Assembly (NCBI GenBank): GCA_017510405.1
Contig: JAFWNG010000013.1
Span: forward strand, 62,001 to 126,000
Length of the DNA stretch: 64,000 bases
Source: Solobacterium sp.
GTDB taxonomy: Bacteria > Bacillota_I > Bacilli_A > Erysipelotrichales > Erysipelotrichaceae
Direction of reading: 5' to 3'
Position numbers and translations under genes: made by a program. Each line of letters begins with the position of its first letter. The first letter of the stretch is position 1. Under the pieces are notes generated by a model. The model was not told where the DNA came from. It saw nothing but the letters and a program-made list of their open reading frames with translations, and ran no database searches. Positions 1 through 64,000 of the stretch are shown one piece after another.

Positions 1-1
1 C

Positions 2-502
2 GTGCTGAACGGGGACGACGGGCTTGCCCGCACCGATTTCCGCAGCTGTGAGACGACCTTTGATCTGCTCATGCAGGCGGCGGGAAGAAGCGGCCGGGCA
101 GACGAAAGCGGGGAAGTGGTCTTTCAGGTCTACCATCCCGACCACTATGCCGTACAGAGCGCCGCGTCGCAGGACTACGATACGTTCTTCCGCAATGAGA
201 TGCATTTCCGCCATGCCGGCCAGTATCCGCCGTATACCTATATTACGGCGCTGACGTTCAGCGGTATGGACGCATCCCGCACAGAGCGGGCGGCGATGGA
301 ATTCAAACAGGCGCTTGCCGGCGATTTCAAGGTGATCGGCGTTCTGTCGCTGCTTCGGATCAGCGACCGGAGCCGGTTCCGCATCCTGCTGAAGGGGAAA
401 GATCCGGAAGCGATGAGAGAAGCTGTCAGGCGCGTCATAGACGCAGGCATCGACAGCAGGGTATCCCTGCGGGTGGATGTCAATCCGATGACGCTGGATT
501 AG
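2..502 (+). CDS. priA: Primosomal protein N' (replication restart helicase PriA), C-terminal part
   Basis: The reading frame is open at the window edge, so only about the last 166 residues are present. The motif QAAGRSGR near residue 27 is helicase motif VI of PriA, and the following region matches the PriA C-terminal domain that ends shortly after a basic helicase tail. PriA is a 3'-5' superfamily 2 helicase that reloads the replisome at stalled forks. It stops 9 bases before rsmB, with AGGAGG spanning the gap, so the two are probably co-transcribed. In many Bacillota def and fmt lie between priA and rsmB; here they are absent and fmt is found near 28 kb. Partial only because of the window edge; no sign of decay. 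Confidence 0.88.
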   Translation: MLNGDDGLARTDFRSCETTFDLLMQAAGRSGRADESGEVVFQVYHPDHYAVQSAASQDYDTFFRNEMHFRHAGQYPPYTYITALTFSGMDASRTERAAMEFKQALAGDFKVIGVLSLLRISDRSRFRILLKGKDPEAMREAVRRVIDAGIDSRVSLRVDVNPMTLD

Positions 503-511
503 GAGGCACGC

Positions 512-1723
512 ATGAACGCAAGAGAATATGCCCTGGACGTCCTGTACCGGGTGTTCCGGGAACACGGCTTTGCCTCTTTGATCCTGCGCAGCTGTCCGCT
601 GGACGAACAGGAGACAGCGCTGGCAGCCAATATGATCTACGGCACCATCCGGCAGTATGCGCTGCTGGAAGCACAGTGGCGGCCGCATGTGAAAACACGG
701 GTGCGCCCGCGGACGGCGCTCCTGCTGGATATGACCGTCTACCAGCTGTTCTTCATGGACGGGGTGCCGGCCTACGCAGCGGTGAACGAAGCTGTGGCAA
801 TGACGAAGAAAGCCGAGAAAAGCTTTGTAAATGCTGTTCTGCGCAGCGTGCAGGAACAGGGACTGCTCGTACCGGAAGGAGACGCGCCGGCACAGCTGGC
901 TGTGCGCTTCAGCCATCCCGAGTGGCTGGTGCGGATGTGGACCGCCCACTACGGCAGGGAACAGGCCATGCGCATTCTGGCAGCGGATCAGAAGGAACAT
1001 CCGGCATACGGCCGCATCAATACGCTCAGAAACGATCCGGCGATCAAAGAAGACAGCCGCGTCACCATGGTGGAGGACGACTGTTTCCACTATGACGGCG
1101 TACTGAGCAGAACGGACTGGTTCCGGGAAGGAAAGATCCTGATCCAGGACCGCTCCTCACAGCGCGTCGCCCGCCAGCTGGACGCGAAAGCCGGGATGCG
1201 CGTGCTGGACGTCTGCGCGGCGCCCGGCACTAAGACGCAGCATACCGCCTGCCTGATGAACGATACCGGCAGTATCACCGCCTGCGATCTCTATGAACAG
1301 AGATGCGGCCTCATCGATCAGCTGATGGAAAAGACCGGCGTATCGATCGTGCATACCGAGAGCAGGGACGCCTCGCAGAAGCGGGAAGAAAGCGAATACT
1401 TCGACCGGATCCTGTGCGACGTGCCGTGTTCGGGGCTTGGCGATCTTTCCCATAAACCGGAGATCCGCTGGCACATTCAGCCGCAGGACATCGATGAAGT
1501 CGCCCGCACCCAGGCAGCCATACTGGATGCCTCGGCCGATGCGCTGAAGCACGGCGGAATACTCGTATACAGTACCTGTACGCTGAACCGCAAGGAAAAT
1601 GAAAAACAGATTGCCGCATTCCTGTCCCGCCGTAAGGATTATGAGCTTCTTCACGAAGAAACGCTCTTCCCCGACGCCCTCGACGCCGACGGTTTCTACC
1701 TTGCGAAATTGCATAGAAAATAA
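512..1723 (+). CDS. rsmB: 16S rRNA (cytosine-967-C5)-methyltransferase RsmB
   Basis: A 403-residue protein with an N-terminal NusB-like RNA-binding half (through about residue 140) and a C-terminal Rossmann methyltransferase half. The SAM motif reads VLDVCAAPGTKT. Both catalytic cysteines of the Nol1/Nop2/Sun family are visible: DVPCSG (about residue 309) and STCTLN (about residue 353). The family methylates C967 of 16S rRNA. The ATG at 512 has a good AGGAGG 8 bases upstream, which overlaps the priA end. Slightly shorter than the Bacillus protein (about 447 residues). Followed by rlmN, another rRNA methyltransferase. Confidence 0.93.
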   Translation: MNAREYALDVLYRVFREHGFASLILRSCPLDEQETALAANMIYGTIRQYALLEAQWRPHVKTRVRPRTALLLDMTVYQLFFMDGVPAYAAVNEAVAMTKKAEKSFVNAVLRSVQEQGLLVPEGDAPAQLAVRFSHPEWLVRMWTAHYGREQAMRILAADQKEHPAYGRINTLRNDPAIKEDSRVTMVEDDCFHYDGVLSRTDWFREGKILIQDRSSQRVARQLDAKAGMRVLDVCAAPGTKTQHTACLMNDTGSITACDLYEQRCGLIDQLMEKTGVSIVHTESRDASQKREESEYFDRILCDVPCSGLGDLSHKPEIRWHIQPQDIDEVARTQAAILDASADALKHGGILVYSTCTLNRKENEKQIAAFLSRRKDYELLHEETLFPDALDADGFYLAKLHRK

Positions 1724-1732
1724 ATACAGATA

Positions 1733-1741
1733 TGGTAGAAT
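1733..1741 (+). promoter_or_regulatory. Extended -10 promoter of rlmN
   Basis: TGGTAGAAT is a TGn-extended -10 element with a 5 of 6 match to TATAAT. It lies 7 bases upstream of the rlmN ATG at 1749, so the predicted transcription start falls on or beside the start codon. No convincing -35 at 17 bp. See the finding on leaderless mRNA. Confidence 0.5.
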
Positions 1742-1748
1742 GATACAT

Positions 1749-2795
1749 ATGCGTACGATTTATGATCTGAACCTGCAGGAAACAGAAGAGATGCTCAAAG
1801 CGAAGGGACAGAAGTCCTACCGGGCAAAACAGCTGTATTCCTGGTTATATAGAAAACATGTATCGTCTTTTGACGAAATGAGCGATCTTCCGGCTTCCCT
1901 GATCGAAAGCCTGAAGGGAGACTACTGCATCATGCCGCTGGAAGAGGCGGACCGGCAGACGGCAAAGGACGGCACGGTCAAATACCTGTTCCGCATGGCG
2001 GACGGAAGCTCTGTGGAAACAGTACTCATGCACTTTCACTTCGGTGAAAGTCTTTGTGTTTCCTCGCAGATCGGCTGCAACATGGGATGCTCGTTCTGCG
2101 CCTCCGGTCTTCTGAAGAAACAGCGCGACCTGACAGCCGGCGAGATCACCGCCCAGGTCATGTATGTGCAGAAAGAACTGGACAAAGAGGAAAAGCGCAT
2201 CAACAACATCGTTGTGATGGGAACGGGCGAGCCGTTCGACAACTATGACAACGTCATGAATTTCTGCAGCATCATCAACAGCGATCACGGCCTTGCCATC
2301 GGGGCGAGACATATCACGATCTCGACCTGCGGCATCGTTCCGAAGATCAACGAGTTCGCGGCCGGCAGATACCAGTACAACCTGGCGATCTCCCTGCACG
2401 CGCCCAATGATGAACTGCGCCGGAAGCTCATGCCGGTCGACCGGGCGTATCCTCTGGACGAACTGATGAAGGCGCTGAAGGCCTACAGTGAGGACAACCA
2501 CCGCCGTCTGACGTTTGAATACATTCTTCTGCACGGCGTCAATGACAGCGATGAAGACGGCAGACAGCTGGCAAAGCTGATCCGCGGCATGAATGCGTAC
2601 GTGAATCTGATCCCGTACAACGCCGTCGATGAACACGGCTATCAGAGCGCGACGGACAAACAGGCTCTGCACTTTTACGATGTACTGATGAAAAACGGCG
2701 TCAAGGCGACGCTGCGTTCCCGGCATGGGGAAGATATCGATGCGGCATGCGGACAGCTGCGTGCAAAGCATGAAAGGAACAAGCAGCCGCAATGA
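1749..2795 (+). CDS. rlmN: Dual-specificity rRNA/tRNA adenine-C2 methyltransferase RlmN
   Basis: Radical SAM enzyme that methylates C2 of A2503 in 23S rRNA and A37 of some tRNAs. The radical SAM cysteines are in GCNMGCSFCASG (CxxxCxxC), and the methyl-carrying cysteine near the C terminus is in DAACGQ. About 348 residues from the ATG at 1749, the usual family length. An in-frame ATG at 1740 would add three residues (MIH) and overlaps the -10 box; I prefer 1749 because the protein then begins MRTIYDL. Neither start has a Shine-Dalgarno. The last four bases overlap the next gene (ATGA). Confidence 0.94.
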   Translation: MRTIYDLNLQETEEMLKAKGQKSYRAKQLYSWLYRKHVSSFDEMSDLPASLIESLKGDYCIMPLEEADRQTAKDGTVKYLFRMADGSSVETVLMHFHFGESLCVSSQIGCNMGCSFCASGLLKKQRDLTAGEITAQVMYVQKELDKEEKRINNIVVMGTGEPFDNYDNVMNFCSIINSDHGLAIGARHITISTCGIVPKINEFAAGRYQYNLAISLHAPNDELRRKLMPVDRAYPLDELMKALKAYSEDNHRRLTFEYILLHGVNDSDEDGRQLAKLIRGMNAYVNLIPYNAVDEHGYQSATDKQALHFYDVLMKNGVKATLRSRHGEDIDAACGQLRAKHERNKQPQ

Positions 2796-3556
2796 AATAC
2801 TATGGACTGACAAACAAGGGACTTGTGCGCAAGTCGAACCAGGACAGCTATGTCATCGCAGCCAACGGTGCGGATGACGTTTTTGCAATTGTCTGCGACG
2901 GGATCGGCGGAAACCGCGGCGGCGACATTGCCAGCCGGATGGCCGTCGGCTATTTCTCCAAGGCATTCTCCGAGAACAACGGCTTTTCCTCGGCGGAAGA
3001 AGCAAGGGAATGGATCCGGCGCACGGTCAGCGAAGCCAACCGGGAGATCTTCACCTATGGTGAGACGCATGAAAAATACCGCGGACTTGGCACAACATTT
3101 GTCGGTCTGATGATCACCGCAGTCGGAAAGTTCATCGTCAATATCGGTGACAGCCGGGCGTATGCGTTCTGGAAAAACGGACGCTTTTCCCAGATCACCA
3201 GCGATCATACGCTGGTCAACGATCTGCTCATGCACGGCGAACTGACGCTGGAGGAAGCGCAGAACTATCCGCGCAAGAACGTGCTGACCAACGCGCTCGG
3301 CGTATGGGAGACCGTGCGGGCGGACATTGATCTTCACGAAGAGGATTTCCGCGGCGTCCTGCTCTGCAGCGACGGGCTGCACGGGTATGTGAGCGAAGAA
3401 ACGATCAAACGGATCATCCTGGACAAGGAAAGAGATCCGTCTCTGCGGGTCAGAGGACTACTGAAGGAGGCTCTGAATGCCGGCGGTTATGACAACATCA
3501 CCGCTGTACTTGTTGATATGGAAGGAGATGAATACGGATGGCGAGAAAGAATGTGA
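2792..3556 (+). CDS. prpC: PP2C-family serine/threonine phosphatase
   Basis: A 254-residue metal-dependent (PPM) phosphatase. All metal-binding motifs are present: SNQDSY near residue 16, CDGIGGNRGG near 34, GDSRAY near 117, CSDGLHG near 193 and GGYDNIT near 233. Family members remove phosphate from the targets of the partner PASTA kinase and from the kinase itself. ATGA overlap with rlmN upstream and a 19-base overlap with the kinase downstream show tight translational coupling, the standard arrangement for the PrpC/PrkC (Stp/Stk) pair. Confidence 0.93.
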   Translation: MKYYGLTNKGLVRKSNQDSYVIAANGADDVFAIVCDGIGGNRGGDIASRMAVGYFSKAFSENNGFSSAEEAREWIRRTVSEANREIFTYGETHEKYRGLGTTFVGLMITAVGKFIVNIGDSRAYAFWKNGRFSQITSDHTLVNDLLMHGELTLEEAQNYPRKNVLTNALGVWETVRADIDLHEEDFRGVLLCSDGLHGYVSEETIKRIILDKERDPSLRVRGLLKEALNAGGYDNITAVLVDMEGDEYGWRERM

Positions 3557-5250
3557 TCGCAAACCGGTATGAAGTCATCGAACATATCGGACAGGGAGGC
3601 ATGGCGGACGTCTTCAAGGCCGTGGATACGATCCTGTCGCGCAATGTCGCGATCAAGATCCTGCGTGCCGATCTCAGCAACGACACGGTCTCGCTCATGC
3701 GTTTTGAACGGGAAGCACAGGCTGCCACGGCGCTTGCGCATCCCAATATCGTTGAGATCTACGATGTCGGTGACTACAAGGGACACCACTACATCGTTAT
3801 GGAATACGTTCCCGGACGTACGCTCAAGAACGTGATCCGCGCCCGCGGACCGCTGGTCAAAGAAGAAGCAGTCGACATCATGCGGCAGCTGGTATCCGCT
3901 GTCGGAGAAGCTCACTCCAAGGGAATCATCCACCGCGACATCAAGCCGCAGAATGTCATCGTCAAGGCCGACGGCACCGTCAAGATCCTCGACTTCGGCA
4001 TCGCGACGGCGAAAGGCAGCATGCAGCTGACACAGACGAACAACGTCATGGGGTCGGTCCATTATCTTGCACCGGAGCTTTCTCAGGGAAAGGGCGCAAG
4101 CGCCCAGTCGGACATCTATGCGCTCGGAGTCGTGCTTTACGAGATGCTGTCGAAAGAAGTGCCGTTCAAGGCGGATTCGGCGATCCAGGTCGCGCTGATG
4201 CATCTGCGGGAACCGTTCCCGGATGTCCGCGCAAAGAACGCCGACGTGCCGCAGGCACTGGCGAATATCATCACCCGGGCAACAGCCAAGGATCCGGCAA
4301 AGCGCTACCGCAGCTGCGACGAAATGCTGCGGGACCTCAGCACCTGCCTGCGTCCGGAGCGGGAAGAAGAAAAACCGCTTGTTCTGAACGAACCGGAAAA
4401 GAAAAAGCCGCGTCAGACCGAAAAGAAGACCGCGGTACCGGAGAAGAAGCCGGAAAAGAAAGAAGTCGAAGTAAAAGAAGAAAAGAATGAGAAGAAGCCG
4501 GATCTTCATACCAGACGAATGAATATTCTGCTCGGTATTTCCGTAACGGTGCTCGTTCTTGCGGGTATCTATTTTGCCCTCGTATTTGCCGGCGTGATCC
4601 ATCTCGGACCGCGCATGGTGCAGGTCCCTGATCTGATCGGCATGACCATTACAGAGGCGAAGGAAGAGTGTGCCGAATACAATCTGAAGCTGGACCCGGA
4701 AGTAGCGTATATACTGACGGACAGCGTGGAGAAGGGAAAGATCATCAGCTCGGAACCGGATACCGGCAGTGAGATCGAGGAAGACAGTTTTGTCCGCATC
4801 ACGGTCTCAAGCGGAATCGGCATCACTGTCAATGATTACACCGGCATGAATATCCGCGAGGCGCAGGAAGATCTGGCGCAGTATCCGCTTCTGCAGATCA
4901 ACATCAAGGATGAACCGAGCGAAGCGCCCAGCGGAACCGTGATCCGCCAGGAACAGCTGCAGCCGCGCGACAAGTTCGATCCGTCCTCGCCGGCGCAGAT
5001 CACCCTCGTATACTCCAGCTATCCGACCGTGATCATCCCGGGTGAGATCATGGGAATGGACGTGGCGGATGCCATCGTGTATCTGGAGAATATCGGAATA
5101 TCCGCAGTTGCGTCCGTGCACGATACATCGGGCATGAGCGAAGAACAGCGGGAGATGCTTGAATTCGGCGTCGTTGTGGAATGCAGTCCGGCTGCCGGCA
5201 GCGAGTATACGCAGAAAGAAGACAACTACGTCATTCTTTACTACTACTGA
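3538..5250 (+). CDS. prkC: PASTA-domain serine/threonine protein kinase
   Basis: 570 residues. The N-terminal kinase domain (about 1-270) has the glycine loop GQGGMADVF, catalytic lysine in AIKIL, HRDIKPQN and DFGIA. A Lys/Glu-rich linker follows (about 275-325), then one membrane segment (about 333-355, starting ILLGISVTVLV) and three extracellular PASTA repeats, the first opening VPDLIGMTITEAKEE. PASTA kinases sense muropeptides or lipid II and control cell-wall growth. Somewhat shorter than B. subtilis PrkC, in keeping with three PASTA units. Start ATG 3538 follows GGAG inside prpC. Confidence 0.93.
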   Translation: MARKNVIANRYEVIEHIGQGGMADVFKAVDTILSRNVAIKILRADLSNDTVSLMRFEREAQAATALAHPNIVEIYDVGDYKGHHYIVMEYVPGRTLKNVIRARGPLVKEEAVDIMRQLVSAVGEAHSKGIIHRDIKPQNVIVKADGTVKILDFGIATAKGSMQLTQTNNVMGSVHYLAPELSQGKGASAQSDIYALGVVLYEMLSKEVPFKADSAIQVALMHLREPFPDVRAKNADVPQALANIITRATAKDPAKRYRSCDEMLRDLSTCLRPEREEEKPLVLNEPEKKKPRQTEKKTAVPEKKPEKKEVEVKEEKNEKKPDLHTRRMNILLGISVTVLVLAGIYFALVFAGVIHLGPRMVQVPDLIGMTITEAKEECAEYNLKLDPEVAYILTDSVEKGKIISSEPDTGSEIEEDSFVRITVSSGIGITVNDYTGMNIREAQEDLAQYPLLQINIKDEPSEAPSGTVIRQEQLQPRDKFDPSSPAQITLVYSSYPTVIIPGEIMGMDVADAIVYLENIGISAVASVHDTSGMSEEQREMLEFGVVVECSPAAGSEYTQKEDNYVILYYY

Positions 5251-5260
5251 TGAGGAGAAT

Positions 5261-6124
5261 ATGATCGCACGAATCGTTAAAATCGTTTCAAGAGAATATA
5301 CGCTTCTGGACGAAGAAGGGAACCGTCACAAGGGAATACTGACCGGCAAGATCCGCCGTCAGGATATCCCGGCGGCGGGCGACATGGTCGAGGCAAAACT
5401 GAGCGACGGCATGTGGACAGTACAGAAAATACTGCCGCGGCGCAATCTGCTCTACCGTCCGTATGTTGCCAACGTAGACCAGGCGCTGATCGTCATGAGC
5501 GTTGTCGATCCGGATTTCTCGTCCGCGCTGATCGACCGGCTGGCGATGCTGATCATGCACGCCGGGATCACGCCGCTTCTCATTGTTACGAAATGCGATC
5601 TCGGGATCCCGGAAGAAACGGAACAGCGCATCCGGGAATATGAAAACGGACCGATGCAGGTCGTCCGCTGCGCCAAGGGAACACTGAATCCCGAACTGGG
5701 AAAGATCCTTTCCGGACGGATCAGCGTGCTGACGGGACAGAGCGGCGCCGGCAAGAGCACTCTGCTCAATGAACTGGATCCGACCTTCCATCTTGCTACG
5801 CAGGAGATCTCCAAAGCGCTCGGACGCGGCAAGCACACGACCCGCCACAACGAACTTCACGACGTTGCCGGCGGTCTGGTGGCCGATACGCCGGGATTCA
5901 GCTCCATTGATTTCTCCCGCATACAGGCAAAGGAACTGGGAGAGTGCGTTCCGGATTTCGTTCCGTATACGGGACAGTGTTATTTCAATGACTGCGTACA
6001 CCAGAATGAACCAGGCTGCGCAGTGAAGAACGCCGTGGAAGGGGGAAAGATCCCGCTGATCCGGCATGAGAATTATCTTGCAGTTCTGAAAATGATACAG
6101 GAAAGAAGGGAGAAATATTCATGA
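5261..6124 (+). CDS. rsgA: Ribosome small-subunit-dependent GTPase A
   Basis: Circularly permuted GTPase that assists late 30S maturation. Order of motifs: N-terminal OB fold, TKCD (G4) near residue 109, GQSGAGKST (G1) near 160, DTPGFSS (G3) near 210, then the C-terminal zinc knuckle in CYFNDCVHQNEPGC. 287 residues from the ATG at 5261, which has GAGGAGA 6 bases upstream and starts 10 bases after the kinase stop; an in-frame extension further upstream lies inside the kinase gene and is not needed. The prkC-rsgA-rpe-thiN order is conserved in Bacillota. ATGA overlap with rpe. Confidence 0.94.
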   Translation: MIARIVKIVSREYTLLDEEGNRHKGILTGKIRRQDIPAAGDMVEAKLSDGMWTVQKILPRRNLLYRPYVANVDQALIVMSVVDPDFSSALIDRLAMLIMHAGITPLLIVTKCDLGIPEETEQRIREYENGPMQVVRCAKGTLNPELGKILSGRISVLTGQSGAGKSTLLNELDPTFHLATQEISKALGRGKHTTRHNELHDVAGGLVADTPGFSSIDFSRIQAKELGECVPDFVPYTGQCYFNDCVHQNEPGCAVKNAVEGGKIPLIRHENYLAVLKMIQERREKYS

Positions 6125-6762
6125 TCGTTGCACCGTCTGTACTGTCACTGGACTTTACCGATACAAAATCACAGATCGAGGAACTCAATGCGTCGGATGC
6201 CGCATGGATGCATTTTGATGTCATGGACGGACATTTCGTTCCGAATATTTCATTCGGTCCGGATATTCTGAAAGCTTTCTGCCGCATCTCGCCGTTATTC
6301 AAGGACGTACACCTGATGGTGTCCGATCCGGTGACCTACAGCACTATTTTCCTGGATGCCGGCGCGGACCTTGTCACGGTCCATTACGAAGCCATGCAGG
6401 AGGAACAGCTGCGTCCTTTCGCACAGCGGATCCACTCCCTCGGCAGGAAAGTCGGTCTTTCCATCAAGCCGGGCACGCCGCTGGAAGTGCTCAGACCGTA
6501 TCTGAAGGACTATGACCTGTTTCTGATCATGTCCGTGGAACCGGGGTTCGGCGGGCAGAAGTTCCATGCCGAAGCAGTCGGACGCATCCGGACGCTGCGG
6601 AAATGGATCGATGAAGCAGGCGTCAACGCGCTGATCGAAGTGGACGGCGGCATCAACGAGGAGACCGGGGCACAGTGCCGTCTGGCCGGCTGCGATGTGC
6701 TGGTCGCCGGTTCCTACGTGTTCAAAAACGATATCCGGAAAGCAGTGCAGTCACTTGGCTAG
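6121..6762 (+). CDS. rpe: Ribulose-phosphate 3-epimerase
   Basis: 213-residue TIM-barrel enzyme interconverting ribulose 5-phosphate and xylulose 5-phosphate in the pentose phosphate pathway. Signature segments: MDGHFVPNISFG near residue 36, HLMVSDP near 66, MSVEPGFGGQKF near 138 and the phosphate-binding EVDGGI near 175. Overlaps rsgA by ATGA. Its 3' end overlaps the start of thiN by a few bases. Confidence 0.95.
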   Translation: MIVAPSVLSLDFTDTKSQIEELNASDAAWMHFDVMDGHFVPNISFGPDILKAFCRISPLFKDVHLMVSDPVTYSTIFLDAGADLVTVHYEAMQEEQLRPFAQRIHSLGRKVGLSIKPGTPLEVLRPYLKDYDLFLIMSVEPGFGGQKFHAEAVGRIRTLRKWIDEAGVNALIEVDGGINEETGAQCRLAGCDVLVAGSYVFKNDIRKAVQSLG

Positions 6763-7363
6763 AGCGATCATTGCCCTGAAGCTGGCAAAGGCAGTTCCGG
6801 AAGCGGAAGGGGATTACATCGGCTGCGACCGGGGCACGCTGTTCCTGCTGGACCGCGGGCTTCCTGTAAAAGCGGCACTGGGTGATTTCGACTCCGTGAA
6901 TGCCGAAGAAAAAGCGCGCATTCTGAATGCGTGCCGAAACGTTGTGCAGCTGCCGTGCGTAAAAGATGATACCGACAGCGAAGCGGCGATCCGCTGGTGT
7001 CTCGCAGAAGGATACGATGAGATCTGGCTGACCGGCGGCACCGGGGGACGGATCGATCACATGGTGATCAATCTGCGCCTGACGGAGAAATATCCCGGTC
7101 AGGTGGTATTATGGGATGCCCAGAATACCGTGCGGGCATACGGGACGGGTACATACCGCTTTGCCCGGCACAGCAGTTCCTATATTTCCTTCTTTACTTC
7201 TTCCGAAGCGGTGATCTCGCTGGAAGGGATGAAATATCCGCTTACAGAGCGCCGTATACGCAAAGATGACCTCTATACCGTCTCCAACGAGATCGAGGCG
7301 GAAGAGGGCATTCTGACGGTTCATGAGGGCATCGTACTGGTCATGGAAGGCCGGGATGCCTGA
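6755..7363 (+). CDS. thiN: Thiamine diphosphokinase
   Basis: Converts thiamine to thiamine diphosphate. Motifs of the family are present: IGCDRGTLFLLDRG near residue 20, LGDFDSV near 43, KDDTDSEAAI near 69 and TGGTGGRIDH near 88. I place the start at the TTG at 6755 inside the rpe 3' end (overlap 8 bases), giving about 202 residues that begin with the expected beta strand ARAIIALKL. Further upstream in frame the sequence is rpe coding and does not look like ThiN. No ATG fits, so TTG is the best start; the exact residue is uncertain. Confidence 0.88.
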   Translation: MARAIIALKLAKAVPEAEGDYIGCDRGTLFLLDRGLPVKAALGDFDSVNAEEKARILNACRNVVQLPCVKDDTDSEAAIRWCLAEGYDEIWLTGGTGGRIDHMVINLRLTEKYPGQVVLWDAQNTVRAYGTGTYRFARHSSSYISFFTSSEAVISLEGMKYPLTERRIRKDDLYTVSNEIEAEEGILTVHEGIVLVMEGRDA

Positions 7364-7384
7364 GCATACAGATCCGATATATAT

Positions 7385-7414
7385 AAAAAAAGATTCCGCC
7401 CGGAATCCTTTTTT
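7385..7414. terminator. Bidirectional intrinsic terminator between thiN and rpmB
   Basis: A run of A, the stem GATTCC, loop GCCC, stem GGAATC and a run of T. The symmetric A/T flanks let it act for thiN (plus) and for rpmB (minus). Confidence 0.85.
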
Positions 7415-7440
7415 ACGTTTACGCTTGCCTTAATGGCCGG

Positions 7441-7632
7441 TTATGCTTTCTTACCTGCCTTCAGAGTCTTTAATGCGCGGGCCGAGATCTTAATTGTCTG
7501 CGGCTTTCCATCAACGACTACATGAACTTTCTGAAGATTGACGTTCCACTTACGGCGTGTAGCACGTAAGGAGTGGGAACGGTTATTTCCAGACATTGGT
7601 TTCTTACCGGATACGGCACAAACTCTAGACAT
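7441..7632 (-). CDS. rpmB: 50S ribosomal protein L28
   Basis: 63-residue basic protein starting [16 protein letters not shown], the classical L28 N terminus, with the [13 protein letters not shown] segment in the middle. The first Cys pair position keeps only one cysteine (VCAVSG), i.e. a zinc-free form. Transcribed alone, opposite to its neighbours, which matches the isolated rpmB next to thiN in other Bacillota. Shine-Dalgarno AGGAGG lies upstream of the start. Confidence 0.95.
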
Positions 7633-7664
7633 ACCAAATCCTCCTTTGCTTCATACGCTATAAA

Positions 7665-7693
7665 AAGATAACATACCTTTATTTTGAATGCAA
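7665..7693 (-). promoter_or_regulatory. Promoter of rpmB
   Basis: On the minus strand: -35 TTGCAT (7688-7693), 17-bp spacer, -10 TATCTT (7665-7670) preceded by TGT, so extended. The start would lie about 25 bases before the rpmB ATG. Confidence 0.7.
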
Positions 7694-7833
7694 CAAAAAA
7701 AACATCGTTGAAAACGCCTGTATTTCCGCTGAATTTACACCGGCGCCGCAAAGCGTGCAGAAGCCCGGTTTTCGGTGAAAAAAGCGCATAACTGTCAAAT
7801 CTTTGGCGATAAACACACAGTATGTGATACAAT

Positions 7834-7842
7834 CAGAATATA
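7834..7842 (+). promoter_or_regulatory. Extended -10 promoter of the ftsA-ftsZ pair
   Basis: TGATACAAT near 7825-7835 (position approximate within a few bases) is a TGn-extended -10 with 5 of 6 match. A weak TTGGCG lies upstream at a 19-bp spacing. It precedes AAAGGAG and the GTG start at 7862. Confidence 0.5.
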
Positions 7843-7861
7843 TGTGAAAGGAGTCATTACC

Positions 7862-9139
7862 GTGAACGACAAACAGATTTTCGCGGCTCTGGAACTGTCG
7901 GACCAGGAAGTACGCCTGGTGACCGGAGAGTTCTTCAATACGCGTTTCAATATTATAAAAGTCGAAAGAATACCGTGCAGCGGACTGACCTGTTCCGAGA
8001 TCACCAATGAGGAAGCGGTGATCGCGGCGATCAACGAAGCTAAAGAGAATACGAAAAAGCGCATCGGCGCAGAAGTGAAGAAAGTCATCCTGGCCATGCC
8101 TTCCTACCGGTTCCGCAAGTATTCATTCAAGTCCACCGTCGATGTGGAAGGGATTGACAAAACGGTAACGATTCAGGATGTCCGCAATGCCATGGCAAAG
8201 GCGGAAACGATGGAGATCGGAAAAGATCTCGCACTGATCCAGACAGTATGCGTCAGATATACCGTAAACGGCATCTCTGCCCGCAAGATCCCGATCGGTG
8301 AAAGATGCAGTCAGCTGACCGTCGATATCGATCTGCTCTGCGCTGACCGCAAGTTCTCGTATGATATCGTTGCCTGCGTGGAAAAGAGCGGGCTTGAGAT
8401 CATGGACATCTTCCTGGATGTCTATGCCGTCGGCAAGGAAGCAGCTCTGTTCGAACAGGCTGTGGATGAACAGAAGATCATCCTGAAGGTCGAACGGGGC
8501 GCCACAACGCTCGGACTTCTCCGTCAGGGTCATCTGACGGCTGCCAAAGTGTTCAACGCCGGCATCGGCTCTCTGGCGGCGCCGCTCGTGGATACCTACG
8601 GGATCAAACGTGAGATGTCTGTTGAACTTCTGAAATACAGCGCCAGACTGAATCAGGAGGTATGTTCCACCAATCCGGTCCACATCTGGGCGGCAAAAAA
8701 TGAGAACGGTGAGAACGAAACACGTACGATCAATGAGCAGCAGCTGGTAGCCTGCGTGCAGAAAAACATCGAAATATGGCTTGATTATCTGCAGAAAACG
8801 TGTGTCCCAATCTTGCAAGCAGGGGAAACTGCTGTTATTATTACGGGAGAGGGCGGCGAAACAGACGGTCTCGACGAACTTCTTGCAAAGCGTCTCGGCG
8901 TGGAAGTGCATACCTACACACCGGAAACACTGGGCGGAAGAAACGCCGGACTGACAGCGGCTCTCGGACTGTTCTATGCCTACAAAGACAGACTGGCGAT
9001 CACGGGCTACACAGATTGCTCGCTGGATATGGAAGCATTTGAAAAGTCCGTCGCTTACAGGGATAGAAAAGCAGATTCGACGAATAAAGAAGACACGTTG
9101 ACAAACAAGATCAAAGGATTGTTTGAAGGAAAGAAATAA
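7862..9139 (+). CDS. ftsA: Divergent FtsA-like cell division protein
   Basis: About 425 residues in the actin/HSP70 fold family, located 13 bases before ftsZ. The start is the GTG at 7862, with AAAGGAG 8 bases upstream; upstream residues in the same frame overlap the promoter. The adenosine motif TGEGGETDG is clear near residue 330 and the C terminus ends in a short amphipathic, Lys-rich segment (NKIKGLFEGKK) like the FtsA membrane anchor. The phosphate motifs are degraded: the first is LELSDQEV instead of DxGxxK, the second VERGATTLG instead of DxGxxTT. FtsA tethers FtsZ to the membrane. An ATP-independent variant is possible. Confidence 0.78.
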   Translation: MNDKQIFAALELSDQEVRLVTGEFFNTRFNIIKVERIPCSGLTCSEITNEEAVIAAINEAKENTKKRIGAEVKKVILAMPSYRFRKYSFKSTVDVEGIDKTVTIQDVRNAMAKAETMEIGKDLALIQTVCVRYTVNGISARKIPIGERCSQLTVDIDLLCADRKFSYDIVACVEKSGLEIMDIFLDVYAVGKEAALFEQAVDEQKIILKVERGATTLGLLRQGHLTAAKVFNAGIGSLAAPLVDTYGIKREMSVELLKYSARLNQEVCSTNPVHIWAAKNENGENETRTINEQQLVACVQKNIEIWLDYLQKTCVPILQAGETAVIITGEGGETDGLDELLAKRLGVEVHTYTPETLGGRNAGLTAALGLFYAYKDRLAITGYTDCSLDMEAFEKSVAYRDRKADSTNKEDTLTNKIKGLFEGKK

Positions 9140-9152
9140 GAGGTAGAGTATA

Positions 9153-10232
9153 ATGGCAGACTTGACGTACAACCAGGTAGCGAAGATCAAAGTATTCGGT
9201 GTCGGCGGCGCCGGCAGCAATGCGGTCAACCGCATGGTACAGGAAGGTGTTCAGGGGGTTGAATTCTATGTAGCAAATACAGACCTTCAGGCACTGGATG
9301 TTTCTCCTGTTGCCAATAAGATCCAGCTCGGTAAAGAAGGACTCGGTGCCGGCGGTAATCCGGACAACGGACGCAAGGCAGCGGTCGAAAGTGAAGATGC
9401 GATCCGCAGAGCAATGGAAGGCGCAGACATGGTCTTCCTGACAGCAGGTCTTGGCGGCGGTACAGGTACCGGAGCTTCCCCGCTGTTCGCAAAGATCGCG
9501 AAAGAGCTGGGATGCCTGACAGTTGGTATCGTAACAAAGCCGTTCTCATTTGAAGGCAGAAGAAGAATGGTTCAGGCTGAACAGGGTCTTGAACAGCTGA
9601 AGGAATATGTTGACTCTCTGATCATCATTTCCAACAACAAGGTTCTGGAAGTCATCGGACACATTCCGTTCGTGGAAGCTTTCAAAGAAGCAGACAACAT
9701 TCTCCGTCAGGGTGTACAGACGATCACAGACCTGATCGCTGTACCGGCAATGATCAACCTTGACTTTGCAGATATCAAGAGCGTTATGGAAGGACAGGGC
9801 TCCGCACTGTTCGGCATCGGCATGTCCGACGGCGAAGACAAGGCAGAAGAAGCTGCTGCAAGAGCGATCCAGTCCCCGCTGCTCGAAGCTCAGATCATGG
9901 GCGCAAAGAGCGCGATCATCAACGTTACAGGCGGCGCAAGCATGTCTGCATACGATGCGAGCAGAGCGGTCGATTATATCCGTGACGCAGCAGGAAATGA
10001 TATCGACATCATCTTCGGTGTTGCCATCAACGACAAGATCGGTGATTCCATCATCGTTTCCGTTATCGCAACAGGTTTCGACCTCCCGAAGGCTGAACTG
10101 ATCGATACACCGGCTCCGGCTAACCAGAAGAGTCCGGTCGCTGCAGCTCCGGCAGTCGTTCCGGCAGAAGTTGATGAACTCGACTTCGGCAGCGATGACT
10201 CCATTCCGAGTTTCTTCGGCAGCAGAAACTAA
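9153..10232 (+). CDS. ftsZ: Cell division GTPase FtsZ
   Basis: 359-residue tubulin homologue that forms the Z ring. GTP-binding [10 protein letters not shown] near residue 107, N-terminal [16 protein letters not shown] and the T7 loop region [11 protein letters not shown] are intact. A short variable linker leads to a conserved C-terminal peptide, [11 protein letters not shown], which binds FtsA/SepF. Codon use is more biased than in neighbours, as expected for a highly expressed gene. The Shine-Dalgarno is AGAGG; the ATG follows a TATA sequence that is probably fortuitous. Linked only to ftsA and not to the rest of the dcw cluster. Confidence 0.97.
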
Positions 10233-10240
10233 AAACAAAT

Positions 10241-10263
10241 AACCGCCGGCAGGCGGTTTTTTC
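10241..10263 (+). terminator. Intrinsic terminator of ftsZ
   Basis: Stem ACCGCC, loop GGCA, stem GGCGGT followed by six T, starting 9 bases after the ftsZ stop. Confidence 0.88.
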
Positions 10264-10290
10264 AGTTAGGAGGAAGTCAGGAGAGGAAGT

Positions 10291-10701
10291 ATGACACGGG
10301 AAGAAAAAGCGCTCTGGCTGCGTGCGGAACGCGGTTATAACTGCGCGCAGGCAGTGATCTGCGCCTACGCGGACATGACAGATATGAGCGAGAAAGATCT
10401 GTTCCGGATCAGTGAAGGATTCGGTTCGGGACTCGGATGCACGCTCGGTACATGCGGTGCGCTGAATGCGGCGTGCATGATGGCCGGCCTGAAAAAGAGC
10501 ACCGGCAATCTGTTCCGCGGTGATTCCAAAGGAAAGACGTACGGCGTGACGCGTGACATGGCAAAGGAATTTGCGGCGGAAGCCGGTGCGGTGCGCTGCC
10601 GGGATCTGAAGGGAATTGAAACAGGAAAGGTGCTGTACACCTGTGAAGACTGCGTGCGCCTGGGATGCCGTCTGATCGAAAAACACTTTCCGGCAGAGTG
10701 A
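10291..10701 (+). CDS. C_GCAxxG_C_C family protein (putative redox protein)
   Basis: 136 residues with the cysteine pattern that defines the family: GYNCAQAV near residue 15, GCTLGTCGALNAACMMAG near 50, a single C in CRDLKG and CEDCVRLGC near the C terminus. The family is common in anaerobes and is thought to bind a metal centre or carry redox-active cysteines; its reaction is not established. Monocistronic by position: a terminator precedes it and a promoter follows. GGAGAGGAAG upstream supports the ATG at 10291. Confidence 0.8.
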   Translation: MTREEKALWLRAERGYNCAQAVICAYADMTDMSEKDLFRISEGFGSGLGCTLGTCGALNAACMMAGLKKSTGNLFRGDSKGKTYGVTRDMAKEFAAEAGAVRCRDLKGIETGKVLYTCEDCVRLGCRLIEKHFPAE

Positions 10702-10706
10702 GCACA

Positions 10707-10736
10707 TTGCCAACTGACGGAGCGTTACGGTATAAT
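10707..10736 (+). promoter_or_regulatory. Promoter of the CBS-domain membrane protein gene
   Basis: TTGCCA (10707-10712), 18-bp spacer, TATAAT (10731-10736). The start would be near 10743, leaving a leader of about 78 bases that contains a short translatable frame. Confidence 0.8.
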
Positions 10737-10776
10737 CGACAGCGGTAAACATATACGGATAAATAAGGAGAGAGAC

Positions 10777-10824
10777 TTGGAAGACTATCACAAACGCATC
10801 TCCGGTAAGGAGAATGCTGTATGA
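10777..10824 (+). CDS. Possible 15-residue upstream peptide
   Basis: AAGGAG at 10765-10770 is followed 6 bases later by TTG and 14 further sense codons (EDYHKRISGKENAV), then TGA that overlaps the ATG of the next gene as ATGA. Spacing and overlap look like translational coupling. The main gene has its own AAGGAG (10807-10812), so this peptide may be dispensable. No homologue recognised; the call rests only on signal geometry. Confidence 0.35.
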   Translation: MEDYHKRISGKENAV

Positions 10825-12089
10825 CAAAAGAAGGCAGATATGTACTGATCCTGATCATTCTGATCATTTTATCGGGGCTGTTTTCAGCAATTGAGACAGC
10901 GTTTTCGTCCGCGAACCGGATCCGCCTGAAAAACATGGCGAACTCCGGGAATGTGAAAGCGCAGAACGTACTGACGATCCTGGAGGACTATGACCGGTTC
11001 CTGACGACAGTGCTGATCGGAAACAATATCGTGAACATCGCATCGGCGACCATCGGTACGCTGCTGTTTACCATGTATTTCGGAGAGGACCGGGGACCGA
11101 CGATCTCCACCGTTGTGATCACGATCATCGTGCTCGTATTCGGCGAGATCGCACCGAAGTCCATTGCCAAGAACATGCCGGAGAAGTTCAGCTGTTCCGT
11201 CAGCGGCTTCGTGCAGACGTGCAAGTGGCTGTTTACGCCTTTTACATGGATCCTGAGCGGCTGGACGAAGTTTGTCAACGCGCTCGTTCATACCGACGAT
11301 GACGATTCCGATATCGCGGACGAACTGATTACCATGGTCGACGAAGCGGAAAAAGAGGGAGATCTTGCCGAACATGAATCGGATCTGATCTCCGCCGCCA
11401 TTGAGTTCAATGATCTGGACGTATCGGATATTCTGACGCCGCGCGTGGATGTTCTGGCCGTTGACCTGACATCGCCGGTCGATCAGATCGAGAAGGTATT
11501 CCGCCTGAATTCGTTTTCCCGTCTTCCGGTCTTTGAAAATTCCATCGACAACATCGTAGGCGTCATTCACGAGAAAGACTTCTACGATCTCATGTATCAC
11601 AACAAGGGACCGCTGCGCCGCATCATCAAGCCGGTGATCTACACAAGCGGAAATACGAAGATCTCCACGGTTCTGCGGCAATTGCAGGGCGCCAAGCTGC
11701 ATCTTGCGGTCGTCCTGGATGAATACGGCGGCACGGAAGGAATCATCACCCTGGAAGATATCATCGAGGAACTGGTCGGTGAGATCTGGGATGAACATGA
11801 CACGGTCAAGGAATTCTATACTGAGATCGATGAACATACCTGGCTGATCAAGGCGGACTGTGAGGTGGACGACCTGTTTGACCGCTTTGACGTGGACTGG
11901 AAAGAAGATGAAGACGATGACTTCATCACCGTATCCGGATGGGCGATCCATGCCCTTGAGCATATCCCGAAGGTCGGTGAAGAGTTTGATTATCAGAATC
12001 TCCATGTAACGGTGACAAAGGCGGACCAGCGCAAAGTCATCGAAGTGAAAGTGGAGATCCGCAGCGGAAAGGAGAAGGAAGACGACTGA
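10821..12089 (+). CDS. CNNM/CorC-type transmembrane protein with CBS domains (hemolysin family)
   Basis: 422 residues. N-terminal DUF21/CNNM membrane domain (about 1-190) with the family's SGLFSAIETAFSS and LIGNNIVNIASAT segments, then two CBS domains (about 205-325, with LTPRVDVLAV and VLDEYGGTEGIITLEDIIEE) and a C-terminal CorC_HlyC domain. Relatives export Mg2+ or tune its transport with ATP-Mg bound to CBS. The old name hemolysin is misleading. ATG 10821 has AAGGAG 8 bases upstream. Its stop lies in the loop of a 9-bp hairpin. Confidence 0.88.
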   Translation: MTKEGRYVLILIILIILSGLFSAIETAFSSANRIRLKNMANSGNVKAQNVLTILEDYDRFLTTVLIGNNIVNIASATIGTLLFTMYFGEDRGPTISTVVITIIVLVFGEIAPKSIAKNMPEKFSCSVSGFVQTCKWLFTPFTWILSGWTKFVNALVHTDDDDSDIADELITMVDEAEKEGDLAEHESDLISAAIEFNDLDVSDILTPRVDVLAVDLTSPVDQIEKVFRLNSFSRLPVFENSIDNIVGVIHEKDFYDLMYHNKGPLRRIIKPVIYTSGNTKISTVLRQLQGAKLHLAVVLDEYGGTEGIITLEDIIEELVGEIWDEHDTVKEFYTEIDEHTWLIKADCEVDDLFDRFDVDWKEDEDDDFITVSGWAIHALEHIPKVGEEFDYQNLHVTVTKADQRKVIEVKVEIRSGKEKEDD

Positions 12090-12100
12090 TGTCTTCCTTT
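12075..12100 (+). terminator. Hairpin at the CBS-protein gene stop (weak terminator or attenuator)
   Basis: AAGGAAGAC, loop GACTGAT containing the stop codon, GTCTTCCTT, then T. Nine perfect base pairs but only a very short T run, so termination is probably partial. Confidence 0.45.
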
Positions 12101-12105
12101 GGAAT

Positions 12106-12828
12106 ATGCAGCAGTATTTTTCAGAACAGCCGCTTGTGCCCGGTGAAGCGTATACAATGACGCCGGCGCAGACACATCATGCAGGAAATGTCGTACACCT
12201 GCAGGGAAAGATCATACGCCTTGTGCATGACGGCGAGGCGTATTTTGCGCGCTGTGAAGGAAACGGAAAGCATATGACCGCGATGGTGCTGGAAAAAGAT
12301 CCGGTGCAGCGGGAACTGCCCTGTGAGGTGGTGCTCCTGCAGGCGCTGATCCGCCGGGAGAAGTTTGAATGGATCCTGCAGAAAGCCGCGGAGCTCGGCG
12401 TAAGCAGGATCATACCGTTTGAATCCTCCCGCTGTGTCGTGCACAGCCGGCAGGAAAAAGCGGACCGGCAGAAAGAACGCTGGACGCAGATCCTCACCGA
12501 AGCGGCGGAACAGTCCAAACGCGAGCGTATTCCGGAAATCACAAATGTAGTGAGCTTTGCGGAAGCGTGTGCTGTGGCTATGGACAGAAAATACCTTGCC
12601 TATGAGAATGCCTATGGCGAAAGCAGGCTGCTCGGCGACGTGTATGAAGGCGGGGACGCCGCGTTCATCATCGGACCAGAAGGCGGCTTCAGCGACGAGG
12701 AAGTGCAGGCGCTGCAGGATGCCGGCTTTGAACCGGTGACGCTGGGCGCACGGATCCTGCGGGCGGAGACTGCAGCGATCGCGGCACTGGCGGTCATGGC
12801 GGACAAAGCAGAAAGGAACAGACGATGA
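12106..12828 (+). CDS. rsmE: 16S rRNA (uracil-1498-N3)-methyltransferase RsmE
   Basis: 240-residue SPOUT methyltransferase. An N-terminal PUA-like domain (about 1-70) precedes the knotted domain with LLQALIRREKFEWILQKAAE, FESSRCV and the SAM-loop segments IIGPEGGFSDEE and LGARILRAETA. Methylates U1498 in the 30S decoding region. There is no clear Shine-Dalgarno before the ATG at 12106; a hairpin ends 6 bases upstream. ATGA overlap with mtaB; rsmE-mtaB is a conserved Bacillota pair. Confidence 0.93.
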   Translation: MQQYFSEQPLVPGEAYTMTPAQTHHAGNVVHLQGKIIRLVHDGEAYFARCEGNGKHMTAMVLEKDPVQRELPCEVVLLQALIRREKFEWILQKAAELGVSRIIPFESSRCVVHSRQEKADRQKERWTQILTEAAEQSKRERIPEITNVVSFAEACAVAMDRKYLAYENAYGESRLLGDVYEGGDAAFIIGPEGGFSDEEVQALQDAGFEPVTLGARILRAETAAIAALAVMADKAERNRR

Positions 12829-14105
12829 AATATTCCGTATATTGTCTCGGCTGTAAGGTCAATCTGTACGAAGCGGAAAGCGTGGCGGAACAGATGGACG
12901 CCGGGGGCTGGCAGAGAGTCCCGTTTGAAGAAGAAGCAGATGCCGTGCTTGTATTTACATGCGCGGTCACAAATACCGCAGCGGCAAAGAGCAGAAAGAT
13001 GCTGCACAGAGCGCGTCGCATCTCGCCGCAGGCAGCGCTTGTGCTCGTCGGCTGCTATGTACAGGTGGATGACGGACAGCTGGCCGGAGCGGACATCCTG
13101 GTCGGCACCGCCCACAAGCAGGAGATCCCGGCCCTGATCGAACGGTTCCTGCAGGACAGAGTGCCGGTCAAAGCCGTTACGCCGGTCGATCACGTCCCGT
13201 ACGATGATCTGCGCAGCGAGAACTTCGCCGGCCGCACCAGAGCGTTTCTGAAAGTGCAGGACGGCTGTGATCAGTTCTGCAGCTACTGCGTGATCCCGTA
13301 TACACGGGGCCGTCAGCGTTCCATGGACATCGACGATGCCGTCAAAGAAGCGAAGGCACTGTCCCGGACGCACCGGGAGATCGTACTGACCGGCATCCAT
13401 ACCGGCAGATACGGACGGGAGCACGGTACAACACTGGCTGATCTCGCCGAGCGCATCCTGAAGGAGACCGATATCCTGCGGCTGCGCATATCGTCGATCG
13501 AAGTGACGGAAGTGGATGAGAAACTGCTTTCCCTGATTGCGGAAGAAGAGCGGGTCGCCCGCCATCTGCATATTCCGCTGCAGGCGGGAAGCGACAGTGT
13601 GCTGCGCAATATGCACCGGCCGTATACGACGGAAGAATACCTGAACTGCCTGAAGCATATCCGCGAACGGGTGCCGGATATCTCGATCTCCACCGATCTC
13701 ATCACCGGCTTCCCGCAGGAAAGCGAGGAAGATTTCCGGCAGACATATGCGTTCCTGAAGGAATGCGAATTCTCGTTCCTGCACGTATTCCCGTTCTCTC
13801 TGCGCAGCGGCACCGAGGCGGAAAAGATGAAAGGACATATCCCGGAACCGGTGAAGAAAGACCGGGCGGCGAAATGTCTGAAGCTCAGCGATGAACTGCA
13901 GCGGACATGGATGGAAAAGTGGATCGGCCGCAGCGTATATATCCTGACGGAAACAGCAAAAGACGGTATGACATCCGGTTATACTTCCGAATACATACCG
14001 GTGACGATCGCGGGCGAACTGCCGGCATCGCAGTATATAAAAGTAAAACTGACAGAAGTGACTGACGATCTTCGTATGAAGGGAGAGATCTATGAAACTG
14101 AATGA
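12825..14105 (+). CDS. mtaB: tRNA t6A37 methylthiotransferase MtaB
   Basis: 426 residues. Domains: N-terminal UPF0004 with [4Fe-4S] cysteines in CLGCKVNLYE, FTCAVT and VGCYVQ; radical SAM domain with CDQFCSYCVIPYTRGRQRS; C-terminal TRAM domain. Adds methylthio to t6A37 of tRNAs reading ANN codons. The MtaB class rather than MiaB or RimO is suggested by KVNLYE, by GIHTGRYG and by the rsmE neighbour. Overlaps murE by 14 bases. Confidence 0.93.
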   Translation: MKYSVYCLGCKVNLYEAESVAEQMDAGGWQRVPFEEEADAVLVFTCAVTNTAAAKSRKMLHRARRISPQAALVLVGCYVQVDDGQLAGADILVGTAHKQEIPALIERFLQDRVPVKAVTPVDHVPYDDLRSENFAGRTRAFLKVQDGCDQFCSYCVIPYTRGRQRSMDIDDAVKEAKALSRTHREIVLTGIHTGRYGREHGTTLADLAERILKETDILRLRISSIEVTEVDEKLLSLIAEEERVARHLHIPLQAGSDSVLRNMHRPYTTEEYLNCLKHIRERVPDISISTDLITGFPQESEEDFRQTYAFLKECEFSFLHVFPFSLRSGTEAEKMKGHIPEPVKKDRAAKCLKLSDELQRTWMEKWIGRSVYILTETAKDGMTSGYTSEYIPVTIAGELPASQYIKVKLTEVTDDLRMKGEIYETE

Positions 14106-15564
14106 ACTGTTTGAAAATGTACCGGATATCGAGATCCGGAGTCTGATGGCGGACAGCCGCAAGAAACGGCCGGATTCCATTTTCTTCTGCGTGAAGGGAA
14201 TGATGTTTGACGGTCACCGGTTCGTGGAACAGGCGATCGAGAACGGCGCGCGCGTGATCATTCACAGTGAGCCGATCCGCAACATGCACTCGGATATCAC
14301 GTATATCCGCGTCAAGGACGTCATCTCCGTATTCAATAAAGTCGCAGACGCTTTCTACGGCTATCCGAGCCACCATATGACGATGTTCGGCGTGACCGGT
14401 ACGAACGGAAAATCCTCGATCGCATGCATCATCCGGGATATCCTGAATGAATTCCAGCCGACCGGCTATATCGGAACGATCGCGATCGAATACGGCAGCG
14501 TGAAACTGCCGCCGCTCCTGACGACACCGGATATCGATGATCTGCACGGCATTCTGCATGATATGATGGAAGCAGGAATGAAGAGCTGCGCGCTGGAAGC
14601 GTCGTCGATCGGCATTGAGCAGGGACGCGTGGACAGCATCGACTTCGACGCGGCGGTATTCACCAATCTGACCCATGATCATCTGGATTATCACGGCACG
14701 ATGTCCAACTACTTCCTGGCCAAGAAACGTCTGTTTGATTCGCTGAAGGAAGATGCCGTCGCGATCACCAATGTGGATGACCCGTACGGACTGCGCATCG
14801 TGGAAGACTGCCCGTGCCGCGTCGTTACATACGGCATCGACAACAAGGCGGACTACCAGGCAGTGCGCTACCAGCTGCTCAGGGACCGCACGCGCATTAC
14901 GCTGAAAGTCTATAACATGGAATATGAACTGGAGACGAATCTTGTCGCCCGCTTCAATATTTACAACCTGCTGGCGGTCATCGCTGCTCTGCATGAAAAG
15001 GGCATCGGCATCGCCGACATGATGCCGTACATCAATGATCTGTCGCAGATCGAAGGCCGCATGGAGCGCGTGGATGAGGGACAGCCGTTCAACATCATCG
15101 TCGACTTTGCGCATACGCCGGACGGCATCGACAAGGTATGCCAGTATGCCTCCGCGATCACGCCGAAGGGAAAGCGCATCATCACGGTCAGCGGCAGCGC
15201 CGGCAAGCGCGATACGGCAAAGCGTCCGGTCTTCGGCGAGATCTTTGATAAATACAGCGACATGATCATCCTGACGGAAGACGATCCGCGCAACGAAGAT
15301 CCGATCGAGATCGCGCATGAGATCGCAGCCGGCATCAAGCATACGAATCACATTATTATCGAAGACCGCTATGACGCGATCCGTCAGGCGATCGAACTGG
15401 CCGATCCGGAGGATACGATCCTGATCCTCGGCAAGGGAGATGAAAAGTTCATGTACCGGGAATTCGGCAGGGAACCGTACGAAGGGGATGACGCCATTGC
15501 GGCTGAGATCCTGCATAAATACTATTTCGATCAGAAAGGAGAATACGAAAATGAAGATGAGTAA
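14092..15564 (+). CDS. murE: UDP-N-acetylmuramoyl-tripeptide synthetase (MurE)
   Basis: 490-residue Mur ligase that adds the third stem-peptide residue to UDP-MurNAc-L-Ala-D-Glu. ATP loop GTNGKSS near residue 103, TTPDIDDL near 145, [13 protein letters not shown] near 192, DFAHTPDGI near 339. The amino-acid specificity motif reads DDPRNEDP at residues 397-404, where DAP enzymes have DNPR. So it is MurE, but the added amino acid cannot be read with certainty. Embedded between mtaB and deoC, away from other mur genes, and overlapping both by 14 bases. Confidence 0.9.
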
Positions 15565-16192
15565 GTACATCGACCACACGATCCTGAAGGCAGAAGCGCG
15601 CAAGGAAGACATTATTAAGCTCTGCCAGGAAGCAAAAGAACAGGATTTCGCATCCGTCTGCGTCAACGGCTGCTGGGTAAAGACAGCGAAAGAGGAACTG
15701 GCCGGCAGTGACGTCAAAGTCTGTACAGTCATCGGCTTCCCGCTCGGTGCCATGAGCTGCGCAGCCAAGGTCGCGGAAACAGCGGACGCAGTCGCAAACG
15801 GCGCTGAAGAGATCGACATGGTCATCAACGTCGGCATGCTGAAGGACGGCGAAGATGAGGCAGTCACAGAAGAGATCCGCGCGATCAAGGAAGCGTGCGG
15901 CGGACATGTTCTGAAGGTCATCATCGAAGCATGCCTTCTGACCGATGAGGAAAAAGTACGGGCGTGCAGAGACAGCGTCAACGCCGGAGCGGACTTTGTC
16001 AAGACAAGCACAGGCTTCTCCAAAGGCGGCGCAACAGTGCATGATGTCCGTCTGATGAAGGAGACAGTCGGAGACGCCTGCAAAGTCAAGGCGGCCGGCG
16101 GTATCCGCACACCGGAAGACATGGATGCCATGATCGCAGCCGGAGCGGAGCGCATCGGCACAAGCAACGGCATTGCGCTGGTCAACCGTTAA
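15551..16192 (+). CDS. deoC: Deoxyribose-phosphate aldolase
   Basis: 213-residue class I aldolase cleaving 2-deoxyribose 5-phosphate to glyceraldehyde 3-phosphate and acetaldehyde. Motifs: [11 protein letters not shown] at the N terminus, VIGFPLG near 58, [14 protein letters not shown] near 89, and the Schiff-base lysine in [13 protein letters not shown] near 150. The start at 15551 is chosen because AAAGGAG lies 8 bases upstream; it overlaps the murE end by 14 bases. An ATG at 15557 is a close alternative. Confidence 0.94.
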
Positions 16193-16198
16193 AGAGCG

Positions 16199-16220
16199 AA
16201 GAAGCCGCAAGGCTTCTTTT
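16199..16220 (+). terminator. Intrinsic terminator of deoC
   Basis: AAGAAGCC, loop GCAA, GGCTTCTT, then T. Seven bases after the deoC stop. Confidence 0.85.
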
Positions 16221-16233
16221 ATTTGCCGAAATT

Positions 16234-16242
16234 TGGCATAAT
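16234..16242 (+). promoter_or_regulatory. Extended -10 promoter of the phoH cluster
   Basis: TGGCATAAT is a TGn-extended -10 (CATAAT) 24 bases before the phoH start. No strong -35. It opens a run of genes from phoH to recO that mostly overlap or touch. Confidence 0.5.
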
Positions 16243-16265
16243 ATACCCGTAGGGAGGATGTTCAT

Positions 16266-17225
16266 TTGAACAAAACAGAAGTCATACAGATCGAAGAAAT
16301 GACCGATCAGGAGGCTATGGTCCTGTGCGGACCGTCTGACCGGTATCTTCATATACTGAGTGAATGTACCGGCACGGAGATCTCTTGCCGGGATTCGAGT
16401 TTTTTTGTCCGGGACTGTTCCGAAAAAGAAGCGGAGATCCTCCGCATGATCCTGGAACAGCTTGTGACATATATACAGAGCGGACGTACGATCAGTGAGC
16501 AGGATGTCATCTATGTGACCCGCATGGCGCAGAGCGGCAAAAGGGTGGATCTGGAAGCGCTGCATCATAAGCTGATCGGACGAACCCAGTCCGGACGCGC
16601 GATCGTGCCGAAGACGCTGGGACAGCTGCAGTTTGCCGAAGCGATGGAAGAGGCGTCGGTGACATTCGCCATCGGACCCGCCGGCACCGGCAAGACATTC
16701 CTGGCTGTGACGGCTGCGGTATCGGCGATGAAGCGCGGTGATATCCGGCGCATCGTACTGACAAGACCGGCAGTGGAGGCCGGTGAGAATCTCGGCTTCC
16801 TGCCGGGAGACCTGAAAGAAAAGGTGGATCCGTACCTGACGCCGCTGTACGATGCCCTGCATGACATGCTCGGGGCGGAACAGACGGAGCGTCTGATGGA
16901 GAAGGGAACGATCGAAGTGGCGCCGCTTGCCTATATGCGCGGGCGCACGCTGGACGACGCGTTCATCATTCTGGACGAAGCGCAGAATACCACGGCGTCC
17001 CAGATGAAGATGTTTCTGACCCGGCTGGGATTCCATTCCCGCATGGTCATTACCGGCGATATTACCCAGATCGATCTGGACCGCCGGCAGGAAAGCGGAC
17101 TGGTGCAGGCGGCGCGCATACTGCGCGGCATGAAGGAGATCCGCATCCTGGAATTCACACCGGATGACGTCGTACGCCATCCGCTCGTACAGAAGATCAT
17201 TGAGCGCTATGCCGAAGAAAGCTGA
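16266..17225 (+). CDS. phoH: PhoH-like ATPase
   Basis: 319 residues, starting at a TTG with AGGGAGGA upstream. The Walker A is GPAGTGKT near residue 138 and Walker B is FIILDEAQNT near 236; VLTRPAVEAGENLGFLPGD is characteristic. Family proteins are RNA-associated ATPases of the superfamily 1 type, usually encoded next to ybeY as here. The N-terminal 60 residues form a KH-like segment. No ATG start fits the family length. Confidence 0.93.
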   Translation: MNKTEVIQIEEMTDQEAMVLCGPSDRYLHILSECTGTEISCRDSSFFVRDCSEKEAEILRMILEQLVTYIQSGRTISEQDVIYVTRMAQSGKRVDLEALHHKLIGRTQSGRAIVPKTLGQLQFAEAMEEASVTFAIGPAGTGKTFLAVTAAVSAMKRGDIRRIVLTRPAVEAGENLGFLPGDLKEKVDPYLTPLYDALHDMLGAEQTERLMEKGTIEVAPLAYMRGRTLDDAFIILDEAQNTTASQMKMFLTRLGFHSRMVITGDITQIDLDRRQESGLVQAARILRGMKEIRILEFTPDDVVRHPLVQKIIERYAEES

Positions 17226-17234
17226 GGAGAGACG

Positions 17235-17684
17235 ATGGAGATCACAATAATCAACCGCACGAACGCGGATATGTCCCGGTATGAGGAAATGATGCACAAA
17301 GTGGCGGAGTCTGCCGAAAAAAGACTTCAGCTGCGGGATGACTATGAGATCAGCGTTTCCTTCGTGCGTTCCCGGACGATCCACGCGATCAACCGGGACT
17401 ACCGGCAGATCGACCGTCCGACCGACGTGATCAGCTTTGCGGTACAGGACGATCCGGATATCCCCGAAGAGGCGCAGACCGACCTCGGCGATATCTTTAT
17501 CAATATCGACTACGCGCGCCGGCAGGCAAAAGAATACGGTCACAGCGAGACCCGTGAGATCCTGTTCCTGTTCACGCACGGCCTGCTGCACTGCCTCGGC
17601 TATGATCATATGGAAGAAAGCGACGCAAAGGTCATGTTCGCTCTGCAGGACGAGATCCTGGATCCGATCGCACCGCGGGTATGA
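17235..17684 (+). CDS. ybeY: Endoribonuclease YbeY (rRNA maturation factor)
   Basis: 149-residue single-strand-specific metallo-endoribonuclease for 16S 3' end maturation and ribosome quality control. The zinc motif HGLLHCLGYDH (H3xH5xH type) is near residue 115, and the conserved NRDYRQIDRPTDVISFA is near 54. Follows phoH by 9 bases with AGGAG; ATGA overlap with dgkA. Confidence 0.95.
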   Translation: MEITIINRTNADMSRYEEMMHKVAESAEKRLQLRDDYEISVSFVRSRTIHAINRDYRQIDRPTDVISFAVQDDPDIPEEAQTDLGDIFINIDYARRQAKEYGHSETREILFLFTHGLLHCLGYDHMEESDAKVMFALQDEILDPIAPRV

Positions 17685-18025
17685 AAAAGAAATTCGAAGA
17701 CGCGTTCCGCGGCGTCATCCTGGGATTCAGAGACACGAGCATCCGCATGCAGTGGATCCTGGCAGCGATGGCGCTGTGTGCGGCGGTGGTGCTGCGGCTG
17801 GACGTCTATGAATGGCTGACGGTCATCCTGTGCATTGCGCTTGTCGTCATAACGGAGACACTGAACACAGCCGTTGAGAAAGTGTGCGACCTGTACTCAA
17901 CGGCATACAACGAGAAAATACAGTATATTAAGGATCTCTGCGCAGGAGCGGTGCTGCTGGCTTCGGCCGCGGCGCTGATCAGCGCTCTTGTGATCCTGTT
18001 CCGACATCTGGGAGGATTAGTATGA
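17681..18025 (+). CDS. dgkA: Undecaprenol/diacylglycerol kinase (DgkA family)
   Basis: 114-residue integral membrane kinase with three predicted membrane segments. The signature ETLNTAVEKVCDL near residue 57 holds the catalytic Glu/Asn set. In Gram-positives the homologue phosphorylates undecaprenol, recycling the cell-wall lipid carrier. ATGA overlaps on both sides (ybeY and cdd). Confidence 0.92.
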   Translation: MKKKFEDAFRGVILGFRDTSIRMQWILAAMALCAAVVLRLDVYEWLTVILCIALVVITETLNTAVEKVCDLYSTAYNEKIQYIKDLCAGAVLLASAAALISALVILFRHLGGLV

Positions 18026-18423
18026 AACGGGAAGATTTGCTGAAAGAAGCCTTCAGGGCGATGGAAAACAGTTATGCGCCGTATTCGAATTACCACGTCG
18101 GCGCGGCGGTATCCTGCACGGACGGACGGGTGTTCTGGGGCGTCAATGTTGAAAATGCGTCCTTCGGAGCGACGAACTGCGCCGAACGCAGCGCAGTCTT
18201 TGCGGCTTATTCGTGCGGCTACCGGAAAGATACGATCGACGGTCTGGCGATCGTCAGTGACGGCGAACGCATCGCGGCGCCGTGCGGCATCTGCCGGCAG
18301 GTCCTGAGCGAACTGCTCAAGCAGGATACGCCGATCTACCTGTCCAACGGAAAGGACGAAGTGGATACGAATATCGCGGAACTTCTGCCGATGCAGTTTA
18401 CGGAAGAGGACGTCCTTCGATGA
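18022..18423 (+). CDS. cdd: Cytidine deaminase
   Basis: 133-residue homotetrameric zinc enzyme converting (deoxy)cytidine to (deoxy)uridine. The CAE motif (NCAERSAVFA near residue 52) carries the catalytic Glu and one zinc Cys; PCGICRQVL near 86 gives the others. Overlaps dgkA and era by four bases each. Confidence 0.94.
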   Translation: MKREDLLKEAFRAMENSYAPYSNYHVGAAVSCTDGRVFWGVNVENASFGATNCAERSAVFAAYSCGYRKDTIDGLAIVSDGERIAAPCGICRQVLSELLKQDTPIYLSNGKDEVDTNIAELLPMQFTEEDVLR

Positions 18424-19313
18424 AGAGCGGCTTTGTAGCCCTGGCCGGCCGTCCCAATGCCGGCAAGAGCACTCTGCTGAACGGGCTTCTGAAAGAGAAA
18501 GTAGCGATCGTATCACCCAAGCCGCAGACGACCCGTTCCGAGATCCGCGGCATCCTGACAAGTGAGAACAGCCAGATCGTCTTTACCGATACGCCGGGCA
18601 TCCACAAGGCGCAGTACCGCCTCGGTGCGCGCATGAACAAGGAAGCTGCGGACGTCATCATGGGCGTCGATCTGATCTATCTTGTCGTGGATGGCAGCGT
18701 GCCGTTCGGAGAAGGGGACAAGTATGTCCTGAACATGGTCAAAAATACCGGTCTGCCGGTATTCCTGATCCTGAACAAGACCGATAAGATGCCGAAGGAA
18801 AAGATCATCGCGAATCTGCAGTCGTGGAGCACGCGTTTTGACTTTGCGGAATACTTTCCGATCTCCGCGCTGAAAGACAAGACGTTCAAAGACCTGATCA
18901 AAGCCACGGAAAAATATCTGCCGGAGGGAGAGTATCTCTATCCGCCGGAGATGACGATGGACAGTCCGGAGGATTTCCGCATTGCCGAGATCATCCGGGA
19001 AAAGGTGCTGCTGTGCACTGAGGAAGAGATCCCGCACGCGACTGCGGTGCTGGTGGAATCGAAGCGCTTTACGAAAAAAGCCTGCTATATCCAGGCAATG
19101 ATCCTCGTCGAAAAGAAGAGCCAGAAAGTCATCATGATCGGCAAGCAGGGATCGATGCTCAAGAAGATCGGATCCATGGCACGGCAGGAACTGGAGGAGA
19201 TGCTCGGCAGAAGAGTGTATCTGGAACTGTTCGTGCGCGTGGAGGACGAATGGCGTTCGCGGGATGCCCGCATCAGCGAGTACGGCTACGGAGGCGCTTT
19301 CCGGAATGAATGA
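18420..19313 (+). CDS. era: GTPase Era
   Basis: 297 residues. GTPase domain with GRPNAGKST (G1, residue 10), DTPGIHK (G3, near 60) and NKTDKM (G4, near 121); C-terminal KH domain with VIMIGKQGSMLKKIG. Binds the 3' end of 16S rRNA during 30S assembly. Start ATG 18420 overlaps the cdd stop (ATGA); a longer in-frame extension would lie in cdd. Overlaps recO by 8 bases. Confidence 0.95.
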   Translation: MKSGFVALAGRPNAGKSTLLNGLLKEKVAIVSPKPQTTRSEIRGILTSENSQIVFTDTPGIHKAQYRLGARMNKEAADVIMGVDLIYLVVDGSVPFGEGDKYVLNMVKNTGLPVFLILNKTDKMPKEKIIANLQSWSTRFDFAEYFPISALKDKTFKDLIKATEKYLPEGEYLYPPEMTMDSPEDFRIAEIIREKVLLCTEEEIPHATAVLVESKRFTKKACYIQAMILVEKKSQKVIMIGKQGSMLKKIGSMARQELEEMLGRRVYLELFVRVEDEWRSRDARISEYGYGGAFRNE

Positions 19314-20052
19314 CCGTGTCAGCGGGATCATCCTGAAAGAGACGGACTACCGCGAGCACGACGTCATTATTACGGTCCTGACGGCTGAATACGGGAAGAT
19401 CTCCTTTACGGTGAACGGCGCCAGGAAGATGAGCAGCCGCAATGCGTCGTCGGTCCTTCCGTATACGATGGCAGAGTTTGAGTTTGACTATAAACCGGGA
19501 AAGACGATATTCCGTCTGAAGCGGGCCCGCACCCTGAAGCTGTACCGCCGTCTTCATGAAGAACTGCAGCTCAGTTCTGCGGCCTCGGTGCTGATCGGCG
19601 CCGCCGACGCTCTGACGCTGTCCGGAGATGAAGACGACGCCAGAGAGGAAAAGACACAGCTGCTGGAAAAGGCGCTGGATCTTCTGGCGGACGGAGAAGA
19701 CGCGGATTTTGTCATGGCATGCTACATGGCGGAAATGATGGAACTGTTCGGCGTCGGGGCGGAAGTGGACGCGTGCGTGCACTGCGGCCGGCCGGAGGCA
19801 GTCGTCTTTTCGCCGGAAGAGGGCGGCTTTCTCTGTCACGAATGCGCCGGGAATGCCGAGCGCATGACAAAAGAGGAACTGATGCGTCTGCGCCGGATCG
19901 TACGCGGCGGCATCACCCATTATAAAGAAGTAAAAGAAAGTGTTGTGCCGTCCCCGCAGGACGCATGGCTGCTTACCGATATGCTGGTGCGCCACACCGG
20001 CATCCGGCTTGCGGCATATACTTTATACAGAAAGCTCAACCGCTACGCGTGA
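19306..20052 (+). CDS. recO: DNA repair protein RecO
   Basis: 248 residues: N-terminal OB fold (VSGIILKETDYREHDVI), helical middle and a C4 zinc finger in CVHCGRPEA and CHECA. Loads RecA with RecR during recombinational repair. The ATG at 19306 lies inside the era end; an in-frame upstream extension would be era coding. Its stop codon sits in the loop of its own terminator. Confidence 0.93.
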   Translation: MNDRVSGIILKETDYREHDVIITVLTAEYGKISFTVNGARKMSSRNASSVLPYTMAEFEFDYKPGKTIFRLKRARTLKLYRRLHEELQLSSAASVLIGAADALTLSGDEDDAREEKTQLLEKALDLLADGEDADFVMACYMAEMMELFGVGAEVDACVHCGRPEAVVFSPEEGGFLCHECAGNAERMTKEELMRLRRIVRGGITHYKEVKESVVPSPQDAWLLTDMLVRHTGIRLAAYTLYRKLNRYA

Positions 20053-20064
20053 GCTTTTTTTTCT
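20031..20064 (+). terminator. Intrinsic terminator of recO
   Basis: AAAGCTCA (20031-20038) pairs with TGAGCTTT (20050-20057), then a run of T. The stop codon of recO is part of the right arm. Confidence 0.8.
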
Positions 20065-20075
20065 GCGCCGAAAGA

Positions 20076-20098
20076 AAAACCTGACCGGAGCGGTCAGG
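20076..20098 (-). terminator. Intrinsic terminator of the minus-strand lipoprotein gene
   Basis: CCTGACCG and CGGTCAGG form an 8-bp stem; on the minus strand it is followed by TTTTTC. About 18 bases after the lipoprotein stop. Confidence 0.75.
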
Positions 20099-20115
20099 CT
20101 GTCTCTGCGGCAATA

Positions 20116-20556
20116 CTATTGTTTTTCGACCTTAACGGTAACATTTCCGCTGGTCTTTCCGATGACGGTGATCTGCATGACATAATCACCGGCTTCCAGC
20201 GGAACGGTCTCAGCGGCGCCCGGCCAGACGGTGACGGAGGCAGCGATGTCGCCGTACATGATGTCGTCGGGACTGTTGTCCGTATTATGGAAAATGGTGA
20301 CCTGCATGAAATCGATCTTCAGCTTGCCTTCTTCCAGGGAAGAACGGACGACGGCAGCTCTGCCGCTTCCGACCGGGAATGACGGCGATTCCGCCTGGTA
20401 TCCGTCTTCCGCGTTCTTCGCTTCGATCGTAGTGTCGCTGCCGGCTGTCGTAAAGCTCATTTTTACGGCGCCGCAGCCGGTTAACAGGAACAGGATCAGC
20501 GTCAGGATCGTTCCCGTGAACAGGATCCTGCTTATCAGTAATCGTTTTATTTTCAT
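20116..20556 (-). CDS. Hypothetical lipoprotein
   Basis: 146 residues with a basic N terminus, a hydrophobic stretch and the lipobox LLTGC at about residues 24-28, so it should be lipid-anchored outside the membrane. The mature part is beta-rich with no recognised motif; [21 protein letters not shown] at the end resembles a small beta-sandwich edge. It stands alone, on the opposite strand, between recO and glyS, where related genomes have no such gene. AGGAGG precedes the start. Function unknown. Confidence 0.75.
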
Positions 20557-20665
20557 ATACCCTCCTGCATCTTATGCACAGGTTCATACTATCATACATT
20601 GTACGAACGGATAAACAGCAAGCTTCCGGTGCGAAAATGCACTGCCGGACGGATCACGGGCATGG

Positions 20666-20691
20666 TTTCCTGTGTGCAAATACACAGGAAA
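20666..20691. repeat. Perfect 10-bp inverted repeat between divergent genes
   Basis: TTTCCTGTGT, spacer GCAAAT, ACACAGGAAA. It lies upstream of the glyS promoter and upstream of the divergent lipoprotein gene. No T run on either strand, so an operator or a structured RNA rather than a terminator. Confidence 0.6.
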
Positions 20692-20705
20692 AACCGCGAT
20701 GTCTC

Positions 20706-20734
20706 TTCCCATTGCATTTTATGTGTGCTAGACT
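20706..20734 (+). promoter_or_regulatory. Probable promoter of glyS
   Basis: TTCCCA (20706-20711), 17-bp spacer, TAGACT (20729-20734) with an upstream TG (extended). The leader then holds a short hairpin, AGGTC with a T-rich loop and GACCT (near 20749-20766). No T-box sequence is present. Confidence 0.45.
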
Positions 20735-20781
20735 TAGAAAGTTTCAGAAGGTCTTTTTTTGACCTGAACGGGAGGAATGAC

Positions 20782-22155
20782 GTGGAAAAGACATTTGACA
20801 AAATCGTATCGCACGCAAAAAACACCGGATTTGTATTCCAGGGCTCCGAGATCTACGGCGGTCTTTCGAATACATGGGACTACGGCCCGTACGGTGTTGC
20901 GTTAAAAGACAATATCAAACGTGCCTGGCAGAAGAAGTTCATTCAGGAAGATCCGAATAACGTTGAAATTCAGGCTGCCATCCTGATGAACCCGAAAGTC
21001 TGGGAAGCATCCGGTCACCTGAAAGGATTCTCCGACCCGCTGATGGACTGCAGAAACTGCAAGACCCGTCACCGTGCCGACCAGCTGATCGAAGCCTACA
21101 CAGAGGGAAAAGTCACCTGTGAGGGCTGGTCCAAGGAAGACATGGAAAAATACATTACGGAAAACAAGATTCCGTGCCCGGACTGCGGCAAGCATGATTT
21201 CACGCCGATCCGTCAGTTCAATCTGATGTTCAAGACATTCCAGGGAACACTGGAAGACGCAAAGAGCACGATCTACCTGCGTCCGGAAACGGCACAGGGC
21301 ATGTTCGTCGACTTCAAGTCCGTACAGCGCGCATACCGCAAGAAGCTTCCGTTCGGCATCGGCCAGATCGGAAAATCGTTCCGCAACGAGATCACACCGG
21401 GCAACTTCATCTTCCGTACGAGAGAGTTCGAACAGATGGAGATGGAATTCTTCTGCAAGCCGGGAACGGATGATGAATGGTTCCCATACTGGCGCAAGTT
21501 CTGCATGGACTGGATCCTGTCGCTCGGCGGCAATCCTGACAATCTCCGCTTCCGTGATCATACACCGGAAGAACTGAGCTTCTATTCCAAAGGAACGACA
21601 GATATCGAATACCGGTTCCCGTGGGGATGGGGTGAACTGTGGGGCATCGCAGACCGTACAGACTACGACCTGACACAGCACCAGAACACCTCCGGCCAGA
21701 GTATGGAATACCTGGATCCGTATACAAATGAAAAGTTTATTCCGTATGTTGTTGAACCGGCAGTCGGTGTGGAACGTCTGTTCTTTATGTTCTTCACAGA
21801 CGCATACGATGAGGAAACACTCGAAAACGGTGACGTGCGTGTCGTCATGCACTTCCACCCGGTACTCGCACCGGTGAAGGCTGCGGTACTGCCGCTGCGC
21901 AAGAAGCACGGCGAGACAGCGGAGAAGATCCGTCATGAACTGTCCTACGACTTCAACGTTTCCTATGACGAAGCCGGTTCCATCGGTAAGAGATACCGCC
22001 GTATGGACGAGATCGGAACACCGTTCTGCATCACTGTCGACGACCAGACAGAAGAAGACGGAACCGTTACGATCCGCTATCGTGACACCATGGCACAGGA
22101 ACGCATGACCGTGGAAGAAGTCCGTGCGAAGATCGCACAGGAGATCCGCTTCTAA
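20782..22155 (+). CDS. glyS: Glycine--tRNA ligase (single-chain, dimeric type)
   Basis: 457-residue class II aminoacyl-tRNA synthetase of the alpha2 (GlyQS-independent) type. N-terminal [21 protein letters not shown] and the class II segments [13 protein letters not shown] (motif with Glu) and [21 protein letters not shown] (motif 2) are present; the C-terminal domain binds the anticodon. Zinc-binding type cysteines occur in CRNCKTRH and CPDCGKHD. The start is the GTG at 20782 after GGGAGG; no in-frame ATG fits. Highly biased codons. First gene of glyS-dnaG-rpoD-trmK. Confidence 0.95.
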
Positions 22156-22195
22156 TACACGTTTCTGAAAACCAGAGAAAGGAGCACTCCGGAAG

Positions 22196-23944
22196 ATGCA
22201 GAGAGAGGAACTGGAAGCCTTAAGAGCACATGCTGATATCGTCGATGTGATCGGCCACTATCTTCCTCTGCACCGGCAGGGAAGGATCTACAAGGCACTG
22301 TGTCCTTTTCATGACGACCATGATCCCTCCATGCAGATCCGTCCCGACCGGCAGATCTACAAATGCTTTGTATGCGGCAACGGCGGCGATGTCTTCTCCT
22401 TCGTACAGAACTACGAGAAGATCACATTCCCGGAAAGCATACAGAGAGTTGCGGAACTGACCGGATTCACGCTGAGTGAGAGTCCAGCCGCAAACGCTGC
22501 CCCCCGGGATCCGGAGAAAGAGAAACTGTATGCTATCCTTCGTGAGACGATCCGCTACTGTTCGTACCAGCTCATGAGCACCGCCGGAGAAGCCCAGCGA
22601 ACCTATCTCGCTGACCGCGGTCTGAACGATGATGTGCTGAAAACATTCGATATCGGCTTTAACCCGGAAGGGGATGTGCTGTATGCCTTCCTGAAAGCAA
22701 AGGGATACAGTGAAAAGGACATGGTGCGCGCCAATGTGATCCGCGTGACGCAGGGCGGCATACACGATGTCTTTGCGGGAAGAATTCTGTTCCCGATCCA
22801 CGACCGGAACGGGGACCCGATCGGTTTCAGCGCCCGGACGCTCGATCCGTCCAATCCGGCAAAATACGTCAATACGACAGAGACGGAGCTCTTTACCAAG
22901 GGGCATATCGTTTATAACTATCACCGCGCACGCACTGCCGCAAGAAGAGCGGGACGCATCTACGTCTGTGAAGGCGTGACCGACGTCATCGCGTTCTGGC
23001 GCGCCGGCGTGGAGAACGCGGTGTGCACACTGGGAACCGCCTGCACGGAAGAACAGGTGCATCTGCTCAAGCGCATCGCTGCCAGAGTCGTCTTCTGCTA
23101 CGACGGGGACCGGGCGGGACAGTCCGCTACCGTCCGCGCCGGAAAGATGGCAAGGGCAGCCGGATGCGAGATCGCCGTCGTTTCCAACGATACCGGACTC
23201 GATCCGGATGAGATCGTGAAAAAGGACGGAAAGGAAGGACTGCAGTCCCTTCTGAAACAGGAAATCAGCTGGATGGAGTTCTACCTGAAATTCCTGCAGA
23301 AAGAAACAAATCTGGCCAATTTCACCGAAAAGAAGGAATTTGCGCAGAAAGCGATGGAAGAGATACAGACGCTTCCGGATGAGATCGAGCGCAATTACTT
23401 CGCCGACGAAGTATACCGGCTGACCGGTATACGGACCGGCATGTACAGCCGCACCAGTGAGCCGCGGCCACGGCCGGTGCGCCCCGTACAGCAGAGACTG
23501 CCGGACGGAGAGCGCATGGCGGAAGAAACGATCCTGCGCTGCATGATGCAGGAGCCTGCGGCTGCGGCAGTATTCGAGAACGATCTCGGATATCTGCTGG
23601 ATCCGGTCTGCCAGGAAGCTGCCATGATGATCGTGGACGAAGTGCATTCACATCGTTCCTGCGATCCGGCGGCGCTGCTGGCACAGACCGACAGCCAGGC
23701 GATCCGCGACCGCATCTCCGCGATCGTATCTTCGGACAGCTGGGAGGAACCGTACAGCGAAAGCGTTCTGAACGGAGCGATACGCAAGGTGAAAATGACC
23801 GTTCTGCGCCGGCGGAAGGAAGAATACCGGAAACAGCTCGGCGGCACTCTGAACGAGGAGAGCCGCAAGCTCATTGAAAAGAAATATGAGAACTGCGTGA
23901 AGGAGTTACGGAGGTATATTGATGAAGAAAAACGAAACAGCTGA
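22196..23944 (+). CDS. dnaG: DNA primase
   Basis: 582 residues. N-terminal CHC2 zinc finger ([10 protein letters not shown] and CFVCGNGGD, residues 38-67), catalytic TOPRIM region with [11 protein letters not shown] near 260 and CYDGDRAGQ near 300, and a C-terminal DnaB-interaction domain that is weakly conserved. Makes RNA primers for replication. AAAGGAG lies 11 bases before the ATG. Overlaps rpoD by 23 bases, the conserved dnaG-rpoD arrangement. Confidence 0.95.
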
Positions 23945-25301
23945 AGACATGACAGTACTTGATGAGGCTGAACCGGTCAAAAAGACACGGAAGAGAAAAA
24001 CAGCGGCCGCTGCAGAAGGCGACGAAGCAAAACCCGCACGCAGAAGAACAAAGAAAGAGACTGCTGCAAAAGAAAAGGCAGCGGCTGAAACACCTGCGGA
24101 ACCGGCAGAGAAGTTCACACCGGTCTCCCGCATGAAGGAAGTCAAGGGACTGGATGAACTGAAGGAAGAATACCGTCAGATCCATGCCCGCGACGGATAT
24201 GTGCGTCAGCGCGACATCATGGCTTCCCTGGAACATCTTTCCCTGGATGACAGCGATATGGACGAACTCATGGACTGGTTCCGTGAGGAAGGTATCGAAG
24301 TCACCGAGGATGAAGAAGAACTGGATGACATGGAAGGTCTCGACGGTCTGAAAGATGACGATGTCGACGACCTGGGCGATGCGGACGGTGAAGGCGATGT
24401 CGAGGAAGACGATGCTCTGAGCAGCCGCTATCTGATGCCGGAGAACTTCATGGCCGCAACAACGAGCGTTCAGCTCAATGACCCGGTCAAGATGTATCTG
24501 AAAGAGATCGGCCGCGTACCGCTGCTTCGTCCGGAAGATGAACCGGAGATCGCAAAGCGGATCGAGGCAGGCGATGAAGAAGCGAAGAACATGCTGATCT
24601 CCGCCAACCTGCGTCTGGTCGTTTCCATTGCCAAGAAATATGTCGGCAGAGGCATGCTGTTCCTGGATCTGATCCAGGAAGGCAACATGGGTCTCGTCAA
24701 AGCCGTTGAAAAGTTCGATTATACGAAGGGATTCAAGTTCAGTACGTACGCAACCTGGTGGATCCGTCAGGCGATCACGCGTGCCATTGCCTACCAGGCA
24801 AGAACGATCCGTATCCCGGTACATATGGTCGAAACGATCAATAAGCTGACCCGTGTACAGAGACAGCTGATCCAGGAACTGGGCAGAGATCCTTCCGCGG
24901 AAGAGATTGCTGAACGCATGGAAGGCATCACACCGGAGAAAGTCCGTGAGATCCAGAAGATCGCACTGGAGCCGGTATCCCTGGAGACCCCGATCGGTGA
25001 GGAAGACGATTCCCACCTGGGCGACTTCATTGAGGACAAGGATGCCATGAGTCCGGATCAGTATGCCAACAACCAGCTGCTCAAAGACGAGATCAACAAC
25101 GTCCTGAGCACACTGACCGACCGTGAGGAAAAAGTCCTGCGTCTGCGCTTCGGCCTGTATGACGGACGTACACGCACACTGGAAGAAGTCGGACGTGAGT
25201 TCAACGTCACCCGTGAGCGTATCCGTCAGATCGAAGCAAAAGCACTGCGCAAGATCAAGCATCCGACACGTTCCAAACGCCTGAAGGACTTCTACAAATG
25301 A
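23922..25301 (+). CDS. rpoD: Primary RNA polymerase sigma factor (sigma 70/sigma A)
   Basis: 459 residues. A Lys/Ala/Glu-rich N-terminal tail (about 1-65) leads to region 1.1, an acidic stretch (about 125-165), then region 1.2 ([17 protein letters not shown]), region 2 ([19 protein letters not shown]), region 3 and region 4 ([19 protein letters not shown]). Start at ATG 23922 with GGAGG 7 bases upstream; a TTG immediately before it is not needed. This is the housekeeping sigma factor expected to read the TTGACA/TATAAT promoters in this window. Confidence 0.96.
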
Positions 25302-25966
25302 GTCAGCGTCTGGAAGCCATCGCTTCTCTGGTGCAGGCAGGCACGGTTCCGGCAGATATCGGGACTGATCATGCCTATGTGCCGGTAATGCTCGTAAAGC
25401 AGGGCATCTGCACAAAAGCATACGCATGCGATGTGGCAAAAGGACCGCTGGAAAGCGCGAAACATACGATTACGTCTGAGGGACTGGAAGGACAGGTCAT
25501 TCCGGTCCTCTCAGACGGTTTTTCGAGTGTGCCGGAAGACGCCGATGCGGCAGTCATCACCGGGATGGGATGCACGACGGCAATAAAGATCCTGGAAGAG
25601 GGGATGGATCGTCTTTCCGCCATGAAGCAGATCGTTTTATCCGTCAATAACCATACGGATGACATGCGCCGCTGGATCTCGGATCATGGCTTCACCATTC
25701 TGGATGAAGCGTTTGTAAGTGAAGCCGGGCACAACTATGAGATCGAAGTCTTCTGTACGGCATCTCATACGCAATACAGTGAAGAAGAGATCGTTCTCGG
25801 ACCGGTTCTGAAGGAGAAGGGTGATGCGGAGTATATCCGGTACATTTCTTCCTGTGCCGATACGATGACAAAGCTGCTTGCGTTCCCGTCTGCTGAAACC
25901 GAAAAAAGAAGACAGAAGAAATCGATCTATGACGCATATCTGCAGAAAGTAAAGGAAACAGTATGA
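25298..25966 (+). CDS. trmK: tRNA (adenine-22-N1)-methyltransferase TrmK
   Basis: 222-residue Rossmann methyltransferase. The SAM motif is [14 protein letters not shown] near residue 17; [10 protein letters not shown] near 85 matches the catalytic NPPY-like segment of TrmK. Methylates A22 of tRNA(Ser) and tRNA(Tyr). Position after rpoD is the conserved one. ATGA overlaps on both sides. Confidence 0.92.
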
Positions 25967-27015
25967 GACGGCGTGTTCTGATCATTACAGCCGGAAACGC
26001 GGACAGATCCTTTGTGGAACAGGCATTCCGGCAGAACGGTTTCCGCATTATCACAGGTCAGGGCACAGACAGCGTACTCACCGCGGACGCTGTCGTTTTT
26101 GTATGTGCGGAAGGCTGTGAGGAAGAGGAAGCGTTCCTGCAGGCACTGATGCTGGCGCGCTCACGCAGTGTGCCGTCCGTGATCCTGTACGGGCAGTATC
26201 TTCCGGATGAATATTACAGCGGCTGGAAGGAAGGCACATACTTTGACGCGTCAGAACTGTCCTTTTCGAAACTGCGGGAGACGCTCGATGAACAGGATCC
26301 GTTTGTCCGGCAGCCGCTTTCGGCAAAAGAAAAAAAGAACTGGAACCGGTTCTATGTGCTTCTGACAATCCTGATGTTTGTATTTGCCGGCTTCCTGCTC
26401 GCACAGCTCACACCCCATGCAGATCCGGTCACACCGCCCGCTGCGCAGGAAGAAGTCCTGCTGAATGAATACGGAGACAGTGTTGTACAGGTCTATACGA
26501 TCGGTGCGTTTGAGGAAAAAATCTACCGGGGAAGCGGATTTGTGATCCGGGAAGACGGTTATATCCTGACCAACGCACATGTGATCGATCATCCGTCGTC
26601 CCGCTATATGATCCTGTATCAGGGAAGAAAAATAAATGCGGAGGTCGTCCGGTATTCTTCCGAAAAGGATATTGCGCTGCTGAAAGTAAATGAACACCTG
26701 CGCGATGCGATGCATTTCGCAGACAGTGAGCCGGAGAAGAACGCTTCCATATTTGTGATCGGTTTTCCGGAACATAACGGGAAGACCGCAGTGACCGGTA
26801 TCTTTGAAGGAACACGGATCGAAGCGGAAAGCGGCATCACATATACGGCCGCAGTTCTTTCCCTGAAGCCGGGAAACAGCGGATCGCCGGTATGCAACGA
26901 GAACGGGGAAGTGATCGGAATCGCGACAGCAGTCAGCACAGTACAGGAAGGAATCGCTTTCCTGGTGCCGTTTGATGTATGCAGAGAGTTCCTCAAAGAC
27001 ATACTGTTTGTCTGA
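25963..27015 (+). CDS. Membrane-anchored trypsin-like serine protease with an N-terminal receiver-like domain
   Basis: 350 residues. Residues 1-110 look like a Rossmann/receiver-type fold ([10 protein letters not shown] strand, then VVFVCAEG and SVILYG strands) without a clear phospho-acceptor triad. One membrane segment spans about 129-148 (FYVLLTILMFVFAGFLL). The C-terminal half is an S1C (HtrA/DegP-type) protease: His206 in LTNAHVID, Asp236 in KDIALLK and Ser306 in PGNSGSPV. There is no PDZ domain. So a cytoplasmic sensor-like domain is joined to an extracytoplasmic protease. It overlaps trmK by ATGA. Substrate unknown. Confidence 0.82.
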   Translation: MRRRVLIITAGNADRSFVEQAFRQNGFRIITGQGTDSVLTADAVVFVCAEGCEEEEAFLQALMLARSRSVPSVILYGQYLPDEYYSGWKEGTYFDASELSFSKLRETLDEQDPFVRQPLSAKEKKNWNRFYVLLTILMFVFAGFLLAQLTPHADPVTPPAAQEEVLLNEYGDSVVQVYTIGAFEEKIYRGSGFVIREDGYILTNAHVIDHPSSRYMILYQGRKINAEVVRYSSEKDIALLKVNEHLRDAMHFADSEPEKNASIFVIGFPEHNGKTAVTGIFEGTRIEAESGITYTAAVLSLKPGNSGSPVCNENGEVIGIATAVSTVQEGIAFLVPFDVCREFLKDILFV

Positions 27016-27138
27016 CTGCAGCGCGATTAATATGCGGACATTGCATATCATCAACATCTGTTCCTGACTGTGTTTATATAAGTGACGTATTCTTTCTGAT
27101 CCTGACCAAAACAGAATGCTTCATAAGAATAAAACTGA
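27016..27138. other. Non-coding stretch with no recognised content
   Basis: AT-rich for this window. No convincing gene, terminator or promoter; upstream border of the decayed island. Confidence 0.5.
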
Positions 27139-27150
27139 TCAGGCAGGTGG

Positions 27151-27350
27151 TTGATCGTACTGGTCTTTATAATCGGTTTATGTGCCGGATGTTATCCGGC
27201 ACAGTTTCCCGATGAAGCAGAAACAGAACTGGCAGAACGTTTTATTGAAGTTTATATCGATTATCCAGATTCGCAGAAAAAAGTATGAAACATGCTCCTG
27301 CGGCTATAATGCGCAGGGACAGCTCTTGGAAATCTCGTATACATTTGATG
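27151..27350 (+). pseudogene. Frameshifted lipoprotein remnant
   Basis: From TTG 27151 the frame encodes a hydrophobic stretch and a lipobox (FIIGLCAGC), then PAQFPDEAETELAERFIEVY, and stops at 27286-27288 after SQKKV. Removing one A from the six-A tract at about 27275-27281 restores an open frame that continues YETCSCGYNAQGQLLEISYT. The N terminus lacks a charged region and is preceded by an in-frame stop at 27136, so the true start may be lost as well. A one-base insertion in a homopolymer can be a real mutation, phase variation or a sequencing error. Function unknown. Confidence 0.6.
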
Positions 27351-27353
27351 TAA

Positions 27354-27632
27354 CAGAGGATTCACATTGGGAAAAAGTACCGCACGTATTCCAGGGGTAT
27401 GCGTCAGAAAATGAAGCTGATCCGGGCTTTAATGGATGAGCCGGAATATTTGATTCTGGATGAACCGTTCGATGCGCTGGATCATAAAAGCATCCAGGCA
27501 GTAAAAGAAATACTTACGGACTATATGACATCGGAAAGGACTTTGCTGTTTACCAATCATATTGAATCGATCAATGATTTTGCGGATGAAGTGTACGAGA
27601 TCGACGATCTCTCACTGACCCGGATCCGATAA
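27354..27632 (+). pseudogene. C-terminal fragment of an ABC transporter ATP-binding protein
   Basis: The frame opens right after a stop at 27351-27353 and reads KKYRTYSRGMRQKMKLIRAL, the ABC signature motif with its neighbours, then EPEYLILDEPFDALD (Walker B and D-loop) and TLLFTNHIESI (H-loop). The Walker A half is missing. The first ATG is 27399. Joined directly to the lipoprotein remnant, which indicates a deletion junction. Without Walker A it cannot be a working ATPase. Confidence 0.72.
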
Positions 27633-27663
27633 AAAAAGCATATCCTGAGGATATGTTTTTTTA
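27632..27663. terminator. Bidirectional terminator between the decayed island and rpsT
   Basis: A run of A, stem CATATCC, loop TGA, stem GGATATG, run of T. It serves rpsT on the minus strand and the plus-strand island. Confidence 0.85.
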
Positions 27664-27924
27664 CTGAATCGTATTGACAGCTTTTGCAAGTCTGGATTTC
27701 TGACGTGCAGCGTAGTTGCCTTTTTTAATATGATTAACGACTGCTTTGTCCAGAAGCTTGTTAGCTTCATTATAAGCGCTGACAGCAGCTTCCTTATCGT
27801 TAGCCTTGACAGCTTCCTGAACACGCTTGATGGCAGTCTTCAGTTCACTCTTCTGTCCTTTTTTTGCATTCTGTCTCTTCAGATTGGTCAGAGCGCGCTT
27901 TTTCTGGGACTTAATGTTAGCCAT
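27661..27924 (-). CDS. rpsT: 30S ribosomal protein S20
   Basis: 87-residue Lys/Ala/Arg-rich helical protein starting MANIKSQKKRALTNLKRQNA, the canonical S20 N terminus, and ending RLAKAVNTIQ. GGAGGAGG precedes the start. Near lepA as in B. subtilis, but divergent from fmt. Single gene with its own promoter and terminator. Confidence 0.96.
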   Translation of the reverse strand: MANIKSQKKRALTNLKRQNAKKGQKSELKTAIKRVQEAVKANDKEAAVSAYNEANKLLDKAVVNHIKKGNYAARQKSRLAKAVNTIQ

Positions 27925-27954
27925 TTGTACACCTCCTCCTCGATAACCGAGAGA

Positions 27955-27983
27955 ATTATATCAAAGCGGTTTTGAAAATGCAA
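27955..27983 (-). promoter_or_regulatory. Promoter of rpsT
   Basis: Minus strand: TTGCAT (27978-27983), 17-bp spacer, TATAAT (27955-27960) with a TG extension. Its -35 directly abuts the -35 of the divergent fmt promoter. Confidence 0.82.
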
Positions 27984-27999
27984 TGAAAAACAGTATAAT
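27972..27999 (+). promoter_or_regulatory. Promoter of fmt-lepA-hemW
   Basis: TTGAAA (27972-27977), 16-bp spacer, TATAAT (27994-27999). AGGAGG and the fmt ATG follow about 20 bases later. Confidence 0.82.
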
Positions 28000-28022
28000 G
28001 TAACGGCACAGGAGGGCACTGT

Positions 28023-28958
28023 ATGAAACCTCGGACAATGTTTTTCGGAACACCGGTATTTGCGTGTTCTGTACTGAAAGAACTGGTGGAACAAGGGTAC
28101 CCGGTCATTGCGGCTGTTTCCCAGCCGGATAAGCCGGTCGGGCGGAAACATATTCCGCAGGCTACACCGGTCCATGCCATGGCGGATTCCTATGGAATAC
28201 CGGTACTGGCACCGGAAAAACTGAAAGAAGCGAAAGAAGAGATCGAAGCGCTGGCACCGGAGCTGATCGTGACATGCGCATACGGTCAGTTCATACCGGA
28301 AAGCATTCTCTCCATTCCGAAGTACGGCTGCCTTAATATCCATCCGTCGCTTCTGCCGAAGTACCGCGGCGGCGCACCGGTGCACCGGGCAGTGATGAAC
28401 GGGGATGCGAAGACCGGCGTATGCCTCATGGAGATGGTGAAGAAAATGGATGCCGGAAAAGTCTATGCCTGCATCGAATGCCCGATCGATGAGAATGATA
28501 CGACTGCTTCGCTGAATACGAAACTGGAGGCAGTCAGTGCGCAGCTGATCCGGGAAGCGCTGCCGAAGGTGCTGAGCGGGGAACTGCCGGGAATCGAACA
28601 GGATGAGGAACAGGTGGTCATTGCCCGCAATATCGCACCGGAAGAAGAGCAGGTCATCTTTGCCGGAGAGGACCTGAAGCAGGCATATGACCATGTGCGT
28701 GCCTTATACGACTGGCCGATCGCCTATGGTGTCGTGGACGGCGTGCGCATCAAGATGTTTGCGGCATATAAAGAAGAAAAAGAGATCGCGGAGGAACCGG
28801 GAACGGTCCTGCCGTTTGATAAGAAGAGCATGCGGATCGCGGCGAAAGGCGGCATCCTACATGTGACATCCCTGCAGATGCAGGGCAAGAAACAGATGGA
28901 CGCACAGGCATTCGCGAACGGTGCCGGCAGAAGTCTTGTCGGAAAACGTTTTGAATAG
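28023..28958 (+). CDS. fmt: Methionyl-tRNA formyltransferase
   Basis: 311 residues. N-terminal formyltransferase domain with the catalytic set in [17 protein letters not shown] (Asn, His) near residue 105 and the later Asp in MDAGKVY; C-terminal OB-like tRNA-binding domain. Formylates Met-tRNA(fMet) from 10-formyl-THF. It is not beside priA/rsmB as in many relatives; here it leads fmt-lepA-hemW. AGGAGGG 8 bases before the ATG. Confidence 0.95.
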
Positions 28959-28968
28959 AAAGGGAACT

Positions 28969-30780
28969 ATGGATCAGAAGTATATACGTAATTTCTGCAT
29001 TATTGCGCATATTGACCACGGAAAATCCACACTGGCGGACCGCATTCTGGAAATGACGGAAACAGTCAGCCAGCGGGACATGAAGACACAGTTCCTGGAC
29101 GATATGGAACTGGAAAGAGAGCGCGGCATTACGATCAAGCTGAATGCCGTACAGCTCAAATACACAGCAGACGACGGACAGGAGTACCGGTTCAATCTGA
29201 TCGATACGCCAGGACACGTGGACTTCTCCTATGAGGTCTCACGGTCGCTTGCGGCATGCGAAGGCGCGGTGCTCGTGGTGGATTCCACCCAGGGCGTGCA
29301 GGCGCAGACACTGGCTAATACCTATCTGGCGCTGGACAACGATCTGGAGATCATCCCGGTCATCAATAAGATCGATATGATGAACTCCCAGCCGGATGTC
29401 ACAAAGAAAGAGATCGAGGATATCATCGGTCTCGACTGTGAGGACGCACCGCTGATCAGTGCGCGTACGGGAATGAATGTCAAAGAAGTCCTGGAACAGA
29501 TCGTGACGAAGATCCCGGCACCGTCCGGTGATCCGGACGCTCCGCTGCAGGCGCTGGTATTTGATTCCTTCTATGATCCGTACCGCGGCATCATCGCGCT
29601 GATCCGCATCCGGGAAGGCTCGGTATCGGTCGGCGACAAGGTGCGTTTCATGGCGACCGGTGCGGAATATGAGATCGTCGAAGCAGGTATCCGCACGCCG
29701 AATGAAGTGCGTGTACAGACACTCAACTGCGGCGACGTCGGCTGGATCGCTGCCAGCATCAAATCGATCAAGGACGTGCGCGTCGGTGACACGATGACGC
29801 ATGTGAACCATCCCGCCGCTGAACCGTTAGCCGGTTACCGCCGCATGAACCCGATGGTCTACTGCGGTCTGTATCCGTCCGACGCGGCAAAATACGAAGA
29901 TCTGCACGAAGCGCTGGACAAGCTTCAGCTCAACGACGCGTCCCTGCAGTATGAACCGGAAACGTCCCAGGCACTCGGCTTCGGCTTCCGTGCCGGCTTC
30001 CTCGGGCTTCTGCATATGGATGTCATCCAGGAACGTCTGGAGCGGGAATACGGTCTGGATCTGATCGCGACGGCACCGTCGGTCATTTATCACTGCTATC
30101 TGACGGACGGCTCGATGATCGCCATCGACAACCCGGCAAGAATGCCGGACGCGTCCAGGATCGATCATGTCGAGGAACCGTATGTCAAGGCATCGATCAT
30201 GGTGCCGGATACCTATATCGGACCGGTCATGGATCTGTGCCAGAACAAGCGCGGCATCTATAACAACATGGAAGTCATCGATACCGGACGGAATCTGATC
30301 ACCTATGAACTGCCGTTGTCCGAGATCATCTTTGATTTCTTCGACAAGCTGAAGTCGTGCTCGAAGGGATACGCTTCCCTCGACTACGAGCTGATCGGCT
30401 ACCGGAGAGAGGATCTGGTGCGCATGGACATCCTGCTGAATGGGGAAACAGTGGACGCACTGAGCGTCATTATTCACCGCAGCGAGGCATATTCGCGCGG
30501 CTCAGCGATCACGATCCGCCTCAAGCAGCTGATTCCCAAGCAGCAGTTTGAGATCCCGGTACAGGCGGCGATCGGCGGAAAGGTCATTGCCCGCACCAAT
30601 ATCAAATCCCTGCGCAAGAACGTCCTGGCCAAGTGCTACGGCGGCGATATCTCCCGTAAGAAGAAACTGCTGGAGAAGCAGAAAGAGGGAAAGAAGCGCA
30701 TGAAGAACGTCGGTTCCGTAACGATCCCGCAGGAGGCCTTCATGGCTGTCCTGTCCATGGACGATGACAGCCGGAAGTAA
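28969..30780 (+). CDS. lepA: Elongation factor 4 (LepA)
   Basis: 603-residue translational GTPase. [12 protein letters not shown] (G1, residue 14), ERGITIK (G2 region), DTPGHVDF (G3), NKIDM (G4), and the LepA-specific C-terminal domain with [18 protein letters not shown] and [18 protein letters not shown]. Promotes back-translocation or late initiation steps. ATG 28969 is chosen after AAGGGA; an upstream in-frame extension lies in the fmt end. Overlaps hemW by 17 bases. Confidence 0.96.
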
Positions 30781-31864
30781 ACAGCCTTTCCATCTGTATG
30801 TGCACGTGCCGTTCTGCCGCTCGATCTGCTATTACTGCGACTTCGTGCACGGCGTATACCGGAAACAGCAGGCAGATGCCTGGCTGGATGCACTGAAGCA
30901 GGAAATACAGGCAAGAGGGCTGCCGGAAAAACTGAAGACGATCTATATCGGCGGCGGCACACCGACCAGTCTTTCCCATGAACAGCTGGAGACACTGCTG
31001 TCTCTGCTGGACGGGAAGGAACCGCTGGAATATACCATCGAAGTCAACCCGGGAACACTGGACGATGAAACGGCAGACATCCTGGTACGGCATGGGATCA
31101 ATCGGGTGAGTCTCGGCATGCAGAGCGCAGACGATGCACTGCTGAAGCGCATCGGCCGCACGCATACGCACGCGGATACGATCCATGCGGTGAACTGTCT
31201 GAAAGCACACGGCATCACGAACATCTCGCTGGATCTGATGTATTCGCTTCCCGGACAGACCATGGATATGCTGAAAAGGTCGGCGGAGGCAGCGCACGCA
31301 CTGGCGCCGAAGCATATCTCCGTGTATTCCCTGACGGTGGAAGAAAACACGGTCTTCGGGAAGAAAGGCGTCACGCCGCTGGATGAAGACACCGAAGCGG
31401 ACATGTACGAATATCTGCGGGATACGCTGCCGGCAATGGGGTATGAACGCTATGAGACGGCAAACTTCGCGGTACCGGGCTATGCGTCGAAACACAATCT
31501 CTGTTACTGGGATTACCGCGATTTCCTCGGTTTCTCCTGCGGCGCAAGCGGGAAGGAAGGACTGCTGCGGTACGACAATACACGCAGTATTGCGGAATAC
31601 ATAAAAGATCCGCTGCGGCGTAAGGAATACCCGTTAACAAAAGAAGAAGCGATGTTTGAGGCAGTCATGATGAATCTGCGCAAGCGGAAGGGACTCGGAC
31701 TGCAGGCGTTTGAAGAAATGTTCGGCATGAGCGTACAGCACGCATTCGGCGCGAAGCTGGAAAGACTGCTGAAGGACGGCAGCCTCAGGATCGATGCCGG
31801 ATACCTGTACTGCTCAGACAGGGGATATGATATACTGAACAGTATTCTGACAGAACTACTTTAA
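30764..31864 (+). CDS. hemW: Radical SAM heme chaperone HemW
   Basis: 366 residues. The radical SAM cluster motif is CRSICYYC (CxxxCxxC) near residue 18; [11 protein letters not shown] near 61 and VNPGTLDDE follow. The HemW-type cluster spacing and the lepA neighbour argue for the heme chaperone and against coproporphyrinogen dehydrogenase HemN. Starts inside the lepA end (17-base overlap). Confidence 0.9.
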
Positions 31865-31873
31865 GGAGCGATT

Positions 31874-32248
31874 ATGGCAACACTGAAGAAAAGCAAGAAA
31901 AAGGGAAAAAGCGAGCGGGCTGTAGAAATGGCGCGTCAGGCGGAAGAAGAGCGTCAGCAGCTGGAAGCACAGAAAGAAGAGAAAAAGAAGAACTGGAATT
32001 TCGTCCTGGCGTTTGAAGGACTGGCAATGGCAGTGGCTTCCTTCGTATTCACATATATGGGCATCGTCGGATTCCTTTCCCTGGCCTTCAACGGCTACAA
32101 TATTTACCGTACAAAACCGTACGGCGGCAAAGATTATAAGATGGCAATTGCCGGTGTGATCGTATCGTGTCTCGGTCTGATCATGGCATTCTGGGGCTGG
32201 AATCTGATCTTTACGAAATTCGGCCTGACACCGGTGGAACTCAACTGA
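31874..32248 (+). CDS. Small membrane protein with a charged N-terminal coiled coil
   Basis: 124 residues. Residues 1-40 are Lys/Glu-rich and probably helical (KKSKKKGKSERAVEMARQAE), then two membrane segments (about 43-65 and 85-110) flank a short YRTKPYGGKDYKM loop. The pair of helices resembles the DUF4190 type, but I cannot place it in a family. AAGGAG precedes the start. Lies 9 bases after hemW and may be co-transcribed with it. Function unknown. Confidence 0.75.
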   Translation: MATLKKSKKKGKSERAVEMARQAEEERQQLEAQKEEKKKNWNFVLAFEGLAMAVASFVFTYMGIVGFLSLAFNGYNIYRTKPYGGKDYKMAIAGVIVSCLGLIMAFWGWNLIFTKFGLTPVELN

Positions 32249-32254
32249 TTTATC

Positions 32255-32283
32255 TTGCCATAACATGGCATACATGATATGAT
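32255..32283 (+). promoter_or_regulatory. Promoter of rpsO
   Basis: TTGCCA (32255-32260), 17-bp spacer, TATGAT (32278-32283). The leader to the rpsO start is about 75 bases. Confidence 0.82.
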
Positions 32284-32301
32284 AGTCAGGCTTTCAGGCT
32301 G

Positions 32302-32342
32302 GGTCTTCCGTATCCTCAACGGTCTGCTCGGTCTGGAAGGAC
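32302..32342 (+). promoter_or_regulatory. Structured rpsO leader, candidate S15 autoregulatory element
   Basis: GGTCTTCC (32302-32309) can pair with GGAAGGAC (32335-32342) with one bulge, leaving a 25-base loop. S15 commonly represses its own mRNA through 5' leader structures in Bacillota; the structures differ between groups, so this is an inference. Confidence 0.4.
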
Positions 32343-32364
32343 AGAAAGAAAAGAGGAGAAAAAA

Positions 32365-32631
32365 ATGTTAAGCAAAGAGAAAAAGGCAGAGCTCGTCGAA
32401 AAGTTCGGACGCAGCGAAGGCGACACAGGTTCCGTTGAAGTACAGGTTGCTATGTTAACAGAGCAGATCAACGCTCTGACAGAACACCTGAAGGCAAACA
32501 AGCATGACTATTCTTCCAACCGCGGTCTGCTGAAGATGGTAGGACGCAGAAGAAAGATGCTTGAATACCTCAAGAGAACAGACGTCAACCGTTACCGTGA
32601 CCTCGTAAAAGCACTCGGACTCAGAAAGTAA
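32365..32631 (+). CDS. rpsO: 30S ribosomal protein S15
   Basis: 88 residues, [20 protein letters not shown] at the start, then [23 protein letters not shown] and HSSNRGLL-type segment [21 protein letters not shown] primary binder of 16S rRNA helices 20-22. AGAGGAG precedes the ATG. In many genomes rpsO adjoins pnp; here pnp is 10 kb away. Confidence 0.96.
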
Positions 32632-32640
32632 GACTGCTTG

Positions 32641-32669
32641 CCGGATATGTAAAATGTCCGGTTTTTTTA
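32641..32669 (+). terminator. Intrinsic terminator of rpsO
   Basis: CCGGATAT, loop GTAAA, ATGTCCGG (one G-U pair), then seven T. Confidence 0.85.
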
Positions 32670-32698
32670 TTGTTTTCGGTACCCGTTTGCAATATATT
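32670..32698 (+). promoter_or_regulatory. Promoter of the ABC transporter pair
   Basis: TTGTTT (32670-32675), 17-bp spacer, TATATT (32693-32698). It begins right at the T run of the rpsO terminator. Confidence 0.6.
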
Positions 32699-32718
32699 AC
32701 GTTTGTAGGTAAGAGACC

Positions 32719-33420
32719 ATGAGTTATATAGAATTTGAAAATGTCACAAAAGTATACCATGTCGGTGAAGTGGACATTCACGCGCTTGCGGGAGTGGATT
32801 TTGCTGTGGAAAAAGGGGAAGTCGTCATCGTTGCCGGAGCCAGCGGCGCCGGAAAGAGCACGATCCTGAACATTCTGGGCGGAATGGATACGCCTACGGC
32901 AGGACGCATCGTCGTGGACGGAGCGCGCGTCGATCAGATGAATGAAAAGCAGCTGACGGACTACCGTCGCTATGATATCGGCTTTGTTTTCCAGTTCTAT
33001 AATCTGGTACAGAATCTTACCGCTCTGGAAAATGTGGAACTGGCAACGGAGATCTGCCGGGATCCGCTCGTACCGTCAAAGGTGCTCGCGGACGTCGGCC
33101 TGCAGGAAAGAATAAACAATTTCCCGAGCCAGCTGTCCGGCGGCGAACAGCAGCGTGTTGCCATCGCGCGCGCCCTGGCAAAGAATCCGAAGCTTCTTCT
33201 GTGCGATGAACCGACCGGCGCACTGGACTATGTGACCGGCAAGCAGATCCTGAAAGTGCTGCAGGAGATGTCGCGCAGCTACGGCATGACCGTTATCATC
33301 ATTACGCATAACCTGGCGCTGTGTCCGATGGGAGACCGCGTATTCCGCGTCAAGAGCGGAAAGATCATATCCGCGGAGTATAACGAGCATCCGACGGATA
33401 TCGATGAGATCGAGTGGTAA
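32719..33420 (+). CDS. ABC transporter ATP-binding protein (MacB/LolD type)
   Basis: 233 residues with all ABC motifs: GASGAGKST (Walker A, residue 41), Q-loop in [19 protein letters not shown], signature [15 protein letters not shown] near 140, [12 protein letters not shown] (Walker B) and THNLAL (H-loop). The FQFYNL and EPTGALD forms are those of ATPases paired with FtsX/MacB-type permeases, which push or pull on extracytoplasmic substrates and do not import. Paired with the giant permease that begins 4 bases after the stop. Confidence 0.92.
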
Positions 33421-33423
33421 ATA

Positions 33424-36400
33424 ATGAACAGTACTCTGTTAAAAAGCATACTCCGGCTGATCCGGGACACAATCGGACGCTTTATGTCTCTGACGGCGAT
33501 CGTAACGATCGGTGTTGCTTTTTTTGTCGGTGTTTCCGCGGCGTCTCCGATCATGGGATACAGCGTGGACAAATATGACGACGAGACCGGTCTGAAGGAT
33601 ATCACGATCTATTCCGACTACGGCTTTGATCCGGCGGACGTGGAAGCGGTGCGAAAGAATCCGTATGTGAAAGAGGCGGAGGGAACGTACTTTGCGGATG
33701 CGGTAGGCGTATGCGGACAGGTATCGGTGATCACCCGGATCCATGCCTGGGATCCTGACGGCGTTACCAACCGGTTCGTTCTGAAAGAAGGACGTCTGCC
33801 GGAGAAGAAAGACGAAGCGCTGGCAGAAGCGGGTACGGAGCTGGAACAGGGATTCCCGATCGGTTCGGAAGTCGAACTCGTCATTCCGGACGATGACGGC
33901 ACAAGTGCGCTGCAGATCCGGAAAGTGACCATTGTCGGTACGATCGATACCCCGGTGTATCTGAACATGACAAAGGAAAACAGCACGCTGTCCAACCAGT
34001 ATATAGAGACCTATCTGTATGTCCCGGAAGCTGCGTTCTCGGATGAGTATTATCTGGAAATGAATATCCTGCTGAAAGACGCGGAAGCGTACAATGCGTT
34101 TACCGACGCGTATGAAGACTACGCAAAAGAAGCCGCGGCTTCTCTGGAAGAACTGGCGGCAGCGCAGAAAGACAAACGGATCGGCCGCATCAAGGCGGAT
34201 GCGCTGAAAGAATACGAAGACGGCCTCAAAGAATACGAGGACGGGAAAAAAGAGTTCGAGGAAGGTATTTCCGACGCGGAGAAAGAGATCCGGGAAGGTC
34301 AGGAAGAAATCGACGAAGGCGAAGAAGAGATCCGCAAGGGAGAAGAAGAGATCGAAAAGAACCAGAAACTTCTGGATGAGGAAACAGCCGCCGCACTTCG
34401 GAAACTGGAAAACGCATCCAGGGATCTGCGGCAGGGAAAAGCGGAATACGAAAAGAACAAGAAGGAATTTGAAGCGACAAAGAAAGAGCTGCTGGCGAAA
34501 ACGGCAGAGATCGATAACGGCATAAAGCAGATCGACAGCGGCATTGCCTCGCTCAATGAGGCAAAGGAAGGACTGGCGCAGATCGACGACGGACTGCGGC
34601 AGATCCGCGAGGCGAAAGCACAGCTGAATGAAGCGAAAGCCGGCATTGAGAAGGCGATGAGCGAACCGCTGTTCACCGTGAATGATCCGATATCCGTACT
34701 GGTACGGTTTGCCCCGGAAGTGGGTTCGGTCATCAGCGCGCTCGGCATCTCCGAAGACGATACGATCGCGTCGCTGCTGGACGCGCTGCAGGTGCAGGAT
34801 TCCCTCTGGGACAGCGCCCAGGCAGGGCTGGAGAGGATCCCGGAAGAATACCGCAGCGTTCCTGTTTCATCGCTTGCGGAAGAACTGTCGGAAGAGGAAT
34901 ACAGACAGCTGCTGGAGGTCCTGGCGGCGATCGGATTCAGTGAGGATACGACGATCGACAGCGTCATTCAGTATATCGAGGAAAACAGAAACCAGTCGGA
35001 GAATACCTATCCGCTCATCAACGCGCTTCTGTCCATGGCGAAGATCACCGACAGTACGCCGCTGTCTCTGTTATGCGAGGCGGATCCGTCCGTCCGGGAA
35101 CTGGTCAGCGCGATGGGCCTGACCGAAGAGAACAATGTCGGCGAACTGCGGCGGGCTCTGGACGCGCAGATCGCAGAGCTTGACCGGCAGGAAAAAGAAC
35201 TGCAGGAGACCCGTAACGGCGTCATTTCCCAGCTTGCGGCGAACGGCCTGGACGGAAATAATATCGACGGCGAGATCGCTTCCCTGAAGAAACAGCGCAG
35301 TGATCTGACCGCGCTGCGGAAACAGATCCTGGACGGCATCGCGGAAGGCGAAGCGAAGCTCAAGGAAGCGTGGCTTACGATCCAGGAAGGCGAAAAGGAG
35401 ATCGATGAAGGCCGAAGGAAACTGGCGGAAGAAACAGCGAAGGCACAGGCGCAGCTCGATGATGCCAGAAGCCAGCTGCGTGCATCAAAAAACCTGATCA
35501 CAAAATCTCTCGGTGAACTGGGGGACGCCAGAAAGGAACTGGCGGATGCCCGGAAGAAAGGCATCAAGGAACTCGAAGACGCAAAGAAAAAGCTCGATGA
35601 CGCCAAGAAGGAGATCGATGATCTGAAGCCCGGTCACTGGACGATCCTGGACCGCACATCGCACTATGCCTCCGCGACGTACCGGAATACCGTGGACCAG
35701 ATGGAAGCCATCGGCCGGCTGTTCCCTGTATTCTTCATCCTTGTGGCGGCGCTGGTGTGCCTGACGACGATGACGCGCATGGTCGACGAACAGCGCGGCG
35801 AACTGGGCGTACTGCGCGCCATGGGATATTCCCGGCTGCAGTGTGCCGGCAAATATCTGATCTACGCGGGCATGGCGACACTGCTTGGCGAAGTGATCGG
35901 CGTGATCGCCGGACTTGCCGTATTCCCGTTTGTTATCTATCACACATGGCGCATGATGTATATCCTGCCGGATATGCGCCTCACGATCCCGTGGAATATC
36001 ATCGCTCTGTCGTGCTTCGGCTTCATGGGCGGAATGCTTCTGACGACCTGGTTCGCGTGCCGCCGGGATACAAGTGAAGTGCCGGCGCAGCTGATGCGTC
36101 CGAAGGCGCCGAAGCTCGGCCGCAAGACTCTGCTTGAACGAATTCCGCTGATCTGGAACCGACTGACTTTCACATGGAAAGTCACGATGCGCAATATCTT
36201 CCGCTACCGTCAGCGCTTTATCATGACCGTGGCCGGCGTGGCCGGCTGTACGGCTCTGCTGGTGACCGGCGGCGGCATCCGGGATTCGATCAATTCCATG
36301 GTCGACGTGCAGTTCTATGACATCTACCAGTACGACGGCAGCGCCGCTCTGACGGAAGATATCACAGAAAAGGAAGCGGAAAAACTGGCGGAACGGCTGA

Positions 36401-37308
36401 ACCGGAGGGACGACGTCGATCACGCGGTGACCGTGCGCATGTACAGCGCCATGGCGGCTTCCGGAAACGGTATCGATGAGACGGTATCCGTGCAGATCTT
36501 CAGTGAGCCCGAAGACGTAAAGCAGGCGTACCGGCTGCGTACGCGCCGGGGAAAGAAGCCGATCGTACTGGATGACAGCGGCGTTGTCCTTTCCGAAAAA
36601 CTGGCGGAGAATCTTGGCTTATCGGTCGGGGATCCCATTACGTTTGAAGGGGAAGACGGCAGGACCAGAGCTGTTCCGGTCAGTGCGGTCACGGAGATGT
36701 ACATCCGTCATTACGTGCTGATCAGCGAAGCCTGCTACGAAGAATACTTCGGCGCGCTTCCCGAACAGATGTCGCTTCTCATCAAGGGAAACGGCGATAC
36801 GCAGGAAGTGCGCGCTCTGCAGGAAGATCTGACCGAAATGGCAGAAGTGGAATCGATCGCGTTCTTCGACGTCATACTGGAAAACTTCAACGGCATGGTC
36901 AAGGGACTCGATATCATCGTCTGGACGCTGATCCTGTCGTCCATGGCTCTGGCATTTGTGGTTCTGGGCAATCTGATCAACGTAAATATCAGCGAAAGAC
37001 AGCGTGAGATCGCAACTCTGAAAGTCCTGGGATTCCGGAAGAAGGAAGTCGAAAACTATATCTACAAGGAAAACCACATCCTGACGCTGATCGGCGCAAT
37101 GGCCGGTCTTCCGGTCGGCACGGTGCTGCATCATTACATCATGCGGATGGTGGAGATGGACTACATTATGTTCGGCCGTGAAGTTCTCTGGCCGAGTTAT
37201 GTGATGGCGGCGTGCATGACGTTCTTCTTCGGCATTCTTGTCAACCATGCGATGGCCGGCAAACTGTCCGCGATCAAAATGGTGGAAAGCCTGAAGAGCG
37301 TGGAATGA
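33424..37308 (+). CDS. Giant FtsX-like ABC permease with an extracellular coiled-coil stalk
   Basis: 1294 residues. One N-terminal membrane segment (about 15-38), then an extracellular MacB-like domain, and a coiled coil of roughly 480 residues (about 240-725) rich in Glu/Lys/Leu with repeats such as GQEEIDEGEEEIRKGEEEIE. Its tip (about 405-590) contains three copies of a 20-residue helix motif. Two FtsX permease blocks follow: three segments near 765-880 and three near 1160-1290. Such proteins occur in gut and oral Bacillota and are thought to transmit ATP-driven motion to cell-surface partners. Cargo unknown. ATGA overlap with the next gene. Confidence 0.88.
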   Translation: MNSTLLKSILRLIRDTIGRFMSLTAIVTIGVAFFVGVSAASPIMGYSVDKYDDETGLKDITIYSDYGFDPADVEAVRKNPYVKEAEGTYFADAVGVCGQVSVITRIHAWDPDGVTNRFVLKEGRLPEKKDEALAEAGTELEQGFPIGSEVELVIPDDDGTSALQIRKVTIVGTIDTPVYLNMTKENSTLSNQYIETYLYVPEAAFSDEYYLEMNILLKDAEAYNAFTDAYEDYAKEAAASLEELAAAQKDKRIGRIKADALKEYEDGLKEYEDGKKEFEEGISDAEKEIREGQEEIDEGEEEIRKGEEEIEKNQKLLDEETAAALRKLENASRDLRQGKAEYEKNKKEFEATKKELLAKTAEIDNGIKQIDSGIASLNEAKEGLAQIDDGLRQIREAKAQLNEAKAGIEKAMSEPLFTVNDPISVLVRFAPEVGSVISALGISEDDTIASLLDALQVQDSLWDSAQAGLERIPEEYRSVPVSSLAEELSEEEYRQLLEVLAAIGFSEDTTIDSVIQYIEENRNQSENTYPLINALLSMAKITDSTPLSLLCEADPSVRELVSAMGLTEENNVGELRRALDAQIAELDRQEKELQETRNGVISQLAANGLDGNNIDGEIASLKKQRSDLTALRKQILDGIAEGEAKLKEAWLTIQEGEKEIDEGRRKLAEETAKAQAQLDDARSQLRASKNLITKSLGELGDARKELADARKKGIKELEDAKKKLDDAKKEIDDLKPGHWTILDRTSHYASATYRNTVDQMEAIGRLFPVFFILVAALVCLTTMTRMVDEQRGELGVLRAMGYSRLQCAGKYLIYAGMATLLGEVIGVIAGLAVFPFVIYHTWRMMYILPDMRLTIPWNIIALSCFGFMGGMLLTTWFACRRDTSEVPAQLMRPKAPKLGRKTLLERIPLIWNRLTFTWKVTMRNIFRYRQRFIMTVAGVAGCTALLVTGGGIRDSINSMVDVQFYDIYQYDGSAALTEDITEKEAEKLAERLNRRDDVDHAVTVRMYSAMAASGNGIDETVSVQIFSEPEDVKQAYRLRTRRGKKPIVLDDSGVVLSEKLAENLGLSVGDPITFEGEDGRTRAVPVSAVTEMYIRHYVLISEACYEEYFGALPEQMSLLIKGNGDTQEVRALQEDLTEMAEVESIAFFDVILENFNGMVKGLDIIVWTLILSSMALAFVVLGNLINVNISERQREIATLKVLGFRKKEVENYIYKENHILTLIGAMAGLPVGTVLHHYIMRMVEMDYIMFGREVLWPSYVMAACMTFFFGILVNHAMAGKLSAIKMVESLKSVE

Positions 37309-37967
37309 ATTACGTCTATATACTGGAATGCGAAGACGGTTCCTATTACACCGGCTGGACCGTTGATCTTCAGAAACGCTATGAAGCGCACTGCGCCGGC
37401 GCCGGCGCAAAGTATACGCGCATGCACAGACCTGTCCGCATCGCGTATTACGAGGAATACGCCGACCGGCAGGAAGCCATGCGCAGAGAGTACCGGATCA
37501 AGAAAATGACCCGGAAAGAGAAAGAGAAACTGACGGGCAGTGCGATTGTAAAAAACACGGGATTGAATCATAATATTCATAAGAGGAGGAATAATATGGA
37601 ACTCAAATTTTATCGCTGCAATAAGTGCAAGAAGATCGTTGTACAGCTGAACAAGGCAGGCTGCCCGACGATGTGCTGCGGAGAAGCAATGACGGAAATG
37701 CGTGTCGGAACGACGGACGGTGCAGTTGAAAAGCATGTACCGGCAGTCACAAAGGCAGACGGAAAACTGATCGTCAAAGTCGGCAGTGTGGATCATCCGA
37801 TGCTCGATAATCATTACATCGAATTCATCGTTGTCGAATACACAGACGGTTTCCGCATCAAATATCTGAACCCGGGCGACGCTCCGTGTGCAGAGTTTGA
37901 AGCAGAGGGTGCTGTTGCCGTATACGAATACTGCAACCTGCACGGTCTCTGGAAGACAGAACTGTAA
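37305..37967 (+). CDS. GIY-YIG nuclease domain protein fused in frame to a superoxide reductase frame
   Basis: Residues 1-80 are a UPF0213 (YazA/YhbQ)-type GIY-YIG domain: YVYILECEDGSYYTGWTVDL, KYTRMHRPVRIAYYEEY and EAMRREYRIKKM. The usual protein ends near residue 80-90, but no stop follows here. The frame runs through a 15-residue linker (VKNTGLNHNIHKR) into the superoxide reductase beginning at 37596. The ATG at 37305 overlaps the permease stop. Translation of the full 220 residues is possible; the second gene also has its own promoter and ribosome site. I treat this as a GIY-YIG gene that lost its stop codon. Confidence 0.6.
   Translation: MNYVYILECEDGSYYTGWTVDLQKRYEAHCAGAGAKYTRMHRPVRIAYYEEYADRQEAMRREYRIKKMTRKEKEKLTGSAIVKNTGLNHNIHKRRNNMELKFYRCNKCKKIVVQLNKAGCPTMCCGEAMTEMRVGTTDGAVEKHVPAVTKADGKLIVKVGSVDHPMLDNHYIEFIVVEYTDGFRIKYLNPGDAPCAEFEAEGAVAVYEYCNLHGLWKTEL
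37546..37574 (+). promoter_or_regulatory. Internal promoter of the superoxide reductase gene
   Basis: TTGTAA (37546-37551), 17-bp spacer, CATAAT (37569-37574), inside the linker frame between the two domains. AAGAGGAGG and the ATG follow. Confidence 0.65.
37596..37967 (+). CDS. Desulfoferrodoxin-type superoxide reductase
   Basis: 123 residues. N-terminal desulforedoxin domain with four cysteines (CNKC near residue 9 and PTMCCGEAM near 26), then the superoxide reductase domain whose iron ligands appear in EKHVPAV, VDHPM, NHYIEF and EYCNLHGLW. Reduces superoxide to peroxide without making oxygen, typical of anaerobes. Shine-Dalgarno AGAGGAGGA 6 bases before the ATG. Functions with the rubrerythrin at 41.9 kb as a peroxide and superoxide defence. 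Confidence 0.93.
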   Translation: MELKFYRCNKCKKIVVQLNKAGCPTMCCGEAMTEMRVGTTDGAVEKHVPAVTKADGKLIVKVGSVDHPMLDNHYIEFIVVEYTDGFRIKYLNPGDAPCAEFEAEGAVAVYEYCNLHGLWKTEL

Positions 37968-37973
37968 GCACTG

Positions 37974-38000
37974 AAAAACGGCATGCCAAGCCGTTTTTTA
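37974..38000 (+). terminator. Intrinsic terminator of the superoxide reductase gene
   Basis: AAAAACGGC, loop ATGCCAA, GCCGTTTTTT. Confidence 0.85.
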
Positions 38001-38055
38001 TTGTGAGCCGGACAGGCAGAGCAGAACTGTATGAAATTGTTTTCTGAAAACGAAC

Positions 38056-38084
38056 TTGAAATATTTTTGCGGTTGGAGTATAAA
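38056..38084 (+). promoter_or_regulatory. Promoter of the 115-residue orphan gene
   Basis: TTGAAA (38056-38061), 17-bp spacer, TATAAA (38079-38084). Transcription should start near 38091, at the foot of the hairpin that carries the Shine-Dalgarno. Confidence 0.82.
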
Positions 38085-38089
38085 TAACG

Positions 38090-38109
38090 CTTGTACAAGG
38101 AGGTACAAG
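38090..38109 (+). promoter_or_regulatory. Hairpin with the Shine-Dalgarno in its loop
   Basis: CTTGTAC, loop AAGGAG, GTACAAG: a perfect 7-bp stem whose whole 6-base loop is the ribosome binding site. It ends two bases before the ATG at 38112. Confidence 0.65.
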
Positions 38110-38111
38110 TG

Positions 38112-38459
38112 ATGTTTATGAAACGAAACACCGTACAAAACATGAAACCGGTCGTGTCTGAACCGGCGATGGACCATGTACAGATCGTCGCTGAGACACT
38201 GAACCGGAACTGCTTTACAGAGGGAGAAGAAGTCCGTTTTGCTCTGATCGACGGCGAATATCTACTGCTGAATGAACGTTATGAAGGAATACCGGCTTAT
38301 CTCTCTGTCAACGTGACGGAAGAGCAGGCGCAGCATCTGGCGGATGTCCGCGCTTCGTTCACGATCGTAAGAGGAAGCGATATGCTGTGGAAAGCTTCGC
38401 TGAATAATCCGTATGCGTATGTGCATCACGGGAAAAATAACTGGCTGGCGCTGAACTAG
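38112..38459 (+). CDS. Orphan protein of unknown function
   Basis: 115 residues, no signal peptide or membrane segment, mixed alpha/beta. A recognisable order is a helix (HVQIVAETLNRNCF), strands around VRFALIDGEYLLLNE, a helix EEQAQHLADV and a C-terminal YAYVHHGKNNWLALN. I know no family. ATG 38112 is the best start (8 bases after AAGGAGG); a GTG at 38109 and an ATG at 38118 are alternatives. Own promoter and own terminator make it a monocistronic unit. Confidence 0.7.
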   Translation: MFMKRNTVQNMKPVVSEPAMDHVQIVAETLNRNCFTEGEEVRFALIDGEYLLLNERYEGIPAYLSVNVTEEQAQHLADVRASFTIVRGSDMLWKASLNNPYAYVHHGKNNWLALN

Positions 38460-38464
38460 TCATG

Positions 38465-38491
38465 AAGCACTCACGAACGAGTGCTTTTTTT
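38465..38491 (+). terminator. Intrinsic terminator of the orphan gene
   Basis: AAGCACTC, loop ACGAAC, GAGTGCTT, run of T. Confidence 0.87.
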
Positions 38492-38552
38492 GAGCAAATC
38501 AAAAGATAGTGTTCTGAAAATGCTCTATGATGGAAAAAAGGAGGATGCAGGA

Positions 38553-38831
38553 ATGAAACCGATCACCATGTTTTATCTCGATGACTGCGGATACTGCGCC
38601 AAGGCACATAAGGCACTGGAGGAACTGATGCAGGAAAAGCCGGAATACCGCAGGATCCCGTTAACAAAGATCGAAGAAAGCAGGAACGCGGAACTGGCGG
38701 ATACCTACGATTATTATGCCGTGCCGAGTTTCTTTGACGGAAAAACAAAACTGTTCGAAGCGCATCTCTTCATGAGTTACGAGGATATCCGCGAAGAAGT
38801 CCGTAAAGTACTGGAATATGCGCTGAAATGA
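38553..38831 (+). CDS. Thioredoxin/glutaredoxin-like protein
   Basis: 92 residues. The active site is CGYC near residue 11, after the strand PITMFYLDD; a cis-Pro position follows in YAVPSFFDG near 53. The fold order fits a small thioredoxin-like protein, probably acting on disulfides in the cytoplasm. Start ATG 38553 with AAGGAGG upstream; a longer in-frame extension from 38481 has no ribosome site. Partner reductase not seen. Confidence 0.8.
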   Translation: MKPITMFYLDDCGYCAKAHKALEELMQEKPEYRRIPLTKIEESRNAELADTYDYYAVPSFFDGKTKLFEAHLFMSYEDIREEVRKVLEYALK

Positions 38832-38856
38832 TACGGTCTATGAACCGTATTTTTTG
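38831..38856 (+). terminator. Intrinsic terminator of the thioredoxin-like gene
   Basis: ATACGGT, loop CTATGA, ACCGTAT, then T run. Confidence 0.85.
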
Positions 38857-38872
38857 TTTGTGTATGCCCGGT

Positions 38873-38901
38873 TTGGGTGTCATCCGTTCCAGTGATATAA
38901 T
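38873..38901 (+). promoter_or_regulatory. Promoter of the M48-PARG-nitroreductase cluster
   Basis: TTGGGT (38873-38878), 17-bp spacer, TATAAT (38896-38901) with a TGA extension. GGAGG and ATG 38925 follow. Confidence 0.75.
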
Positions 38902-38924
38902 GAAGTGAAGGAGGATTTGACGAT

Positions 38925-40046
38925 ATGACAGTTGATCCCAAGTACTATATTCATCCGGAAGACCGCTCGGCACTGGAAACGCTGAAGGCTTTCCCGGGCT
39001 TCCAGCAGCTGCTGAAAGCATTTATGAAAGAGTGGAGTGAGAAATATTCCCGCATGGTCCACATGTCGGGATGCGTCCGCATCAGTGAAGAGCAGATGCC
39101 GGAATACTATGAGATGCTGAAAGAGGTATGCGAACAGCTGGGCATTGAAGTCCCGGAACTGTATATGGAACGGAATGTCGTGCCGAACGCCTACACATCC
39201 GGAGACACGAAGCCGTTTATTGTGATGACCACAGGACTGGTGGATATCCTGCCGAAAGAGCTGATCCCGACGATCCTGGCGCATGAGTGCGGACATATTG
39301 CCTGCCATCACGTTCTGTACCGGACGATGGGAGCGATGCTGCTGAACGGAACGATCTCGGCCCTGAGCATCCTGATCCCATTCGGTGCGATCGTGTCGCT
39401 GCCGCTGGAACTGGCATTCTACAACTGGATGCGCGCCAGCGAGTATTCCGCGGACCGGGCGGCGATCCTGTGCGACGGAACGCCGGATAAGATGATCGAA
39501 GTATGCATGCGGCTTGCCGGCTATGACCAGAAAGAGGTCAGCGAAGAAGCAAAAGCGGCATTCATGCGGCAGGCGGAAGAATACGAAGTGCAGGCGAAAG
39601 ACTCTGCCCGCAGCAAGTCCATCGAGTTCCTGCTGCTGCGGCGCCGCACCCATCCGTTTACGGCGATCCGCGCTCTGGAGTGTGAGCGCTGGGCATCTTC
39701 GGATTCCTACCGACGGATCCTGGACGGAACGTACGTCGAAGAGGAAATGATGGAATTCGTGCCGTCGGAAAAAGAAACCGAGACCGCTGAGAAAGAAGAG
39801 AAAAAGAAAGGCGGACTGTTTGACTTCGATCTTCCCGGCATCGAACTGCCGAAAGTGGATCTGCCGAAAGTCGATCTCCCGCGCATCGATCTGGGAAGCC
39901 TCTGGAAAAAGAAGGAAGAACCGGAAGAAGCCGTCGATCTGACACCGGTATACCGTCAGCTGCGCGAGCTGAAGGAACTGGTGAAAGAGGGAGTGATCAC
40001 GGAAGAAGACTACGAAGCGAAGAAAAAGAAACTGCTGGATCTGTAA
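38925..40046 (+). CDS. M48-family metallopeptidase with a C-terminal SHOCT domain
   Basis: 373 residues. The zinc motif is AHECGHIACHH (HExxH) near residue 121, and a second Glu ligand is likely in ASEYSADRAA near 172. Membrane segments flank this region (GAMLLNGTISALSILIPFGA). Then a repeated linker LPKVDLPKVDLPRIDL near 305 and a SHOCT domain (LRELKELVKEGVITEEDYEA) at the end. M48 peptidases of this kind act in membrane protein turnover; SHOCT is a small helical pair found at C termini. Followed by a PARG gene 9 bases downstream. Confidence 0.88.
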   Translation: MTVDPKYYIHPEDRSALETLKAFPGFQQLLKAFMKEWSEKYSRMVHMSGCVRISEEQMPEYYEMLKEVCEQLGIEVPELYMERNVVPNAYTSGDTKPFIVMTTGLVDILPKELIPTILAHECGHIACHHVLYRTMGAMLLNGTISALSILIPFGAIVSLPLELAFYNWMRASEYSADRAAILCDGTPDKMIEVCMRLAGYDQKEVSEEAKAAFMRQAEEYEVQAKDSARSKSIEFLLLRRRTHPFTAIRALECERWASSDSYRRILDGTYVEEEMMEFVPSEKETETAEKEEKKKGGLFDFDLPGIELPKVDLPKVDLPRIDLGSLWKKKEEPEEAVDLTPVYRQLRELKELVKEGVITEEDYEAKKKKLLDL

Positions 40047-40055
40047 GGAGAAACT

Positions 40056-40904
40056 ATGAGAGATAAACTGATCACAATGCTGGCGGATACGCTGAATATC
40101 ACGAGACACGGGCATTACAGCTATATGGGAACGACCGTCGACCTGCCGTCCACGCCGGAACAGCGGATGGAATGCACAGTGCTGCTTCCGGAGGTAGTGC
40201 ACAGTCTGCCGGATGTCGAAGTGACTGTTTCCGGTACGCCGTGTGAATACTCGGTCGTCAATGAGGATACCTTCTCCGCCGCGGAAGACTGGGTGAGAGA
40301 AGGATATGATAAAGTACTTGCCCTGAATCTGGCCAATCCGGTCAGTCCGGGCGGCGGGGTGACCCGCGGCGCAGTGGCCCAGGAAGAGGATCTCTGCCGC
40401 CGAAGCACGCTTCTGCCGGTACTGGATAGTGATGCCGCAAGACCGTATTATGTATATAACAGAAGGCCGACGACAAAAATGGGAAGCGACGGCGTAATCC
40501 TGACGCCGTATGTCGACGTGTTCCGGGAACCGGACGGACACAAGATGGAAAAGCCGTTCACGACAGGCGTCATCACGGCGGCGGCACCGATGGTGTCATA
40601 CGGTTACGAAGGCATGAGTGAGGCACAGTACGAAGAGCTGTTTGAAAAACGGATCGAATCCCTGCTGAAGGCATGCGCATACTTCGGATATAAGAATCTG
40701 GTGCTCGGTGCCTGGGGATGCGGCGCGTTCGGCAATGATGCGAAAGTCGTCGCAAGGCTGTTCCGCAAAGTGATCGACAATATGGTATACAGCGGGCATA
40801 CGTGCAGTGAACTGTTTGAACATATCACCTTTGCGGTGCTCTGCGTCCACCGGACATACAACTATGAGATGTTCTGCAGAGAGTTCAAAGGAGAAGGGCG
40901 GTGA
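40056..40904 (+). CDS. Microbial-type poly(ADP-ribose) glycohydrolase (TIGR02452)
   Basis: 282-residue macrodomain enzyme. The catalytic signature GGG (residues 99-101) with QEE (109-111) is intact in NPVSPGGGVTRGAVAQEEDL; LVLGAWGCGAFGND near 215 matches the ribose-binding loop. The N-terminal DUF2263 cap is present. Removes ADP-ribose chains from proteins. No ADP-ribosyltransferase is in the window. AAGGAG precedes the ATG. Four-base overlap (GTGA) with the nitroreductase. Confidence 0.9.
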   Translation: MRDKLITMLADTLNITRHGHYSYMGTTVDLPSTPEQRMECTVLLPEVVHSLPDVEVTVSGTPCEYSVVNEDTFSAAEDWVREGYDKVLALNLANPVSPGGGVTRGAVAQEEDLCRRSTLLPVLDSDAARPYYVYNRRPTTKMGSDGVILTPYVDVFREPDGHKMEKPFTTGVITAAAPMVSYGYEGMSEAQYEELFEKRIESLLKACAYFGYKNLVLGAWGCGAFGNDAKVVARLFRKVIDNMVYSGHTCSELFEHITFAVLCVHRTYNYEMFCREFKGEGR

Positions 40905-41419
40905 CGCTTCACGAGATCATGCGCAGACGCCGAAGCGTGCGCGTTTATACCGGTGAAGCGATCCCGGACGACGTACTGAATGAAGTGATCAGAGCAGGGC
41001 TTCTGGCCCCAAGCAGCCGCGGTCAGAAACCGTGCGAGTTCTATGTTGTCCGGAATAAGGATATTCTGGCGGCGCTTGCCGGTGTCAAGAAAGCAGGCGG
41101 CGCCATGCTGAAGGACGCCGACGCGGCGATCGTTGTTTCGGCATCGGAACAGAAAGCGGATACCTGGACGGAAGACTGCAGCATCGCGCTTACCTACATG
41201 GATCTTGCGGCGGCGGAAGCGGGGCTCGGCAGCTGCTGGGTCCAGATCCATCTGCGCAAAGACGCGGACGGTGCAGACGCCGAAGCAAACGTCCGGAAGA
41301 TCCTGCATCTCGGCGATGATATGCGGATCGCGGGAATTCTTTCCCTGGGAGTATCAGCGCAGGTACTGCCGGAACATGCCGAAGCAGATCCTGAGTCAGA
41401 CAGCGTTCACAGGATCTGA
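40901..41419 (+). CDS. Nitroreductase family protein
   Basis: 172-residue FMN-dependent oxidoreductase. The start is the GTG at 40901 overlapping the PARG stop, after GAAGGG. MRRRRSVRVYTGEAIPDD near residue 6 and LLAPSSRGQKPCEFYVV near 35 are the FMN-phosphate and flavin segments; AAEAGLGSCWVQI near 110 completes the fold. Substrate unknown; coenzyme NAD(P)H is typical. A cofactor link with PARG (NAD turnover) is only a guess. Confidence 0.9.
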   Translation: MTLHEIMRRRRSVRVYTGEAIPDDVLNEVIRAGLLAPSSRGQKPCEFYVVRNKDILAALAGVKKAGGAMLKDADAAIVVSASEQKADTWTEDCSIALTYMDLAAAEAGLGSCWVQIHLRKDADGADAEANVRKILHLGDDMRIAGILSLGVSAQVLPEHAEADPESDSVHRI

Positions 41420-41451
41420 CGGAAGCGGATCAAAGAAAGAGGGACTGCAGA

Positions 41452-41772
41452 ATGAAAAAGGTGTTTTTGATTTGGACAGCAGTATCGTTTTTCCTTGCCG
41501 GGCTCGGTCTGATAGCGCATCGGTCGGATACGCCGGCCGGATTCTACGCCGGTGCGGAACCGCCGCAGGTAGAAGATGTACGCGGGTATAACCGGGCGGT
41601 CGCCACGATGTGGTGGGGCGCGGCGCTGGTATTTGAATCGATCGGTCTGCTCCTTCTGCGGGCAAAACAGTTCGGTCATATCGTGACCGCGGTGATCCTG
41701 CTGACAGCAGCCTGGGTATTCTGTCTGATCCTGTGCTACCGGAAAATCGAATCACGCTTCAAAGGCGACTGA
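41452..41772 (+). CDS. Hypothetical three-helix membrane protein
   Basis: 106 residues. Three hydrophobic segments: FLIWTAVSFFLAGLGLIA (near 5), ATMWWGAALVFESIGLLLL (near 51) and HIVTAVILLTAAWVFCLIL (near 75). Between 1 and 2 a 25-residue loop contains GFYAGAEPPQVED. It resembles the DUF3784-type small membrane proteins but I am not sure. GGGACTGCAG-like weak ribosome site; probably read from the upstream nitroreductase. Confidence 0.65.
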   Translation: MKKVFLIWTAVSFFLAGLGLIAHRSDTPAGFYAGAEPPQVEDVRGYNRAVATMWWGAALVFESIGLLLLRAKQFGHIVTAVILLTAAWVFCLILCYRKIESRFKGD

Positions 41773-41790
41773 AATCGTAAAGCATTAATA

Positions 41791-41819
41791 TTCACAGAAA
41801 ATAGAGAATTAGATATAAT
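41791..41819 (+). promoter_or_regulatory. Promoter of the rubrerythrin gene
   Basis: TTCACA, 17-bp spacer and TATAAT (about 41814-41819). A leader hairpin follows. No convincing PerR box. Confidence 0.65.
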
Positions 41820-41830
41820 CAGGATAGCCA

Positions 41831-41860
41831 AGGCAGACCTGTATATGCAGGTCATGCCCT
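41831..41860 (+). promoter_or_regulatory. Leader hairpin of the rubrerythrin gene
   Basis: GACCTG, loop TATATG, CAGGTC, extended by AGGCA/TGCCCT pairing around it. No T run follows, so it may stabilise the mRNA or regulate translation and is not a terminator. Confidence 0.45.
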
Positions 41861-41887
41861 ATGTGACATAAAGAGGAGGATAATAAT

Positions 41888-42577
41888 ATGGCTAAATTTA
41901 AATGTCTGTTATGTGATGCAGAGTTTGAAGCTGACAGTTTTGAAGAAGCAGTCTGCCCAATCTGCGGTGCGAGCGGCGAAGACAGCATTATCGAGATCAA
42001 GGAAGATGACATTGCCGAGATCAAGGAAGAAGCTCCGAAGGCGAATCCGTATGCAGGAACACAGACCGAAAAGAATCTGGAAGCTGCATTTGCCGGTGAG
42101 TCGCAGGCACGAAACAAATACACATACTTTGCGTCCAAGGCAAAGAAGGAAGGCTATGAGCAGATCGCTGCTCTGTTCCTGAAGACAGCGGACAATGAAA
42201 AAGAACATGCAAAGATGTGGTTCAAGGAACTCAACGGCATCGGCACAACAGCAGAGAACCTGGAAGCTGCCGCTGACGGTGAGAACTATGAATGGACCGA
42301 TATGTATGAAGATTTCGCAAAGACAGCAGAAGCGGAAGGCTTCCCGGAGCTCGCAGCTAAGTTCCGCGGTGTTGCGGCGATCGAAAAGCATCACGAAGAG
42401 CGTTATCGTGCACTGCTGAAGAACGTTGAACTGCAGGAAGTCTTCGAGAAGAGCGAAGTCAAGATCTGGGAATGCCGCAACTGCGGACACATCGTTGTCG
42501 GCACAAAGGCACCGGAAGTATGCCCGGTTTGCGCTCATCCGCAGTCCTATTTCGAGATCAACGCAGAAAACTACTGA
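41888..42577 (+). CDS. Rubrerythrin with rubredoxin-like domains at both ends
   Basis: 229 residues. The N-terminal rubredoxin-like domain has CLLC and CPICG within residues 6-28; the ferritin-like diiron domain (about 60-180) has the EKEHAKMWF and EKHHEERY Glu/His ligands; the C-terminal rubredoxin has CRNCGH and CPVCAHP. This is the reverse-rubrerythrin type extended with a second rubredoxin-like domain. Reduces hydrogen peroxide in anaerobes. AGAGGAGGA precedes the ATG. Own promoter and terminator. Confidence 0.92.
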
Positions 42578-42595
42578 TTCAGATTCTAAGTTTTC

Positions 42596-42622
42596 AAGTC
42601 CCCCGCCAAGGGGACTTTTTTC
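42596..42622 (+). terminator. Intrinsic terminator of the rubrerythrin gene
   Basis: AAGTCCCC, loop CGCCAA, GGGGACTT, then T run. Confidence 0.87.
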
Positions 42623-42645
42623 TTTGTGTTCAAATAAATAGGGAT

Positions 42646-42654
42646 GTGCTACAA
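42646..42654 (+). promoter_or_regulatory. Extended -10 promoter of pnp
   Basis: TGCTACAAT near 42646-42654 is a TGn-extended -10. A long AT-rich leader of about 50 bases follows to the pnp ATG. Confidence 0.5.
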
Positions 42655-42705
42655 TAAATAAGTTGAAATTTTAGACGAGATATATAGAGGTAAAGAGATA
42701 GAGAT

Positions 42706-44922
42706 ATGGAAAAGTATGTGAAAAGCTGGAACTTCCACGGACGTACACTCACCGTGGAAAACGGAGAAATAGCGAAACAGGCAGGCGGCTCCGTTCTGGT
42801 ACGGTACGATGATACCGTAGTGCTGTCCACAGCAACAGCAAGCAATCAGGCAAAGGACACGGATTTCTTTCCGCTGACAGTCCTTTATCAGGAAAAGATG
42901 TATGCGGCAGGCAAGATCCCGGGAGGATTCCTGCGCCGCGAAGGAAGAGCGAGCGAACACGCGACTCTGACGGCACGTCTGATCGACCGTCCGATCCGTC
43001 CGATGTTCGCGGAAGGCTTCCGCAATGAAGTACAGATCGTAAACACAGTTCTGTCCGTCGATCCGGATGCCAGCAGCGAAATGGCGTCATTATTCGGTTC
43101 CTCCCTGGCATTATGCGTATCCGATATTCCGTTCAACGGTCCGGTCGCAGGCGTGCAGGTAGGCCGCGTAAACGGTGAGTTCATCATCAACCCGTCCGTG
43201 GAACAGGATGAGCAGTCCGACATTCATCTGACAGTTGCCGGTACAAAAGAAGCCATCAATATGGTCGAAGCCGGTGCGAAGGAAGTCAGTGAAGACGATA
43301 TGCTTCAGGCTCTGATGTTCGGTCACGAAGCAATCAAGGAACTGTGCGCGATCCAGGAAGAAGTCATCGCCGCATGTGCGAAGGAAAAGATGGAAGTCGT
43401 TCTGTATGAGATCGACCCGCGCGTTAAGGAATACGTTGACGCCAACGGTGCGCAGCGCATCTGCGAAGCAGTATCCATCAAGGGCAAGCTCGAGCGTTAT
43501 GAAACGATCGACAAGCTCATTGCCGAGATGGAAGAAGGCGTTGCTGAACTGGAATGGGAAGATGAAGCAGCGAAGGAAAAAGCCGTCAAGCAGGCACATG
43601 AATATGGTGTTGAGGTCGAAGCAGGCGAAGTACGCCGTCTGATCTCCGAAGAAAAGATCCGTCCGGACGGAAGAGCTCTGGATGAGCTGCGTCCGCTGGA
43701 CTCACAGGTCGATCTGCTTCCGCGTGTACATGGTTCCGCCATGTTCACCCGCGGTGAGACACAGGTATTATCCGTTACGACACTCGGTCCGCTGTCCGAT
43801 GCGCAGATCGTGGATGATCTGACGCTGACAACGGAAAAGAGATGGATGCACCAGTACAACTTCCCGCCGTTCTCCGTCGGTGAAGTAGGCCGTATGGGTG
43901 CGCCGGGACGCCGTGAGATCGGTCACGGTGCGCTGGGTGAGCGTGCGCTTGCACAGGTACTGCCGAGCCGTGAGGACTTCCCGTATGCGATCCGCACAAG
44001 CGCGGAAGTACTGGAATCCAACGGATCCAGTTCCCAGGCTTCGATCTGTGCCGGTACGATGTCTCTGATGGCAGCCGGTGTTCCGATCAAGGCAATGGTT
44101 GCCGGTGTGGCAATGGGTCTGATCACGGTCGGTGATACTTATTCGATCCTGACCGACATCCAGGGTATGGAAGACCACTACGGCGATATGGACTTCAAGG
44201 TCGCCGGTACACGTGAGGGAATCACAGCCCTGCAGATGGATATCAAAGTCACAGGCATCTCCTATGAGATCCTGAAGGAAGCTCTTGCTCAGGCTCACAA
44301 AGGCCGTATGCAGATCCTCGACAACATGGAAACAGCGATCAGTGAGCCGCGTCCGGAAGTATCCAAGTACGCTCCGAAGATGGATCACCTGATGATCCCG
44401 GTCGACAAGATCCGTATCGTCATCGGCAAGGGCGGCGAACAGATCGATAAGATCATCGAAGAGTGCAATGACGTCAAGATCGATATCGAAGACGACGGAA
44501 CCTGCATCATCTACCATACCGACCGTGAGAGCATCAACAAGGCCAAGGGCATCATCCTGGATCTGATCCGGGAAGCCAAGGTCGGCGATATCTACGATGC
44601 AAAGGTAAGCGAAGTACGTGAATCCTATGCGTTCGTCAACCTGTTCGGCAGCACGGATGCGCTGCTGCACGTCAGCCAGGTCTCCTGGGAGCGTGTAGAG
44701 AATATCGGTGACGTCCTGCATGTCGGCGATACCGTTAAGGTAAAGGTCGTTGCAATTGACGATGCCGGCAAGGTCAAAGTCTCCGCCCGTGAATGCACGG
44801 AAAAACCGGAAGGCTATCAGGAAAAGAAACCGGCGCCGAGAAATCCGAAGAAGACAGGCGCTCCGCACGGCGACAAAAACGCAAATGTGGAACGCAGAGT
44901 CTTCCGCAAAAAGGCTGAATAA
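42706..44922 (+). CDS. pnp: Polyribonucleotide nucleotidyltransferase (PNPase)
   Basis: 738 residues. Two RNase PH domains (first with [14 protein letters not shown]; second with [15 protein letters not shown] and FTRGETQVL), a helical linker, then KH ([16 protein letters not shown] near 568) and S1 ([21 protein letters not shown] near 625) domains. 3'-5' phosphorolytic exonuclease of the RNA degradosome. The C-terminal tail is Lys/Arg-rich. Strong codon bias. Not next to rpsO here. Confidence 0.96.
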
Positions 44923-44939
44923 CAGAGCTGAATAACAGA
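44914..44939 (+). repeat. 13-bp tandem duplication at the pnp stop codon
   Basis: GCTGAATAACAGA occurs twice in a row (44914-44926 and 44927-44939). The first copy contains the TAA stop of pnp. Confidence 0.85.
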
Positions 44940-44940
44940 A

Positions 44941-44963
44941 AAGAAGGCGCAAGCCTTCTTTTT
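44941..44963 (+). terminator. Intrinsic terminator of pnp
   Basis: AAGAAGGC, loop GCAA, GCCTTCTT, T run. It is followed by AAGGAAAACG as the ribosome site of trmB. Confidence 0.8.
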
Positions 44964-44980
44964 GGAAGGAAAACGAAACT

Positions 44981-45649
44981 ATGAGAATGCGGAAAAAGAA
45001 ATGGGCGGATCCGTATCTGCAGGAACATGAGGATCTGGCCCTGGCAGATCCTTCAGTGTACCGGGGAAAGTGGCATGAACTGCTGCAGTGCGAAAAACTG
45101 CATGTGGAACTGGGCATGGGAAAAGGAGATTACCTGATCACCATGGCGCATATGTATCCGGAAGAAGGCTGGGTCGGCGTGGAAAAAGACCGGAGCGCCG
45201 CAGCTGTGGCTCTGCGCAAGGCAGTGGAAGAAGAGAACGCCGACTGGCACAACAAGCGCATGATCCCCGGGGATGCCGAGGATATGGAACAGTGGTTCGC
45301 GGAAGGAGAGATCGATGTACTGCATCTGAATTTCTCCGATCCGTGGCCGAAAAAATATACGCATAAGCGCCGTCTGAGCAGTGAGAAGTTTCTGGACATC
45401 TACCGGCGTCTGCTTTCGTCGGACGGAATCCTGCAGATGAAGACGGACAACAAAGATCTGTTTGAAGACTCCGTCATGTACTTTCTGCACAGCAGATTCA
45501 TGCCGGAAGAGTTCTCCGTCGATTACCGGCGGAAGGAACATCCGGAGGATGCCGTAACAGAATATGAAAGAAGGTTTCTGGATCTCGGACAGCCGATCTA
45601 CAGGATCTGCGTGAGACCATGCAGAAGAAGCGGGGATATGCTAGAATAG
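44981..45649 (+). CDS. trmB: tRNA (guanine-46-N7)-methyltransferase
   Basis: 222-residue SAM-dependent enzyme. VELGMGKGDYLITMA near residue 44 is the SAM motif, LNFSDPWPKKYTHKRRL near 116 is the TrmB catalytic segment with DPWPK. Makes m7G46 in many tRNAs. Start ATG 44981 follows GGAAGGAAAA. Its TAG stop overlaps the -10 of the next gene. Confidence 0.94.
   Translation: MRMRKKKWADPYLQEHEDLALADPSVYRGKWHELLQCEKLHVELGMGKGDYLITMAHMYPEEGWVGVEKDRSAAAVALRKAVEEENADWHNKRMIPGDAEDMEQWFAEGEIDVLHLNFSDPWPKKYTHKRRLSSEKFLDIYRRLLSSDGILQMKTDNKDLFEDSVMYFLHSRFMPEEFSVDYRRKEHPEDAVTEYERRFLDLGQPIYRICVRPCRRSGDMLE
45639..45647 (+). promoter_or_regulatory. Extended -10 promoter of a lipoprotein gene
   Basis: TGCTAGAAT overlaps the trmB stop; the ATG at 45654 is 6 bases beyond, so the mRNA should begin at or near the start codon. 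See the finding. Confidence 0.5.
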
Positions 45650-45653
45650 GCAT

Positions 45654-46421
45654 ATGCGGAAACGTATTGTCCTTTATCTTGCGGCATTTCTGCTCTGTGC
45701 ATGCACGAAAGTGACCGGGTATTCCGAAGACCGGCTGGTCGAAAGACTGCGGGAAACGGAAAAAGAACCGGTAATGCAGGCAAACTATGCCAAAGACCTG
45801 TATTCCTATTATCTGCAGCCGTGCATCGGGCGCCGGTCAGCCGACCGCGTCAGCACGGTTTTCGTGATGAACGGAGATACGTTCGTTCTTACGCTGAATG
45901 CCGCCCAGCTGATCAATGACCGCTATTATGAGGGAACGGCAGCTGCGCCCGCGCATCCGGCCGAGGAACTGAAGATATCCGAGATCGGCGGGGACTGGGG
46001 TACAGAAGAAGCACCGGCACCGTACAGCGTATCGATCTACCGGATCGGCGAAACGTATTATGCGTGGCTGGAAGGCGGCTATGTGGTCCTGTTCGGCAGT
46101 TCGAATGCCGTCGGCATCGTTCCGATGGCGCAGGAGATGCTGCGGATCGCCCGTACCGTCGTCGTTGACCGCCAGGCGGTCACCGCAGCTTTCAGCCGCA
46201 AGGAAACGATCACGTACCACGCCAAAAAAGTGGAACTGTTTACGAATATCGCGCCGGAGAACGGCGAGATCTCCGAACTGTTCTCCGATCATTACAGCGC
46301 CGGAAACACCGGCAGGAATGAAGGCGATGAATACAGCGGCAGCGGACGCATCGAGACAGATGACGATCCCGTGCAGCCGGCTGAAGACCCCGTGCAGCCG
46401 GCCGAAGACCCCGGCCAGTAA
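45654..46421 (+). CDS. Hypothetical lipoprotein with a C-terminal DPVQPAE repeat
   Basis: 255 residues. A short signal (MRKRIVLYLAAFLLCAC) ends in the lipobox LLCAC, so Cys17 is the likely lipid anchor. The mature domain (about 18-225) has many Tyr, Asp and Glu residues with no recognised motif. The last 20 residues are a 7-residue repeat (DPVQPAE, twice, then DPGQ), with a 21-bp DNA period. No Shine-Dalgarno. No recognised relatives. Confidence 0.75.
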   Translation: MRKRIVLYLAAFLLCACTKVTGYSEDRLVERLRETEKEPVMQANYAKDLYSYYLQPCIGRRSADRVSTVFVMNGDTFVLTLNAAQLINDRYYEGTAAAPAHPAEELKISEIGGDWGTEEAPAPYSVSIYRIGETYYAWLEGGYVVLFGSSNAVGIVPMAQEMLRIARTVVVDRQAVTAAFSRKETITYHAKKVELFTNIAPENGEISELFSDHYSAGNTGRNEGDEYSGSGRIETDDDPVQPAEDPVQPAEDPGQ

Positions 46422-46432
46422 GAACGCTTGAG

Positions 46433-46455
46433 TTTTGTCTTAACAACAGACAAAA
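46433..46455. promoter_or_regulatory. Inverted repeat over the -35 of the 46508-murC promoter
   Basis: TTTTGTCT, spacer TAACAAC, AGACAAAA: 8 perfect base pairs. It overlaps the -35 TTAACA (46440-46445) of a promoter with TAAAAT at 46463-46468 (17-bp spacer). Operator-like; low GC makes a terminator unlikely. Confidence 0.5.
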
Positions 46456-46468
46456 TATCGAATAAAAT
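46440..46468 (+). promoter_or_regulatory. Promoter of the disordered-protein and murC operon
   Basis: TTAACA (46440-46445), 17-bp spacer, TAAAAT (46463-46468). A second -10-like TAGAAT lies near 46478. AGGAGAAG precedes the ATG at 46508. Confidence 0.65.
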
Positions 46469-46507
46469 TAATATGTTATAGAATAAGTTTTTTTAGGAGA
46501 AGCAGAT

Positions 46508-47461
46508 ATGGAAAAGAAACCGGAAAGAAAAAAGTTTACGAAATTCCTCTCAGATCTTCTGTTTGAAGAAACAGAGGCGATCGATATGGGACCGCGCGAG
46601 GAAAAACCTGCACCTGAAGTCCCGGCAGTACAGCCTGCTCCTGTTCAGGAACAGCCTGCTCCGGCAGTTCAGCCTGTCGCGCAGCCTGTGAGAGAAGAAC
46701 CGAAACCGGTAGCTATTGAACCGATCCAGGTCGTTCCTGCCGCCCCGGCACAGCCGGAACAGCCGCGGACAACGATGCAGCGGATCGATGTGACACAGAG
46801 CATCGATTTCAGCAGCACCGCACAGCAGCCGCGCCGTCCGGAGCCGCAGCAGACAAACGAGTCTGTATTCCGTGTACAGGGTGAAAGACGCAAGGCACAG
46901 CCGCGTGTCCAGACGATCACAGCGGATTCCCTTGCAGTCCAGAAGAAGACGCAGCCGGCAGGCAAGAAGCCTGCTCAGCAGCCGGAAAAGAAACCTGCAC
47001 GTCCGGTATACGAGTTCCAGCCGGTCATCTCGCCGATTTTCGGTGTGGATGAAAAAGATCTGAACGCCCTGAAGTCAACAACTTCAAAACTGAATCAGGC
47101 CGAGAAGGAAAAGGCGAGAAAGAACGACAATATCAATCCGATCATTTCCCCGATCTACGGCCGTGATCAGGAAGACAGTCCGGTAACGATCCAGAAGTCT
47201 GTTGAGAAGTCCAACATCATCGAACAGATGACTGTTACAGCGGAAAAGACACAGGCGGAAGAAGAGATCCCGAATTTCTCTCTCGATGATATTCTCAATA
47301 TCGGCGATGAACAGTATGAAAAGAACCGCCGGGCAGGAGCTCTCGATGATACCGCGCCGCTTTTCAACGAGGATGACAGTGATGAGGGAAACGATGACGA
47401 TACCATGCTGATCTCCCGTGCTGAATATGAAAGACTGCGCCGCGGAGGCAATAACGGATGA
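46508..47461 (+). CDS. Intrinsically disordered protein with paired ISPI(F/Y)G motifs, upstream of murC
   Basis: 317 residues with no membrane segment. N-terminal 25 residues are basic then helical (KKFTKFLSDLLFEE). Residues 30-165 are Pro/Gln/Ala/Val-rich with many VQPAP-like units. Two near-identical short motifs follow: VISPIFG (173-179) and IISPIYG (212-218), separated by 39 residues. The tail is acidic (NIGDEQYEKN, EDDSDEGNDDDT) and ends SRAEYERLRRG. Four-base overlap with murC. The layout suggests a scaffold with short binding motifs, perhaps linked to the divisome or wall machinery; unproven. Confidence 0.8.
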   Translation: MEKKPERKKFTKFLSDLLFEETEAIDMGPREEKPAPEVPAVQPAPVQEQPAPAVQPVAQPVREEPKPVAIEPIQVVPAAPAQPEQPRTTMQRIDVTQSIDFSSTAQQPRRPEPQQTNESVFRVQGERRKAQPRVQTITADSLAVQKKTQPAGKKPAQQPEKKPARPVYEFQPVISPIFGVDEKDLNALKSTTSKLNQAEKEKARKNDNINPIISPIYGRDQEDSPVTIQKSVEKSNIIEQMTVTAEKTQAEEEIPNFSLDDILNIGDEQYEKNRRAGALDDTAPLFNEDDSDEGNDDDTMLISRAEYERLRRGGNNG

Positions 47462-48771
47462 CATCCTACTACTTTATCGGCATCAAGGGCACCGGCATGG
47501 CAAGTCTTGCCTGCATGCTGAATGACCTGGGCTGTGAAGTCAGCGGTTCCGATCTGGATAAGCATTTCTTTACGGAAGACCCGCTGCGCGCACGCAATAT
47601 AAAAATACTGCCGTTTGATCCGGCAAATATAAAAGACGGCATGCACGTGATCATCGGCAATGCGTTCCTTGAGGACTTCCCGGAGGTCGCTGCAGCCCGT
47701 TCGAATCCGACATGCGTATGTGCCCGCTACCATGAATTCCTCGGTGAATTCCTGAAGCGTTACCGGCTGATCAGCGTTGCCGGATCCCACGGGAAAACGA
47801 CAACGACCGGTCTTCTGTCCGCAATGCTGTCGCATTACGACAAGACAGGATGGCTGATCGGTGACGGCACCGGACACCTGACGGAAGATACGAAGTACTT
47901 CTGTCTGGAATCCGATGAGTTCCGCCGCTTCTTCCTGTCCTATTATCCGGAATATGCCATCGTCACAAATGTTGAGATCGATCATGTCGATTATTACAAG
48001 GACGATGATGACTACCGGAGCGCCTATGAGGCATTTACCCGCAATATCGGCAAAACGCTTGTCATCTGCGGTGACGATGAAGAAGCCCGCAAGATGAATA
48101 TCGCCTGTGATCATCTGTGGTACGGCGTAAAGGAGAATGACGATATCCAGGCAGTCAATATCGATGAAAGACCGGACGGCATGTCTTTCGACGTGCTGTA
48201 TCACGGTGAGTTCTTTGCCCATTTTGAACTTCCGTTTGTCGGCAGACATCTGCTTCTCAACAGTCTCGGTGTCATCGGCATCGGTATTCTGGAAGGTGTT
48301 CCGGCGGAAGTCATGGAAGAAGGACTTGCGTCGTTCGGCGGCGTCAAGAGACGCTTTGTCGTGGAAGAGATCGGTGCCAATACGTTCGTTGATGACTATG
48401 CGCATCATCCGACAGAAGTAGGCGTCACGATCGATTCCGCCCGCATCCGGTTCCCGGGAAGAAAGCTTGTTGCGATCTTCAAGCCGCACCGTGCGTCGCG
48501 TGTTCTGTATTTCGCCGACCAGTTCGCTTCTCAGCTGAGCAAGGCGGATAAGATCTACCTGTGCGATTTTACGAGCATCGACGACAAGCAGGACGGTACG
48601 GATATCGATATTACGTATCTGCAGAAGCGTCTGCCGGGATCTGTCGTGATTCCGGAGAACGAAGAGGGCGCCAGAATTCTTGCGGAAGAAGAACCGGCAG
48701 TATACCTGTTCATGTCCAGCAAGGATATCTATGGTCTTGCCGAGCTTGTAAAGCGCTATCATAAGCATTGA
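47458..48771 (+). CDS. murC: UDP-N-acetylmuramate--L-alanine ligase
   Basis: 437 residues. N-terminal Rossmann fold with YFIGIKGTGMASLA, ATP loop VAGSHGKTTTTG near residue 108, VEIDHVDYY near 178 and DDYAHHPTEV near 311. Adds L-Ala to UDP-MurNAc in peptidoglycan precursor synthesis. ATG overlaps the previous stop by four bases, so the two are translationally coupled. Separate from other mur genes. Its TGA lies inside the downstream cre box. Confidence 0.94.
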   Translation: MTSYYFIGIKGTGMASLACMLNDLGCEVSGSDLDKHFFTEDPLRARNIKILPFDPANIKDGMHVIIGNAFLEDFPEVAAARSNPTCVCARYHEFLGEFLKRYRLISVAGSHGKTTTTGLLSAMLSHYDKTGWLIGDGTGHLTEDTKYFCLESDEFRRFFLSYYPEYAIVTNVEIDHVDYYKDDDDYRSAYEAFTRNIGKTLVICGDDEEARKMNIACDHLWYGVKENDDIQAVNIDERPDGMSFDVLYHGEFFAHFELPFVGRHLLLNSLGVIGIGILEGVPAEVMEEGLASFGGVKRRFVVEEIGANTFVDDYAHHPTEVGVTIDSARIRFPGRKLVAIFKPHRASRVLYFADQFASQLSKADKIYLCDFTSIDDKQDGTDIDITYLQKRLPGSVVIPENEEGARILAEEEPAVYLFMSSKDIYGLAELVKRYHKH

Positions 48772-48783
48772 AAACGTTTTCAA
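48768..48783. promoter_or_regulatory. Catabolite-responsive element (cre)
   Basis: TTGAAAACGTTTTCAA is a perfect palindrome and matches the consensus WTGNNARCGNWWWCAW at every position. It lies on the -35 of the promoter for the following three genes, whose last member is a CcpA-like regulator. Confidence 0.85.
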
Positions 48784-48796
48784 AACATAATATAAT
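48768..48796 (+). promoter_or_regulatory. Promoter of the ytxG-ytxH-ccpA operon
   Basis: TTGAAA (48768-48773, inside the cre box), 17-bp spacer, TATAAT (48791-48796). AAGGAG lies 9 bases before the ATG at 48826. Confidence 0.82.
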
Positions 48797-48825
48797 GCCA
48801 GTAAGTGAAGAAGGAGTATCATTGT

Positions 48826-49197
48826 ATGGACGCACTATTACTGGCATTAAAGAATGTATCAGAGCAGCTTTTGCCTATTGCCGGTGCCGCTGCGCTGATT
48901 TTTCTTTGCATTCTGCTGAAGAAAGCCGGAGCACTCGTTGATTCGATCACTGCAACAGTAAAGAACCTTGATCCGACAGTTAAAAATGTGAATAAGAGCA
49001 TGGAAAAGGTTCAGGCACCTCTGGATACGGTGGTCAAACTTTCCCATACCGTCGATCAGGTACAGGATAAGACATCTGAAGCAATTGGAAAGGCAGCGAA
49101 TTTTGCGGCTGAGAACGTTGAAAACCTGAAAACAATGGTTCAGGAAAAGATGGGTGCGGAAGGAGCACCGGAAAGTGGGGTTACATCCGATGAGTGA
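48826..49197 (+). CDS. DUF948-type (YtxG-like) small membrane protein
   Basis: 123 residues. An N-terminal membrane segment (about 10-30, LLPIAGAAALIFLCILLKK) is followed by amphipathic heptad-type sequence (TVKNLDPTVKNVNKSMEKVQ, VDQVQDKTSEAI). This, the adjacent murC and the following YtxH-like gene match the B. subtilis ytxG-ytxH layout. Start ATG 48826 with AAGGAG; a GTG at 48805 is less likely. Overlaps the next gene by 8 bases. Role unknown; a general stress protein in B. subtilis. Confidence 0.75.
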   Translation: MDALLLALKNVSEQLLPIAGAAALIFLCILLKKAGALVDSITATVKNLDPTVKNVNKSMEKVQAPLDTVVKLSHTVDQVQDKTSEAIGKAANFAAENVENLKTMVQEKMGAEGAPESGVTSDE

Positions 49198-49906
49198 AGA
49201 AGTAAAAGATGTCATTGAAGAAACCGAAATTTCCATCGAAGAGACCGTGGAAAGTCTGAAGAAAAAAGTACAGGCTCTGCCGGATCTGGTAGAAGAAACA
49301 GCAGAAGAGGAAGCACCCGCTGAGGAAGCTCCGGCAGCTGTTGAAGAGACAGATCCGATCGAAGAGACGATCATTTCCAATGCTGAGGAAGCAGCGGGAC
49401 AGGCGAAGGAAGAAGTCTGCGAAGCTGTGGAAGAAGCAGCCGCAGCCGTTGAAGAGATCGTTGAAAAAGCTGACGACGACAAAGATGACGATGACGACAA
49501 AGACGACGATGATGACGACGACGATAAAGACGACAAAGAGGATGACGACGAAGACACTGTTGATCTCGTGATCCCGGAATTCGTCCAGGAAGCCGGCGAA
49601 AAAGTCAGCGATGCTTTTGAAGACATCAAGGAAACTTTTGAAAAGACAGCTAAGAGCGGCTCGGAAAAGGCAGAAGACGCAATGGAGACTGTCAAAAAGT
49701 ACGCGGCGGTCGCGGCAGATAAAGCAAAAGAAGGCGCAGCTTTCGCAGCTGAGTATACGAAGAAAGCTGTACAGAAAGCAGATGAGTTCTACAACAGTCC
49801 GGAAGTACAGAAGACATTATCCGATGTCCGGGTAAAGAGTGCGGAACTGCTGAAGAGCGGAACAGAGGCAGTAAAGGGACTCTGGGCAAAGTTCACAAAG
49901 AAGTAA
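49190..49906 (+). CDS. YtxH-like protein with a long Asp/Lys tract
   Basis: 238 residues. An acidic N-terminal half (many EE and AEE units), a 30-residue run of Asp with scattered Lys (about 94-124), then an amphipathic Ala/Lys/Glu helix region (VTKAYADKAKEGAAF-type) like the YtxH C-terminal half. It lacks the N-terminal membrane segment of YtxH. Tract codons are a GAY-type triplet repeat. Starts inside the previous gene. Function unknown. Confidence 0.7.
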   Translation: MSEEVKDVIEETEISIEETVESLKKKVQALPDLVEETAEEEAPAEEAPAAVEETDPIEETIISNAEEAAGQAKEEVCEAVEEAAAAVEEIVEKADDDKDDDDDKDDDDDDDDKDDKEDDDEDTVDLVIPEFVQEAGEKVSDAFEDIKETFEKTAKSGSEKAEDAMETVKKYAAVAADKAKEGAAFAAEYTKKAVQKADEFYNSPEVQKTLSDVRVKSAELLKSGTEAVKGLWAKFTKK

Positions 49907-49965
49907 TGTCCGCATCTGCCGCAGGGCAGAAAAGACACGCAAAAAACAATGAAAGGGGCAGCTGA

Positions 49966-50958
49966 ATGAAAAGAGTAACGATTTACGATGTTGCAAAAGA
50001 AGCAGGCGTATCTCTTGCGACCGTATCACGCGTCATCAATGGATCGGATGTCGTGAAAACTCCGACAAAGGAACGTGTACAGGCTGCCGTTGATAAACTT
50101 GGTTATAAACCAAATGCAATTGCTCAGGGACTGGCTCTTCAGAAAACTACGACAATTGCACTGATCGTGCCGGAAGCCAGCTTTACATATACCGGACAAA
50201 TTATCAATGGTCTGATCGATGTTGCAAAGATCTACAATTACAACATTATGCTTCATACCCTGACTGCGGGTATCACGGATATCAATACCGTCATCGAAGA
50301 TATCATCAAATCACGCGTGGACGGTGTGATCCTGTATGATGACCGGGTCGTCATGAGTGAGATCGAGACACTGACGAAGTATAATATTCCGATCGTCTTT
50401 ATCGGACACCGCATGAGCCGGGAGAACATGGCCAGCGTTTATGTGGATATCCGCAAGGCTGTCTATGAGCTGACGATGAAATATCTGGAATTCGGGAAGG
50501 ACAATATCGCCATTATTGAAGACCGCAAGAATCGTTTTGCGTGCGAGCAGATGGTGGAAGGCGCGGAGATGGCTTTCAAAGCAAAAGGAAAGACATTCAA
50601 GGGCTTTATTCCGATTCCGTCGGATGTGCGCACCAGCTATGCGTTCATGTCCCGCTGGCTCAAGGATCACAGATATGATCTTATGATCGGATACCGTGAT
50701 TCCCAGGCGATGGCAATTGTGAATGCGGCAAGAGAGAACGGCATGGATGTACCGAAGGACATGGAAGTCGTCTGTGTCATCGATACGAAGTACAACACCA
50801 TGATGCGTCCGCAGATCTCCAGTTTCTCGATCCCGTCGTATGATCTGGGTGCAGTAAGCATGCGGGTAATGACAAAGCTTCTGCAGAATGACCTTGAGTC
50901 CGATCATGAGATCGAACTGAGTTATCTGTTTACACCGCGGCAGACAACGATCGATTGA
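49966..50958 (+). CDS. ccpA: LacI/GalR-family regulator, probable catabolite control protein A
   Basis: 330 residues. N-terminal helix-turn-helix TIYDVAKEAGVSLATVSRVI, hinge helix in KPNAIAQGLA, then a periplasmic-binding-protein-type core. The HTH is of the CcpA kind, and the gene sits in the position of ccpA (murC, ytxG, ytxH, then tyrS in B. subtilis-like maps). A perfect cre box controls the operon. CcpA represses and activates genes for sugar use together with HPr-Ser-P. Effector residues were not verified. AAAGGGG precedes the ATG. Confidence 0.8.
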   Translation: MKRVTIYDVAKEAGVSLATVSRVINGSDVVKTPTKERVQAAVDKLGYKPNAIAQGLALQKTTTIALIVPEASFTYTGQIINGLIDVAKIYNYNIMLHTLTAGITDINTVIEDIIKSRVDGVILYDDRVVMSEIETLTKYNIPIVFIGHRMSRENMASVYVDIRKAVYELTMKYLEFGKDNIAIIEDRKNRFACEQMVEGAEMAFKAKGKTFKGFIPIPSDVRTSYAFMSRWLKDHRYDLMIGYRDSQAMAIVNAARENGMDVPKDMEVVCVIDTKYNTMMRPQISSFSIPSYDLGAVSMRVMTKLLQNDLESDHEIELSYLFTPRQTTID

Positions 50959-50982
50959 CAAACAGCGGCAGTTTGTTAGAAT
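50955..50982 (+). promoter_or_regulatory. Promoter of tyrS
   Basis: TTGACA (50955-50960, overlapping the ccpA stop), 16-bp spacer, TAGAAT (50977-50982) with a TG extension. The T-box leader follows. Confidence 0.82.
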
Positions 50983-50988
50983 TACAAC

Positions 50989-51215
50989 AGCGTTGAACAG
51001 GATAAGTAGCGGTTCTGCGATCCGGAACAGAGACATCCCGGCCGGTGAAAGGGAGCGGAAAACGGAGCTGTGAATACACCTGGGAGCTTCCTGCCTCAAA
51101 AGACAGGACGTGTGCGCCTGCGTTAAAGGCATAGATGAGAGTGCAGCATTTCTGCTGCAAACTAAGGTGGTACCGCGCTGAGGCGTCCTTAGATGAGAGG
51201 GCGCCTTTTTATACG
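50989..51215 (+). promoter_or_regulatory. Tyrosine T-box riboswitch upstream of tyrS
   Basis: The T-box sequence AAGGTGGTACCGCG is at 51164-51177. The specifier codon TAC (Tyr) is at 51075-51077 in GAATACACC, flanked by GAGCTG and GGGAGC stem arms. A terminator with AGGCG (51181-51185) and CGCCT (51202-51206) plus a T run follows and competes with the antiterminator. Uncharged tRNA(Tyr) should relieve termination and raise TyrS synthesis. Confidence 0.92.
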
Positions 51216-51236
51216 GTGTCCGGAAGGAGAAAGAAT

Positions 51237-52484
51237 ATGGAATTTTTAGAAGAACTGAAATGGCGGGGTCTTGTAAAAGACTGCACAGACTATGACGGTC
51301 TGAAAGCGCGCCTGAAGGATCCGGCAGTGATCTACTGCGGATTCGATCCGACTGCGGATTCCCTGCATGTAGGACACCTGCAGCAGATCCTGCTGCTGCG
51401 CCGCTACCAGAAGGCAGGCCATACGCCGATCGCATTATGCGGCGGCTTCACCGGCATGATCGGCGATCCGCGTCCGACAACGGAGCGCAAGCTTCTCACC
51501 CATGAGGAAGTCATGCACAACGCTGAGTGCATCCGCGATCAGCTGGCGCATTTCCTCTCGTTTGAAGGCGATAACGCCGCGATCATGGAGAACAACAACA
51601 ACTGGCTCGGCTCCATGAGTCTGCTGGACTACCTGCGTGACTACGGCAAGCTTTTCAACGTATCGTACATGCTGCAGAAAGACACCATCCGCAAGCGTCT
51701 TGATACAGGTATCTCTTACACGGAATTCAGCTACACGATCCTGCAGGCTATGGACTGGCTCAAACTGTTTGAACGTCATAACTGCATCATCCAGATCGGC
51801 GGAAGCGACCAGTGGGGCAACCTGACGACCGGTACGGAACTGATCCGCAAGGTCAAGGGCGATGAAGCAGCCGTCTTCGGCATTACTTCGCCGCTGATCA
51901 CAAAGAGCGACGGTTCCAAGTTCGGAAAGTCCGAAGGAAAGAACGTATGGCTCGATCCGGCACGTACCAACGCATATGAATTCTACCAGTTCTGGCTCAA
52001 CACGCCGGATGCGGATATCGTTGACTATCTGAAGCGTCTGAGCTTCCGTACACCGGAAGAGATCGAAGCGCTGGCAGCTGCCAAGGAAAGCGCTCCGGAG
52101 AAGCGGGAAGCGCAGAAGGCGCTGGCCGAGGAACTGACGATCCTTGTACACGGTGAAGAAGGTCTTGCGACAGCGAAGAAGATCACCGAGACATTCTTCC
52201 GCGGTTCCATCATGGAACTGTCCGCGGATGAACTGCGCGCCGGTCTCAGCGATGCGCCGAAAGTCGGTGTGGAAGACGGTGAAACACTGATCTCCGCGCT
52301 GGTCAAGGCAGGTGCGTGCAAGTCCAATTCCGAAGCCCGCAAGCTGATCCAGCAGGGCTCTGTACAGGTCAACGGCGTCAAGGTCACGGATATCGCTGCG
52401 GCAGTCACAAAGAGCGAGGCGATCGACCAGGACTTCACGATCCTGAAAAAGGGCAAGAAGAACTACTACGTTCTGACATTCTGA
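51237..52484 (+). CDS. tyrS: Tyrosine--tRNA ligase
   Basis: 415-residue class I aminoacyl-tRNA synthetase. HIGH-type motif HVGH near residue 45, KMSKS-type motif KFGKS near 230, tyrosine-binding SYTEFSYTIL. The C-terminal S4 domain (SEARKLIQQGSVQVNGVKV) binds tRNA. AAGGAGA 9 bases before the ATG; the preceding in-frame codons belong to the T-box leader. Downstream of ccpA, as in other Bacillota. Confidence 0.95.
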   Translation: MEFLEELKWRGLVKDCTDYDGLKARLKDPAVIYCGFDPTADSLHVGHLQQILLLRRYQKAGHTPIALCGGFTGMIGDPRPTTERKLLTHEEVMHNAECIRDQLAHFLSFEGDNAAIMENNNNWLGSMSLLDYLRDYGKLFNVSYMLQKDTIRKRLDTGISYTEFSYTILQAMDWLKLFERHNCIIQIGGSDQWGNLTTGTELIRKVKGDEAAVFGITSPLITKSDGSKFGKSEGKNVWLDPARTNAYEFYQFWLNTPDADIVDYLKRLSFRTPEEIEALAAAKESAPEKREAQKALAEELTILVHGEEGLATAKKITETFFRGSIMELSADELRAGLSDAPKVGVEDGETLISALVKAGACKSNSEARKLIQQGSVQVNGVKVTDIAAAVTKSEAIDQDFTILKKGKKNYYVLTF

Positions 52485-52490
52485 ACAAAG

Positions 52491-52522
52491 ATCCCGGTAT
52501 CCTGCAGGAACCGGGATTTTTT
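52491..52522 (+). terminator. Intrinsic terminator of tyrS
   Basis: ATCCCGGT and ACCGGGAT with an 11-base loop, then T run. Confidence 0.87.
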
Positions 52523-52525
52523 CGT

Positions 52526-52531
52526 TATAAT
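52526..52531 (+). promoter_or_regulatory. -10 element of the carbonic anhydrase gene
   Basis: TATAAT (52526-52531) directly after the tyrS terminator T run; the region 17 bp upstream has no good -35. Confidence 0.45.
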
Positions 52532-52560
52532 GAGAGCAGTAAAACAGGAGAAAACAGATC

Positions 52561-53127
52561 ATGGAACAGATGTATACGGCTGAATATGCCCTTAACCGCC
52601 TGAAAGAAGGAAATCGAAAGTATATCGGCGCGGAAGTGAACACCGGCGATATCTCGCAGCATATCCGCGATGAGACGTCGGCGCACGGCCAGCATCCATA
52701 TGCGATCATCGTGGCGTGCTCCGATTCCCGTGAGATCCCCGAAGCGATCTTCATGAGCGGGATCGGAGAACTGTTTACGATCCGGGTCGCCGGCAATGTC
52801 ATCGCCGACAGCCAGCTCGGCAGTATCGAGTATGCGGCAGAGCACCTCGGCGTACCGCTGACGGTCGTTCTGGGACATACCGACTGCGGCGCGGTCGGAG
52901 CGGCCATGTCCGGTGCCGAAGGGGGATATGTCGGATCGATCACGACGGATATCCGCAAGGCGATCCGCAAAGAAGCGGATCCCTGCGAGGCAAGCCGCCG
53001 GAACGTCCGCTGGCAGGCCGACCGGATCCGGAAAGCATTCCCGGAATGGACGGAGAAAGGAACCATGAAGACGATCGGTGCCCTGTATCATATCAGCACC
53101 GGTGAAGTGGAATGGCTCACAGACTGA
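52561..53127 (+). CDS. Beta-class carbonic anhydrase
   Basis: 188 residues. Zinc ligands and the catalytic Asp/Arg pair appear as CSDSR near residue 52 and HTDCG near 106. VRVAGN-type segment IRVAGNVIAD near 76 is conserved. Interconverts CO2 and bicarbonate, which supplies carboxylases. GGAG lies upstream of the ATG at 52561. Single gene between two terminators. Confidence 0.92.
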   Translation: MEQMYTAEYALNRLKEGNRKYIGAEVNTGDISQHIRDETSAHGQHPYAIIVACSDSREIPEAIFMSGIGELFTIRVAGNVIADSQLGSIEYAAEHLGVPLTVVLGHTDCGAVGAAMSGAEGGYVGSITTDIRKAIRKEADPCEASRRNVRWQADRIRKAFPEWTEKGTMKTIGALYHISTGEVEWLTD

Positions 53128-53152
53128 AAAAAGCACCTTCGCGGTGCTTTTT
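53127..53152. terminator. Bidirectional terminator between carbonic anhydrase and anti-sigma genes
   Basis: A run, GCACC, loop TTCGC, GGTGC, T run. The two genes converge here. Confidence 0.87.
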
Positions 53153-53163
53153 CTCCTGGTAAT

Positions 53164-54123
53164 TCAGTTCATCCCGCAGATGATCATCAGACGGTTCAGC
53201 AGGCGGACATCCTGTCCGCAGACGTGAACGTCCTGACCAAACGTCTGATCCGCTTCGGCCTTTGTGACCAGCAGCGACTGTTCGGAGCCTTCTGACATAT
53301 AGACGTATTCGACATTGCTCAGATTGCCGGTGACGGCGATCAGCACATAGGCGCAGCGGCGCATATCGTTTTCCGTGTATTTCCGGTCGGATGCGTTTAC
53401 GGGATCCTGCAGCAGGATGCGCCAGGTATACGGCTCGCTTTCCGTAAGCAGTTCGTTGGTGAATGAACCGAAACGCGCATACATCTGCAGTGCACGTGCA
53501 GAGGCAGCGTTGTCAGGCATACTGCCCATATACGGATGCGCAGTAGCGAATACTTCCGCGGCAAGCGGCAGGATCTTCACGCCGCTGTCATAGATGATGT
53601 TTCCGTTGAGGTGTACCTGGCGTACCGGCTCAGAAGCGGTGAAGGTGCCTTCGGCGCTGTCGTGATAGATGCCCGGCAGGACAGCTTTAGCAGTGATGTC
53701 AACGATACCGTCCTGTTCCGAGAATTTCAGCGGCGTGACAGCGTGGATACTATCCAGGACGCCGGCTCTGGCAGTGACGGTCCTGTCATTGACTTCCACA
53801 TCGCAGTACATCCAGTTTCCTGTCAGGGTATCACCGGATACATAGAAGCGAGTGCCGATCACAGCGGCGATGAGCACAAGAGCAGCAAGGATACTGCCGA
53901 TCATGATGTGACGATTGCGGCGCCGGTTCTTTTTCAGAAAATCGACCGCATGACGTTCGGTTTCCGGCGGTGTTTCCGGCGTCTGCATGCGCTGCAGTTT
54001 CTTCTGACAGTCCGCACATGTTTTCAGGTGTTCCTCGACAAGTTTTCTGCTGGCTTCGCTGGCGATGCCGTCGGCGTAGAGCGGCAGAAGGTCTTCAATG
54101 ACTTCACAAGTAATATCTTTCAT
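53164..54123 (-). CDS. Zinc-finger anti-sigma factor with extracytoplasmic domain
   Basis: 319 residues. N-terminal cytoplasmic anti-sigma zinc finger (HLKTCADC, HxxxCxxC, near residue 32), then one membrane segment (about 76-94), then an extracellular domain rich in strands with SLLVTKAEADQ. It should hold the upstream ECF sigma factor at the membrane. DUF4825-like features in the C terminus are possible but not sure. ATGA overlap with the sigma gene. Confidence 0.83.
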   Translation of the reverse strand: MKDITCEVIEDLLPLYADGIASEASRKLVEEHLKTCADCQKKLQRMQTPETPPETERHAVDFLKKNRRRNRHIMIGSILAALVLIAAVIGTRFYVSGDTLTGNWMYCDVEVNDRTVTARAGVLDSIHAVTPLKFSEQDGIVDITAKAVLPGIYHDSAEGTFTASEPVRQVHLNGNIIYDSGVKILPLAAEVFATAHPYMGSMPDNAASARALQMYARFGSFTNELLTESEPYTWRILLQDPVNASDRKYTENDMRRCAYVLIAVTGNLSNVEYVYMSEGSEQSLLVTKAEADQTFGQDVHVCGQDVRLLNRLMIICGMN

Positions 54124-54587
54124 AGTTTTTCTGCTTCCTTTCTCAGTTTTTCCTTTGCCCGGTAATAGGTGACGCGTGCCCAGTTTTCCGTTTTTGCGAA
54201 TACTTCTCCGATCTCCCGGAAAGACAGGTCGCCGAAGATGCGCAGATACAGGACTTCCCGGCCGGGTTCTTCCATTGCATGCAGAAGGCGCATCAGTTCG
54301 ACACGGTACATGCCGTCCAGCAGCTGTTCTTCCACCGATCCGCTGACGGAGTCCCGTTCCGTGACTTCCGGTTCATACGGATGTCTGCGCCGGTAGGTAC
54401 GCAGTACATTGGCCGCGATGCCGCAGAGCCAGGTCGTAACGCTGGAACTGCTGTCAAAGCGGTCGGCGGTCCGGATCGCCTGACAGAAGGTTTCCTGTGT
54501 GAGCTCTTCACTGAGGGAAGCGTCCCGGGTCTTTGAGTACAGATACCGGTATACAGTATCGGCATATTTCTGATAGATCTCATCCAT
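54120..54587 (-). CDS. ECF-family RNA polymerase sigma factor
   Basis: 155 residues with sigma region 2 (YRYLYSKTRDASLSEELTQE, then FDSSSSVTTWLCGIAANVL) and region 4 (PGREVLYLRIFGDLSFREIGEVF, helix-turn-helix ENWARVTYYRAKEKL). The partner anti-sigma gene follows and overlaps. Signal unknown. GAAGGAGGAAG precedes the start. A TGTAACG on the minus strand at 54631-54637 could be the -35 of an autoregulated promoter. Confidence 0.88.
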   Translation of the reverse strand: MDEIYQKYADTVYRYLYSKTRDASLSEELTQETFCQAIRTADRFDSSSSVTTWLCGIAANVLRTYRRRHPYEPEVTERDSVSGSVEEQLLDGMYRVELMRLLHAMEEPGREVLYLRIFGDLSFREIGEVFAKTENWARVTYYRAKEKLRKEAEKL

Positions 54588-54630
54588 ACCGCTTCCTCCT
54601 TCACACAGTTAATGCAGAAAATACATGATT

Positions 54631-54637
54631 CGTTACA
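54631..54637 (-). promoter_or_regulatory. Candidate ECF-type -35 for autoregulation
   Basis: TGTAACG on the minus strand, of the AAC-type -35 seen at many ECF promoters. No -10 is certain. The operon may also use a sigma A promoter upstream. Confidence 0.3.
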
Positions 54638-54711
54638 GAAAAAGTGTAATACGTTCATTTCTTTTTTGACAGATTATAGTGTATGCGGTCTTCAGGGTCT
54701 TCGAATTGTGA

Positions 54712-54717
54712 TATAAT
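54712..54717 (+). promoter_or_regulatory. -10 element of the lipoprotein-murJ operon
   Basis: TGATATAAT (54709-54717) is an extended -10 with a perfect TATAAT. The ATG at 54735 follows 17 bases later. Confidence 0.6.
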
Positions 54718-54734
54718 CGCTTCGAGGTATTTCT

Positions 54735-55259
54735 ATGCGTAAATTATTTCTCATCCTCAGTCTGGTTCTGTCGGTATGCGGCTGCAGCGCGCGTCCGGAC
54801 AGTACGCTGAAAATGGAGACATATGAAACATATTACCGGATCGTTGAGGAGAATACTCATCTTTCCGGACCGAGCATGTATTATACACTGAGCGGGGAAA
54901 TGATCACACTTCCCGACGGAAGCCACCGCTATTATGTGATCGTGGATCAGCCGCAGATCGCCATGTATGACTGCGTCGTGTTCATTGTGGAGAACAATGT
55001 ACTGTATTCCGAAGCAGTAAAAATGATGCCGTGCATGGGCATCTTTGACGATAAGGTATCCATGATCCCGAACCAGGTAAATAAAGAAGCAGGGTATGTG
55101 AAGGGGATCAGCGTCAGCGGAAGCTGCAGCGAAGAATCGGTACACCTGCATATTCTTGTTGAGTGGAAAGACCGGAACCGGAAAGATACTTACCGGGAAT
55201 TCCATTCCTATACTATGAGCACATCCGGATTCACTCCGGAAATGACAGACGGTCAGTAA
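54735..55259 (+). CDS. Hypothetical lipoprotein upstream of murJ
   Basis: 174 residues with a signal and lipobox (MRKLFLILSLVLSVCGC). The mature domain is beta-rich, with YYRIVEENTHLSG and YDCVVFIVENNVLY. No family recognised. Divergent from the ECF sigma gene and 10 bases before murJ. GAGGT is a weak ribosome site. It may be an outside partner of the flippase or the target of the ECF regulon, both unproven. Confidence 0.72.
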   Translation: MRKLFLILSLVLSVCGCSARPDSTLKMETYETYYRIVEENTHLSGPSMYYTLSGEMITLPDGSHRYYVIVDQPQIAMYDCVVFIVENNVLYSEAVKMMPCMGIFDDKVSMIPNQVNKEAGYVKGISVSGSCSEESVHLHILVEWKDRNRKDTYREFHSYTMSTSGFTPEMTDGQ

Positions 55260-55269
55260 GGAAGACAGT

Positions 55270-56913
55270 ATGAGTGAAAACACGTCATCGAAAGTCAAAC
55301 AGTCATTTATTGCCGGTTCTTTAACGAGCAGTGCCGGCATCTTTGTTTCCAAACTGATCGGATTATTCTATATCATTCCGTTCAAGGCAATAGCCGGACA
55401 GGAGAACATGGTTTTCTACTCGTCCGCTTTTACCTATTACAATGTGCTGCTGCAGATCAGTTCCGCCGGCATTCCGTTCGCGATCGCGGCGCTCGTCGCA
55501 AAGTATATCAACCGCAATGACTACCGGACAGCCATTCTGGTCAGAAGGCTTTCCACAGCGATCCTGATGGTATCGGGATTCGTCATGGCAATGGTCTTCA
55601 TGATGGTGTCCGGGCCGCTGTCCAGGTCTGTGCTCGGAGAAAACGCGACGGCGATCGACCTGAAGCAGATGCAGAATACATTTGTCATTCTGTCGCTGGC
55701 GCTGTTCCTGGTGCCGATCCTGTACAGTTACAGAGGCTACTACCAGGGCATGAAGGAGCTGAAATCCTATGCCGGTTCACAGGTCATCGAACAGTTCGGA
55801 CGCGTTGCGTTCCTGCTGTTCCTCGGCTGGCTTGCCGTCTATGTGTTCCACATGCAGCGGATCTTTTCCATCTATACTGCGGTGCTTGCGACTTCGCTCG
55901 GCTGTACATGCGCGCTCATCTACTATATATGGTTTGACCGGAAACATTTCGGTGCTGTTATGGAAGCGGCCAGAAACCAGGGACCGTCCGATGTCACGAA
56001 GAGAGAGATCGTGATGGAGTTCATCTCTTTCGGTCTTCCGTATCTGCTGGTATCGGTCCTGGGCAACTCCCAGACGCTGATCAATACGCAGTTCTTCATC
56101 CCGATGAATACGCGTCTCGGTATGGAGTATGATACGGCAAAGCTGCTGTACAGTATCATTGAAGTCAACTGCGACAAGCTGACGTCGATCCCGCAGGTAT
56201 TATCGATCGGCTTCTCGGCCGGCATCGTCCCGTATATGACCATTTCACTGGAAAACAGGGACTGGCGTGCACTGAACCGGAATATTGAAGACTGCATCTG
56301 TACAGTGCTGTATATTGCTCTGCCGATCTGCTTTGCCATGTACGCACTGGCCCGGCCGGTGTATTACATCATGTACGGCGGCGGGGAACTGGACTACGGC
56401 ACCGAATGTCTGCGCTGGGCAGCGTGGCTGGCGCTGGCAACGACGATCACTCCCATCTGCAACTCCATGATGCTGACGCTGCGCTTCCGCCGTCAGAGCA
56501 TCGGGTATCTCGGCGTAGGCTTTGTGGTCAAGTGCGTCACGTTCTATCCGCTCCTGAAGATGGTGGGATACCAGGGTGCGATCCTGTCGAGTATTCTCTG
56601 TTCGGCAACGATCATCTTCCTGAGTCTGTCCAAGATCAAGAATCAGTTTGAAGTGCGCTACAGCGCGATCGTACGCAAGACCATCCGCATGCTGGTCGGC
56701 TGTCTGTGCATGAACGGCGTATTCGTACTGCTGAAGATCTTCGGCATCGATCTGGCAGCCGGCTCCCGTCTTATGGCGCTGGCAGGACTCGCGGTGACGG
56801 GCATGGCAGGTGTCGGCGTATATCTGTTCGTGACCGGCATCATGCGTCTGCCGCAGTCGATCTTCCACATGTCGCTGAAGAGTATGGCGAAGAGGATCCT
56901 GAGACGGGCATGA
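55270..56913 (+). CDS. murJ: Lipid II flippase of the MurJ/YtgP family
   Basis: 547-residue MATE/MVF-type membrane protein with about 14 predicted segments. The start AGSLTSSAGIFVSKLIGLFY, the repeated IPFAIAALVAKY and the loop GYYQGMKELKSYAGSQVIEQ are typical of the YtgP group. It is followed by an rsuA-type gene, the B. subtilis ytgP-ytzG order. Exports lipid II for peptidoglycan synthesis. GGAAGAC precedes the ATG. Confidence 0.85.
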   Translation: MSENTSSKVKQSFIAGSLTSSAGIFVSKLIGLFYIIPFKAIAGQENMVFYSSAFTYYNVLLQISSAGIPFAIAALVAKYINRNDYRTAILVRRLSTAILMVSGFVMAMVFMMVSGPLSRSVLGENATAIDLKQMQNTFVILSLALFLVPILYSYRGYYQGMKELKSYAGSQVIEQFGRVAFLLFLGWLAVYVFHMQRIFSIYTAVLATSLGCTCALIYYIWFDRKHFGAVMEAARNQGPSDVTKREIVMEFISFGLPYLLVSVLGNSQTLINTQFFIPMNTRLGMEYDTAKLLYSIIEVNCDKLTSIPQVLSIGFSAGIVPYMTISLENRDWRALNRNIEDCICTVLYIALPICFAMYALARPVYYIMYGGGELDYGTECLRWAAWLALATTITPICNSMMLTLRFRRQSIGYLGVGFVVKCVTFYPLLKMVGYQGAILSSILCSATIIFLSLSKIKNQFEVRYSAIVRKTIRMLVGCLCMNGVFVLLKIFGIDLAAGSRLMALAGLAVTGMAGVGVYLFVTGIMRLPQSIFHMSLKSMAKRILRRA

Positions 56914-57605
56914 GACTGGATAAACTGCTGGCCAATATGGGTTACGGCACCCGTAATGAGGTCAGGAAACTGTGCCGGGAACGCCGCGTCGCCGTCAACG
57001 GAACGATCGTGACAAAAAGCGATGCGAAGGTCGATGAGGAAAAGGATACCGTCACGCTTGACGGCGTACCGGTCCTCTATGAGAAATACACATACTTTAT
57101 GCTGAACAAACCGGCCGGCTTCATCAGCGCCACGGAAGGAAATGAACCGGTCGTCATGGATCTGATCACGGAAGGGATCAAGGGACTGTTTCCGTGCGGA
57201 CGTCTGGATAAGGATACGACCGGACTGCTTCTGATCACCAATGACGGGGATCTGGCGCATGCACTGCTTTCGCCGAAGAACAATGTCGAAAAGGAATACC
57301 TGGTAGGAACGGAGAAGCCGGTCACCGAAAGCGACATCCGGAAGCTGGCGCAGGGCATTACGATCGACGGCGGCGTTGTCTGCAAGCCGGCGGACTGCAT
57401 TCCCGTAAACGAAAAAACATGCCGTCTGATCATCCGGGAAGGAAAGTTCCACGAAGTCAAACGCATGCTGGAAGCACTGGATAACCGCGTCGTGACGCTG
57501 AAGCGTCTGCGCATGAAGACGCTGGTGCTGGATGAAACACTTGCCGAGGGAGAATACCGCCCCCTGACCGAAGAAGAGATCGCATCACTCAGAGGATCTG
57601 AGTGA
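56910..57605 (+). CDS. rsuA: Small-subunit-type rRNA pseudouridine synthase (RsuA family)
   Basis: 231 residues. N-terminal S4 domain (RLDKLLANMGYGTRNEVRKL) and catalytic domain with the essential Asp in GRLDKDTTGLLL near residue 95; FHEVKRMLEAL near 180. Makes pseudouridine in 16S rRNA. Start ATG 56910 overlaps the murJ stop (ATGA); the long upstream frame lies inside murJ. Its last 17 bases overlap the convergent ispH coding end. Confidence 0.9.
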   Translation: MRLDKLLANMGYGTRNEVRKLCRERRVAVNGTIVTKSDAKVDEEKDTVTLDGVPVLYEKYTYFMLNKPAGFISATEGNEPVVMDLITEGIKGLFPCGRLDKDTTGLLLITNDGDLAHALLSPKNNVEKEYLVGTEKPVTESDIRKLAQGITIDGGVVCKPADCIPVNEKTCRLIIREGKFHEVKRMLEALDNRVVTLKRLRMKTLVLDETLAEGEYRPLTEEEIASLRGSE

Positions 57606-57618
57606 TGCTTATTTTTTT
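57582..57618 (+). terminator. Intrinsic terminator of rsuA built into two coding ends
   Basis: GCATCACTCAGA, loop GGA, TCTGAGTGATGC, then TTATTTTTTT. The 12-bp perfect stem carries the stop codon of rsuA and the stop codon of the opposite-strand ispH. Confidence 0.88.
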
Positions 57619-58494
57619 CGTGACCAGCTCGCCGGTCTCGGCATAGTGCTGCAGAGCCTGTATGACGCCGGCAGTGAGAAGATTCGGGGTGGAGGAGCCG
57701 CTGGTGACGGCAATGCGCTCATATCCGCGTATATCTTCTTCCCGCAGATCTTCTTCCGAATCGATCAGAAGGGCATGCGGGATGCCGTGGGAAAGACCGA
57801 TCGCCTTCAGCTGGCCGGAGTTATTGGAGCGTCTGTCGCCGACCACGATGAGAAGATCCACGTTCTCCAGCGCCATGACCGCTTCCTGGCGGATGCGGGT
57901 GGCCGTGCAGATCTCTTCGGCGATCACGGCATCGGGATACTTCTTCCGGCAGGCGGCGATGATCTCCGCGGTATCCAGAAGGGACAGGGTGGTCTGGCAG
58001 GTGATCAGCACGTTTTCCAGCGGCGGCAGTTCTTCCGCCTCTTCGATGCTGGTGACCAGATGAACGCGGTCGGAAAGGGATACGGTTCCTTCCGATTCGG
58101 GATGACGCTTTTTGCCGATGTAGATCACGTCGCCGGAAGAAGCGTGCCTGCGGACAAGTTCGTGCGTCTTCGTGACGTCTTTGCAGGTGGCGTCGACGAC
58201 GGTCAGGCCTTTTGCTTCGGCCTTGCGGCGGACGGCGTCGCTGACCCCGTGGGCAGTGAAGATGACGACTCCTTCCTTCACTTCGTCGAGAAGCTCCAGA
58301 CGTGTTTTTGCCGGGTCTTCGACAAACTGTATGCCGAGGGCGCGGCAGGCTTCCACGACAAAGCGGTTGTGCACGATCATGCCGAGCATCGTGACCGGCT
58401 GACCGGGGTATTTCTGCACGGTCTCGCGGGCGATGCGGATGGCTCTGACAACGCCGGCGCAGTAGCCGCGGGGAATCACGCTGATAATTTCCAT
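57589..58494 (-). CDS. ispH: 4-hydroxy-3-methylbut-2-enyl diphosphate reductase
   Basis: 301-residue [4Fe-4S] enzyme, last step of the MEP isoprenoid pathway. The three cluster cysteines are in RGYCAGV near residue 12, DATCKDVTK near 102 and EEICTATRIRQ near 193; the substrate-binding SSTPN near 268 is also present. The ATG at 58494 with GGAGG 6 bases upstream is preferred; the longer frame to 58554 lacks a ribosome site and crosses the promoter. Confidence 0.94.
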   Translation of the reverse strand: MEIISVIPRGYCAGVVRAIRIARETVQKYPGQPVTMLGMIVHNRFVVEACRALGIQFVEDPAKTRLELLDEVKEGVVIFTAHGVSDAVRRKAEAKGLTVVDATCKDVTKTHELVRRHASSGDVIYIGKKRHPESEGTVSLSDRVHLVTSIEEAEELPPLENVLITCQTTLSLLDTAEIIAACRKKYPDAVIAEEICTATRIRQEAVMALENVDLLIVVGDRRSNNSGQLKAIGLSHGIPHALLIDSEEDLREEDIRGYERIAVTSGSSTPNLLTAGVIQALQHYAETGELVTKKISITQIL

Positions 58495-58518
58495 AATGCC
58501 TCCGTTTCTGCTAGAATA

Positions 58519-58547
58519 TTGACGCAATTGGTTTCTTCCGGTATCAT
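58519..58547 (+). promoter_or_regulatory. Promoter of cshB-nfo
   Basis: TTGACG (58519-58524), 17-bp spacer, TATCAT (58542-58547). The -10 lies in the palindrome GGTATCATACC, shared with the divergent ispH promoter. Confidence 0.75.
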
Positions 58548-58571
58548 ACCACACATGGTTTCCGGCGGGAA
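58543..58571 (-). promoter_or_regulatory. Promoter of ispH
   Basis: Minus strand: TTCCCG (58566-58571), 17-bp spacer, TATGAT (58543-58548) with a TG extension. Confidence 0.6.
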
Positions 58572-58609
58572 ATCAGAAGGGTTAATGCACAGAGTGCAGG
58601 TGATATATT

Positions 58610-59974
58610 ATGAAAAAGTTTGAAGATTTCAATCTGAAAGATAAGACGATGCAGTTCATCGCCGCAAACAAATTCACGGAGCCGACGCCGATCCAGGAAC
58701 AGGTCGTTCCGGCGGCGCTGCGCGGAAAGGACGTCATCGGACTGTCCAGTACCGGTTCCGGAAAGACGCACGCGTATCTGATCCCGCTCATGGAAAAGAT
58801 CGATCCGTCGCTTCCGTTTACCCAGGCTGTGATCACGGCGCCGACAAGAGAACTGGCGGTGCAGATCTTTGAAAAGGCCAAGGTCATGGCGGAGATCGAT
58901 CCGGAACTGCGCATCCGCCTGTTTATCGGCGGTCAGGACCGGGCGAAGGATTCCGAACAGCTGGCAAAAGGGCAGCCGCATATCGTGATCGGAACACCGG
59001 GACGCATCCGCGACCTGTTTCTGAACACAGGTGTGCTGCGGATCGATACAGCCGGCATACTGATCGTGGACGAAGCGGATATGACGCTGGAATACGGCTT
59101 CCTGGATGACATCGACGCCTTTGCGGGAAGACTGAAGGAAGACCTGCAGATGATGGCGTTCTCGGCAACGATGCCGGATCAGCTGCGTCCGTTCATCCGC
59201 AAATACATGCACAGTCCGGTCACGTTCCAGATTGGTGAGAAAGTGCGCTTCAATCCCGATATCCGGCATATCCTCGTGCCGTGCTATCACCATGACTATG
59301 CCGATGTCATTCTGAATATGATGCCGGGATTCCAGCCGTATGTATGTCTGATCTTTGCCAATACAAGGGCAGAGGCGTCAGAGATCGCGGAATCCCTGCG
59401 CAAAAAGGGCATCACGGTCACAGAACTGCACGGCGATCTGACGTCACGGCAGAGAAAGCAGTCGATGAAAGACCTGGCTTCCGGCAAAAACACGTATGTT
59501 GTCGCGACCGATCTTGCGGCCCGCGGCATCGATATCGACATGGTAACGCATGTCATTTCGTGCGGCTTCCCGGAGAACCTGGAATACTACGTGCACAGAG
59601 CGGGACGTACCGGCAGAGCCGGCGCTTCCGGAACGTGCTATGCGCTGTACCGGGAAAGCGACGACGCGGCGATCCGTTCCCTGAAGCGGTATGGCATTGC
59701 CTTTGATCATATGCGCTGGCATAAGAATACGTGGCAGACGCTGCATCCGTACGGACAGAAACGTCTGAAGAAAGATGATGAGATCGAGAAAGAGATCTCC
59801 CGCATCATGACCAAGAAGAACACCAAGGTCAAACCCGGCTATAAGAAAAAGAGAGCGCGTGAGATCGAACGCATCCACCGCAAGAAGAAGCGTGAGTTCA
59901 TCCGGACCAAGATCCGTGAGGAAAAGAAGGCTATGTACAAAGAGCGGCAGATCCGCTCCGGGGACGACGAATGA
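58610..59974 (+). CDS. cshB: DEAD-box RNA helicase, CshB type
   Basis: 454 residues. Motifs in order: TPIQEQ (Q), TGSGKTH (I), PTRELAVQ (Ia), GTPGRI (Ib), VDEADMTLE (II, DEAD), SATMPDQ (III), IFANTRAEA (IV), TDLAARGIDI (V), HRAGRTGRAG (VI). The C-terminal tail (about 390-454) is very Lys/Arg-rich (KKKRAREIERIHRKKKREF), typical of RNA-binding extensions. The nfo neighbour and the divergent ispH match the B. subtilis yqfP-yqfR-yqfS order. AGGTGA precedes the ATG. Confidence 0.92.
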   Translation: MKKFEDFNLKDKTMQFIAANKFTEPTPIQEQVVPAALRGKDVIGLSSTGSGKTHAYLIPLMEKIDPSLPFTQAVITAPTRELAVQIFEKAKVMAEIDPELRIRLFIGGQDRAKDSEQLAKGQPHIVIGTPGRIRDLFLNTGVLRIDTAGILIVDEADMTLEYGFLDDIDAFAGRLKEDLQMMAFSATMPDQLRPFIRKYMHSPVTFQIGEKVRFNPDIRHILVPCYHHDYADVILNMMPGFQPYVCLIFANTRAEASEIAESLRKKGITVTELHGDLTSRQRKQSMKDLASGKNTYVVATDLAARGIDIDMVTHVISCGFPENLEYYVHRAGRTGRAGASGTCYALYRESDDAAIRSLKRYGIAFDHMRWHKNTWQTLHPYGQKRLKKDDEIEKEISRIMTKKNTKVKPGYKKKRAREIERIHRKKKREFIRTKIREEKKAMYKERQIRSGDDE

Positions 59975-60840
59975 TCATCGGCAGCCATGTGCAGATGAAG
60001 GCGCCGCTGTTTCTGGAAGGCAGTGTGCAGGAAGCGCTCTCGTACGGCGCCAATGCGCTGATGCTGTATACCGGAGCGCCGCAGAATACGAAGCGCCGGC
60101 CGGTGTCGGAGATGCGCGCGGCAGAAGCGCGGGAACTGATGAAGAAACACGGCATACCGATGGACAGAATGATCATCCATGCGCCGTATATCATCAATCC
60201 GGCAAACTCCGTGAAACCGGAAGTGGCAGAACTTGCCGTGGAGTTTCTTGACAAGGAGATCGCCCGCACGCATGCCATCGGGGCGAAATACCTGGTGCTG
60301 CATCCCGGTTCCTTTACGACAGCGGATGAAGAGACCGGCATCCGCACGGCGATCGCGCAGCTGAACAGAGCAGCGCTCTGTGACGATGTGATCATCTGTC
60401 TTGAGACGATGGCGGGAAAGGGCAGTGAGATCGGCAGGACGTTTGAACAGATCGAACAGATCCTGTCCGGACTGGACCGGCCGGAGTGCTTCGGGGTATG
60501 CTTCGATACGTGCCATACAAACGATGCCGGCTATGATCTGACGGATTATGACGGCGTACTGGACGAGTTTGACCGCATCATCGGTCTTGACCGCCTGCAT
60601 GTCATCCATCTGAACGATACGAAAAATCCCCGCGGCGCCCGCAAGGACCGGCATGCCAATATCGGGCAGGGAACGCTGGGATTTGAAACGCTGTACAACA
60701 TCGCTTCCAGCGCCCGTACGGCGCATATTCCGAAAATACTGGAAACACCCTATATCGGCAAAAAGCCTCCGTACGGGGAAGAAATACGGATGCTGAAAGA
60801 GCACCGGTACATGCCGGAGCTGCTGGCGGAAACAGAGTAA
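59971..60840 (+). CDS. nfo: Endonuclease IV (AP endonuclease)
   Basis: 289-residue TIM-barrel with three zinc ions. Metal ligands are visible in HAPYIIN near residue 70, LHPGSFT near 110, CLETMAG near 143, CFDTCHTNDAGYD near 178 and HLNDTKNPRGARKDRH near 211. Cleaves DNA at abasic sites. ATGA overlap with cshB. Confidence 0.94.
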   Translation: MIIGSHVQMKAPLFLEGSVQEALSYGANALMLYTGAPQNTKRRPVSEMRAAEARELMKKHGIPMDRMIIHAPYIINPANSVKPEVAELAVEFLDKEIARTHAIGAKYLVLHPGSFTTADEETGIRTAIAQLNRAALCDDVIICLETMAGKGSEIGRTFEQIEQILSGLDRPECFGVCFDTCHTNDAGYDLTDYDGVLDEFDRIIGLDRLHVIHLNDTKNPRGARKDRHANIGQGTLGFETLYNIASSARTAHIPKILETPYIGKKPPYGEEIRMLKEHRYMPELLAETE

Positions 60841-60841
60841 A

Positions 60842-60890
60842 AGAGCTTTCCCATTCCGGATGACCGGAATGCAGAAAGCTCCTTTTTTTA
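60842..60890. terminator. Terminator between nfo and ispG
   Basis: A two-part hairpin: GAGCTTTC with GAAAGCTC outside, ATTCCGG with CCGGAAT inside, T run on the plus strand and TTTT on the minus strand. The genes converge. Confidence 0.85.
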
Positions 60891-61964
60891 CTATGCGTTC
60901 TGTTTCTGCTCTTTCAGGAAGTCCTCGATCTCGGCGGTCAGCGCCTCAAACAGTTCATCCTGAGGAACGGTGCGTACCAGCACGCCTCTGCGGAAGAGGA
61001 TGCCCGCATCATGTCCGCCGGCGATCCCGACGTCGGCGCGGCCTGCTTCCTGGATGCCGTTGACCGGACAGCCCATGACGGCGACCGTGATGTCTTCCTG
61101 CAGCGAAGCAAGATAATCTTCCACTTTCTTCACCAACGGCAGCATATCGTACTGGATGCGGCCGCAGGTCGGACAGGCGATGAGATCCGGTACATTGCGG
61201 ATCAGTCCGAAGCATTTGAGCAGCTGCTTGCCGATGATCAGCTCATCCTTCGGCGGCCCGGATACCGAGATGCGGATCGTATCGCCGATGCCTTCATTCA
61301 GCAGGATGCCGAGAGCAGCGGACGACTTGACGGCGCTGCCGGTGAATCCGCCGGCCTCCGTCACACCCAGATGCAGCGGATAGGGGAATTCCTCTGCCGC
61401 CGCCCGGTAGGCAGCTACGGTAAGTCCGACATCCGAAGATTTGAAGGAAAGGCATATATCATAGAAGCCGAGTTCCTCCAGAATATCCACATGCCGGTGC
61501 GCGCTCTCGATCATGGCTTCGGCACAGATGCCGCCGTATTTCTCCAGAAGCGGCTTTTCCAGTGAGCCGCCGTTAATGCCGATGCGGATCGGAATGTGAT
61601 GTTCGCGGCAGGCATTTACGACTGCCTCTGTGTGCGAACGGTCGCCGATATTGCCGGGATTGATGCGGATCGCATCGGCACCGGCTTCCACCGAAAGCAG
61701 GGCAAGCTTGTAATTGAAATGAATATCAGCGACGATCGGAATATGGATGTGTTCTTTAATGGCACGGATCGCGCGTGCGTCTTCCTCGTCCAGGACGGCA
61801 GTGCGGATGATCTCACAGCCGCGCTCTTCCAGTTCCAGGATCTGGGCGACCGAAGCCTCCACGTCTTTGGCAGGTATATTCGTCATCGACTGCAGGATGC
61901 AGCGGTTCTGACCTCCCAGAGGAACGCTGCCGACCAGAATCTGTTTTGTTTCCCATCGTTTCAT
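60891..61964 (-). CDS. ispG: 4-hydroxy-3-methylbut-2-en-1-yl diphosphate synthase
   Basis: 357 residues (GcpE), the step before IspH in the MEP pathway. TIM-barrel start (VGSVPLGGQNRCILQSMTN), INPGNIGD near 106 and the [4Fe-4S] motif CPTCGRIQYD with a later Cys in MGCPVNGIQEAGRADVG. GGAGG precedes the start. Close to ispH in the same region, so the last two MEP steps are near each other but in separate units. Confidence 0.94.
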   Translation of the reverse strand: MKRWETKQILVGSVPLGGQNRCILQSMTNIPAKDVEASVAQILELEERGCEIIRTAVLDEEDARAIRAIKEHIHIPIVADIHFNYKLALLSVEAGADAIRINPGNIGDRSHTEAVVNACREHHIPIRIGINGGSLEKPLLEKYGGICAEAMIESAHRHVDILEELGFYDICLSFKSSDVGLTVAAYRAAAEEFPYPLHLGVTEAGGFTGSAVKSSAALGILLNEGIGDTIRISVSGPPKDELIIGKQLLKCFGLIRNVPDLIACPTCGRIQYDMLPLVKKVEDYLASLQEDITVAVMGCPVNGIQEAGRADVGIAGGHDAGILFRRGVLVRTVPQDELFEALTAEIEDFLKEQKQNA

Positions 61965-61981
61965 AAGTTACCTCCAGACAC

Positions 61982-61987
61982 ATTATA
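61982..61987 (-). promoter_or_regulatory. -10 element of ispG
   Basis: TATAAT on the minus strand, about 20 bases upstream of the start. The -35 is AT-rich and not clear. Confidence 0.5.
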
Positions 61988-62016
61988 ACCCCTGATGCAA
62001 CGCTAAAATATAGTGC

Positions 62017-62045
62017 TTGGAAAAGAAAAAACTTTATGTTATACT
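62017..62045 (+). promoter_or_regulatory. Promoter of rpmG
   Basis: TTGGAA (62017-62022), 17-bp spacer, TATACT (62040-62045) with a TGT extension. TTTGGAGG precedes the ATG at 62078. Confidence 0.8.
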
Positions 62046-62077
62046 TTCATGGCTGAATAAGTTTGGAGGTGCAGGAT

Positions 62078-62230
62078 ATGCCAAGAGATAACATTACATT
62101 TAAGTGCAGTGAATGTGGTGAAGAAAACTACATCGGTACAAGAAATAAGCGTAAGCATACAGAAAAGATGGAAATCAAGAAGTATTGTCCGCGCTGCAAC
62201 AAAGTTACGCTGCATAAGGAGAAGAAATAA
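62078..62230 (+). CDS. rpmG: 50S ribosomal protein L33
   Basis: 50 residues from ATG 62078 to TAA 62230: [20 protein letters not shown], then [17 protein letters not shown] at the end. The four cysteines (KCSEC and CPRC) make this the zinc-binding (C+) form. GGAGG is 9 bases upstream. Short, but the match is clear. Its stop is in the hairpin of its own terminator. Confidence 0.93.
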
Positions 62231-62252
62231 CCACAAGCCTGGTTATTTTTTT
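62223..62252 (+). terminator. Intrinsic terminator of rpmG
   Basis: AAATAACC, loop ACAAGCCT, GGTTATTT, T run. AT-rich stem that includes the rpmG TAA. Confidence 0.65.
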
Positions 62253-62260
62253 ATAACAGG

Positions 62261-62893
62261 ATGAAGATCGAACAGCTGCCCATCGGGCTGTATGAGGAAA
62301 ACATCTATCTGCTTCATGACCGCGGCCATGTTCTTATCTTTGATCCGGGATGCCACAGGGCAAAGGAGATCCTGAAGTATATCGGAAAGGATGAGAAGGC
62401 AGATGCCGTTATTCTGACGCACGGTCATGAAGATCATACGTACTGCTGCGATGATCTGGCGGATACGCTGGATATCCCGGTATATATGCATTACGGAGAT
62501 CTGCCGCTGGTAAAGGCGGACGGATCGTACAAAGCGTTCAGCCGCCCGGTATACAGTGAGATCCGGGAACTGAAGGAAGGCGAAATGACGATCGGTTCGT
62601 TCCGTCTGCGGATCATCCACACACCGGGGCATACGCAGGGAAGCACGTGTATCCTTTACCGGGATCTGCTGATCACCGGCGATACGCTGTTTGCCGGCAG
62701 TGTGGGAAGAACGGACCTGTACGGCGGCGACGAAGAGATGCTGATACAGAGCCTTCTCAAACTGAAGGAACTGCCCGGCAGTCTGACCATCTGTCCGGGA
62801 CATGGTCCGGCGTCTCTGCTTGCGGATGAGTTCCGGCACAACCGCTATGTGCTGTACTATACCGGAAAACGGAATACGGAGCCTGAGGACTGA
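62261..62893 (+). CDS. MBL-fold metallo-hydrolase (glyoxalase II-like)
   Basis: 210 residues. Metal motif THGHEDH near residue 53, later ligands in HTPGHTQGS near 120, GDTLFAG near 141 and GHGPAS near 185. Looks like the YqgX/GloB-like subgroup, which is found near comGA in Bacillota. Substrate unknown; thioester hydrolysis is likely for this group. The ATG is 30 bases after the rpmG stop, with AACAGG as a weak ribosome site. Confidence 0.87.
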   Translation: MKIEQLPIGLYEENIYLLHDRGHVLIFDPGCHRAKEILKYIGKDEKADAVILTHGHEDHTYCCDDLADTLDIPVYMHYGDLPLVKADGSYKAFSRPVYSEIRELKEGEMTIGSFRLRIIHTPGHTQGSTCILYRDLLITGDTLFAGSVGRTDLYGGDEEMLIQSLLKLKELPGSLTICPGHGPASLLADEFRHNRYVLYYTGKRNTEPED

Positions 62894-62894
62894 G

Positions 62895-62931
62895 AGATCC
62901 GGGATGCGAGAGCATTCCGGATCTTTTTTTG
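62895..62931 (+). terminator. Intrinsic terminator of the MBL gene
   Basis: AGATCCGG and CCGGATCT outer arms with an inner TGC/GCA pair, T run. Confidence 0.87.
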
Positions 62932-62976
62932 GGGAGAGGAAGGCGGTACGGGGTATAGATACAGTGAGGAGGCAGT

Positions 62977-63954
62977 ATGCAGGAACGATTGCTCGACTGT
63001 CTTAGGACAGCCCTTGAATATCATGCTTCGGATATCCATTTCACACTGCAGAACGGGAATGTGCGCATCGAGATGCGGGTGGAGGACAGGATGCGCAGAC
63101 TGCGTCCGCATCCGGAAGATCCGGCATTTTTCCATTATCTGATGTACCGGGCAAACCTGGATGTGGCAGATGTGCTGAAGCCGCAGACAGGACGCTTTGA
63201 GGAAACGGTGGACGGACAGACGCTGTCCCTGCGCTTTGCCGTCGTTACCAGCTACCATATGACGAGCGGGGTACTGCGGATCCTGAACCAGATGCCGTCT
63301 CTCGGTATCGATGATCTGACGGATGATGAAGAACAGAGAACGTGGCTGCGCAGCGTCACCCGTCACAGGAGCGGTCTTTATGTGTTTTCCGGACCGACGG
63401 GAAGCGGGAAGACGACAACGCTGTACACGCTGCTGAACGAAACGAAAGACCGGAAGATCTTTACGCTGGAAGATCCGGTGGAAGTGGTAAGCAGCCGCTA
63501 TGTACAGCTGCAGATCAATGAGAAGCAGAATCTGTCATGGGACGACGGCATCCGCCAGCTCATGCGCCATGATCCGGATATCATCATGATCGGCGAGATC
63601 CGGGACCGGACGGCGGCGGTCAACGCTGTGCGGTGCGCGCTGAGCGGACATCTGGTGGTCACCAGCATCCATGCCAGGACCTGCACCGGGGCTGTTAGCC
63701 GTCTGGAGGACCTCGGCATTCCCCGCGTTCAGCTGCTGGAGGTGCTGTACGGCATCACGTCGCAGCGTCTCTATGACTGCGGCGGCGGAAAACGAAGATG
63801 CATCTATGAGATCATGGACCGAAAGGAGATCCTGTACCGGTATGAATACGGAAAACATTCGGAAAATTACCGCGGTCTGGCAGAACGCATCCGTCAGGCG
63901 GTGGCTGAAGGAACAGTGCCGGCGGCTGCGGCAGAAAGCGACCTGCTTGGATGA
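62977..63954 (+). CDS. comGA: Competence/type II secretion ATPase ComGA
   Basis: 325-residue GspE/PilB-type hexameric ATPase. N-terminal domain with HASDIHF near 16, GPTGSGKTTT (Walker A) near 140, LEDPVEV (Asp box) near 168, IGEIRD (Walker B) near 208, SIHARTC (His box) near 232. Powers the pseudopilus for DNA uptake. Opens the comG operon; GAGGAGG is 7 bases before the ATG. Lacks the C-terminal cysteine metal motif of the longer PilB proteins; a short C-terminal domain is normal for ComGA. Confidence 0.9.
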   Translation: MQERLLDCLRTALEYHASDIHFTLQNGNVRIEMRVEDRMRRLRPHPEDPAFFHYLMYRANLDVADVLKPQTGRFEETVDGQTLSLRFAVVTSYHMTSGVLRILNQMPSLGIDDLTDDEEQRTWLRSVTRHRSGLYVFSGPTGSGKTTTLYTLLNETKDRKIFTLEDPVEVVSSRYVQLQINEKQNLSWDDGIRQLMRHDPDIIMIGEIRDRTAAVNAVRCALSGHLVVTSIHARTCTGAVSRLEDLGIPRVQLLEVLYGITSQRLYDCGGGKRRCIYEIMDRKEILYRYEYGKHSENYRGLAERIRQAVAEGTVPAAAAESDLLG

Positions 63955-64000
63955 AGAAGACTGCGAAGCAATTGTTTCTCTGATGAACAACGGCTTCTCC
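63842..64000 (+). CDS. comGB: Start of ComGB-like polytopic membrane protein (partial)
   Basis: An open frame overlaps the comGA 3' end and runs off the window. From ATG 63842 it reads NTENIRKITAV, then VRRWLKEQCRRLRQKAT and DEEDCEAIVSLMNNGFS. The last part resembles the start of the T2SF domain (a helix, then a xxGxS loop) of GspF/ComGB. AAAGGAG is 13 bases upstream of 63842, rather far; TTG 63947 is an alternative start. The gene order supports comGB. Confidence 0.5.
   Translation, partial: MNTENIRKITAVWQNASVRRWLKEQCRRLRQKATCLDEEDCEAIVSLMNNGFS

Follow-up and report, generated by a model that had tools for sequence, protein, structure and literature searches.

The window, by which we mean the whole 64,000-nucleotide stretch of Solobacterium sp. 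DNA analysed here (from a 3.27 Mb genome assembly, G000), contains two convergent genes whose coding sequences run into one another. On the plus strand, positions 56910..57605 encode a protein of 231 aa that ends in ...ASLRGSE before its stop codon and that sequence and family profile searches identify as an RsuA-type pseudouridine synthase. On the minus strand, positions 57589..58494 encode a protein of 301 aa that ends in ...ISITQIL before its stop codon and is assigned to IspH by its sequence and the IspH equivalog profile. The two coding sequences overlap by 17 bp (57589..57605), and across this overlap lies a perfect 12-bp hairpin with a GGA loop (57582..57608, plus strand), which we call element J. 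Its arms, GCATCACTCAGA (57582-57593) and TCTGAGTGATGC (57597-57608), form 12 of 12 pairs around the 3-nt loop; the ispH stop codon (57589-57591) is part of the 5' arm and the rsuA stop codon (57603-57605) part of the 3' arm. On the plus strand the stem is followed by the T tract TTATTTTTTT (57609..57618), the same bases of which are the KKI codons of ispH, and hairpin and T tract together occupy 57582-57618. An earlier note on this DNA had described the block at these coordinates, together with the 17-bp overlap and the use of the same bases to encode both C-termini (SLRGSE stop and SITQIL stop), and the sequence and the coordinates of the two genes bear it out on each of these points.

The start codon of rsuA overlaps the stop codon of the gene upstream (55270-56913) in an ATGA arrangement, which suggests translational coupling of the two, as judged from their sequence. 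That upstream gene encodes a SpoVB-like membrane protein (TIGR02900, below cut-off). Elsewhere in the window, at 50984-51193, there is a T-box leader (RF00230, 118 bits), the sole Rfam match of the window at the gathering threshold.

Element J has the anatomy of an intrinsic terminator, that is, a stable stem-loop with a U tract directly behind it, and this anatomy supports the prediction, already made in the earlier note, that it is the intrinsic terminator of rsuA, which is the most likely reading. The plus-strand RNA of the region folds with -25.8 kcal/mol over 61 nt (z -4.82), and none of 200 shuffled sequences was as stable. In 400 kb of the same contig we counted 7 stems of 12 perfect base pairs that enclose a loop of 3-8 nt, whereas five first-order Markov sequences of 400 kb each gave 0, 0, 1, 1, and 2; none of the 7 lies wholly within a single called coding sequence, and element J is the only one that spans the 3' ends of two genes. 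A simple scan of 14 kb listed 26 terminator-like sites (10.3 in shuffles), among which element J has the longest stem.

The history of the junction was examined in 102 loci, comprising 66 distinct junctions with both genes, 30 duplicates, and 6 loci without an RsuA match; one of the 66 (L090), in which the RsuA match lies 1068 nt off, is excluded from later counts. The genes overlap in 62 of the 66 distinct junctions, and within the genus in 28 of 30 loci, by 6-74 bp. Element J itself was found only in the genome of the window and in a sister species (G004, locus L002; dG <= -12), the IspH proteins of which are 84% identical. Judged from these sequences, the overlap of the coding sequences is old and the hairpin is young. 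The two versions of the block differ by 8 substitutions within 32 nt. In the sister, a C-G pair has become T-A through substitutions in both arms and is thus compensatory, one A-U pair has become G-U, one inner pair is lost, one change falls in the loop, and three changes create two new outer C-G pairs as the T-rich tail shifts. Among 20000 random mutants with an equal number of changes, 0.145% were as stable as the sister hairpin, and when both reading frames and their stops had to be retained the figure was 3 of 4000. The rarity of such mutants indicates that the structure of element J has been under selection since the split from the sister species, and not earlier. Deep conservation of element J was considered and rejected; the other J-type hairpins (dG <= -12) belong to separate groups.

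The protein ends that share this block are variable. Across the genus the C-terminal residues of RsuA and IspH differ. The full-length profile matches to IspH (301 residues) stop at 282-287, and the RsuA-family match that extends furthest reaches residue 228 of 231, with most stopping earlier; the last residues of the two proteins fall beyond the family profiles or at their margin. On this sequence evidence, element J appears to occupy protein tails that are otherwise free and that tolerate the block in both proteins, and the constraint would act on base pairing in the RNA and on the stop codons of the two genes. The proposal in the earlier note that both C-termini and the RNA structure are jointly constrained therefore stands in part: the pairing has been held in the sister species, and a deep joint constraint on the two C-termini is not supported. 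That note had looked to related genomes for compensatory changes and had named unrelated sequence under the same gene order as a result that would refute it. A compensatory pair is present in the sister species, and the other relatives lack the hairpin; relatives that share the gene order and the overlap do carry unrelated sequence at the block, which overturns the idea of a deep joint constraint and bears on that deeper claim only.

That element J is absent from most relatives is what might be expected if it were a chance palindrome, or a by-product of overlapping frames, without a role in termination. We regard this as very improbable given the low chance expectation for such stems, the pairing kept by the sister through its substitutions, and the origin of J-type hairpins at the same junction in four separate groups. 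Terminator hairpins additionally protect 3' ends, and the rsuA stop codon lies within the stem, so one may also ask whether element J acts on the mRNA mainly as a 3'-end stability element (exonuclease protection) or a translation-termination element rather than as a terminator. This, too, is improbable, since the T tract directly adjoins the stem and the sister retains a shifted T-rich tail (ATTTTCTTT) while the stem changes.

As for the direction in which element J acts, its T tract is present in the rsuA direction only. In the ispH direction the tail GATCTCTTCT (57572..57581, minus strand) is pyrimidine-rich with a weak U tract, containing 4 T among its first 8 bases, and hence there is no U tract on both strands as a bidirectional terminator would have. 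The element passed the loosest scan in this direction and failed the stricter one. Within 300 nt no ispH-direction hairpin passing the stricter scan was found, and in the window the ispH transcript has no separate terminator that is convincing. A bidirectional terminator, at which the transcripts of both genes end, would accord with the symmetry of the stem and with the pyrimidine-rich minus-strand tail, and no other strong hairpin lies close to the stop codon of ispH; furthermore, such terminators are described between convergent genes (PMC7566282; PMC12207403), and in one Erysipelotrichaceae clade (L083, L084, L085, L089) the J elements are flanked by T-rich tails in both directions. Against it stand the composition of the tail, the failure in the stricter scan, and the A-U pair that became G-U in the sister, a change that leaves the rsuA strand paired and would give the ispH strand an A.C mismatch. 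We hold the bidirectional reading to be a serious possibility, if a somewhat doubtful one, and the safe statement is that element J is a predicted terminator for rsuA with a possible weak effect on ispH. In the clade just mentioned, the overlap between rsuA and ispH measures 4 nt and is spanned by a long hairpin; from its sequence and its two T-rich tails, this hairpin is likely a bidirectional terminator that contains both gene ends.

A scan of 65 loci revealed recurrent hairpins deeper within the opposite gene. One of these, element B (site in the window 57513..57551, minus strand), is a predicted ispH-strand terminator that lies within the rsuA codons for MKNLxLDExLAPG; an example reads ACCTGGTGC...GCACCAGGT followed by TTTTC on the ispH strand, antisense to MKNLVLDE.LAPG. 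At its anchor and with dG <= -9, element B is present in 18 of the 64 tested loci, where shuffling of synonymous codons within the gene predicts 2.5, and the codon-shuffle p is <= 0.01 in 16 loci. At least 8 of 9 pairs form in 17 of 65 loci, whereas re-dealt arms gave 5.5 and, in 5000 rounds, never more than 13. The arms covary, with several pair types at four positions, and amino-acid changes match between them (for example, P to L with V to I). The window lacks element B at its site, where the codons read MKTLVLDETLAEG.

The second recurrent hairpin, element A (site 57691..57730, plus strand), is an rsuA-strand hairpin with a T tract, antisense to the ispH codons for RIAVTSGSS; the T tracts are often the KNKN codons of ispH. 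It is found in 26 of 60 tested loci at dG <= -9, with 7.4 expected. Since the protein sequence by itself makes a hairpin likely, p for single loci is often 0.1-0.4, and the comparison of codon identity is partly circular since carriers were selected by pairing. We therefore rejected element A as a proven terminator and keep it as a candidate, with a weaker case than that of element B. The window has no element A at the anchor; a looser hairpin overlaps the site (-14.6 kcal/mol, codon-shuffle p 0.17). These anchored tests, run in 60 loci for element A and 64 for element B, supersede an unanchored synonymous-shuffle scan on account of the wide range of the latter, which gave 49 of 61 loci for A (24.3 expected) and 34 of 61 for B (11.6 expected) and skipped five loci (L021, L038, L082, and L085, with short coding sequences, and L090).

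Of 64 loci, 10 carry a hairpin of the J type (dG <= -12) at the stop codon of rsuA. On an IspH tree of 64 rows, from which L082 is omitted due to its short IspH, they form four groups ({L001, L002}, {L022, L068, L023}, {L049}, and {L083, L084, L085, L089}), in three of which the hairpin includes the ispH end as well. On this tree A and B change at least 14 times each and J at least 4 times. Neither A nor B is present in 8 of the 10 J loci, whereas 31 of the 54 other loci have at least one of them; the contingency p of 0.04 is uncontrolled for the tree, on which only 2 supported independent pairs are found. The window and its sister are both without A and B at the anchors. In the lineage of the window, J may have replaced A/B. 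None of A, B, and J is present at the thresholds used in 23 of 64 loci, so that either other signals are present there or the thresholds miss some.

The case that shows embedding in the opposite gene most clearly lies outside the window. A 400-kb sample of the same genome contains 33 convergent pairs, and the other overlapping one joins an RluB-like synthase and an RqcH/fibronectin-binding-like protein, with an overlap of 34 nt (G000 contig C33 331684-334043; L149:11684-14043). On the rluB strand, the hairpin ATACCGGGACGCGCTCCCGGTAT followed by TTTTTT is antisense to the rqcH codons KK-I-P-G-A-R-P-G-M; in the genus these codons take the form KKIPGA(K/R)PGM. The genus provides 65 usable rqcH loci. 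In 54 of them rqcH overlaps a gene for an RluB-like protein. The hairpin is present in 52 of the 54, including L235, which the motif filter missed and the scan listed; L229 and L244 overlap and lack it. In 8 loci (L227, L232, L236, L239, L240, L241, L246, and L247) the overlapping neighbour is a different short gene of about 90-105 aa, probably ParB-like when its sequence is judged by eye, and the hairpin is kept in all 8. The three remaining loci do not overlap: L173 and L175 have no hairpin and have predicted terminators in the spacer, and L245 has the hairpin. Thus, the hairpin is present in 60 of 62 overlapping loci versus 1 of 3 non-overlapping ones (Fisher p 0.008, not controlled for the tree).

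Codon shuffling in the first 30 rqcH loci, 28 of which form at least 8 pairs, gave per-locus p values of 0.022 to 0.116, with p <= 0.05 in 12 loci and p <= 0.01 in none. The loci are individually weak, and the strength of the case therefore lies in repetition and covariation. All 8 outer pairs form in 60 of 64 loci (L235 being omitted by the motif filter), compared with 15.7 for re-dealt arms (maximum 28), and one pair is seen in all six standard types. The non-Watson-Crick cells on the rluB strand are 24 G-U versus 2 A-C, an excess that points to the transcript antisense to rqcH as the RNA that folds. Outside this genus, 0 of 29 RqcH loci sampled within the class show the complete PGxKPG form, though each half of it occurs there. 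More speculatively, the sequence comparison raises the idea that the RqcH residues themselves may be tuned for the hairpin.

No Rho passes the profile cut-off in any of 70 genomes of the genus, and the two weak matches tested in the genome of the window are the ATP synthase subunits AtpD and AtpA. On these grounds Rho-dependent termination as the default was rejected for canonical Rho; the genus may possibly have a very divergent Rho. The 400-kb sample of the window genome has 373 called genes and is 88% coding. A terminator-like match lies near the stop of 133 of these genes, with the stem starting at a median of 8 nt past the stop codon; the scan is loose, as 20 control windows inside coding sequences also matched. 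The 31 stems that extend into the coding sequence, several of which are convincing, make a stop codon within the terminator stem a usual arrangement in this genome. Such a pattern would fit an RNA polymerase that outruns the ribosomes. In Bacillus subtilis, 3' ends lie at a median of 38 nt past the coding sequence, a short distance that has been taken to suggest that transcription and translation may be uncoupled (PMC12207403).

Hairpins that terminate transcripts at stop codons are known, as are terminators that act in both directions and convergent transcripts that overlap, and the elements described here are related to these arrangements. Like the intrinsic terminators of Bacillota with a short or negative distance from stop to stem and runaway transcription, element J has its stem and U tract at a stop codon, but the bases of its stem further code for the C-terminus of a second, convergent protein and hold both stops. 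It shares a symmetric hairpin at a convergent junction with the bidirectional terminators mentioned above; those described, however, sit between genes with A/U tracts on both sides, whereas element J lies inside overlapping coding sequences and has a one-sided U tract. Convergent transcripts that overlap and are mutually antisense are described as overlapping 3' UTRs or an excludon (PMC7154746), and for sbrB and lexA in Staphylococcus aureus it is reported that read-through of a terminator yields antisense RNA (PMC8745188). As the coding sequences of the window overlap by 17 bp, rsuA and ispH mRNAs that include both stops must overlap, and longer overlaps of the two transcripts are predicted in relatives from the sequences of A and B. 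Elements A and B and the rqcH element differ from the excludon in being predicted conserved terminators within opposite codons, not cases of read-through or of an absent terminator. In purine-biased genes, the pyrimidine-rich antisense strand promotes termination by Rho (PMC13323073). There, too, the strand composition of one gene decides termination antisense to it, but that mechanism needs Rho, which is not recognizable in this genus, where a hairpin and a U tract would act instead. A full-text literature search, mostly without subscription journals, yielded no paper that describes, in its title or the opening of its abstract, conserved terminators embedded in the codons of a convergent neighbour.

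Taken together, we consider it very probable from these sequence comparisons that the block is an intrinsic terminator of rsuA formed within overlapping convergent coding sequences, one of several solutions that include the rqcH element and elements A and B. While RNA polymerase moves out of rsuA, the final seven codons and the stop would fold into the 12-bp hairpin, and the U-rich stretch, which on the other strand gives the KKI codons of ispH, would release the transcript near 57614-57618. Because the stop codon lies in the stem, RNA polymerase would have to outrun the ribosome and the hairpin to fold on ribosome-free RNA. The hairpin probably evolved in variable C-terminal tails, where only the stop codons and the RNA pairing would matter. 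The anatomy, the pattern of conservation, the covariation, the association with overlap, and the lack of a recognizable Rho are direct observations; termination itself is predicted throughout, and the order of gain and loss is inferred, as is folding on RNA free of ribosomes. On the mechanism that the evidence favours, where coding sequences overlap without a spacer and no Rho is recognizable, intrinsic terminators must lie in coding DNA. They could be placed at shared stops where the tails are free, as J would be in the window, or in the body of the neighbour where the codons permit a palindrome and then A-rich codons, as would be the case for B, the rqcH element, and perhaps A. Whether terminators embedded in the codons of a convergent neighbour are a standing solution in this Rho-less genus, maintained by compensatory substitutions in codons and locally by which amino acids are used, with the hairpin of the window as a derived form, is a proposal on which we find the balance of probability even.

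If this is true, the sequences of conserved proteins have been shaped in part by an RNA signal on the antisense strand, through an ispH terminator written into MKNLxLDExLAPG of RsuA and an rluB terminator written into KKIPGAKPGM of RqcH. Terminator predictors and annotators normally search between genes and past stop codons, and the signals described here lie in coding DNA, are conserved across the genus, and would account for which codons, and perhaps which residues, two unrelated proteins use. The genus also offers a natural experiment, in that almost all close relatives overlap, a few do not, and the embedded hairpin largely tracks the overlap. Two testable questions are thereby opened, namely how converging transcripts are terminated without Rho and whether signals that act on transcription of the opposite strand may steer the evolution of a protein.
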